Source of the DNA: a virus
Length of the DNA stretch: 31,009 bases
Direction: 5' to 3' (one strand)
IMG/VR virus record: IMGVR_UViG_3300031800_000784
Coordinates: 1-31,009 of that record
Every line of letters begins with the position of its first letter. Within the stretch, counting starts at the first letter, position 1. Positions 1 to 31,009 of this stretch are shown here, in pieces. The notes below the pieces were generated by a model. That model did no database searches. It had not been told where the DNA came from and worked only from the letters and a program-made list of their open reading frames with translations. Made by a program: the position numbers and the translations under genes.

Positions 1-14
1 CCCGCTAAGGCGGG
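1..14 (-). terminator. Terminator hairpin, cut by window edge
   Basis: CCCGC-TAAG-GCGGG forms a 5-bp stem with a 4-nt loop. It abuts the stop codon (minus strand) of the DUF4760-like gene. The expected U-run would lie left of position 1, so the terminator is only partly visible. Confidence 0.6.
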
Positions 15-692
15 TTACTTTTGGTTTGGTTTTATCTTTCCATGCTTTACGTTATTTAGTTGTTTGAATATTTTCTTTATTTGTATTCTAGTTTCTTTTT
101 CTTCAAAGCTATCTCGTTTTATCGTCCACTTTAAAACTAGCCAAGTAAAGTTAACATACAAAGATTCGTTAGATTTCTGCCTTTCTTTTATATAGCTTCT
201 AAAGTTTACACCCATGAACAATACAGAACTTTTATGCGAGCTATATAAATAGTTTTCATCTAATAAACCATGTCTGATTGCATTTGCTGCTTGTTCCCAT
301 TTGTTTAATATATCTCTCAAAGCCGCAGCTTCATCAGACCTAACAAGCTCAGGTGATGCAAGCGCTCTTATAACATCCATGGTCGGAGTTTTACCAAGTA
401 TGTAATCTTCTTTATTATTTGCCATTAGACGGTTAATAAGGAGAATATTTTCATGGTAACCGTCGTTTTCTTGTAGCTCTTTTTGAAAATCTAGCGTGTT
501 TTTTTCGCGTGCTGTTCTTCGCTGAAAGTAAATTGAAATAACAGCACCTGATATAGCTAAAAATGCTGAAAACAAAATAGCAATTGCGGCAAGATAACCG
601 GGACTTGCACTTTTTATTAATAAAACTCCTGTCAGTATAACTGTTAAAAAGTAAAGAACTAACAACTCTATATGTACTTTTCTAACTTTCAC
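15..692 (-). CDS. DUF4760-like membrane-anchored protein, probable accessory (moron) gene
   Basis: This 225-residue protein has two hydrophobic segments near the N terminus (about residues 9-27 and 33-55), then a charged, probably cytoplasmic helical domain. The stretch LRDILNKWEQAANAIRHG followed by LLDENYLY (about residues 126-152) resembles the core of DUF4760, a family of unknown function common in bacteria and prophages. The start is GTG, the only one fitted with a Shine-Dalgarno (GGGAA, 6-7 nt upstream). The gene is AT-rich compared with the structural genes and lies outside the core phage modules, next to the repressor side. That position is typical of lysogenic conversion or superinfection-exclusion genes, but this role is inference. 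A terminator hairpin lies only about 15 nt upstream of the start (see findings). The family assignment is from memory of the motif. Confidence 0.7.
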   Translation of the reverse strand: MKVRKVHIELLVLYFLTVILTGVLLIKSASPGYLAAIAILFSAFLAISGAVISIYFQRRTAREKNTLDFQKELQENDGYHENILLINRLMANNKEDYILGKTPTMDVIRALASPELVRSDEAAALRDILNKWEQAANAIRHGLLDENYLYSSHKSSVLFMGVNFRSYIKERQKSNESLYVNFTWLVLKWTIKRDSFEEKETRIQIKKIFKQLNNVKHGKIKPNQK

Positions 693-707
693 AACATTCC
701 CTTAAAC

Positions 708-734
708 AAAAAAAGAGCCAATAGGCTCTTTTTA
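708..734 (-). terminator. Intrinsic terminator directly in front of a gene (attenuator candidate)
   Basis: GAGCC-AATA-GGCTC, extended by A/T pairs to a 10-bp stem (710-719 with 724-733). On the minus strand the stem is followed by a run of seven U. The next gene on that strand starts at 692, leaving about 15 nt, which holds the ribosome binding site but no room for a promoter. Transcripts of the DUF4760-like gene that start upstream must therefore read through this hairpin. It could also stop plus-strand transcripts, but no plus gene precedes it. Confidence 0.6.
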
Positions 735-750
735 AAATATATAATCGAGT

Positions 751-792
751 TCAGCTTAATAAAGCCCAATCTTCTTCGTTAAAGTTATTCAT
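751..792 (-). CDS. Tiny ORF (13 aa), possible leader peptide
   Basis: ATG-to-TGA reading frame coding for MNNFNEEDWALLS, preceded by a strong Shine-Dalgarno AAGGTGA (796-802) 3-4 nt before the ATG, a tight but usable spacing. It ends 17 nt before the terminator at 734-708 and is co-oriented with the DUF4760-like gene behind it. This is the order of a leader-peptide attenuator: small ORF, terminator, gene. The composition (Asn, Glu, Trp) does not match a run of one regulatory amino acid. It could also be the 3' part of a small RNA. Expression is unproven. Confidence 0.3.
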   Translation of the reverse strand: MNNFNEEDWALLS

Positions 793-1156
793 GAATCACC
801 TTTGACCATCACGTTGCTGGAGCAGGGGGTTAGCCTGCACACGATAAAATATACAAATGTTTCTTTGTTTTAATGTTTACCGTGTAAATAAATATAACTG
901 ACGCCAAAGTCATAGACAAGTAAGGGATTATCCGTATTTGTCTCATGCAGTCTCAAACCGTTGTAAGTAGCAGCCTAGCGCTACATAGAACATTTAGTTA
1001 TATACACTGTCAATATTCGAAAATAAGTATTTTTCTAATATTATTCTAATACTTTTTTAATATTTATCGTGTTCGATTTTGGTTCGCCTTGTTAAAAAGT
1101 GCGCTATAAATTAATGTATGCACTTACAAACATTACGGAAAATATAAGGATAAGGC
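793..1156. other. AT-rich non-coding region with short dyads
   Basis: No convincing gene is seen. Minus-strand TTGACA (1008-1013) could be a -35 element feeding the small ORF, but its -10 (TTCTAT at 17 bp) is poor. Short dyads are present: GTAGC/GCTAC within 966-985, and AAGTATT/AATACTT (1025-1031 with 1048-1054). GCAGG/CCTGC lies near 822-839. A plus-strand TATAAA near 1105 may belong to the promoter of the following gene. The whole stretch could be a small RNA gene on the minus strand ending at the 734-708 terminator; this is inference. Confidence 0.35.
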
Positions 1157-1972
1157 ATGATATTAAAAGTATTGAGTTGGTTTTTTGGAATAAGTTTTTT
1201 AATAAGTGGCATAGCAAGTTTAAGCACAGGCGATAGTGTTACAGGGTTAATTTTATTACTGGCTTCAGCAATATGTTTGCCACCATTGCTAAACAAAATA
1301 AACGCAGCAGCAAAAGGCAAAGTAGAGCTAACGCAAGGTAGGGCAGTAATAGCAAGCGTTGTATTATTATTTATTGCAGCGGCATTCGCTACGCCACCAC
1401 CAACACAGCAAAATGCACAGCAGGCAAAAGTAAAAACTATTAACTATACAATAATAGGTGAGCGAGATTACAGCTTCAATGGACGCGATAGGTTTGGTGT
1501 GTTTGTTCATGCGCCAGAGGCAAAAACAAAATTAGAACGCGCGGCAGTAGTAAAGCAAGCTGCAATTGATCTGCAAAAAAGAACAAACGCAGACTTTACG
1601 GATGCAACACTTGAGGTAGCTGATTTTAGCTATCAGCAAGGCAACGTATTAGCAATGGCTGACTATGCACCAGACGGCTGTGGGGTTAGCGGTGAAGACT
1701 GTACAGGAGAAAAGTTTAAAATAGAGGTTTCAGATGCGCAAGTTACGGCCTTGCAAATAGATGTGCTCAGGGAGTGGGAAAAGTTAAAGGGGCAATACCG
1801 AGGCAGTAAAGGGTACTTGAACCTAGAAGATGAAGCTAAAATGACAGCTGTTATTGCTAAAAAACTTGGCATAGCAATTAGCGAAACTAAAACGCCTTAC
1901 ACAGGAACGTTAAAAAAGATTAGTGAGGATGAGGTAGAGAGTAGTAATAAAGTAAGAGTAAAAAGCATTTAA
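1157..1972 (+). CDS. DUF4875-like membrane protein, accessory gene
   Basis: A 271-residue protein with two N-terminal hydrophobic segments (about residues 4-22 and 26-44) and a third at about 64-81, followed by a soluble domain from about residue 90. The soluble part (TIIGERDYSFNGRDRFGVFV, then an ERAAVVKQAAIDLQ-type helix) resembles DUF4875, a family of unknown function. Two close Cys in CGVSGEDC (about 175-182) may form a disulphide or bind metal. An AAGGATAAGGC purine-rich tract lies before the ATG. The gene is monocistronic: a terminator follows directly and the next gene is convergent. It sits on the conversion-gene side of the repressor, so a role in host fitness or exclusion is plausible but not shown. 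Confidence 0.7.
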   Translation: MILKVLSWFFGISFLISGIASLSTGDSVTGLILLLASAICLPPLLNKINAAAKGKVELTQGRAVIASVVLLFIAAAFATPPPTQQNAQQAKVKTINYTIIGERDYSFNGRDRFGVFVHAPEAKTKLERAAVVKQAAIDLQKRTNADFTDATLEVADFSYQQGNVLAMADYAPDGCGVSGEDCTGEKFKIEVSDAQVTALQIDVLREWEKLKGQYRGSKGYLNLEDEAKMTAVIAKKLGIAISETKTPYTGTLKKISEDEVESSNKVRVKSI

Positions 1973-1978
1973 AAAATA

Positions 1979-2000
1979 GCCCGCAAACGCGGGCTTTTTT
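1979..2000 (+). terminator. Intrinsic terminator between convergent genes
   Basis: GCCCGC-AAAC-GCGGGC (6-bp stem) followed by six T. A run of A before the stem lets it also end minus-strand transcripts of the repressor gene, which stops at 2020. Confidence 0.85.
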
Positions 2001-2019
2001 GTGCCTGGTGTTTAGTTAA

Positions 2020-2640
2020 TTAAAACGACTTACCCGCAAACACCACTTTACCCACTAATGTGCAGTTGCCATTAATTGGTATTAGTTGCTCAGGCCAGTT
2101 GGGGTTGGCGGCTTTTAAAAACTTTTGGCCGCTTTCAATAATTAGCTGCTTAAAGGTCGCTTCGTTATTATCGTCTAGGCGGGCTACTACGTAAGAACCG
2201 TGGATGCACTCAGCTTCAGGATCTACAAATATTAAATCACCGTCATAAAACTTCGGTTCCATACTCACACCTTGCACTTTTAACGCAAAGGTTAGGTCGC
2301 TGCAATTTACGGGGCATAAGTAACGCTCTGCATCATACGCTTTAATTTCACTAATCTCAGACCACGCACCTGCTTGCACCCAGCTAATTAACGGCACAGC
2401 CGCTTTAAGTGTTGGGCCCGGTGCAACGTTGCTATTTATGTTGTCACTAATTCCAAAGCGTAAATACTCGGGAGTGCACTGCAATGCACGGGCTAAAGCT
2501 TCAATATTACGCGGGTTTTTAGTTCCACCTTTTTCTAGTCTCTGTATTGCTGTTTGAGCAATCCCCACTAAATCAGCGAGTTCGTATTGAGTAAGTCCTA
2601 GCTCTTTACGACGTTTTTTAACTCTATCTGCGATATCCAT
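2020..2640 (-). CDS. cI: CI/LexA-type phage repressor with self-cleaving S24 domain
   Basis: 206 residues. The N-terminal HTH_3 DNA-binding domain (about 5-62) includes TQYELADLVGIAQTAIQRLE. The C-terminal S24 peptidase domain has the nucleophile Ser126 in GVSMEP, the general base Lys164 in ATFKQL, and an Ala90-Gly91 cleavage bond in WVQAGAW. These are the hallmarks of RecA-stimulated autocleavage, so the prophage is probably SOS-inducible, unlike P2 itself, whose small C repressor lacks this domain. The ATG is preceded by GGGAA. The gene faces away from the early operon and has its own promoter (2691-2720), so it is expected to hold the lysogenic state and regulate itself through the sites in 2703-2813. 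This is a confident family call. Confidence 0.95.
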   Translation of the reverse strand: MDIADRVKKRRKELGLTQYELADLVGIAQTAIQRLEKGGTKNPRNIEALARALQCTPEYLRFGISDNINSNVAPGPTLKAAVPLISWVQAGAWSEISEIKAYDAERYLCPVNCSDLTFALKVQGVSMEPKFYDGDLIFVDPEAECIHGSYVVARLDDNNEATFKQLIIESGQKFLKAANPNWPEQLIPINGNCTLVGKVVFAGKSF

Positions 2641-2690
2641 ATAAATTCCCTTTATTTATTTTTATAACTTTAAGTGATTATGTTCGGAAG

Positions 2691-2720
2691 ATTATCACAG
2701 CTTTATGTTATCTCAGTCAA
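2691..2720 (-). promoter_or_regulatory. Repressor (maintenance) promoter
   Basis: On the minus strand, TTGACT (2720-2715), an 18-bp spacer and GATAAT (2696-2691): 5/6 matches at each box. The transcript would start near 2684 and read the repressor gene after a leader of about 45 nt. TTATGTTA inside the spacer is an operator-like half site. Confidence 0.65.
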
Positions 2721-2813
2721 ATAAGCAAAACTTATATTTTAATAACATAATGTTTTAAATTGAGTTGACAATAACATTATTGGATCATAGGATAAGTAAA
2801 AGTTATATTTTAA
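2703..2813. promoter_or_regulatory. Operator cluster of the lysogeny switch
   Basis: A 22-bp direct repeat (20/22 identical) occurs at 2721-2742 and 2792-2813, the second just downstream of the early -10 box. The first copy starts with the perfect dyad ATAAG-CAAAA-CTTAT. Between them lie AACAT-A-ATGTT (2744-2754) and AATAA-CA-TTATT (2770-2781), and TTATGTTA (2703-2710) mirrors TAACATAA (2742-2750). These sites overlap both divergent promoters and are the obvious targets of the CI-like and Cro-like proteins. Which protein binds which site cannot be told from sequence. Confidence 0.55.
2765..2793 (+). promoter_or_regulatory. Early (lytic) promoter
   Basis: TTGACA (2765-2770), a 17-bp spacer and TAGGAT (2788-2793); the transcript would start near 2800 and lead into the Cro-like gene at 2824. 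The operator-like AATAACATTATT overlaps the -35 end and spacer, consistent with repression by the CI-like protein. Confidence 0.7.
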
Positions 2814-2823
2814 GAGGTTTTTT

Positions 2824-3042
2824 ATGTCTGCCATTGAAAAAGCAGTTTGCCTAATTGGTGGGCAAACAAAATTAGCAAAATATTTAGGGACTACCCAAAC
2901 AGCGGTTTTTTACTGGATTAACCGCCACGGCCAAGCCCCAGCGAAATACATCCCGCGTATTTCTGAACTAACCAACGGTGAAGTATCGGTAAACGATTTA
3001 CTCGCCGATCACCAAAAAACAAACAAGGACGATGCAGCATGA
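2824..3042 (+). CDS. Cro/YdaS-like antirepressor regulator
   Basis: A 72-residue protein with one helix-turn-helix: IGGQTKLAKYLGTTQTAVFYWINR (about residues 11-34), the pattern of YdaS/Cro-type regulators. It is the first gene of the rightward early operon, divergent from the repressor, with AAGAGG upstream of ATG. By position it should be the Cro or Cox counterpart that shuts off repressor synthesis. The stop overlaps the start of the next gene (ATGA), indicating coupled translation. Confidence 0.85.
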   Translation: MSAIEKAVCLIGGQTKLAKYLGTTQTAVFYWINRHGQAPAKYIPRISELTNGEVSVNDLLADHQKTNKDDAA

Positions 3043-3311
3043 GTCAATCAAATATAGCCGATCACTACCGCCGCAATTTACGCGGCGAAGTTATCACCAT
3101 TAACGACCGCTACTTACGCCCAGCCGATGTGGCTGAAAAATGCGGTATTCACCGCTCAACAATTTACCGCTTAATAGAGCGCGGCCAGTTTCCTAAATCG
3201 CACAAGGCATCAAGCGGCCGTGTGGTATGGGTTGAAGAAGACATAGAAGAATGGATGCGCCTAGGCGCTGAGAAATTCCACGAATTTTACGGAAAACAAC
3301 AAGCAAACTAG
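3039..3311 (+). CDS. AlpA-family excisionase-like regulator
   Basis: A 90-residue protein with a winged-helix/MerR-type core: RYLRPADVAEKCGIHRSTIYRLIERG (about 24-49), then FPKSHKASSGRVVWVEEDIEEWM, the classic AlpA/excisionase wing and recognition signature. AlpA/Cox-type proteins of P2-like phages act as transcriptional switches and recombination directionality factors. No integrase is visible in the window for it to work with. It is translationally coupled to the Cro-like gene. Confidence 0.85.
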   Translation: MSQSNIADHYRRNLRGEVITINDRYLRPADVAEKCGIHRSTIYRLIERGQFPKSHKASSGRVVWVEEDIEEWMRLGAEKFHEFYGKQQAN

Positions 3312-3320
3312 GGGCAAGCC

Positions 3321-3566
3321 ATGAATACATATCAAGCATTTAGCAGAGAAACGTTAAGCAGTTTTAAAACCTTAGCAGAGCAATGCCGCTATTTATTGAG
3401 CTGCAAAATTAGTGCAACCGCAAGCGGTAAAGCACTACAAGCGCGCGTTGGTGACTTTGCATTACCCGTTTTTTGTAATGGCGACGAGTACCAAACAATA
3501 CAAAAAGCGGTGTACTGGTTAAAAACACAAGCAGCCAACTATTTAAACGCAGCAAAAGGGGCATAA
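3321..3566 (+). CDS. Small early protein, unknown
   Basis: 81 residues and not recognised. It has GGGGCAAGCC before the ATG and sits 9 bp after the AlpA-like gene in the early operon. It appears soluble and helical at both ends, with two Cys (CRYLLSC, about 22-28). Tight packing with neighbours supports it as a real gene; the function is unknown. Confidence 0.7.
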   Translation: MNTYQAFSRETLSSFKTLAEQCRYLLSCKISATASGKALQARVGDFALPVFCNGDEYQTIQKAVYWLKTQAANYLNAAKGA

Positions 3567-3568
3567 CC

Positions 3569-3964
3569 ATGGCAAACGCATTAGCTAAAAACCACACACA
3601 ACCCGCACCACTTAAAGCTGTTGAGGGGCGCCACATACCAAAAGGCCTTGCCGAAATAAAAGCGCTTTTAGGCAGTGAGCGCCACACGCCAGAATATGTG
3701 TATACCAAAGTGCTAAGCGAGCAAGAGCGCACATTAGTGTGTTTTGCAGCAGGCCTAAAGCGCCACCATTTAGAAAGCGGCTTTGCTAATTTTGATGCAG
3801 ATACTCGCTTAAAAATTCACAAGGCTATTTTGCAAATGGAGCAATTAGTAAAAGCATTTACCGATGCTAACGCCATGGCCCCCGCTAAGTTTTTACAAAA
3901 CGCCCCTCGCGTTGAAGCCAGCACTAACTATTCACATTTAACTATTACAAAGGCGCAAGCATGA
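3569..3964 (+). CDS. Early phage protein, unknown
   Basis: 131 residues, soluble, with an Ala-rich mixed helical composition and no recognised motif. The Shine-Dalgarno AGGGG lies 6 nt before the ATG, 2 bp after the preceding gene, and its stop overlaps the next start. It lies between early regulators and the methyltransferase-like gene, so a role in early takeover or replication is possible but not shown. Confidence 0.7.
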   Translation: MANALAKNHTQPAPLKAVEGRHIPKGLAEIKALLGSERHTPEYVYTKVLSEQERTLVCFAAGLKRHHLESGFANFDADTRLKIHKAILQMEQLVKAFTDANAMAPAKFLQNAPRVEASTNYSHLTITKAQA

Positions 3965-4551
3965 GCTCAACTAATCGCGGAACGGCGCGCAATGCAGATG
4001 ATTACTACGTAACACCGCATTGGCTAATAGAAGACTTTTTAGCAGCGTTTGCTGAAAATAACATTTTGGTTTGTTCACCAGATGAAAACCCAAGAGTACT
4101 CGACCCAAGCGCTGGCGGCTGTGAGCAATACCCAATGAGCTACCCAACAGTATTAGAGCAAGAGGGTTTTACAGTTGAAAGCTGGGATATACGTGAAGAC
4201 TCACGCGCTAATTTAACAGGCGTTAACTTTTTAAACGTGCCTATTTATGAATCACGCAAATACGACATGATCATCACAAACCCGCCATTTAACCAAGCGC
4301 AAGCGTTTACCGAGCACGCACTTGAAATGGTTAAAGAGGGCGGTTTAGTGATTATGCTGCAACGCCTTAATTGGTTGGGTAGCCAAAAGCGCAAACCCAT
4401 GTGGCAAAGCTTACCGCTTGCGGCCGTTTATGTTCACAGTAAGCGCCCAGGCTTTGACCCCGCAAAACCAAGTAAAACCGACTCAACCGAATACGCTCAC
4501 TTTGTATTTTGCAAAGGCTACTCGCTAGCGCCCGAGCTTTTTGTAATTTAA
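3961..4551 (+). CDS. Adenine-specific DNA methyltransferase-like protein
   Basis: 196 residues. The SAM-binding motif I is VLDPSAGG (about 46-53) and the catalytic motif IV is ITNPPF (about 105-110), as in N6-adenine and related amino methyltransferases. The following GGLVIMLQRLNWLG segment matches the fold around motifs V/VI. It is short and shows no separate target-recognition domain, as in many phage orphan methyltransferases. It probably methylates phage DNA to evade host restriction or to mark it; the recognition site cannot be read from the sequence. A protein-glutamine methyltransferase also uses NPPY-type motifs, but the phage early context favours DNA. Confidence 0.8.
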   Translation: MSSTNRGTARNADDYYVTPHWLIEDFLAAFAENNILVCSPDENPRVLDPSAGGCEQYPMSYPTVLEQEGFTVESWDIREDSRANLTGVNFLNVPIYESRKYDMIITNPPFNQAQAFTEHALEMVKEGGLVIMLQRLNWLGSQKRKPMWQSLPLAAVYVHSKRPGFDPAKPSKTDSTEYAHFVFCKGYSLAPELFVI

Positions 4552-4584
4552 CGCCCTAAAAAAACACCCAAAGGAATACTAAAA

Positions 4585-4860
4585 ATGAACCCTATCAAAG
4601 ACCAAGATCACTCTAAAAACCAGTTAATACTCAATATTGTTTTACACGCAATTGAGCAAGCCAATTTTACTATCCGCCTTTTAAACAAACGTAGCACCGT
4701 ACACATGCTAATACAGTGCGAAGACACGCTAACCGACTTACTACCAATCGTAAAACTGATTGCTGACGACGACGTTAATTTTGAGCAAGTTTACAGCCAA
4801 ATGAGCATTGCATTAAATGCCGTACAAATTGGTGGCGAGCCAATGGAAATAGAGCTGTAA
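4585..4860 (+). CDS. Small early protein, unknown
   Basis: 91 residues, helical and acidic in its C-terminal half, with no recognised domain. AAAGGAA lies before the ATG. It directly precedes the replication gene, whose GTG start is 5 bp beyond its stop, so the two are probably co-translated. The function is unknown. Confidence 0.65.
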   Translation: MNPIKDQDHSKNQLILNIVLHAIEQANFTIRLLNKRSTVHMLIQCEDTLTDLLPIVKLIADDDVNFEQVYSQMSIALNAVQIGGEPMEIEL

Positions 4861-4864
4861 CGCT

Positions 4865-7345
4865 GTGGCTAACCCGCAACCAATTGACCTGAAAGCCCTT
4901 AGACTATCTAGCGTAGCCGAGGGCTTAATTACGTCTATTAGCGATATTGATAATCGTAACTTTTTAGCACGCGGCCTGCAGGCTGTGCCGGTGCCATTAC
5001 AAAGTCGCATGGCGCGTAAATACATTGACCGCTATAACCAAAAAAAAGCAGGCGGCGAATACCGTGCTAACACATGGCTGCGCCGTACCGTTGCGCGCTT
5101 AAAGCCCCGCTTTGGTGTGCTGTTTAGTATTACTCAAAATATGCCATTGCCATGGCATATTTTAAGCAGTATTGAAAAAACCAAAAAACATGCTGGCACC
5201 CTTGCTATGGAGTGCGTGCAAATTGCGCTTGATGTAAGCGAAGAAAACCAGCAGCTAGATTACGAAAAAATAGTATCGCTTACCTACGATGCGGTGGCCA
5301 CTCATGCTAAAGGTGTGGGCGCTAACGTGCCATTTTACGCCATGCGCGATGAAAACTTACCCGCCGAATGCTACGAAATTGCGCTACTTAAAATGCAGTG
5401 CGACAAGTGGTGGGCGCGCCAATTAAAAACGCTGCGCCGCCAATTTTTAGAGCTGCTAGAAATTGCCACAGGCCAAGTGGGCAAAGACCTATACCACGAC
5501 AAAAAAAGCAAAAAGTTTAAACGCCGTGGTGTTAGCCCGTATTCGTCAAAGCAGGCGCAGCGCGAGTTTAACTTTGCCCAAGCCAGTGGCCGTCAATTTT
5601 TAGAAATGATGGAGCTACAAAGCAGCGACGGCGACGTAATAAGTTTAATTGACGCGGTAAAAAGCGGCATGGCAAACCCCGCCAACCGCCGTAACGAGTT
5701 AATGCTACGTATACGCGAAACCGAAGAGCTGGCCGACGAAATGGGCTATGTAGGCGTGTTTTACACTATTACGTGCCCGTCGCGTTTTCATGCTAATTCA
5801 AGCAAATGGAGCGGCGAAACCCCAAAAGACGCGCAAAACTATTTAACCCAAACATGGGCGCGTGCGCGTTCTAAATTAAACCGCCGTGGCCTTAAGTATT
5901 TTGGGGTGCGCGTGGTAGAACCCCATGCCGACGGTTGCCCGCACTGGCACATGATGCTGTTTATGCCTAAAAACAAAGTGCAAGAAGTTAATGCCATTTT
6001 GCGCTGGTACTTTATTCAAGAAGATAAAACAGAGCTATACGACTATTACGGCCCTGTGCAAACTCGTACCAAAGCGGTTACCGAATGGGTAGATATAAAC
6101 ACCCATGGCGTACACGTTAAAACCGTTGAAAAGTGCGTGAGCTATCGCGCAGGCACTAAAAAAAGTGAGCTGTTTAAAACTTACAAGCAAAAGCGCCGCG
6201 AGTGGGGCCTTAAAAAAAGCCAAGGCAAAAAAGCCAAAGCGCCCAGTAAGTTTTATCGCACATTTAGCCCACGATTTGACGCCATCAAAATGGATAAAAG
6301 CAAGGGCAGTGCAGCCAGCTACATTGCTAAATACATCAGTAAAAACATTGATGGCTATCAATTAAACGACCACGAAGACGCCGAAACAGGCGAAAACCTG
6401 CAAGAGCAAGCTAATCCCGTTTTAGCCTGGGCTAGTACGTGGAATATTCGCCAGTTTCAATTTCAGGGTTCGCCAAGCGTTACCGTTTACCGAGAGTTGC
6501 GCCGTATGCGCACCGCTGTTAATGACGAGGTAATAGAGCCAGTTCGTCACGCGGCTGACGCGGCAAACTGGAAAGACTACGTAAAATTACAGGGCGGCAT
6601 GTGTATTGGCCGCGCCGCTAATTTTAAATCAATGTACGAAATTACACCGCAAGGTAACGACTACGCCGAAGTAGTGCGGCGTATTAAGGGCGTGCTTACT
6701 AATACCGATTACAAGGCAGTGCTCAAGCGCACGCTTGAAAACGTGCATAACGTAATTACCGATACCAGCTTAAAAACGCGCCTTATCGAATGGACCAGAC
6801 AGCTCAAAGGCACAGCCGAAAAACTCGCAGCTAAGGATAACACCAACGTCGGCGTAGCCGACCTATCTTGGACTAGTGGTAATAACTGTACGCCTATCGC
6901 CGCAGGCTCTAGCGCTGAGTTGTTACTCGATATGATGGGCACTTCAAAAAATGACGTTGACGAAGTAATAAAGGATCTAAATAGCGGGAAAAGGATCGCC
7001 CGCAATGGCCAAATTTACCAAATACGCAACGGCCAGTTGCAAACATTAAGCGAAAACGACCAGCTTAAGCACAACAAGCAACTCGCTATTGAATACCGAG
7101 CGCAAACACTCGCGCAAAAATCAGCGAGCTGGCACATAACCGACGACCACTGGCAACAAGCCCGCGAATTTGTAGAGCTTGCTTATAAATACGCACAGCT
7201 AGACGGGCGTAAATCACCAAGTAATACCCACACACAAAACGGCCTAGTCACTATTGGCGATTGGGACCTAGTTAATTTAGTTAAACAAGGCAGTGCATCA
7301 GCAATCAGTGACAACGATTGGTGGTCACTGGATTTAATGGCGTAG
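4865..7345 (+). CDS. A: P2 gpA-like replication endonuclease (HUH, rolling circle)
   Basis: 826 residues, the size class of P2 gene A (Phage_GPA family). The conserved block GVFYTITCPSRFHA (about 297-310) is followed by the metal-binding HUH motif in GCPHWHMMLF (His360, His362). The twin-tyrosine motif YIAKYISKN has Tyr486 and Tyr490. In the family these tyrosines nick one strand at the origin, stay covalently bound to the 5' end, and drive rolling-circle replication. The start is GTG at 4865, the best fit 5 bp after the previous stop. P2 carries its origin inside the A gene; a candidate here is the structured repeat at 6968-7007. The C-terminal third is less conserved. This is a strong family call. 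Confidence 0.93.
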   Translation: MANPQPIDLKALRLSSVAEGLITSISDIDNRNFLARGLQAVPVPLQSRMARKYIDRYNQKKAGGEYRANTWLRRTVARLKPRFGVLFSITQNMPLPWHILSSIEKTKKHAGTLAMECVQIALDVSEENQQLDYEKIVSLTYDAVATHAKGVGANVPFYAMRDENLPAECYEIALLKMQCDKWWARQLKTLRRQFLELLEIATGQVGKDLYHDKKSKKFKRRGVSPYSSKQAQREFNFAQASGRQFLEMMELQSSDGDVISLIDAVKSGMANPANRRNELMLRIRETEELADEMGYVGVFYTITCPSRFHANSSKWSGETPKDAQNYLTQTWARARSKLNRRGLKYFGVRVVEPHADGCPHWHMMLFMPKNKVQEVNAILRWYFIQEDKTELYDYYGPVQTRTKAVTEWVDINTHGVHVKTVEKCVSYRAGTKKSELFKTYKQKRREWGLKKSQGKKAKAPSKFYRTFSPRFDAIKMDKSKGSAASYIAKYISKNIDGYQLNDHEDAETGENLQEQANPVLAWASTWNIRQFQFQGSPSVTVYRELRRMRTAVNDEVIEPVRHAADAANWKDYVKLQGGMCIGRAANFKSMYEITPQGNDYAEVVRRIKGVLTNTDYKAVLKRTLENVHNVITDTSLKTRLIEWTRQLKGTAEKLAAKDNTNVGVADLSWTSGNNCTPIAAGSSAELLLDMMGTSKNDVDEVIKDLNSGKRIARNGQIYQIRNGQLQTLSENDQLKHNKQLAIEYRAQTLAQKSASWHITDDHWQQAREFVELAYKYAQLDGRKSPSNTHTQNGLVTIGDWDLVNLVKQGSASAISDNDWWSLDLMA
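6968..7007. other. Candidate intragenic replication origin (paired AAGGATC plus hairpin)
   Basis: Inside the A-like gene two AAGGATC copies (6971-6977, 6991-6997) lie 20 bp apart. The second sits in the loop of a GCGGG/CCCGC hairpin (6984-6988 with 6999-7003). Nearly the same arrangement recurs in the intergenic region at 9481-9519. P2's origin is known to lie in the distal part of its A gene, and this site is at about 85% of the gene. The origin role is inference. Confidence 0.35.
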
Positions 7346-7353
7346 GAGCAAAT

Positions 7354-7620
7354 ATGACGATTCAAATTTCAAAAATACTCATGCCAAAGGCATGTATTAG
7401 TTGCCTGGCGTTTTGCCCAAAGGGCTATGCAGAGGATCAGCACAGCCCGTTTATTACTAAATTCGATAGGCCTAAGTCTAAAACCCAATATGGCCAGTGC
7501 GGAAAAACCAATAACAGCGTATTTGCTACCGAAATTTGTACCGGCTATCAGCAAGAACCTAACGCCGACGTATTTGCAGTAACTAACAGACCACAACCAA
7601 AACAACAGGAGTCACTATGA
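7354..7620 (+). CDS. Cys-rich small early protein, unknown
   Basis: 88 residues from the ATG at 7354, chosen because TAGGAG lies 6 nt upstream; a longer frame from 7318 lacks such a site. CISCLAFC (about 15-22) followed by YGQCGK and EICTGY suggests a possible zinc- or metal-binding knuckle. The C-terminal tail is Pro/Gln-rich. It overlaps the next start (ATGA). Not recognised as a known family. Confidence 0.6.
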   Translation: MTIQISKILMPKACISCLAFCPKGYAEDQHSPFITKFDRPKSKTQYGQCGKTNNSVFATEICTGYQQEPNADVFAVTNRPQPKQQESL

Positions 7621-7898
7621 ACACACATCAAGCAGCCGAAAAAATGCTACAAACAGGGCGTTTTTATACAGCACTGGAATTAGGGCAAGAGTTTAAAGAA
7701 TCTGCAAAACGTGCAAGTGGGTGGCTGTTTAATATTAGGTCTGGTGCAAGGTATAAAACAATAGAAACAGAGCTACCAAATAGAAAGGTTAAATTAATCT
7801 CCATTGATGGCAGAACTATGCCACTAAATAAATTACAAAACACAGCACTGCTATTTAAGCGCCCACGTTTATTGGTTGGGAGTGATAGCCATGCTTAA
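7617..7898 (+). CDS. Small early protein, possible DNA-binding
   Basis: 93 residues. The N-terminal half (TGRFYTALELGQEFKESAKRASGWLFNI) looks like a short winged or helix-turn-helix module: the set-up 'type, choose, align helix' with basic recognition residues, but the match is weak. It is translationally coupled to the gene before and overlaps the gene after. No confident function. Confidence 0.6.
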   Translation: MNTHQAAEKMLQTGRFYTALELGQEFKESAKRASGWLFNIRSGARYKTIETELPNRKVKLISIDGRTMPLNKLQNTALLFKRPRLLVGSDSHA

Positions 7899-8133
7899 GG
7901 CCAAGCAAGACGATACACATAAAAATAAAATTTACTGTGGTACTGCAATTTTTAACGCGCTTAAAAAAGAAATTGGCGTTTTATATGGGAGTGAGTTCAA
8001 GTTCAAAGATGTAAAATTTGTGTGCGATGAATGTTTGCACCCACGACAAATGCTAACACTTGATAAAGAGCTTAAAAAATTATTAAAAGAGCTAGAGGTT
8101 AAATTTCAGGAGAACGAGCATGGCCACAGGTAA
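7891..8133 (+). CDS. Small early protein, unknown
   Basis: 80 residues from the ATG at 7891, preceded by GGGAGTGA. It is Lys-rich with a CDECLHPRQ segment (about 45-53) and a charged C-terminal helix that may form a coiled coil. It overlaps both neighbours, as do the rest of this cluster. Not recognised. Confidence 0.6.
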   Translation: MLKAKQDDTHKNKIYCGTAIFNALKKEIGVLYGSEFKFKDVKFVCDECLHPRQMLTLDKELKKLLKELEVKFQENEHGHR

Positions 8134-8518
8134 GGTAAAAGCGGGTGACGTTTTCAACAATTGGACAGTATTAAACGAAGACCGCCGCAACCGAGGTGTG
8201 CAGCATTTTATGTGTAAATGCGTTTGTGGTACCACTCGCGTAGTTCGTAAAGATAATTTAGGTCATGTCCAGGGCTGCGGTTGCGAGCGAAAAGAATATA
8301 AATTTCGCACCGGGCAAATAAAAACAACAGCAAAGCCAAGTACTAAAAAAGCGCGAATTGTTTCACCAAAAACAGTAAGTGCACCGGCTAAAATGCCGCA
8401 CCACGAAAACCAAGAGCCGCGCCCGCAATACCAGCAGCGCAGCAAATCAACCCGCGAGCTATTAGAAGATCGCTTAGCACAAAAGCAGTTAGAAAAAGAA
8501 TTAAGCGAATTATGGTGA
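8120..8518 (+). CDS. Four-Cys zinc-ribbon-like phage protein
   Basis: 132 residues. The N-terminal domain has GDVFNNWTVLNE, then CKCVCGTTRVVRKDNLGHVQGCGC (about 33-56). This is the Cys-rich pattern found in many small phage DNA-associated proteins and in domains next to HNH or AP2 endonucleases; no nuclease motif is present here. A basic, Pro-rich linker (about 65-115) leads to a charged C-terminal helix. It probably binds nucleic acid, by inference. The start overlaps the previous gene and AGGAG lies 9 nt upstream. Confidence 0.65.
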   Translation: MATGKVKAGDVFNNWTVLNEDRRNRGVQHFMCKCVCGTTRVVRKDNLGHVQGCGCERKEYKFRTGQIKTTAKPSTKKARIVSPKTVSAPAKMPHHENQEPRPQYQQRSKSTRELLEDRLAQKQLEKELSELW

Positions 8519-8521
8519 ACC

Positions 8522-8632
8522 ATGAAACCAACCGTTAAGCGCCGCAACTGGGTATTTCACTCAGTTGTTAAAACCAAAACATTAAATACAACATTAACCA
8601 AAAAGGAAACGCACCATGCACCAACAAAATAA
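8522..8632 (+). CDS. Very small basic protein, possible
   Basis: A 36-codon frame, strongly basic (MKPTVKRRNWVFHSVV at its start), with GGTGAACC just before the ATG. It begins 3 bp after the zinc-ribbon gene and overlaps the next start by 17 nt in another frame. Good spacing and initiation signals argue for translation; nothing is known of its role. Confidence 0.4.
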   Translation: MKPTVKRRNWVFHSVVKTKTLNTTLTKKETHHAPTK

Positions 8633-8975
8633 ACCACTCGACAAAGGCCGTGTAGCCTGTATTGCTGAAAAATACCAGCAAGGCAACACCACCAAAAACC
8701 GCTACGCCACATTAGGCCGCGCCACTAAATGGCCGAGCAACAACCAAGGAGGCAGCGAAAGCGTAGAGATAGAGCTCGACACCATGCCAATAAACCACCA
8801 AGGCCCGTTAAAGCTGTATATTTTTTGGGATAGCGAAAACCAACAAAACCAAGACCAAAGCCAAGGCTACGCACCGCAGCAATACCAAGGGCAGTACGAA
8901 CAGCAGCCACCGCCGCAACAATACGCACCACAGCAACCAGCGCCACAACAACAATATGGCAGGCAGCGCCAGTAA
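8616..8975 (+). CDS. Early protein with Gln/Pro-rich tail, possible ssDNA-binding
   Basis: 119 residues. The N-terminal beta-rich part (about 10-72, including TKNRYATLGRATKWPS and ESVEIELDTMPI) recalls small OB-like phage or plasmid proteins. Residues about 76-119 are almost only Gln, Pro, Tyr, Ala and Gly. A compact domain plus a flexible tail is typical of ssDNA-binding proteins, which a rolling-circle phage would need, but the tail lacks the usual acidic tip. AAAAAGGAAACG lies before the ATG. It is the last gene of the early operon, followed by a strong terminator. The functional call is inference. Confidence 0.6.
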   Translation: MHQQNKPLDKGRVACIAEKYQQGNTTKNRYATLGRATKWPSNNQGGSESVEIELDTMPINHQGPLKLYIFWDSENQQNQDQSQGYAPQQYQGQYEQQPPPQQYAPQQPAPQQQYGRQRQ

Positions 8976-8995
8976 AAAATAAAAACAGCACCCAC

Positions 8996-9023
8996 AAAAA
9001 AGCCCGTTTAATACGGGCTTTTT
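8996..9023. terminator. Bidirectional terminator ending the early operon
   Basis: AGCCCGT-TTAAT-ACGGGCT stem (9001-9007 with 9013-9019), flanked by an A-run and a T-run so it works on both strands. It separates the early operon from the convergent ogr-like gene. Confidence 0.88.
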
Positions 9024-9045
9024 AATGCGTGAAATAAAGTAAAAG

Positions 9046-9291
9046 CTAAAGGCCAACTAATTCCAATTGTTGTTCGCGAGGTAGGCTTTTAATAAGCGCT
9101 GCGGCTAATTGTTGCGTGCTTTTTACAGGAGGATTTAAGAAGTGATCAAACGATTGGGTAATACGGAACGTGGCCCCGCATTGTTTTGTATTAGTACACG
9201 AGCAATATAAATTAACAACATGGGCGCTTTGCTTTTCGCGTGATGTAATTGTTGCTTTAGCTTCGCAATTTGGACAAGTAACCCGCGCCAT
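9046..9291 (-). CDS. ogr: Ogr/Delta-type zinc-finger late transcription activator
   Basis: 81 residues from the ATG at 9291, chosen because GGGTGG lies 6 nt upstream; an in-frame ATG at 9300 overlaps that site. It has CPNC (Cys6, Cys9), an aromatic/hydroxyl-rich stretch, then CSCTNTKQCGATF (Cys30, Cys32, Cys38), matching the Cys-X2-Cys-X22-Cys-X4/5-Cys zinc site of P2 Ogr and P4 Delta. FRITQSFDHF follows, as in the family. These activators bind upstream of late promoters and contact the RNA polymerase alpha subunit. It should switch on the capsid and tail operons. Its promoter overlaps a LexA box (9320-9335), which would place late expression under direct SOS control. Confidence 0.92.
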   Translation of the reverse strand: MARVTCPNCEAKATITSREKQSAHVVNLYCSCTNTKQCGATFRITQSFDHFLNPPVKSTQQLAAALIKSLPREQQLELVGL

Positions 9292-9319
9292 AATAACCAC
9301 CCATCGTTAATAAAATACA

Positions 9320-9353
9320 CTGTTATTATATACAGCAGTTTGTTGCGTGACAA
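9320..9353 (-). promoter_or_regulatory. ogr promoter with overlapping LexA (SOS) box
   Basis: On the minus strand, TTGTCA (9353-9348), exactly 17 bp, then TATAAT (9330-9325), a near-consensus sigma70 promoter with start near 9318. CTGT-TATTATAT-ACAG (9320-9335) is a perfect CTGT-N8-ACAG LexA box with an all-A/T core, and it covers the -10 box. LexA binding would block RNA polymerase. The geometry is seen directly; LexA control is inferred from the consensus. Confidence 0.8.
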
Positions 9354-9440
9354 ATAACCATTTAACTATTAGCTGAGAATCAAAAAGCTAAAAAATTCAC
9401 TCCTCCTCGCCTTCCGCTTTCGTGCAAAAAATGCGTCAAA

Positions 9441-9568
9441 TTGACAACCCCAGTGACAAGCACTTTTTGGCTAAGCCTTATAATAAAAGGATCTAAAAGA
9501 AAGTTTAAAAGGATCGCAATGACAAAAAAGTGACAATGTTAGACACAAAGTGACAATGAAAAGATCAA
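9441..9568. repeat. Direct-repeat cluster in the ogr/PapB-like intergenic region
   Basis: Within the 342-bp gap between the divergent genes at 9291 and 9634, AGTGACAA occurs at 9452-9459, 9529-9536 and 9549-9556; the last two share AGTGACAATG exactly 20 bp apart. TAAAAGGATC occurs at 9484-9493 and 9506-9515, with a weaker copy at 9556-9565. The second set matches the paired AAGGATC site inside the replication gene. These could be iterons, an accessory origin or regulator sites. The rest of the gap holds no gene. Confidence 0.5.
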
Positions 9569-9609
9569 ATGGGTGGCTATTTATTTAATATTGAAATATT
9601 ATTAAATTA

Positions 9610-9627
9610 TTATCAGTTAACCGATAA
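9610..9627. promoter_or_regulatory. Near-perfect palindrome, probable operator
   Basis: TTATC-A-GTTAAC-C-GATAA is an 18-bp dyad with one mismatched pair, ending 6 bp before the ATG of the PapB-like gene. A weak promoter (TTAATA, 17 bp, TATTAT at 9608-9613) runs into it. It is well placed for autoregulation of that gene. Confidence 0.45.
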
Positions 9628-9633
9628 CTATTT

Positions 9634-9879
9634 ATGATCTATTTATTTAAAGGCACGCAAACACCAGAGCGATTAAACTTGCTTTTATCGCTGTGTAAAA
9701 TTAGCAGTGAAGATATTAAAACTGCGCTCAGCGATTACCTAGTTCGCGGCATTGATAAAAAGTCAGCGGCGCTATTAAACGGAGTTCCTGCGCCTAACTT
9801 TTCACGCGCACTTAATCAGCTAAATGCTAAAGCCGAAGTGGTCGAGAAAATAAAAGAAATAGATTGGCAAAAGCGCTAG
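9634..9879 (+). CDS. PapB/FocB-like small transcriptional regulator
   Basis: 81 residues. ISSEDIKTALSDYLVRGIDK (about 24-43), then the helix-turn-helix AALLNGVPAPNFSRALNQLN (about 45-64), match the PapB/FocB-type adhesin regulator family, whose members bind AT-rich repeats as oligomers. Here it is a phage gene divergent from ogr, so it may act on ogr, on its own palindrome (9610-9627) or on the 9452-9565 repeats. Its stop codon lies in the terminator stem shared with the convergent holin-like gene. The family call is moderate to good; the target is inference. Confidence 0.75.
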   Translation: MIYLFKGTQTPERLNLLLSLCKISSEDIKTALSDYLVRGIDKKSAALLNGVPAPNFSRALNQLNAKAEVVEKIKEIDWQKR

Positions 9880-9900
9880 CTAGTCACTAGCGCTTTTTTT
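9871..9900. terminator. Bidirectional terminator containing two stop codons
   Basis: AAGCGCTAG-CTAGTCA-CTAGCGCTT gives a 9-bp stem followed by seven T on the plus strand. The plus gene's TAG (9877-9879) and the minus gene's TAG (9882-9880) are adjacent and lie within the hairpin, an extremely compact junction. Confidence 0.85.
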
Positions 9901-10338
9901 ATTGCCGCCTTTACTTCCCCAAAATGCTCTAAACAATCGCATTAATCCAAGCGTCGAAACCGCAATCCCTACAATCACAAATTCAAAGTACCAGGGCGCG
10001 CCTTGATAACCCATAGATTGCCAACCTTTATGCATGTAAGGTTGCATGGCCGGTATAAAATGGCAGATGAACAAACCCAAAAAGAATAGAATGATCAATT
10101 CATCCATTAAGGTTTTGTCGCGGTTCTTCAGCACAAGCAAGTCATAATCAGCATCGTTTTGCTCGGCTTGCATGCAGCGCCTTGCTTTGGCTTCAAACTG
10201 CGCAATTTTAAAGTTGTTTTCAGCACGCGCTACGTCTGCAGCCATTTCTGCCGCTATGCGTTTACGCTCAACATAGCCGCCGGTTAAATCGGCTATTGGG
10301 TCAGTGATGAATGAAACCAATGTTTTAAACCATCCCAT
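9880..10338 (-). CDS. Holin-like membrane protein (3TM-holin type)
   Basis: 152 residues. An amphipathic N-terminal part has GWFKTLVSFITDPIADLTGGYVE, followed by a charged helix (about 24-75). Two hydrophobic segments lie at about 78-95 and 118-136, and the tail is basic. This fits the phage 3TM-holin type that permeabilises the inner membrane at lysis. It is the last gene of the leftward terminase-portal operon and overlaps the previous stop by 1 nt (TAATG). Whether this or its upstream neighbour is the true holin, with the other acting as antiholin, cannot be decided. Confidence 0.65.
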   Translation of the reverse strand: MGWFKTLVSFITDPIADLTGGYVERKRIAAEMAADVARAENNFKIAQFEAKARRCMQAEQNDADYDLLVLKNRDKTLMDELIILFFLGLFICHFIPAMQPYMHKGWQSMGYQGAPWYFEFVIVGIAVSTLGLMRLFRAFWGSKGGNKKSASD

Positions 10339-10664
10339 TATTTGCCACCCCTAATTAATTTAATAAACGCTTTTGGGTCTTTGCTAATTGCTTTTATTAG
10401 CGTGTCGAATCCCTCTAAAATGTGTGGGGCCGCATACGCAGTTACACCAATAACACCCGTTTTTAAGCTTTCATCAAATTGCCGCCACTCGCAAAACATA
10501 GCCGCCAAGTACGCGGCAAAAACAGCAATTAACACACTCATAAAATAATGAAAAAACGTAAACACTTTACGGCTTAAATACATTTGTATAGCCGCCGCTA
10601 AAAAGCTCAACATAAGCAACTGCCCCCACTGTTTAATAAATTCAACTATATCTATCCAGCTCAT
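10338..10664 (-). CDS. LydA-like holin (superfamily III) candidate
   Basis: 108 residues with a hydrophobic segment at about 13-30, another at about 37-58, and a weak third around 68-80. The pattern of a short N terminus, paired helices with Ala/Gly faces, and VIGVTAYAAPHILEGF before a cytoplasmic basic tail resembles LydA-type holins. It overlaps the portal gene's stop (ATGA), so it is translationally coupled to packaging genes. The lysin candidate is far away on the other strand (19716-20345), so the lysis functions are split between two operons. Confidence 0.65.
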   Translation of the reverse strand: MSWIDIVEFIKQWGQLLMLSFLAAAIQMYLSRKVFTFFHYFMSVLIAVFAAYLAAMFCEWRQFDESLKTGVIGVTAYAAPHILEGFDTLIKAISKDPKAFIKLIRGGK

Positions 10665-11725
10665 GCGTCTTCCTTGGGTGTTGGGTTAAGGTCTGAATAT
10701 TCAGGCTCTTTAAATTCAATGCGCTGCGCTGCAGGCAAGTAATTATTAATACCTAAAACATCTTGCTGCATTGGCACAACTTCATTGTTGTAATAGGCAC
10801 GGGTAATTTTATCTAAGTCGCCAAAGCCGTTTTTATCACCAGACGACTGGCCGCTTAGCGCTTCTTGCGCGCGGTGCATACTTAGCATATCGTTAAGCGT
10901 AATTTTTTTAATCCGCTCAAACTCATCTTTAGTTGATATATCGCCAACCGGTGTAATGTTTATCGCTTTTTCAGCATCGGCCTTATTGCTACGAAAATTA
11001 AAAAACAAACTTCTAAAGTTACCCACGCCTTTGCTATCGCGTATAGCATCTTTTAATGCCGTTTCATCTTCAGCGCTTAAATTAGGATCAGCCATTGAAA
11101 ATATAAAGCCCATGTGCGCACCGTTTTTGTAATACCGGCGGCGAAATAAAGTCGCATCTTCATTTAATAATGCCGACTGAATACCGCCATAATATTGCGG
11201 TATACCGTAAATGCCTTGGCCGGGGTCGTACTCTTTTACATGTATAATTTCGCCCGCATTAAAGTAAATAGGCTCATGGCTGCGGTTACTTAATTGCGCA
11301 TATACCCCACGCGTATCGGTATAGCGCATAGTGAGCGCAGGCAAATGGCGCAGTTTAATAACCTGCCCAAACGAGTTTTTAATAATCTGCAAATAAGCGT
11401 TACCGCTCCACAGTAAATCAAAGGCAAATTTACTTAAGGCCTGATGGCTTAAAAGCGGGTTGGGCTTATACCATTTTAAAATCATGTTGCGCTTAAAGTA
11501 GAGAATGGGCCCGTGCTGGGCATTAACGCGCAGCAGCTTTACCAAACCTTGTAAACTTATTGGCGGTGCATAAATGCCGTTGCTATCGCTAAACACCCCA
11601 ATGTAATCGGTTAGCCGGTTATCTAAACACGGCTCAGGATCGCCAAAGCTAAACGAATCGGTAACCGCTGTTCGTTGGTTATAGTTAGGCGCATGGCCGT
11701 TACTTACTTGTAATCGTGGTTTCAT
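10661..11725 (-). CDS. Q: Portal protein, P2 gpQ family
   Basis: 354 residues, the usual length for PBSX/P2 portal proteins. It includes the early block DYIGVFSDSNGIYAPPISLQGL, the LLWSGNAYLQII segment, IIHVKEYDPGQGIYGIPQYYGG (about 163-184), RRRYYKNGAHMGFIF, and the late RAQEALSGQSSGD motif, all characteristic of the family. It forms the dodecameric vertex through which DNA is packaged and to which the tail joins. It overlaps the terminase stop by 1 nt and is transcribed away from the capsid genes, as Q is in P2. Confidence 0.95.
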   Translation of the reverse strand: MKPRLQVSNGHAPNYNQRTAVTDSFSFGDPEPCLDNRLTDYIGVFSDSNGIYAPPISLQGLVKLLRVNAQHGPILYFKRNMILKWYKPNPLLSHQALSKFAFDLLWSGNAYLQIIKNSFGQVIKLRHLPALTMRYTDTRGVYAQLSNRSHEPIYFNAGEIIHVKEYDPGQGIYGIPQYYGGIQSALLNEDATLFRRRYYKNGAHMGFIFSMADPNLSAEDETALKDAIRDSKGVGNFRSLFFNFRSNKADAEKAINITPVGDISTKDEFERIKKITLNDMLSMHRAQEALSGQSSGDKNGFGDLDKITRAYYNNEVVPMQQDVLGINNYLPAAQRIEFKEPEYSDLNPTPKEDA

Positions 11726-13509
11726 TAAGCTGCAATTCCTACAGAGGTTTGGCGGCTGTGGGCATTGCCGTCCAGTGGTTCAAATTTCATAGCGTGCATA
11801 ATTGCCCACGCAATATCGGCATGGCCTGTGGTAGCGGTGCGGTTTGTGGCATAGGTAATTTGGTCGCCAACCACTTTACGGCGAATATTTATAAACGAGC
11901 TGGCAATATTTACTGCGTCCTGGTCAAACTCAAAACGGCGGTTTTTAATTACGTTAATCGCCTTAATAACCAGTTGGTTTTTAATAATTGGGTTGTAATG
12001 TATTGGCTCGGCGTTAGGGTAAAATTTAGTGATCATCTCCCATACACCATAACCAATGCCGGTGGTATCAACACCAATGTGTTGCACGTTGTATTTTTCG
12101 GTGAGTAGTTTTATCTCGCTGGCCATGGCTTCAAAGTCATTACCGCTTAAATCAACTGCTTCAAGTAAACGGAATTTTTCACCAGGCTTCATTGGTGCAC
12201 TTAACACAGCAACGCTTGCTTTATCACCAAAGCGGGCAGGGTCAAAACCAATTACCACAGGTTTGAGTGCAAACGGGCGTTCGCACTCTAAATCAAAGTC
12301 ATCCCATTTAGTTGAGTCGCCAACACAGGCCATAATTTGCTTAAGGTTAAACGCACTGTGGGCATCATCAATAAACTTACACATAAACAAGTTATTAAAC
12401 TCATCGGTGCTGTATTCGTTTTCAAGTACTTCAATATCAATACGGTCAAAGCCACTTTTAACCACATCGTGCACGGTGAGCATTTGTCGCCAAATACCAT
12501 CGTCACACAGCAAGCCATGCTTTAAGTTTTTATGGCTAACATCAATGGCAAATTCAGGGTCGTTACAGGCTTTGGTTTTTCTGTACCATTTACCATTCCA
12601 GTGGTCGTAGGCTTCATGGCTGGTAACACTTGGCGTACTAAAGTAGGTAATACGCAAATGCTTATGCGTTGCCATGGCCTGCGCCAAACCGCGCAACGTT
12701 TTATAGTTCGGTATCCAAAACACTTCATCTATATATAAGTCGCCCGACTCCGACTGAGCCGTACGCGCATTGGTACTTTTAAATATAAGCTTAACCGTTT
12801 TACCGCCGGCTAAATTAAGCACCATGGGCGAGCCGGTTAATTCAATATTAAAATGCTCACGGCACAGCGCCACAATATTGGCTTTAAATACCTCGGCTTG
12901 GTCACGGCTTGCCGATATAAATATTTTATTGCGGCCATTAATAACCGCATCGTAAAACGCTTCAAACGCAAAGTAAAAAGTAGCCCCAATTTGTCGGGGC
13001 TTTAAAATAAAGCGCGCGCGGTAGTCTTGGTTTTCAAACCAATGTTTTTGGTGTGGGTAAAGCAGTTTGTCTTTAAGCTCGTTGAGCATATCAACGGTAA
13101 TGCCAGAGCAATCGTTTTTCTTTTTCTTCTTCGACTTTTTATTACTGCCACTGCCATTACTGCTCCCCGCATCATCGTTACTAGCGCGTTGTTTAGGGGC
13201 AGGGGCAAGTTTACTTTTATTAAGTGCGCATAACTGGCGGGTGCAAAAATCTAACTCTTTGTAGTCGGCATCGGTTTTATTGTCTTTATCGGCTAACAAA
13301 TTAATGCGGCGGCTAAACGCCATTTCGGCATTATATGTTGGGCACATGTCTGCCCAGTTCTCAGCCTCAGCCCAACGGCGAACGCTACGCGCACTTGGCA
13401 TATCGTCAAGCTCGGCTATTTCCTCGTAGGTATAGCCCTCAACAACATACAAGTCTTGTGCTTTTTTGCGTACGTCTGGTCCGTAGTTAGCCTTCATATT
13501 GCGCCACAT
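11725..13509 (-). CDS. P: Large terminase subunit (ATPase/nuclease), P2 gpP family
   Basis: 594 residues. An N-terminal helix-turn-helix (TYEEIAELDDMPSARSVRRW, about 27-46) is followed by a Lys/Ser/Asn-rich linker (about 105-133). The ATPase has a Walker A-like KPRQIGAT (170-177) and a Walker B LYIDE (258-262), with STPS as a coupling motif. The C-terminal nuclease has VIGFDPARFGD (Asp423) and GVDTTGIGYG. It cuts and pumps DNA into the prohead, working with the small subunit at 15751-16494. The start is ATG at 13509; an in-frame ATG at 13497 is possible. It is the first gene of the leftward late operon. Confidence 0.95.
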   Translation of the reverse strand: MWRNMKANYGPDVRKKAQDLYVVEGYTYEEIAELDDMPSARSVRRWAEAENWADMCPTYNAEMAFSRRINLLADKDNKTDADYKELDFCTRQLCALNKSKLAPAPKQRASNDDAGSSNGSGSNKKSKKKKKNDCSGITVDMLNELKDKLLYPHQKHWFENQDYRARFILKPRQIGATFYFAFEAFYDAVINGRNKIFISASRDQAEVFKANIVALCREHFNIELTGSPMVLNLAGGKTVKLIFKSTNARTAQSESGDLYIDEVFWIPNYKTLRGLAQAMATHKHLRITYFSTPSVTSHEAYDHWNGKWYRKTKACNDPEFAIDVSHKNLKHGLLCDDGIWRQMLTVHDVVKSGFDRIDIEVLENEYSTDEFNNLFMCKFIDDAHSAFNLKQIMACVGDSTKWDDFDLECERPFALKPVVIGFDPARFGDKASVAVLSAPMKPGEKFRLLEAVDLSGNDFEAMASEIKLLTEKYNVQHIGVDTTGIGYGVWEMITKFYPNAEPIHYNPIIKNQLVIKAINVIKNRRFEFDQDAVNIASSFINIRRKVVGDQITYATNRTATTGHADIAWAIMHAMKFEPLDGNAHSRQTSVGIAA

Positions 13510-13701
13510 TAATTAATCCATGGCGGCAGTGTATTAGTAATAAAGGGCGTAATCTGTTTGTTAAAAACCTATCCATTCCTAAAAGTTAAATATAGGAATT
13601 TCAAAAAGTTAAACCGTTGGAAAGGTGCAAAAGGAGGGTGCAAACTGCAATTACTTTAAAGCATTAAGCTTAATTAAAAAACATTTAAAAGGTTTGTTTA
13701 T
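13510..13701. promoter_or_regulatory. Divergent late-promoter region
   Basis: Gene-free region between the leftward terminase and rightward scaffold operons. It holds a perfect dyad ATTCCTA-N11-TAGGAAT (13575-13599) near its centre and a direct repeat GGTGCAAA (13624-13631 and 13637-13644, 13 bp apart). Ogr activates divergent late promoters from dyads in P2-like phages, so the dyad is the best candidate site. The exact P2 TGT-N12-ACA pattern was not found, and no strong sigma70 boxes are visible, as expected for activator-dependent promoters. Confidence 0.5.
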
Positions 13702-14583
13702 ATGCCAGGTCAACTACGCACAAAACCACTTTCTATTGCCGCCGTTGGCATGACCGTCGACGGCCGCGAAATCACCGAGCAAGACGTAGCCGACATAGTA
13801 GAAACCTACAACCCGCGTAAATATGGCGCACGCATAAACCTTGATCACGAATTTAACTGGTCAGGCTGGGCCGCTAAAAACCTACACAATGTTGATATAC
13901 CCGGCATGTTGGGTGATGTAGAAAGCGTACAAGCCTACGAAAACGAAGAAGGTGTAGTGTGCCTATACGCCGTGCTCGCACCCAACCAAGGGTTTGTAGC
14001 ATTAAACAAAGCCGACCAAGCTGTATATTTTAGCATCGAAATTAGCCGCGACTTCATGGGCACTGGCAAAACCTACCTAACCGGCCTAGCAGTTACCGAC
14101 TACCCAGCAAGCTGCTACACCGACCGCATCCATTTCAGTAGTAAGAGCAAAGCAGACGACACGGAAGTCTCTTTATTAACCGTTGACTTAGGGTCATGTG
14201 AGCCTATCGACACACCTAAAAAACCCTTTTTCAAACGACTATTCGCAAAGGAAGAACCCGACATGAAACCAGAAGAATTAGCCACAGCATTAAAAGATGC
14301 ACTCGGCACACCGCTTGAAGAGTTTGGCCAAAAGCTAGACGGCCTAACCGCAAAGCTTGATGCGTTTTCAACAACAAAAGTTGACGACGAAGAAGAAACA
14401 GCCCCGCCAGTTGAAGAATCAGCCGAGCTTACAAAGCTTAAAGAAGAGCTATCAAGCACAAAAACAGCACTGGACGAACTAAACGACAAGTTTGCCAAAG
14501 CATTAAAAGCACCTGCGGGTGACACAACCAACGCCGACGACGAACCCGAAGGCGACGACGGCAAATACAGCAACTGTCTGTAA
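13702..14583 (+). CDS. O: Capsid scaffold and maturation protease, P2 gpO family
   Basis: 293 residues. The N-terminal serine protease domain carries the P2 gpO triad by position: Asp20 in TVDGRE, His49 in INLDHEF, and Ser111 in VYFSIEI. TYLTGLAVTDYPAS follows. A long acidic helical scaffold region (about 190-270), likely coiled coil, has the sequence type KEELSSTKTALDELNDK. It guides prohead assembly, trims the capsid protein and is itself cleaved. AAAAGG lies before the ATG. It is the first gene of the rightward late operon. Confidence 0.95.
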   Translation: MPGQLRTKPLSIAAVGMTVDGREITEQDVADIVETYNPRKYGARINLDHEFNWSGWAAKNLHNVDIPGMLGDVESVQAYENEEGVVCLYAVLAPNQGFVALNKADQAVYFSIEISRDFMGTGKTYLTGLAVTDYPASCYTDRIHFSSKSKADDTEVSLLTVDLGSCEPIDTPKKPFFKRLFAKEEPDMKPEELATALKDALGTPLEEFGQKLDGLTAKLDAFSTTKVDDEEETAPPVEESAELTKLKEELSSTKTALDELNDKFAKALKAPAGDTTNADDEPEGDDGKYSNCL

Positions 14584-14626
14584 TTGTCTTCACCCTAACT
14601 TAACTTAGTAAAACGCAGGAAAGCAC

Positions 14627-15664
14627 ATGAAAACCAAAACTAAACAGTTATTTGTAGCAGTACTCGCAGGCATGGCAAGCAACTACGGTGTTGCATCAAT
14701 GAGCGAGCAATTTAACGTAGAGCCAACAACTGAACAGCGCTTATACGATGCAACCTATGAATCAGCTGAATTTTTACAGATGATCAACACCGCACTGGTA
14801 GACGACATTGTAGGCCAATCAGTGATCATGAGTGTAGACGGTGGCGTAACAGGCCGCGCCGGTGTAGAAACCGACAACACCAAAGAGCGCCAAACACGCG
14901 ACGTATCAGCACTAACAAAGCGCGAATACCGTTGTTACCCGGTAGAATGTGACATTCACATCACATGGAACAAAATGGACCAATGGTCAAAATTCACTGA
15001 TTTTCATCAGCGTTACCGTAATCATGTTCGCCAAGCAATTGCACTCGACATTATTAAAATTGGCTTTAATGGTACATCAGCTGCAAACACAACCGACATT
15101 GCAACAAACACCATGCTGCAAGACGTAAACATTGGTTGGTTACAACTGTTACGCCGCGATGCGCCAGAGCGAGTAATTACCGAAGGTGCAACACTTGGCG
15201 AAATCCGTATTGGTGCCGGTGGCGATTACGAAAACCTAGATCAAGCGGTGCACGACGCACTCCAAGGTATTCCAGTACATAAGCGTGTAAACATGGTGGC
15301 CATCATTGGCGACGAGCTATTAGCGAATGACAAAAACAAGCTGTACGCCAAACAAGCACACACGCCAAGTGAAAAAACTAAAATCGAATTGCAGCAAGTT
15401 ATCGACACTTACGGCGGCCTAGCTAGCTATAAAATTCCGTTCTTTCCAGAGCGCGGCATTTTAATTACCAGCTTTGAAAACCTAAGCCACTACGTGCAAG
15501 CAGGGTCAACCCGCACCCACGTAGAAGACAACGCCAAAAAGAAACGTGTTGAAGACTACCTATCACGCAACGATTGCTACTACGTCGAAGACCTTGAAAA
15601 AGCAATGTACTTCGAGTCAGCAAACATCAAGCTACCAAATGCGGCAGGCGACGCCTGGGTATAA
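14627..15664 (+). CDS. N: Major capsid protein, P2 gpN family
   Basis: 345 residues, matching the P2-type capsid family in length and motifs: MIVQVDGG-like VIMSVDGGVTGR (about 66-77), ECDIHITWNKMDQWSKF (about 107-123), and IALDIIKIGFNGTSAANTTD. The N-terminal 25-30 residues (Lys-rich, then a hydrophobic stretch) are probably removed by the gpO-like protease, as in P2. AGGAAAG lies before the ATG. A terminator-like hairpin follows, which could set capsid mRNA above downstream genes. Confidence 0.95.
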   Translation: MKTKTKQLFVAVLAGMASNYGVASMSEQFNVEPTTEQRLYDATYESAEFLQMINTALVDDIVGQSVIMSVDGGVTGRAGVETDNTKERQTRDVSALTKREYRCYPVECDIHITWNKMDQWSKFTDFHQRYRNHVRQAIALDIIKIGFNGTSAANTTDIATNTMLQDVNIGWLQLLRRDAPERVITEGATLGEIRIGAGGDYENLDQAVHDALQGIPVHKRVNMVAIIGDELLANDKNKLYAKQAHTPSEKTKIELQQVIDTYGGLASYKIPFFPERGILITSFENLSHYVQAGSTRTHVEDNAKKKRVEDYLSRNDCYYVEDLEKAMYFESANIKLPNAAGDAWV

Positions 15665-15686
15665 GTAGCTCGTAAAATTCCCAATT

Positions 15687-15726
15687 AGCCGACCTGTTTA
15701 CTCCAGTTTCTGAGTCGGCTTTTTTT
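15687..15726 (+). terminator. Terminator-like hairpin after capsid gene
   Basis: AGCCGAC (15687-15693) pairs with GTCGGCT (15714-15720), followed by six T. An alternative inner pairing ACTC/GAGT overlaps the stem. As the same operon continues, this is likely a partial terminator that raises the capsid-to-downstream ratio. Confidence 0.7.
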
Positions 15727-15750
15727 AACCAAATTAAAGAGTGTTTTTAA

Positions 15751-16494
15751 ATGAGCTTAGTCAAAAAATCATTAGCCAAAGCAGTAAGCAGTGTACCAAC
15801 TAGCAATGAAAAGCAAGCGCCAACGGCAGCGGCAACAGCCACTCAAGCCAACGCGCCAGCAAACAACACCGAGCAAAACGAGTACCCGTTTTTTGCAGCG
15901 GCTATCGAGTCCGACTTAGCTCAACTAAAAACATTTACCGACATTAGCGACAAAGCCAGCTACAAATCAGAAGCGCTACAGCGCAACGACTACCTAGGCT
16001 ACATCAACCGTTACCGCCTAAGCGGACAAAACCACCACAACAAAGTATTGGCATGGGTGTTTATTTGGCTAGTTGATTTAAAACGCTGGGATGCAGTGTT
16101 AGAGCTATTGCCATTACTCATTGAGCAAAAGCAACCACTGCCAACCGTGTTTAATACCAAGCATTGGCCTGCGTTCGTTATCGACCAACTCTACGACGAC
16201 GCAAATTACTACCTAACAGAATCAAAGCAGCAAGGCCTGTACGACATCGGCTTTATCCTGCACCGCTTAATTTACGTAGTTAAAAACCAAGACTGGGCAG
16301 GGTTAGAAGTAGTGGGCGGCAAGCTTTACGCAATAGCTGCAAAAGTAAATAAAGCACAGCTCAACCTAGGCAACGCACTTTACTTTGCAGAAATGGCCCA
16401 ATCCATTAACGACAAAGCAGGCGTTAAAACCCTGCTAAAAGAATTGCAAAAAATGATTAAACCAGCGGAGCCAGAGCAGCAAACCGCTAACTAG
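15751..16494 (+). CDS. M: Small terminase subunit, P2 gpM family
   Basis: 247 residues. An Ala/Thr/Asn-rich N-terminal arm (about 12-45) precedes an all-helical core with LAQLKTFTDISDKASYKSEAL-type sequence and KVLAWVFIWLVDLKRWD (about 98-114), the signature of the P2 M/Phage_terminase endonuclease subunit. It recognises phage DNA and works with the large subunit. The gene order O-N-M-L is conserved with P2. Confidence 0.9.
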   Translation: MSLVKKSLAKAVSSVPTSNEKQAPTAAATATQANAPANNTEQNEYPFFAAAIESDLAQLKTFTDISDKASYKSEALQRNDYLGYINRYRLSGQNHHNKVLAWVFIWLVDLKRWDAVLELLPLLIEQKQPLPTVFNTKHWPAFVIDQLYDDANYYLTESKQQGLYDIGFILHRLIYVVKNQDWAGLEVVGGKLYAIAAKVNKAQLNLGNALYFAEMAQSINDKAGVKTLLKELQKMIKPAEPEQQTAN

Positions 16495-16505
16495 CTCCAA
16501 CGCCA

Positions 16506-16567
16506 GCGGGCAACTTAGCACAACGTTAGCATTACTTGCTTAACGCGCGTGACTAAGTGGCGCCCGC
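16506..16567. repeat. Nested hairpin between M and L genes
   Basis: GCGGGC (16506-16511) pairs with GCCCGC (16562-16567) and ACTTAG (16513-16518) with CTAAGT (16553-16558). Inside lies CGTTAGC against GCTTAACG (16524-16530 with 16538-16545). No T-run follows, so it is not a standard terminator. It lies in the leader before the L gene start and could be an mRNA-stability or processing element. Confidence 0.5.
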
Positions 16568-16601
16568 ACCCAATTTAATGTGTGTATTTTACAGGTGCAA
16601 T

Positions 16602-17039
16602 ATGAACTTAAGCGGTATGCCACAAGCAGATTTACAAAGCGTCAATGTGATCATTGAAGCCAGCGGCTATTACCCAGCGCTAAGCACCGCCCATTTTATT
16701 GAGCACTACGCAATAGCCCAAGAGTACGCCAGCAAAAGCGACGTACTGCTAGAAAAGCTGCTTTACGCACAAGCCGAAATTAACCAAGAGCTAGCAAATA
16801 CACAGCTTACTAATGGCCAAACGTTAAGCGCCGCGCAAGGCCTGTTTTATAAGCGCGCAGTTTACAGCAAAGCAAAAGCCAGTTTGCTGGTATCAAAGCT
16901 AGGCAGCACGCACCGCGACAGCGCAACAGCACAAAGCCAAGCGGCAATAGACAACCACGAACATTGGTTAAGAGAAAGTATAAACGCCATGCGCCAGCTG
17001 CAAGGCCTAAGCCCAAATTTAACGGTAGAGCTACTATGA
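16602..17039 (+). CDS. L: Head completion protein, P2 gpL family
   Basis: 145 residues from the ATG at 16602, which has AGGTG upstream; a longer GTG frame from 16557 would start in the hairpin region and is less likely. The pattern YYPALSTAHFIEHYAIAQ...DVLLEKLLYAQAEINQEL matches gpL, a connector-type protein that caps the DNA-filled head before tail joining. Its stop overlaps the next start (ATGA). Confidence 0.88.
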   Translation: MNLSGMPQADLQSVNVIIEASGYYPALSTAHFIEHYAIAQEYASKSDVLLEKLLYAQAEINQELANTQLTNGQTLSAAQGLFYKRAVYSKAKASLLVSKLGSTHRDSATAQSQAAIDNHEHWLRESINAMRQLQGLSPNLTVELL

Positions 17040-17509
17040 GCCAAAGCAAAATAGCAAAGCTTAAGCAGCATTTAGCAACCGCAGAATACCAAGGCCGCAA
17101 CCTAGCGCTAAGCACCCAGTTCGACAGCTGGATAGAAGGCGGCCGCATAGAGCCAAGCAGTAAAACCATTAACGGCAACGGCCTATTGGCCGCAAGGTTT
17201 TATTACTCAGGGGTGATCAGCATAAACCCATGCGCAGCACCCGCAGCACTTATTTGTGCCTTTGCGTCATTTTGGTTGCAAAACAACGGCGGGCGATACG
17301 ACAGCACCGACATTGAATTTAGCGCCGACGTTAACGACGACAACAGCAACGAAGTAGAGCTAACAATAAATCAGCTATGCGAAGACATAGAGCTAATACA
17401 AGCGCCCAGCGGCCCGTTTGAATTTAACGGCAACCGTTACGACTTTGGCGAGCAAAGCCTGTGGATAGCCGAAGCGTTCACACTTGAAGGTCAAGTAAAC
17501 CGTGCTTAA
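17036..17509 (+). CDS. R: Tail completion protein, P2 gpR family
   Basis: 157 residues from the ATG at 17036 (overlapping ATGA). YSGVISINPCAAPAALICAF, a WLQNN segment and then FSADVNDDNSNEVELTINQL (about 95-119) follow the gpR pattern of two short strands, a Trp-Leu helix and an acidic Asp/Asn stretch. It helps join tail and head. A longer upstream frame has no ribosome site and is rejected. Confidence 0.85.
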   Translation: MSQSKIAKLKQHLATAEYQGRNLALSTQFDSWIEGGRIEPSSKTINGNGLLAARFYYSGVISINPCAAPAALICAFASFWLQNNGGRYDSTDIEFSADVNDDNSNEVELTINQLCEDIELIQAPSGPFEFNGNRYDFGEQSLWIAEAFTLEGQVNRA

Positions 17510-18134
17510 TCTCAAGTTTGACGAAGGTCGCAGCAAAGAGCAGTTAGCATTTTTGCAGCTTAAGCCGCAAAAGCGCCGCAACATATTGCGCAGCGCAATA
17601 CGTGCAGCAAACAAAAGCAGTAAAGAGCGCATTACCAGGCAAAGTGATTTAGCGGGTAAAAAATGGCAAGGCCGCGCCAACGGCAAAAAAAAGAAAATGC
17701 TAACAAAGCTAAAGCGCAACATGAAAGTGCGCTACGGCGCAAATAGCGCAAGCGTATATTTTAAAGGTGGCAACAGCGGAAAAATAGCCCGCGCCCACCA
17801 AGAGGGCATAAGCCTAGATGCAGGTAAGCCCAAAAGCAGCACCGCACAAAATAAAGAGGGCCCAGCCACACGCAACTTGGCCCGCGCATTAATAGCCGAG
17901 GGTTACAAAATACCGCGCGGCAAAGGTAAGGGCAGTAAGCGCCCCAGTATTAAATGGATAACAAACAATTTAAGCATTAACCAAGCAGGGTTTTTACTGC
18001 GCGAATTAAAGGGCAGCTCAGGTAAAAGCAGTTGGAAAATTGATTTACCTGCCCGCTCCTTTTTGGGGCAAACGGTAGCCGAGCAAAAAGAGCAAATGAA
18101 TTTTATTTTAAACAAAGCTATGCAAGTGGCGTAG
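17502..18134 (+). CDS. S: Tail completion/virion morphogenesis protein, P2 gpS family
   Basis: 210 residues with a GTG start overlapping the end of the R-like gene by 8 nt. The basic N-terminal part (KRRNILRSAIRAANKSSKERI) and KKMLTKLKRNMKVRYGANSASVYF match the virion morphogenesis (gpS) family. Its C-terminal region is very basic. It is longer than P2 gpS; the extra length lies in the basic middle part. It acts in tail completion. Confidence 0.85.
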   Translation: MLNLKFDEGRSKEQLAFLQLKPQKRRNILRSAIRAANKSSKERITRQSDLAGKKWQGRANGKKKKMLTKLKRNMKVRYGANSASVYFKGGNSGKIARAHQEGISLDAGKPKSSTAQNKEGPATRNLARALIAEGYKIPRGKGKGSKRPSIKWITNNLSINQAGFLLRELKGSSGKSSWKIDLPARSFLGQTVAEQKEQMNFILNKAMQVA

Positions 18135-18155
18135 CGCAAAGCAAAAGGAACGACC

Positions 18156-19256
18156 ATGGCACAAGGTAAAGTATCCGTTGCCGCCATTCAAACAGGCAGC
18201 GGCGCTACAAAACAGGTAGAACGCACCGTATTGTTCATCGGCATAGCGCCAGAAAACAACGGCAAAATTCTACCCATTAATGCACAAAGCGACTTTGATG
18301 CTGAGTTTGGCGCAGCCGACTCACCGTTAAAAACCCAAGTTAAAGCATGGCAGCGCAACGGCGACGACCTAGTAAGTGGTTATGCAATAGCGCACGCAAT
18401 CGACGCAGACGTAATGGCGCTTATTGACGAAGCAATGGATCAAGACGTAAGCCCCGAAATCATTGTTATTTGTACGCCAGTAGCAGGTAAAGCCGAAGTA
18501 GAAAGCTACCAAGCAAAAGCGCTTGAAATACTATCAAGCCTTGCGCGTCGCGTACGCTTTTTAATAGCAGCGCCAGGGCTAACCGAACTACAAAATTGGT
18601 CTGATTTAGTAACGGCATTACAGCCAATCACCGATGGCGTAGTCGCTGATCGCGTAGGTGTAGTGCCATTGCTATTTGGCGACGAACTAGGCGCAGTAAC
18701 AGGCCGCTTATGTAAAAGTGCAGTCACTATTGCCGATAGCCCAATGCGAGTGCTTACGGGTGCAATGTCACTCATGCCGCATCCGGTAGACGCCGCAGGC
18801 AAACCGCTAACCAACTCAACCACCGCCGCACTAGACGCACTGCGCTTTAGTTGCACCCAGTTTTACCCAGACTTCGACGGCACATATTTTGGCGACGTAA
18901 ACATGCTAGATGCAGAAGGCGGCGACTTTCAGCAAATCGAAACAGGCCGCATTGTCGACAAGGCCGCACGCGACGTGCGCATTATTGCCATTCAAAACAT
19001 TAAAAACCGCCGCTTAAATAACAGCACCAGTGGTATTGAATTTGGCAAGCGTGTGATGGGTAAACCCCTGCGCGAAATGGCGCGCTCAATTAACATTGGT
19101 GCCGACAAGTTCCCAGGCTTAATTGATGCGCCAAAAGACGACAGCATCAACCTTACATTTATGGACGCGCGCACATTACAAGTCGTGCTTAAAGTAAAAC
19201 CGATTGATTCCCCGAGCACCATTATTGTTGGGATCATGTTAGACGACGCAGAATAG
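18156..19256 (+). CDS. FI: Tail sheath protein (DUF2586 type, gpFI role)
   Basis: 366 residues. The N-terminal KVSVAAIQTGSGATKQVERTVLFIGIAP is followed by a Rossmann-like segment (PEIIVICTPV, about 109-118) and the late IAIQNIKNRRLNNSTSGIEFG (about 278-298). This is the HP1/K139-like sheath family annotated DUF2586 rather than the classic P2 FI sequence. It is followed by the tube gene, the standard sheath-tube order. It forms the contractile outer layer of the tail. AAAAGGAACG lies before the ATG. Confidence 0.85.
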   Translation: MAQGKVSVAAIQTGSGATKQVERTVLFIGIAPENNGKILPINAQSDFDAEFGAADSPLKTQVKAWQRNGDDLVSGYAIAHAIDADVMALIDEAMDQDVSPEIIVICTPVAGKAEVESYQAKALEILSSLARRVRFLIAAPGLTELQNWSDLVTALQPITDGVVADRVGVVPLLFGDELGAVTGRLCKSAVTIADSPMRVLTGAMSLMPHPVDAAGKPLTNSTTAALDALRFSCTQFYPDFDGTYFGDVNMLDAEGGDFQQIETGRIVDKAARDVRIIAIQNIKNRRLNNSTSGIEFGKRVMGKPLREMARSINIGADKFPGLIDAPKDDSINLTFMDARTLQVVLKVKPIDSPSTIIVGIMLDDAE

Positions 19257-19266
19257 GAGCGCGAAC

Positions 19267-19716
19267 ATGCAAAAAGTATTAGGCGGTAAGGATTTTGACA
19301 TCTTCATTGGTAGTTCAATGGTGCATGTCATGGAAGCCACAGTAAAAATTACCGACGGCCGCACGGTAAAAAAAGTGCGCGGTATACCAAAAGGCTTTAT
19401 CGACGGCGACGTAGAAGGCGAAGTAACCCTAAAGCTCGATCACGAAAACTGGCTAATTGTGCAAGCGCAAGCGGAAAAGGCAGGTAGCTGGAAAGGCATT
19501 GAGCCGTTCGACGTAGCATTTAACGCCGAAGTAGCCGCAGGCAAAAAGAACATTGAAGCGTTTGGCTGCCTACCGCAACTAGACGAAATTTTAAACATTA
19601 AAGCCGACGGCGGCGAAGAAGACACAACATCAATTAAGTGTCCGGTTACCAGCCCAGACTTTGTAAAAATTAACGGCGTGCCGTACCTAACATCTGACGA
19701 AGTGAGAGACTTGTAA
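19267..19716 (+). CDS. FII: Tail tube protein (DUF2597 type, gpFII role)
   Basis: 149 residues. GGKDFDIFIGSSMVHVMEATVKITDGR at the start, GVPKGFIDGDVEGEV-type motif (GIPKGFIDGDVEGEVTLKLD, about 38-57) and CPVTSPDFVKINGVPYL at the end are typical of the DUF2597 tube family next to DUF2586 sheath genes. It forms the inner tube. TAGGAGCGAAC precedes the ATG. Its stop overlaps the next start. Confidence 0.85.
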   Translation: MQKVLGGKDFDIFIGSSMVHVMEATVKITDGRTVKKVRGIPKGFIDGDVEGEVTLKLDHENWLIVQAQAEKAGSWKGIEPFDVAFNAEVAAGKKNIEAFGCLPQLDEILNIKADGGEEDTTSIKCPVTSPDFVKINGVPYLTSDEVRDL

Positions 19717-20345
19717 TGACCAAAGCCATTCGCAAACTAACTGCCGCAACACTGCTAAGCACATTAAAGGCCTGCGGCTACCGCGTGTTCGAGGGCGAAT
19801 TAAACCTAAATATTATAGGTATTCGTCACAACAACACACGCGCCAATACCTTTAACGATGTTATTTGTGTGCTGTATCAGCAAGGCGGCGAATGGCAATT
19901 AAAGCAATACAAAGCAACCACAGACGCCGGTATTTACTGGCGTCAAAACCCAATGAACATAGATGGCACCGCGGTCCTAATTGCAGGGCAGCATAAAAGT
20001 TTATGGAAGTTGGGTTATCACCAGGGCAAATACCGCGCCCTAGTGCAGCACAAACCTGTTGTTGTCCTACGCGACAACGACAAAAACACCGAGTTAGACA
20101 CGGAAGTCACACCACAAGCCGAGCTACAGCAAGGTTACTTTGGCATTAACTGCCACCGCGCAAACAGCAAAACCACATCAACCCAAGTTGATAAATGGTC
20201 AGCAGGTTGCCAAGTGCTAGCCAACCCAAACGACTTTAACGAGCTTATTGCTTTGTGTGACCAATCAGCAGCCAAGTACGGCCCATATTTTAGCTACACA
20301 CTGCTAGACCAAGCAGACATTAAAAAACCAACAGAGAGTAAATAA
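19716..20345 (+). CDS. Candidate endolysin (L,D-transpeptidase/peptidase-like)
   Basis: 209 residues. The motif YFGINCHRA (His147) followed 15 residues later by WSAGCQV (Ser162, Gly164, Cys165, Gln166) resembles His...Ser-x-Gly-Cys cores of YkuD-like or DUF5675-like peptidoglycan enzymes. The upstream IGIRHNN segment is conserved-looking too. No signal peptide is seen, so export would depend on a holin. It lies between tail tube and tail chaperone, where HP1-like phages place lysis genes. It could instead be a tail-associated cell-wall enzyme. The call is moderate, from motif only. Confidence 0.55.
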   Translation: MTKAIRKLTAATLLSTLKACGYRVFEGELNLNIIGIRHNNTRANTFNDVICVLYQQGGEWQLKQYKATTDAGIYWRQNPMNIDGTAVLIAGQHKSLWKLGYHQGKYRALVQHKPVVVLRDNDKNTELDTEVTPQAELQQGYFGINCHRANSKTTSTQVDKWSAGCQVLANPNDFNELIALCDQSAAKYGPYFSYTLLDQADIKKPTESK

Positions 20346-20347
20346 TC

Positions 20348-20635
20348 ATGGCGTTCGAGAAAAAAATCACATTAGAAACACCGGTAGGCGAAATTACATT
20401 TAACGTAAACGCAAGCGATTACAACAAATACATAAACTCTACGCAGCCAAACAACAAAGTGCAGCCAGCCACTAACTTTGTATTAAACACCGTAGTGCAA
20501 GAAGACGCTAAAAAACTAAAAGAGCTAGTGCAACAGCCAGGCGCCGCATTATTTTTAGTGGGTGCAATTGTTGAAGAATACCAACCGGAGTTTAATTTCA
20601 CCGTAAAAAAATCGAAGACCGAGCCAAGCAAATAG
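20348..20635 (+). CDS. E: Tail assembly chaperone, gpE role
   Basis: 95 residues, small and acidic-basic mixed, positioned directly before the tape measure, where P2 gene E lies. The start MAFEKKITLETPVGEITFNV is typical of these chaperones. It binds tape measure before tube assembly. A -1 slippery site near its 3' end leads to the longer E-E' form. Confidence 0.82.
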   Translation: MAFEKKITLETPVGEITFNVNASDYNKYINSTQPNNKVQPATNFVLNTVVQEDAKKLKELVQQPGAALFLVGAIVEEYQPEFNFTVKKSKTEPSK

Positions 20636-20799
20636 GCAAGTCTCGGTTAGATCAGCTACAGGCATACCACGCCAAGTATTTTGGCGCGGTTACCGCCACC
20701 CAAGAGAGCCTAGCGCAAGCGCTATATCTCGAAACGCAGCAGCAAGAAAACTTTGTAGTTGCTGTAAATAACGGCATATGCCAAGCACTAAGTGAGTAA
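20348..20799 (+). CDS. E-E' tail chaperone, made by -1 ribosomal frameshift
   Basis: The heptamer A AAA AAA at 20605-20611 is in the zero frame of gene E (codons AAA AAA at 20606-20611). A -1 slip continues with ATC at 20611 and reads 62 further codons (starting IEDRAKQIGKSRLDQLQAYH) to TAA at 20797-20799, giving a 150-residue fusion (88 + 62). The open extension fills the otherwise unexplained gap before the tape measure. P2 uses the same E/E' strategy. The frameshift is strongly implied by sequence but unproven here. Confidence 0.82.
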
Positions 20800-20803
20800 T
20801 GTA

Positions 20804-23800
20804 ATGGCCACGCTCAGCAAGTTAGACAAGCTTAATTATTCAATCGGCATCATCGACAAAGTGACGGGTCCGGTTAATAAAGTCATGGCTAAAATTAATC
20901 AGCTGAGCCAGCAAACAGCCGCCGCGCAAGATCAGATGATGCGCGGCGCAGCCACGGCCGTTGGTGGTGGTTACGCACTGGCTAAATCACTAGCTCCCGC
21001 AATTGATCACGTTGCAGCATTAGGCGAAGTGCAATCACTTGGCGTTGCCGACGACGCATTGCAAAAGCTAACCAAAACATCATACGAATTTGGCTTTCAG
21101 TTCGGTGGCAACTCTGCCGAGTTTGTGCGCAGTGCATACGATATTCAATCAGCCATTGCCGGACTAACGGGCGATGAGCTATCAGAATTTACTAAAACAT
21201 CAAACATACTAGCGGTAGCAACCAAGGCCGACGCGGCCACCATTACCAGCTACATGGGCACCATGTATGGCATATTCGAAAAAACAGCTAACAAAATGGG
21301 CAAGTCTAATTGGGTAAACCAAATAGCAGGCCAAACCGCCACCGCAGTACAGCTTTACAAAACCACCGGTGCAGAAATGCAAGCGGCGTTTTCAAACCTT
21401 GGCGCAACTGCAACAAATATTGGCCTAAGCTCAGCCCAACAATTTGCCCTAGTGGGCGAGTTACAGCTAGTTGCTAAGTCGGGTTCGGTTGCGGGCACGC
21501 AAGCCGCATCGTTATTACAAGGGATTGGCAAGGCACAAGAAGCGTTAGGCATAGAATTAACCGCCGACAATGGCGATATGCTTGCAATAGACGTAGTGCT
21601 AGGGCGTATTAACAACCGTCTATCATCGTTGGGTTCTGTTGCGCGCGGCGACGTGCTAACGCAAATATTTGGTAAACAAGGTGCAAAAGCGGTTGATGTG
21701 CTCAGCACCAAAGTCGATAAATTAAAAGACGGTATTAACGTTTTTGAAAACGTGCAAGACAACTCAAAAGCGGCAGAAATGGCAAACATCATCGCGAGCC
21801 CGTGGGATAGGCTAGGCGGCTCATTTAATGCCGCAGCCACAGCAATGGGTAACCGCTTGTTGCCAGTGGTAGAGCCATTTGTAGAGGTGCTTGCATCAAT
21901 GTTTGCGGGCATCGTTTCGCTAACCGAAGAGTTTCCATTTTTATCAAGCGTGATCGCAACCGCAGTAGTGGGCGTAGTTGCGCTAATGACCGCCTTCGGT
22001 ATAGCCACCTTTGCAATGGGGCTCTATAACTACGCTACAAAAATAGGCATCACGCTTGCTAACGCACAAATTATTGTAAACAAGCTTTGGCTTGCATCAC
22101 TTTGGGCATTGCGTGTACTAGGCTTTTTATCGCTTATTGCCACAGTAAGCGCAGCCGCTATTGCCTTTGGTGTATTCAAAACAGCCATGCTTGCAGGCCA
22201 AGCGGCCACCTGGCTATTTAACGCAGCACTTTGGGCAAACCCATTAACGTGGATTGTTATAGCAGCTGTTGCATTAATCGCCGCTGTTGCCGCACTTATC
22301 TATTATTTTGACGACATAACCGCCGCATTTAATGAGTGGGCGGAAAGTTCAACCGTGTTTAAATACCTTAAAGTTGCGTTCGATCTACTAACGCTGCCAC
22401 TGCAATTGGTGTGGCGGCTAATAAAAACAATAGCCGTAGGAGTGTACGATTTTTTTGCGCCCGCATTTTCAGCAATCAGCAGCGTGGTTATGGGCATGGT
22501 TAACGCCATAGGCTCAGCGTTTTCGTATGTGGGTAATTTACTGTTCAGCTTTGGCGGCGCCATCACCGGGTTTTTCTCAGGCATGGGGAGTTCTGTATCA
22601 GGGTTTTTCACCGGAATTTGGCAAAGCGCAGTCGACATAATTGAATCGCTAATAAATTATTTAACCGAAACGTTCGGCTTTTTGGGCGACTTTTTCACCG
22701 GCATAGCCAGCGGCATCAGTGGAATATTTGACGGCGTAAGTAGCTTTATTTCAGCCATCGCCGACAACGGCGTATTAAACTCGGTTATCTCGTTTTTCTC
22801 AGACGACGAGCCAGCAAAAGTATCAAACAAAGTTGAGCAGGTAACCCAAGCAGTTCAGCCGCAAACAATGGTTATGCAAAGTGCCGACCAGGCTTACAGC
22901 CGCGACTATGGCCAAAGCGTTGTCAGCAAAGCAAACGCACCAGCTCAGCAAGCAAGCTCGCAGTATGTAGCACCAAGCAGCCCTGTAAATTATGCAGCAG
23001 CTAGAGTAACAACCATTACCGCAACCGAAGAAATGCGCAAGCAGGCATTGGCAGAGCAAGCAGCAGCAAACGACCCTGCTTATTCAGCCCAACCAAAAGT
23101 AATGACCGAGCGTGAAGCAGCGCAAGCCGCCTTTAAATTTACTAGCCAGCGCTTACCAGCAGTGCCAACCGACACCACAGCACCGTTAAATTTACAGGCG
23201 CAAGCACGCAGCCAAGCATTAATAAATAACGCGTTCTCAAGCGAGCAAAACAACGCAGTAACTAACAGCGCAGTAACTAGCAGCGCTACTAGCACTGCAA
23301 TTAATGAAGCGGTAAATAGCAGTGTAAATAACGCTACGCAAAACAGCTTAGCGCCAGCGGCCATAGCTGCCCAACCAAAAGTAATGACCGAGCGTGAAGC
23401 AGCGCAAGCCGCCTTTAAATTTACTAGCCAGCGCTTACCAGCAGTGCCAACCGACACCACAGCACCGTTAAATTTACAGGCGCAAGCACGTAGCCAAGCA
23501 TTAATAAATAACGCGTTCTCAAGCGAGCAAAACAACGCAGTAACTAACAGCGCAATTAGCGCCGCTCAAAACAACGCAGCACCAATGACTACAAACACAG
23601 TTAGCAATATTACTAACGCGGCAAATTCGCCTGTTTATAGCCCTAAGCAAGCCCAATTGGTAAGCGTTAACCAAGGCGCAGCACCAGAGCCAGCATTGCC
23701 CAGCGTAAAAACAGATCGGGTAATTACTAACACAGCCAGCAACAGCGCAGAAAAAGCACAGCAAATTAGCGCAGAACAACAGGCCACTGCATATAAGCCA

Positions 23801-23968
23801 AAAGCACAAAAGTCGGCTTACCTGCAAAGCCTAACCAACAACAGCAGCAACACAAATAACAACAGCAATAGCAGCGACAGCAGCAAGCATATAAGCATTG
23901 AAAACGTAAACTTTAAATCAGACGACTTAGCGCAAAGCTTTGAACAAATGATGGAGCTAGCAGGTTAA
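20804..23968 (+). CDS. T: Tail tape measure protein, gpT role
   Basis: 1054 residues from the ATG at 20804 (TAAGTGAG upstream; a GTG at 20792 is possible). The N terminus (about 1-400) is a TP901-like tape measure domain with YDIQSAIAGLTGDELSEFTK and EMQAAFSNLGATATNIGLSS. Three long hydrophobic stretches (about 385-415, 435-460, 475-505) probably form membrane-active segments, followed by Gly/Phe-rich repeats. The C-terminal part is Gln/Asn/Ala/Ser-rich, disordered-looking, and holds a 62-residue exact duplication (about 762-823 and 856-917). Tail length scales with this protein's length. The stop overlaps the next start (TAATG). Confidence 0.93.
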   Translation: MATLSKLDKLNYSIGIIDKVTGPVNKVMAKINQLSQQTAAAQDQMMRGAATAVGGGYALAKSLAPAIDHVAALGEVQSLGVADDALQKLTKTSYEFGFQFGGNSAEFVRSAYDIQSAIAGLTGDELSEFTKTSNILAVATKADAATITSYMGTMYGIFEKTANKMGKSNWVNQIAGQTATAVQLYKTTGAEMQAAFSNLGATATNIGLSSAQQFALVGELQLVAKSGSVAGTQAASLLQGIGKAQEALGIELTADNGDMLAIDVVLGRINNRLSSLGSVARGDVLTQIFGKQGAKAVDVLSTKVDKLKDGINVFENVQDNSKAAEMANIIASPWDRLGGSFNAAATAMGNRLLPVVEPFVEVLASMFAGIVSLTEEFPFLSSVIATAVVGVVALMTAFGIATFAMGLYNYATKIGITLANAQIIVNKLWLASLWALRVLGFLSLIATVSAAAIAFGVFKTAMLAGQAATWLFNAALWANPLTWIVIAAVALIAAVAALIYYFDDITAAFNEWAESSTVFKYLKVAFDLLTLPLQLVWRLIKTIAVGVYDFFAPAFSAISSVVMGMVNAIGSAFSYVGNLLFSFGGAITGFFSGMGSSVSGFFTGIWQSAVDIIESLINYLTETFGFLGDFFTGIASGISGIFDGVSSFISAIADNGVLNSVISFFSDDEPAKVSNKVEQVTQAVQPQTMVMQSADQAYSRDYGQSVVSKANAPAQQASSQYVAPSSPVNYAAARVTTITATEEMRKQALAEQAAANDPAYSAQPKVMTEREAAQAAFKFTSQRLPAVPTDTTAPLNLQAQARSQALINNAFSSEQNNAVTNSAVTSSATSTAINEAVNSSVNNATQNSLAPAAIAAQPKVMTEREAAQAAFKFTSQRLPAVPTDTTAPLNLQAQARSQALINNAFSSEQNNAVTNSAISAAQNNAAPMTTNTVSNITNAANSPVYSPKQAQLVSVNQGAAPEPALPSVKTDRVITNTASNSAEKAQQISAEQQATAYKPKAQKSAYLQSLTNNSSNTNNNSNSSDSSKHISIENVNFKSDDLAQSFEQMMELAG
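23087..23554 (+). repeat. Duplicated 186-bp segment in tape measure gene
   Basis: Copies at 23087-23272 and 23369-23554 differ at only one base (C23209 versus T23491, silent Arg codon CGC/CGT). They lie in phase, 282 bp apart (94 codons), separated by a 96-bp unique spacer. Such near-identity in a coding region indicates a recent duplication. Confidence 0.95.
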
Positions 23969-24294
23969 TGGAATTTGATATAGCGCTACACATAGACCTA
24001 GAGATACAAGACGGCGATTTTGTACTCAACGACTCGTTAAGCCCAAGCACGTTTAAAAAAGCAGACGTAATAAGTCAAGATATAAAGCACCGCATTTTAG
24101 AAAGCGGTTTGCTAACCAAGCTTGTTGGCCTGCGAAACAAAAACGCCATAGCACCAATATTAACCGAACTCGAATTACTAACCGAGCAAGACAATCGCGT
24201 AAAGCCAGGCACAATAAAAGTGCACCGCAACGACGACGGCACATTAAGCATTAACGCACAAACGCGCCAGTATGGGAGCAACAATGAACTTTAA
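23968..24294 (+). CDS. Baseplate wedge-like protein (DUF2590 type, gpW role)
   Basis: 108 residues. LEIQDGDFVLNDSLSPSTFKKADVISQDIKHRILESGLL (about 11-49) is the pattern of DUF2590/gp46-like proteins, the W or gp25-type wedge in P2-like tails. It lies between tape measure and gpJ, as expected, and starts in a TAATG overlap. It is part of the baseplate. Confidence 0.78.
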   Translation: MEFDIALHIDLEIQDGDFVLNDSLSPSTFKKADVISQDIKHRILESGLLTKLVGLRNKNAIAPILTELELLTEQDNRVKPGTIKVHRNDDGTLSINAQTRQYGSNNEL

Positions 24295-25423
24295 AACAAT
24301 GATGCAAAATGCAGGCTTGCCAATGGATGAGCAATCAGCAGCAGAGCAATGGCAAGCGCAACTAAAAGAGCAAAACATACAGGTTGCTAATAACTCACCG
24401 TTTAGCCCCTTTTGGCGCACCGTTGAAGCGCTGATCACCAAGCCGCTAGTGCAGCTATTAAACTGGGTTGCACAACAGCTAATGCCAAATCTATTTATAA
24501 TGACCGCCAACCGCGAATCACTAATAGAAAAGCACGGCCCCGCGCGCAACGTTTTCATTCAGGCGGGCGTAGCGGCTCAAGGCATACTCACGTTCACGCG
24601 CCAAAACACCACGGGCGAAAGCTCAATTACTGCCGGTGCGCAAATTGCTACCGACGTGCTAGGCGAACAAGTATATAAATTAACGCTAATGCAAGATGTG
24701 AATTTTGCAGCAGGGCAAAGCACGGCATACGCATTAGCGCAAGCGCAAGAAGAGGGCGCAGCATATAACTTGCCAGCAAACGCATACCGTTATTTTGCTG
24801 AGCAGCAAGATGACATAACAGTAACTAACAACCAAAACTGGCTAATAAAGCCCGGGGCCGACACAGAAAGCACAGATCATTACCGCCTACGCATACGTAA
24901 CGTGTTCGGCACCGCCGCCCGCTGGCACATTAACGCAGTGTACAAACAAATAATTGCAAGCTTTGGCGTGCCAATAGATAACATCTATATTCAAACCGGA
25001 GCGCCACGCGGTCCAGGTACAGCAAATGCCTACATATATTTAGACATAGGCGCAGTGCCAACCGCTTTGCTGGGGGCAATTAATCAGCACATAAGAACCG
25101 CAGGGCATCACGGCTTAGGCGACGACTTTATAGTGTATGCAATGGCAACCACTGGGTTTAATGTAACAGCAACATACAAACTGCACTCGCAAAGCGAAGA
25201 CATACAAAGCGAGCTAACAACATTTATACAAGCAGCGTTCAGGCAAAATGCAGCGTACGCGCCTACCCGCGTTGCGCACCAGTGCGTGTTCAGTGTTAGC
25301 CAATTGGTGGCAGAGTGCCACGCGCAATTTAGTGAGCTGCAATCAATCAAGTTCGACATTGACGACATAACCGCCGCTAACTGGCTGCCCGTGCTTTCAT
25401 CACTCACAGTAACCAAGGGCTAA
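24284..25423 (+). CDS. J: Baseplate protein J family
   Basis: 379 residues from the ATG at 24284, preceded by GGGAG at 6 nt; it overlaps the previous gene by 11 nt. It shows the gpJ/gp47 pattern: MTANRESLIEKHGPARN, GILTFTRQNTTGESSITAG (about 105-123), and later YRLRIRNVFGTAARWHIN and FGVPIDNIYIQTGAPRGPGT. It forms the outer baseplate wedge with gpI and gpW. Confidence 0.9.
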   Translation: MNFKTMMQNAGLPMDEQSAAEQWQAQLKEQNIQVANNSPFSPFWRTVEALITKPLVQLLNWVAQQLMPNLFIMTANRESLIEKHGPARNVFIQAGVAAQGILTFTRQNTTGESSITAGAQIATDVLGEQVYKLTLMQDVNFAAGQSTAYALAQAQEEGAAYNLPANAYRYFAEQQDDITVTNNQNWLIKPGADTESTDHYRLRIRNVFGTAARWHINAVYKQIIASFGVPIDNIYIQTGAPRGPGTANAYIYLDIGAVPTALLGAINQHIRTAGHHGLGDDFIVYAMATTGFNVTATYKLHSQSEDIQSELTTFIQAAFRQNAAYAPTRVAHQCVFSVSQLVAECHAQFSELQSIKFDIDDITAANWLPVLSSLTVTKG

Positions 25424-25424
25424 A

Positions 25425-26135
25425 ATGGCTAATCAAATAGCAACATGGCTAAATAAGGGCTACGCAGAAAAACTAGTAAAAGCGGCTACAGGGTATTGGA
25501 GCAAGTCGCGCAATTACGTTATGTGGGCTGTGCAGCAAAAAGACGAGCTGCAAAACGAAGAGCCAATTCTCGGCCTGCTCGCGTGGGAGCGGTTAACGCA
25601 GCGTTTAAATAGTGAACCACTGGATCTCTACCGCAAGCGCGTACAGCACGCATTAGTCAATACAATTGACGCCGGAGAAATAGCAACCATAAAAGATATT
25701 TTTAACCGGCTGGATCTCCAGGTCATAAATGTGCGAGAGCGAATAGAGGGCCGCGACTGGGATATTATCGCAATCGACATGGCCGACTCAACGTTAGCCA
25801 GCGCATACGAACTATTGCCAGAGCTAATACAGCTGTACGGCCGAACATGCCGCCGATACGAACTAACAGTGCATAACTTGGCAGCAGTATCGCTAAATCT
25901 CGGCCTAACGCATGTGCAATGGGATAACAACTACGTTAACTCAGCAACAAAAATAAACGCAATAACTGGCATTGATCACGGCGCAGTTCATAGCTTTTTG
26001 GGGCTAGACACACTAACAAGCAACACGCGCCACCAAGCAACAAGCATTGGTGTGCAGCACAGCATTACCGCGCACCAGCATTATGGGTTTTTAAGCAAAG
26101 ACGGCGGCATAAGCACCGCCAAGGAGCAACTATGA
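25425..26135 (+). CDS. I: Tail protein I family (baseplate)
   Basis: 236 residues. The N-terminal part (LAWERLTQRLNSEPLDLYRKRVQHAL) and the central YELLPELIQLYGRTCRRYEL (about 124-143) resemble gpI-type baseplate proteins. It follows J as in P2 and precedes the fibre genes with an ATGA overlap. The C-terminal part (SIGVQHSITAHQHYGF) looks like extra beta sequence. Confidence 0.82.
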   Translation: MANQIATWLNKGYAEKLVKAATGYWSKSRNYVMWAVQQKDELQNEEPILGLLAWERLTQRLNSEPLDLYRKRVQHALVNTIDAGEIATIKDIFNRLDLQVINVRERIEGRDWDIIAIDMADSTLASAYELLPELIQLYGRTCRRYELTVHNLAAVSLNLGLTHVQWDNNYVNSATKINAITGIDHGAVHSFLGLDTLTSNTRHQATSIGVQHSITAHQHYGFLSKDGGISTAKEQL

Positions 26136-26710
26136 ATCAGGCAATAACCGGCATAATGACCAATGCTGGCAAGGGATACATAACAACAGCAACGCTGCAA
26201 AACAAAGGGCTTGAAGTAACAGAGCTAGTGTTTGCAAACATACCCGGGCTAAACGAGCAAGCAGAGCGCAACCCAAACGAAAAAATGCCGGGCGGCGCAC
26301 AAATAGTTTACCGACGCAACATAGATACCTCGGGCTATGTAGATGCAAATACAGTCGCGTGGGCAGTAGTGCTAGAGCAAGATATAGGCGACTTTGACTA
26401 CAACTGGATTGGCCTAGTTACACGCGACGGCACGCTGCTAGCAGTCGATTACTTACCGCTACAGCGCAAGCGACAAGGCGTAAACAACGTGCACAACCGC
26501 TCGTTCGTTTTAAAGTTTGCAGCAGCCGCAGCCCTAGCGCGCATTACCATTCCAGCGCAATCGTGGATGTTCGACTACAGCCCGCAAATAGACGCGCTAA
26601 CACTGTTAGCAACCAGCAATGCAACGGCACAAATAAACAACATGCGACGCACTGTGCGCAACTACTTTTTAAATAAAAACTTCAGCAATTTCAGCAAGGA
26701 ACTATCATGA
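26132..26710 (+). CDS. Tail fibre N-terminal (anchor) protein, DUF3751-like
   Basis: 192 residues. MTNAGKGYITTATLQNKGLEVTELVFANIPGL near the start and VDANTVAWAVVLEQDIGDFDYNWIGLV (about 71-97) are typical of the N-terminal fibre domain that anchors P2-type fibres to the baseplate. The receptor-binding part is carried by the separate next gene, which starts in an ATGA overlap. This split of anchor and tip differs from the one-piece P2 gpH. Confidence 0.8.
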   Translation: MNQAITGIMTNAGKGYITTATLQNKGLEVTELVFANIPGLNEQAERNPNEKMPGGAQIVYRRNIDTSGYVDANTVAWAVVLEQDIGDFDYNWIGLVTRDGTLLAVDYLPLQRKRQGVNNVHNRSFVLKFAAAAALARITIPAQSWMFDYSPQIDALTLLATSNATAQINNMRRTVRNYFLNKNFSNFSKELS

Positions 26711-27924
26711 GCGTAACGCAAATAAACCAGCTAGTAACCGCAGCCGACCAGCTAACATCAGCAATCGAAGGCAAAGCAGCCGAAATCGACAGCAAAACAA
26801 CGCAGCTAGACCAGTTCGTAAAAGCCAAAGCAAACGAAATGGCAATCGTTGCATCAGAAGGTTACCGCAACGCAATCGAGCACGCGTCAGGTGGCCGCAA
26901 CAAAGTCATCATCGATGAGCAAGGCAACCCAAATGTAATGGTAGCAATTGCCCCGTTCACATACGAAGAGTTGGCGGCAAAAATCCAAGAAAAATACAGC
27001 GTAGATTTAAATCTAGGCACAGGCATACCAACCATGTTTATGCGCAACGGTGTGCAGTTGGGCGAAGTGTACATTGGTAAATACCTAGCATCAGCCGGAG
27101 CAAATGGCGGCTGCAGCGTTATCGGTGGCGTGCAGCCTCGCACATCAGTTAATTACGATACAGCAAAAGCGATATGCAACAACAAAGGCGACGGCTGGCA
27201 CATGATGAGCATTCACGAGTGGGCAGCAATAGCGCTGTGGTCTTATGCAAATGGCACAGTGCCGCGCGGCAATACAAACTACGGACGCAGCCACGAAAAC
27301 AAATTAGAAACAGCACGCCGTGGCGACAACGGCTTGCCAGGCGATGCATCAGGACTTGCAAGAACCGATACCGGCAAAGGCCCTGCAACATGGTCGCACG
27401 ACCACACAGAATGGGGTATTCAAGACCTAGTAGGTAGCGTGTGGGAATGGCTAGACCAAATGATGCTAGACGAAGGGCAGATCATTACTACGCTCGACAA
27501 CAACCCAGCAGTAATTGAAGAAAACTGGAACAAGCACACGGCGTTTTTCGACTCGCCAACGGCAAACACGGAAGGCACCGGCAGCGCTGGATCTCCAAAG
27601 CTAAGCAACAGCGTTACAAATCGCAACGGCCCAGTAGGCAATGACGCGAACGACAATCCTCATTTAACAAACAGTCACTTTGCAGCAATCGAAAAGGCGC
27701 TCGACTACAACAAAATCGAGCTGCTACGCCGCCTGTTAATCGAGTCAGAATCAACCACTACGGTTGGCGGCTACATCTACTGTCGAAATTATGGCAGTCG
27801 ATTCCCGCTACGTGGCGGCAACTGGCTCCATGGCTCGAACGCTGGGCTGGGCGCGCTCAGTCTGTACGGTGCGCGTTCGTCTGCGGACAGTGCGATCGGT
27901 TTTCGTCCCGCTTTCTTTGCGTAA
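26707..27924 (+). CDS. Receptor-binding protein with FGE/C-type-lectin fold: diversity-generating retroelement target
   Basis: 405 residues. An N-terminal coiled coil (about 8-40) and a small domain lead to an FGE/C-type-lectin-like domain (about 115-405): GDGWHMMSIHEWAAIALWSY, TVPRGNTNYGR, TEWGIQDLVGSVWEWLDQMM, and the terminal GFRPAFF. The last 45 residues have the form FPLRGGNW--GSNAGLGAL-L--ARSS---IGFRPAF, the standard DGR variable region. The candidate variable codons (Leu374, His375, Ser385, Tyr387, Gly388, Ser392, Asp394, Ser395) all end in C or T, as mutated AAC/AAT codons would. The position after the fibre anchor makes it the host-receptor tip, like Mtd of phage BPP-1. No reverse transcriptase or template repeat is in the window. 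Confidence 0.88.
   Translation: MSVTQINQLVTAADQLTSAIEGKAAEIDSKTTQLDQFVKAKANEMAIVASEGYRNAIEHASGGRNKVIIDEQGNPNVMVAIAPFTYEELAAKIQEKYSVDLNLGTGIPTMFMRNGVQLGEVYIGKYLASAGANGGCSVIGGVQPRTSVNYDTAKAICNNKGDGWHMMSIHEWAAIALWSYANGTVPRGNTNYGRSHENKLETARRGDNGLPGDASGLARTDTGKGPATWSHDHTEWGIQDLVGSVWEWLDQMMLDEGQIITTLDNNPAVIEENWNKHTAFFDSPTANTEGTGSAGSPKLSNSVTNRNGPVGNDANDNPHLTNSHFAAIEKALDYNKIELLRRLLIESESTTTVGGYIYCRNYGSRFPLRGGNWLHGSNAGLGALSLYGARSSADSAIGFRPAFFA
27781..27921 (+). repeat. Putative DGR variable region (VR)
   Basis: This is the 3' end of the lectin-fold gene. Its codon use (CTG, GGG, TCG, GCG, CGT) differs sharply from the rest of the gene (CTA, GGC, AGC/TCA), as expected when the sequence is copied from a template. 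The invariant 3' end CGGTTTTCGTCCCGC is a candidate initiation-of-mutagenic-homology (IMH) site. The left edge is approximate. Confidence 0.78.
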
Positions 27925-27944
27925 TTGGTTATTGAAATTTGAAC

Positions 27945-27962
27945 CCCGCGCGATAGCGCGGG
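27945..27962 (+). promoter_or_regulatory. DGR target hairpin/cruciform downstream of VR
   Basis: CCCGCGC-GATA-GCGCGGG: a perfect 7-bp stem with a 4-nt loop, 20 bp after the stop codon. GATA fits the GRNA tetraloop consensus described for hairpins that promote DGR retrohoming. There is no T-run, so it is not a simple terminator, and a gene with its own ribosome site starts 28 bp later. Confidence 0.75.
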
Positions 27963-27990
27963 CATAACTAACAATTTAAAAGGTAAAACT

Positions 27991-28278
27991 ATGTTTACAT
28001 ATATATACAAAGGCGCAAGCCATAGCAATACAAGCGCTGAGTACATGCAAAACCTAGGCATGGACCAAGAGCAAATCGACTCAGTATTAAATCAGCAGCA
28101 ATTTGAGTTAAGTCAAAATGTTGTAAAGCGCGAAGCCGCATACGCAAAAGAGTCAGACCCGCTATACATGGAAGCGCAATTCGACGGCACGCCAGAGTCG
28201 CTACAAAAATGGCGCGACAAAGTAGCCGAAATAAAAGCCCGCTACCCATTGCCAGCAAGTACAGCAGAAAATGCATAA
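27991..28278 (+). CDS. Small tail-fibre-associated protein
   Basis: 95 residues with SDPLYMEAQFDGTPESLQKWRDKVAEIKARYPLP in its second half (about 54-88), a pattern common in small proteins behind phage fibre genes. AAAGG precedes the ATG. It is possibly a fibre assembly factor or fibre cap; the function is not established. It overlaps the next gene by 8 nt. Confidence 0.65.
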   Translation: MFTYIYKGASHSNTSAEYMQNLGMDQEQIDSVLNQQQFELSQNVVKREAAYAKESDPLYMEAQFDGTPESLQKWRDKVAEIKARYPLPASTAENA

Positions 28279-28900
28279 CATAGCGCTATGCTACCACCAA
28301 GCCGCCGCCCCTTGCTCAATGCAAGTGGGCGCGCAGTTGCTTGCGTCTGCCATTAAAGACGACTCGCGCACAGATAAGCCAGCAAGCTATGGCGGTTTGT
28401 TGTTATCAGTGAGCGCAACCGATCCCGCAGAGCTGGCCAGTAAGTTGGAATCAATAAACAACTATTGCCCAATCCCTGAGTTTATAGCCTGCGGTCAATA
28501 CGCCAAAAGTGACAGCACCTTAGAGCAAACCAAACTAGATACCTATGACGGCCAAAGCATAGAGTGGCAAATAAACACCCTGCAAAACCTATTGCCAATT
28601 CGTGAGCAGCTAATAGCTGACGAACTCGCGGCGGTCGATGGTAGCGGCAAACAATTAATAACCATCATCGACGATGCACTAACCCAAGCTGCAGAGCTAA
28701 AAACAGCGCGTGACCAGCGACTAAATCAGGCACAGTTCACAGCAAAAAGCAGCGCCGTAGATGTGCAATTAATTACAGCTGGCACAGCAAAGCAGCTAGC
28801 CGACTCAGTGGCGAGCAAAGGCAACGACCAAACGTATTGGGCAATGTGCGTATTTGTAGGCCAAGCAGCTGAGCTAAATAAAATTAAAGAGGTACTATGA
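28271..28900 (+). CDS. Tail-region protein, unknown
   Basis: 209 residues, no confident family. The N-terminal part is mixed and the middle (about 96-160) is long helical, Ala/Leu/Gln-rich, possibly coiled coil. It sits between fibre and baseplate hub genes and overlaps both neighbours, so it is a real tail-operon gene. A role as fibre chaperone or structural protein is possible, by position only. Confidence 0.65.
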   Translation: MHNIALCYHQAAAPCSMQVGAQLLASAIKDDSRTDKPASYGGLLLSVSATDPAELASKLESINNYCPIPEFIACGQYAKSDSTLEQTKLDTYDGQSIEWQINTLQNLLPIREQLIADELAAVDGSGKQLITIIDDALTQAAELKTARDQRLNQAQFTAKSSAVDVQLITAGTAKQLADSVASKGNDQTYWAMCVFVGQAAELNKIKEVL

Positions 28901-29382
28901 GCATAGCACTCGACGGCTGGAACGTGCCCGGGTTCGAAACCCGCGTAAACGCAGGCGTAAAATTAGCCGGTGGCGATATGTCAGGCCTTGGCAGCTTTTC
29001 ACTAAGTAGCGACCAAGGCGTAAAGTCGGGCACACTAACTGTAAATACTAAAATCCCATTTAACGAAAGCGCTAGCCTTGCATTATTAATAAGCAAAGCC
29101 AAGGCGCTGGATGAAAACGGCGCGCGTATCATTTACACCGTAAATAACGATCTAGCAGCCGCATATAAAATACGCAAAGCAAAGTTTGATGGCGACGCAA
29201 GCGCAACCGAAATAGAAGACAAACGCGCATGGCAAGTCACATTTAAGCTGGTAGAAGTGCAGTCTGTTTCAGAGCGCGAGCAACAGCAGCTAGACGAGCA
29301 GGCAACCGAAAGCGCCCAGCCGCAAGCAACAACCAGCAACGACGATGTGCAAAATAAATTCAACGAGGTCGAAGGGCCATGA
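28897..29382 (+). CDS. Baseplate/tail protein, gpU-position
   Basis: 161 residues. MSIALDGWNVPGFETRVNAGVKLAGGDMSGLGSFS-type start, then GVKSGTLTVNTKIPF (about 46-60), a small Ala/Leu helix, an IYTVNNDLAAAYKIRKAKF segment and WQVTFKLVEVQSVSERE (about 107-123) recall small baseplate proteins adjacent to gpD in marine P2-like prophages. The C-terminal tail is Gln/Asp-rich and flexible. It is coupled by ATGA on both sides. It does not closely resemble P2 gpU, so the exact role is open. Confidence 0.65.
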   Translation: MSIALDGWNVPGFETRVNAGVKLAGGDMSGLGSFSLSSDQGVKSGTLTVNTKIPFNESASLALLISKAKALDENGARIIYTVNNDLAAAYKIRKAKFDGDASATEIEDKRAWQVTFKLVEVQSVSEREQQQLDEQATESAQPQATTSNDDVQNKFNEVEGP

Positions 29383-30083
29383 GCACCCGCCTATCCAACA
29401 CCCTAACAATTGGCGGCAGTACAGTCACCAACATAGTCAGCAAAACAGTACAGCTAGACATAGCCAGTACAGGTCGCGCAAAATTTGAAGTGGTCGCAGA
29501 GCAAGAGCCAAGCGGGTTGGTCGAGCTGCACCTAGGTTACACACTTGATAATATGATCCCGTATTTTCTCGGTGTAATAGAGTCAAAGCACCAAGCCAAC
29601 GGCCGCTGGTATTTAACCTGCCGTGAATTACTCGGCGCGCTAAGCTTTCCCGCCCCGCTTGCTGTTCGTCATCCAACCATAAAAGCGGTGCTTGATGAAC
29701 TAGCAAAACTCGGAGTTGAGTTTGCAACCCCTGAAAACGCTGAATATTTAAATAAAATAGCACCCGCGTTTTATCACAGCGGCACAGGTATTGAAGCGCT
29801 TAGACAAGTAGCTAAAGTGTGGGGCATTAGCGATTTTATATTTCAGCAGCGCCCTGACGGTAAAATATTTGTAGGCAGTTGGCATGACTCCCGCTGGCCG
29901 CTCGCAGCTATCAATGACTTTCCGGAGCACACAATAACCGCTAAAAGCTCAACCGCCGGCGAGCTAATCGCTATCCCAAAATTAAGACCAGGCATACAAA
30001 TAAACGGCCGCCACATAACCGAAGTAACACTAATCAACGACAGGATGCACATACGATGGTCAAACAAGCCATTAAACGCCTAA
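29379..30083 (+). CDS. Baseplate hub protein, P2 gpD-like
   Basis: 234 residues. TRLSNTLTIGGSTVTNIVSKTVQLDIASTGRAKFEV is typical of the first beta domain of hub (gpD/gp27-like) proteins, and the later IKAVLDELAKLGVEF and GTGIEALRQVAKVWGISDFIFQQ segments match the family's second domain. It links spike and tube. It overlaps the spike gene by 28 nt. It is shorter than P2 gpD. Confidence 0.75.
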   Translation: MSTRLSNTLTIGGSTVTNIVSKTVQLDIASTGRAKFEVVAEQEPSGLVELHLGYTLDNMIPYFLGVIESKHQANGRWYLTCRELLGALSFPAPLAVRHPTIKAVLDELAKLGVEFATPENAEYLNKIAPAFYHSGTGIEALRQVAKVWGISDFIFQQRPDGKIFVGSWHDSRWPLAAINDFPEHTITAKSSTAGELIAIPKLRPGIQINGRHITEVTLINDRMHIRWSNKPLNA

Positions 30084-31009
30084 TACAGCGCTACTTTCCA
30101 GAGCTAAGCGAGCGTAAACACCTGCCGCAATTGGCGCGTATTGAAAAAATATATGACCTACCAAGCGGTGGCGCAGCCATTAGCACCGCATTTAGGCCGC
30201 TAAAAGCAGCCGACGTACAGCTATTAAACCCGCTAACAGGCGAGCCATTAGCCGTGCCTATCTTTCAGCAAGTAACACTTGGCACAGGCCAAGCGCATGA
30301 TCATGGCTTACTAAACGAACCAGCACCAGGCATGCATTGTTTAATACAGTATATCGATGGGCTAAACAGTCACCCCGTGATCACCAGCTTATTGCCATGG
30401 CAAAGCCTAGTGCCCGAGCACAAACGCACCGACGTAACACTTCAACAAAATAGCCGCAGCAAACTACAAGGCCGCGACGGCAATTGGCACACCACAACCG
30501 ACGGCGACATAACCCAAACCAGCGACACAAACAAAACAACCGCACGCAAAAGCGAGCAAAGCTACCACGAACGTAGCACTAACATAGCCACGCATGACGT
30601 TTTAAAAATAGACGGCAACCAAGTAACCGAAGTAATGGGCGCATTAAAAACCGTAGTCGGTGAAAAAGCCTTAATCGTCGCACTTGAAGGGTTATTACTT
30701 GGCAGTAAAAAACAGGTAGATATTGAAGCCAGCGAAAACATGAACCTAACCACACTCAAAACCCTACACGCCAAAGCCACCGAACTGGCAAAAGTAGAAG
30801 GCAAAACAGTGTGGCTAGGTAATAATTCAGTAAACGTGGCTCAAGTACTCCTTGATTTAATTACCCTAGTAAAAGACATAAACCAAAGCCTAGAAAACCA
30901 CGGCCACAAAGACCAAGGCGCAGGCCCACCAATAACCAAAGGCGAATTTACAGGTCATAAATCAACAGCCAGCAGCTTAAAAAGCACACTAGAGCCGATA
31001 GTAGAGTAA
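30056..31009 (+). CDS. Baseplate assembly/spike protein, P2 gpV-like
   Basis: 317 residues. The N-terminal OB-like domain (about 20-115, including LPSGGAAISTAF, PAPGMHCLIQYIDG and SHPVITSLLPWQ) is followed by a beta-helix-like spike (about 125-230, short repeats with polar/hydrophobic alternation) and a C-terminal helical region ending HGHKDQGAGPP and FTGHKSTASSLKSTLEPI. It is longer than P2 gpV. It tips the tail and punctures the outer membrane. Its stop codon is the last base triplet of the window. V is last here, whereas P2 has it before W. Confidence 0.82.
   Translation: MVKQAIKRLIQRYFPELSERKHLPQLARIEKIYDLPSGGAAISTAFRPLKAADVQLLNPLTGEPLAVPIFQQVTLGTGQAHDHGLLNEPAPGMHCLIQYIDGLNSHPVITSLLPWQSLVPEHKRTDVTLQQNSRSKLQGRDGNWHTTTDGDITQTSDTNKTTARKSEQSYHERSTNIATHDVLKIDGNQVTEVMGALKTVVGEKALIVALEGLLLGSKKQVDIEASENMNLTTLKTLHAKATELAKVEGKTVWLGNNSVNVAQVLLDLITLVKDINQSLENHGHKDQGAGPPITKGEFTGHKSTASSLKSTLEPIVE

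What the first reader, a model, noticed from the sequence alone, without database searches (positions are those of the whole stretch)
692..802. Small ORF, terminator and gene in attenuator order before the DUF4760-like gene
A 13-codon ORF with a strong ribosome site is followed by an intrinsic terminator whose U-run ends about 15 nt before the GTG start of the next gene. There is no room for a promoter after the terminator, so expression must depend on read-through. That suggests conditional expression, attractive for a defence or exclusion gene sensing translation stress or phage takeover.
Basis: partly seen in the sequence, partly recalled or inferred. Interest (0 to 1): 0.5.

Follow-up and report, generated by a model that had tools for sequence, protein, structure and literature searches.

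The report
Tiny peptide gene guarding a toxin?
A 13-amino-acid peptide gene and a transcription stop sit just ahead of a membrane-protein gene in a marine phage; the same trio recurs in other phages and plasmids, and further phages carry free-standing copies of such peptides, which suggests the peptide restrains a defence protein and that rival phages copy it to escape.

Summary
On the minus strand the order is promoter, sORF (792-751, MNNFNEEDWALLS*), intrinsic terminator (core 728-715), DUF4760 gene (692-15). In 26 of 26 related viral DUF4760 loci with upstream DNA, an SD-preceded short ORF containing EEDW or EENW precedes a terminator and the gene. More distant relatives keep the layout with DEFDGF* or EIDLGI[FL]* peptides. 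The peptide is under purifying selection (pN/pS 0.16). No consistent antiterminator was found, so classical attenuation is not supported. Unexpectedly, phages without DUF4760 carry free-standing mini-ORFs ending in the same motifs (MNEENWDV*, MHDEFDGF*), and 5 of 23 context clusters combine two or three known leader types within 300 nt. My best reading is a toxin-antitoxin-like module, laid out like type III systems (antitoxin, terminator, toxin) but with a short peptide in the antitoxin place. Phage mini-ORFs would then be antitoxin mimics. Function is inferred: no toxicity, binding or defence was tested. One held paper mentions DUF4760 (listing only); none with these motifs as peptides was listed.

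The parts
891..919 (-). probable promoter TTGTCT-17-TATATT of the module
   Evidence: a TTG.../17/TATATT arrangement read by eye in C5a, L003, L119 and, with TATTAT, in L002
876..888 (-). palindrome TTTACACGGTAAA next to the presumed transcription start; candidate operator
   Evidence: one exact site in the window; conserved in C5a, L003 and L119
797..803 (-). Shine-Dalgarno AAAGGTG of the small ORF
   Evidence: read; duplex energy -4.3 kcal/mol
751..792 (-). small ORF MNNFNEEDWALLS*; proposed mini-antitoxin peptide (inferred)
   Evidence: EE[DN]W conserved in 26 of 26 related viral loci with upstream DNA, plus E8498 and a Pantoea plasmid; pN/pS 0.16
715..728 (-). core of the intrinsic terminator, GAGCC-TATT-GGCTC
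   Evidence: -7.7 kcal/mol, 7 U in the next 8
708..714 (-). U-run of the terminator
   Evidence: read
15..692 (-). DUF4760 protein, 225 aa, GTG start, probably membrane-anchored; proposed toxin/effector (inferred)
   Evidence: PF15956; two strongly hydrophobic segments near residues 8 and 34; helical model, mean pLDDT 86

Best explanation
The module works like a toxin-antitoxin or abortive-infection cassette with a very short peptide in the antitoxin place. One promoter drives the sORF; most transcripts stop at the terminator, so peptide is made in excess; occasional read-through makes a little DUF4760, a membrane-anchored effector that the peptide keeps inactive. When an infecting phage shuts down host expression, the short-lived peptide would run out first and the effector would be freed. 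Phages that carry their own EENW[DG]V, EEDWGV or DEFDGF mini-ORFs would supply the missing inhibitor and escape. Shown: layout, conservation of the peptide, correspondence of peptide type and DUF4760 clade, and free mini-ORFs and multi-motif combinations in phages where no DUF4760 follows. Inferred: that the peptide binds and inhibits DUF4760, that DUF4760 is toxic or antiviral, the trigger, and that the phage copies counter it.
For: Layout fixed in 26 of 26 loci (some are near-copies), plus window, E8498 and Pantoea. DEFDGF version in E. coli P2-like prophages (leader region in 298 of 5426 E. coli genomes). EIDLGI version in TG1 and a Klebsiella plasmid. Peptide-level selection: 27 synonymous changes in 63.8 sites against 21 non-synonymous in 302.2, ten pairs, pN/pS 0.16 (L045 is used twice and some pairs share tree branches, so the p of 1.6e-9 is only indicative). 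The sORF has the better SD (median -7.1 against -3.0 kcal/mol, 31 loci with near-copies). Peptide type follows the DUF4760 tree: 10 groups need 10 changes, least possible 9, none of 200 shuffles as low. Free mini-ORFs: 10 of 18 EENW[GD]V* hits and 104 of 115 DEFDGF* hits have no DUF4760 within the 1.1-1.2 kb looked at (some contigs end sooner). 125 loci fall into 24 clusters, 23 without DUF4760. Combinations of known leader types in 5 of those 23: L130, L149, L156/L245, L210, L238; L185 adds a near-repeat, DEFEGF-DEFDGF. Control: 497 shuffled motifs gave 1 hit in 120 of the 258 loci. Type III systems share the antitoxin-terminator-toxin order (PMC5086642, passages), and phage phiTE escapes ToxIN with antitoxin-like repeats (PMC3475682, abstract).
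Against: No experiment shows toxicity, defence or binding. In the window itself the sORF SD is not the stronger one. One of the ten pairs, L049/L053, has 2 non-synonymous and no synonymous changes. The Klebsiella version has a hairpin without a U-run. Most DEFDGF* hits are two clonal lineages (59 and 23 of 125 loci), and in the second 13 of 23 lack an in-frame ATG. L161 and L207 have no ATG and L143 overlaps the start of another ORF; these may be chance. The number of EENW[GD]V* hits alone may not exceed chance for so short a pattern; the case rests on the nearby ATGs and the combinations, and the motif list was written after seeing these loci. L238 and L156/L245 share one overlap arrangement and may be distant kin. 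Orphan leaders exist (L067, L239, L228). Many free mini-ORFs also stand before terminators, so a cis role there is not excluded. Of the Bacteroidota and Planctomycetota relatives, the 7 loci examined lack the leader, so DUF4760 can exist without it.
Confidence: 0.5

Rival explanations
1. Cis-acting leader: translation of the conserved peptide (by nascent-chain stalling, acidic-run ribosome destabilisation or coupling) decides whether RNA polymerase passes the terminator, so DUF4760 is made only under translation stress or phage takeover.
For: sORF stop and terminator keep close spacing: stop to stem core 18-36 nt, mean 27.9, sd 4.7, steadier than motif to core (sd 7.1). Read-through is required. 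The window's presumed leader RNA folds better than shuffles (z -2.7), and its sORF can pair weakly with the terminator arm (z -0.75).
Against: No consistent antiterminator in 30 leaders (mean z -0.34). The C-terminal end after the motif varies in length. Free mini-ORFs and multi-motif peptides where no DUF4760 follows are unexplained.
Confidence: 0.22
2. The peptide is a small acidic-aromatic motif that binds a common host factor (polymerase, ribosome, SSB partner or the like); phages use it for their own ends, and DUF4760 modules use it for regulation.
For: In the phage mini-ORFs the motif ends the frame, and many stand at operon ends in unrelated phages.
Against: A single conserved host target does not explain why the variants match DUF4760 clades and why different variants are collected side by side.
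Confidence: 0.15
3. The leader RNA, not the peptide, is the antitoxin (true type III system).
For: Antitoxin-terminator-toxin order as in type III systems.
Against: Selection is on amino acids, start and stop codons are kept, and I saw no tandem nucleotide repeats in the leaders printed (not searched by tool).
Confidence: 0.05

Closest known systems
Type III toxin-antitoxin systems (ToxIN, AbiQ, TenpIN, CptIN)
   Same: One promoter, antitoxin, Rho-independent terminator, toxin; a phage escapes by carrying antitoxin-like sequence (PMC5086642 passages; PMC3475682 abstract).
   Different: Here a peptide ORF of about 11-22 codons stands in the antitoxin place, not RNA repeats, and DUF4760 is modelled as a helical, probably membrane-anchored protein. 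Function untested.
Phage-encoded antitoxin mimics (AdfB of ICP1 against DarTG)
   Same: A phage gene replaces the antitoxin (PMC11481870 abstract).
   Different: The copies here would be peptides of as few as eight residues, several types side by side.
Leader-peptide transcription attenuators (trp, leu, pyrBI, mgtL; recalled)
   Same: Short ORF, intrinsic terminator (trp, leu, pyrBI), gene.
   Different: No consistent antiterminator, no long run of control codons, and the motif is also found where no such gene follows.

Membership tests
PF15956 DUF4760 | profile match over the curated cut-off | tested here: met
   window protein 81.8 bits, cut-off 25; five of five records with a scan-found leader also over the cut-off
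Ribosome-mediated transcription attenuator | short leader ORF ahead of an intrinsic terminator and the gene | tested here: met
   that the ORF is translated rests on codon selection only
Ribosome-mediated transcription attenuator | mutually exclusive antiterminator pairing | tested here: inconclusive
   duplex test on 30 leaders, mean z -0.34, no common position; L041/L042, L052 and L054 reach -1.65 to -1.94. Pseudoknots and protein-aided forms not tested
Ribosome-mediated transcription attenuator | run of control codons for one amino acid | tested here: inconclusive
   codon table: EE[DN]W leaders have two Glu codons (three in L035) and one Trp codon (two in L064); no long run
Type III toxin-antitoxin | antitoxin - Rho-independent terminator - toxin in one operon | tested here: inconclusive
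   the order sORF-terminator-gene is met in 26 of 26 loci; that the parts act as antitoxin and toxin is untested
Type III toxin-antitoxin | antitoxin RNA made of tandem nucleotide repeats | tested here: not met
   each sORF holds a single short coding unit; selection is at protein level
Type III toxin-antitoxin | ToxN-like endoribonuclease fold | tested here: inconclusive
   no Foldseek match at E 0.001 or better; top VIA rows are EDS1-family proteins
Toxin-antitoxin system in general | toxicity of one product relieved by the other | not testable with these tools
   needs expression experiments
Known anti-phage defence systems | match to a PADLOC-DB 2.0.0 model | tested here: not met
   none for the window protein and five of the other six proteins scanned; the P88-type protein matches PDC-S35 only weakly, E 0.014

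The most novel reading that the evidence does not exclude
A toxin-antitoxin defence family in which the antitoxin is a peptide of roughly 8-22 residues with type-specific motifs (EEDWG, EENWDV, DEFDGF, EIDLGI). Phages, up to a 346-kb contig, carry single or concatenated copies of several types (for example MILSEEDWGVYPKDEFDGF*; or MLDEFDGF*, MNEENWDV* and MNEENWGV* in one stretch of about 290 nt) as broad-spectrum anti-defence peptide arrays. Further motifs in the same peptides (G[YF]GEG, AEDVDVF) would point to effectors not yet known.
Probability: 0.42. Interest if true: 0.92.

Novelty: new variant of a known kind. Interest (0 to 1): 0.78.

Why it matters
If true, an almost unmentioned protein family (the word DUF4760 occurs in 1 of 5.39 million held papers) becomes a defence module with perhaps the smallest protein antitoxin, and ORFs of about eight codons, which annotation usually ignores, become a readable record of which defences a phage has met. 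It gives a direct, cheap test: do the motif peptides neutralise the matching DUF4760?

Tried and rejected
Classical antiterminator: tested by duplex energies, not supported. Stop-codon read-through from the sORF into the gene: compared by hand from start positions, the two frames agree in some loci only; rejected. Known RNA family: only sub-threshold Rfam matches in 1-3000; the one over this site has E 4.8. sORF pattern in genome contigs: 10 hits, none with DUF4760; 8 of 10 have more than 40 open codons upstream. Bacteroidota and Planctomycetota: 16 of 395 and 38 of 294 genomes have a PF15956 match. Of 46 loci held, only 7 were recognised by a profile of this subfamily and examined: 0 with a motif sORF, 1 with a terminator, and L089 has little upstream DNA; the other 39 were not examined. 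Gammaproteobacterial genomes at large could not be searched (no handle). Fold: no Foldseek match at E 0.001 or better, no PDB sequence match at E below 0.7.

Literature, listings only unless said: searches listed nothing recognisable on DUF4760 function, on the motifs as peptides or on an sORF-terminator defence cassette (the one DEFDGF hit, PMC3390330, is an RNA-topology paper). PMC9964261, which mentions DUF4760, was not opened. PMC11323111 was seen in passages only. In 'ToxIN' was matched as 'toxin', so the counts mean little; three papers were used. Only open-licence PMC papers are searchable.

Rows dropped or weak: L056 and L065 have no upstream DNA. L034 (broken DUF4760) and L036 were left out of the spacing and codon tests; L038 and L068 were left out of the antiterminator test. 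The 8 EENW[GD]V* hits that are DUF4760 leaders were not put into the clustering. L127, L009, L013 and L016 are hits inside longer frames. L148 and L150 (inside one long frame) and L147 (a 354-aa ORF beginning MNEENWD) were not counted. L161, L207, L143 and the orphan leader L239 stay in the 23 clusters. For L038 and L068 a script's coordinates were one base off and were corrected only for the sORF.

Full report
What was checked. The window is a virus record of 31,009 bases with P2-like genes. On the minus strand I read a promoter-like site (919-891), a 13-codon ORF MNNFNEEDWALLS* (792-751) preceded by AAAGGTG, an intrinsic terminator (core 728-715, U-run 714-708), and 15 nt later the GTG of a 225-aa gene (692-15). 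The gene belongs to Pfam DUF4760 (E 6.9e-23).

Is it more than chance? A search for relatives of the protein gave L002 and L003 (43% identity), and both have a short ORF and terminator before the gene: MNVYREEDWPI* and MNNFNEEDWPI*. A scan for the sORF alone, blind to the gene, found ten viral stretches; five are followed by a terminator and DUF4760. The same pattern in genome contigs gave ten hits, none with DUF4760. An alignment search gave 28 viral DUF4760 loci. Two begin at a contig end. In the other 26 of 26 there is an SD-preceded ORF of about 11-16 codons with EEDW or EENW, for example MKKIYREEDWGVFSSK*, MTVRRIYSEENWDV*, MNKFVIVFNEENWGF*. The script saw a terminator in 24, and I read it by eye in the remaining two. 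Some of the 26 are near-copies (L041/L042, L049/L050), and all were reached through this subfamily's own alignment.

More distant relatives keep the layout with related peptides: Vibrio phage E8498 MMKKTYQEEDWGFDIKS*, Pantoea plasmid MVKKIFRLEEENWDV*, Yersinia phage TG1 ...SEIDLGIL* with a broken DUF4760, a Klebsiella plasmid ...REIDLGIF* whose hairpin lacks a U-run, and E. coli P2-like prophages MKKMYDEFDGF* and MNKAFDEFDGF*. The last type is common: the leader-gene stretch matches 296 of 5426 E. coli genomes, and the leader alone 298.

What is selected is the peptide. Over ten pairs there are 27 synonymous changes in 63.8 sites and 21 non-synonymous in 302.2 sites, pN/pS 0.16. L045 is used twice and some pairs share branches of the tree, so the binomial p of 1.6e-9 is only indicative; one pair, L049/L053, goes the other way. 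L059 and L063 encode the same 16 residues with six synonymous differences. Stop-to-stem spacing is 18-36 nt in 32 leaders, and with the start codons I chose the gene begins 7-49 nt after the stem in 31, so there is hardly room for a separate promoter. Across the family the sORF has the stronger SD (median -7.1 against -3.0 kcal/mol); the window itself is an exception (-4.3 against -5.3).

Is it an attenuator? A ribosome-controlled switch of the trp kind needs an alternative pairing for the terminator arm. In 30 leaders the best upstream partner is on average no better than in shuffles (mean z -0.34) and lies in different places. The window's sORF does pair weakly with the arm (z -0.75). Leaders have two Glu codons and one Trp codon (two Trp in L064), no long run of control codons. 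A cis role of the nascent chain is not excluded, but it is not supported either.

The turn in the story. A scan for YREEDWG gave 12 hits, 11 on contigs already known to hold the cassette and one, L127, inside a 188-residue frame. A scan for EENW[GD]V followed by a stop gave 18 hits: 8 are DUF4760 leaders, 10 have no DUF4760 and are the ends of short frames such as MMEENWDV*, MNEENWGV*, MLNEENWGV*, MNEENWDV*. Their number alone may not exceed chance; their form does. A scan for MNEENW added L149, with MNEENWDV* and MNEENWGV* 92 nt apart, each with a good SD, and MLDEFDGF* a little upstream. A scan for DEFDGF* gave 115 hits, 11 with DUF4760 within 1.1 kb downstream and 104 without; some of the contigs end sooner. 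I clustered 125 loci by their flanks (the 10 EENW hits, L149 and the other 114 DEFDGF hits): 24 clusters, one of 14 loci with all 11 DUF4760 cases and 23 with none. In 12 of those 23 representatives an in-frame ATG lies within three codons of the motif; I would expect about one in twenty (3 of 64, my estimate). Two clusters are large clonal groups (59 and 23 loci), and in the second 13 of 23 lack an in-frame ATG. L239 is an orphan leader; L161, L207 and L143 may be chance. Many of these mini-ORFs stand just before a terminator. Named examples: Enterobacter phages PG7 and CC31 (between CC31p053 and gene 47). The flanks of the largest cluster match TL-2011b and phiV10, next to the terminase small subunit (I did not re-read the mini-ORF in those records).

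Combinations are the strongest hint of function. Within 300 nt on one strand, 5 of the 23 clusters hold two or three different known leader motifs: L130 (MKDEFDGF...EENWGV*), L149 (DEFDGF, EENWDV, EENWGV), L156/L245 (MNIQTSEENWDV* overlapping MYDEFDGF*), L210, on a 346-kb contig (MILSEEDWGVYPKDEFDGF*), and L238 (EENWGF...EENWDV* overlapping MYDEFDGF*). A sixth, L185, has MLDEFEGFDEFDGF*, a near-repeat. L238 and L156/L245 may be distant kin. The motif list was written after these loci had been seen, but a control with 497 shuffled motifs over 120 of the 258 loci gave one hit. These motif types head different DUF4760 clades: on a tree of 33 DUF4760 proteins the 10 peptide types need 10 changes, the least possible being 9, and none of 200 shuffles is as low (several long branches, so deep joins are unsure, and near-copies help the clustering).

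Interpretation. Collecting several variants that match several clades of one protein family is what an arms race would leave, and hard to explain by a leader that acts only in cis or by one host target. I therefore read the cassette as antitoxin peptide, terminator, toxin. Type III toxin-antitoxin systems have just this order; [quoted passage not shown] Phage phiTE escapes ToxIN by antitoxin-like repeats (PMC3475682, abstract) and ICP1 counters DarTG with a functional antitoxin (PMC11481870, abstract). The analogy is in layout and countermeasure; this is not a type III member, because the antitoxin candidate is a peptide.

The effector. An AlphaFold model of the window protein (27-sequence alignment, mean pLDDT 86, pTM 0.73) is all helical. 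Two strongly hydrophobic segments lie near residues 8 and 34. Foldseek finds nothing at E 0.001 in the PDB. A second look by VIA-align puts six EDS1-family plant immunity entries on top (Z 8.1 to 11.1; best 140 residues aligned, rmsd 3.5, model 44-195), above the next row at 6.8. For helical proteins this may be only a common arrangement, so I treat it as a lead.

Limits. No function was measured. Orphan leaders (E. coli plasmid, L239 and L228) and IS421 insertions beside the gene fit several models. The seven outgroup loci that were examined lack the leader. Literature statements rest on the open-licence library and mostly on listings.

Noticed in passing
L004 5001-6126 (phage C5a) and L119: The same promoter and TTTACACGGTAAAC box precede a different cassette: a 61-63-aa ORF whose stop codon lies in the terminator hairpin, then a membrane-like protein of about 270-300 aa. 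It looks like a second cargo with a read-through design.
   Followed up: partly
L130, L139, L149, L156, L249: ORFs ending in or containing [IV]G[YF]GEG occur in phages that also carry the EENW or DEFDGF peptides; AEDVDVF recurs in L130 and phage CC31 (L265). They may be leader motifs of unknown effectors.
   Followed up: partly
L007 and L012: Short phage ORFs MNKFNEEDWPIIGGSSDFDNEFTGA* and MNNFIEEDWPLDPNAYEGK* start like Pseudoalteromonas-type DUF4760 leaders but stand before other phage genes.
   Followed up: no
window 15-692, model mcd6e8f400ace: The soluble part of the DUF4760 model aligns with the helical C-terminal region of EDS1/SAG101 family plant immunity proteins (best Z 11.1). Possibly only a common helical arrangement.
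   Followed up: partly
L070 and L270 (E. coli LS4, MSI001): IS421 sits just upstream of the DUF4760 gene in both; in LS4 the leader lies on the other side of it, 161 of the 191 query bases matching.
   Followed up: partly
window 26707-27924: 405-aa protein beside tail genes with a weak FGE-sulfatase match (below cut-off) and a strong match to phrog_2889; such C-termini can be targets of diversity-generating retroelements (recalled). No reverse transcriptase was looked for.
   Followed up: no
window 1157-1972: DUF4875 protein of 271 aa on the plus strand between the DUF4760 module and the repressor; possibly further cargo of the same site.
   Followed up: no
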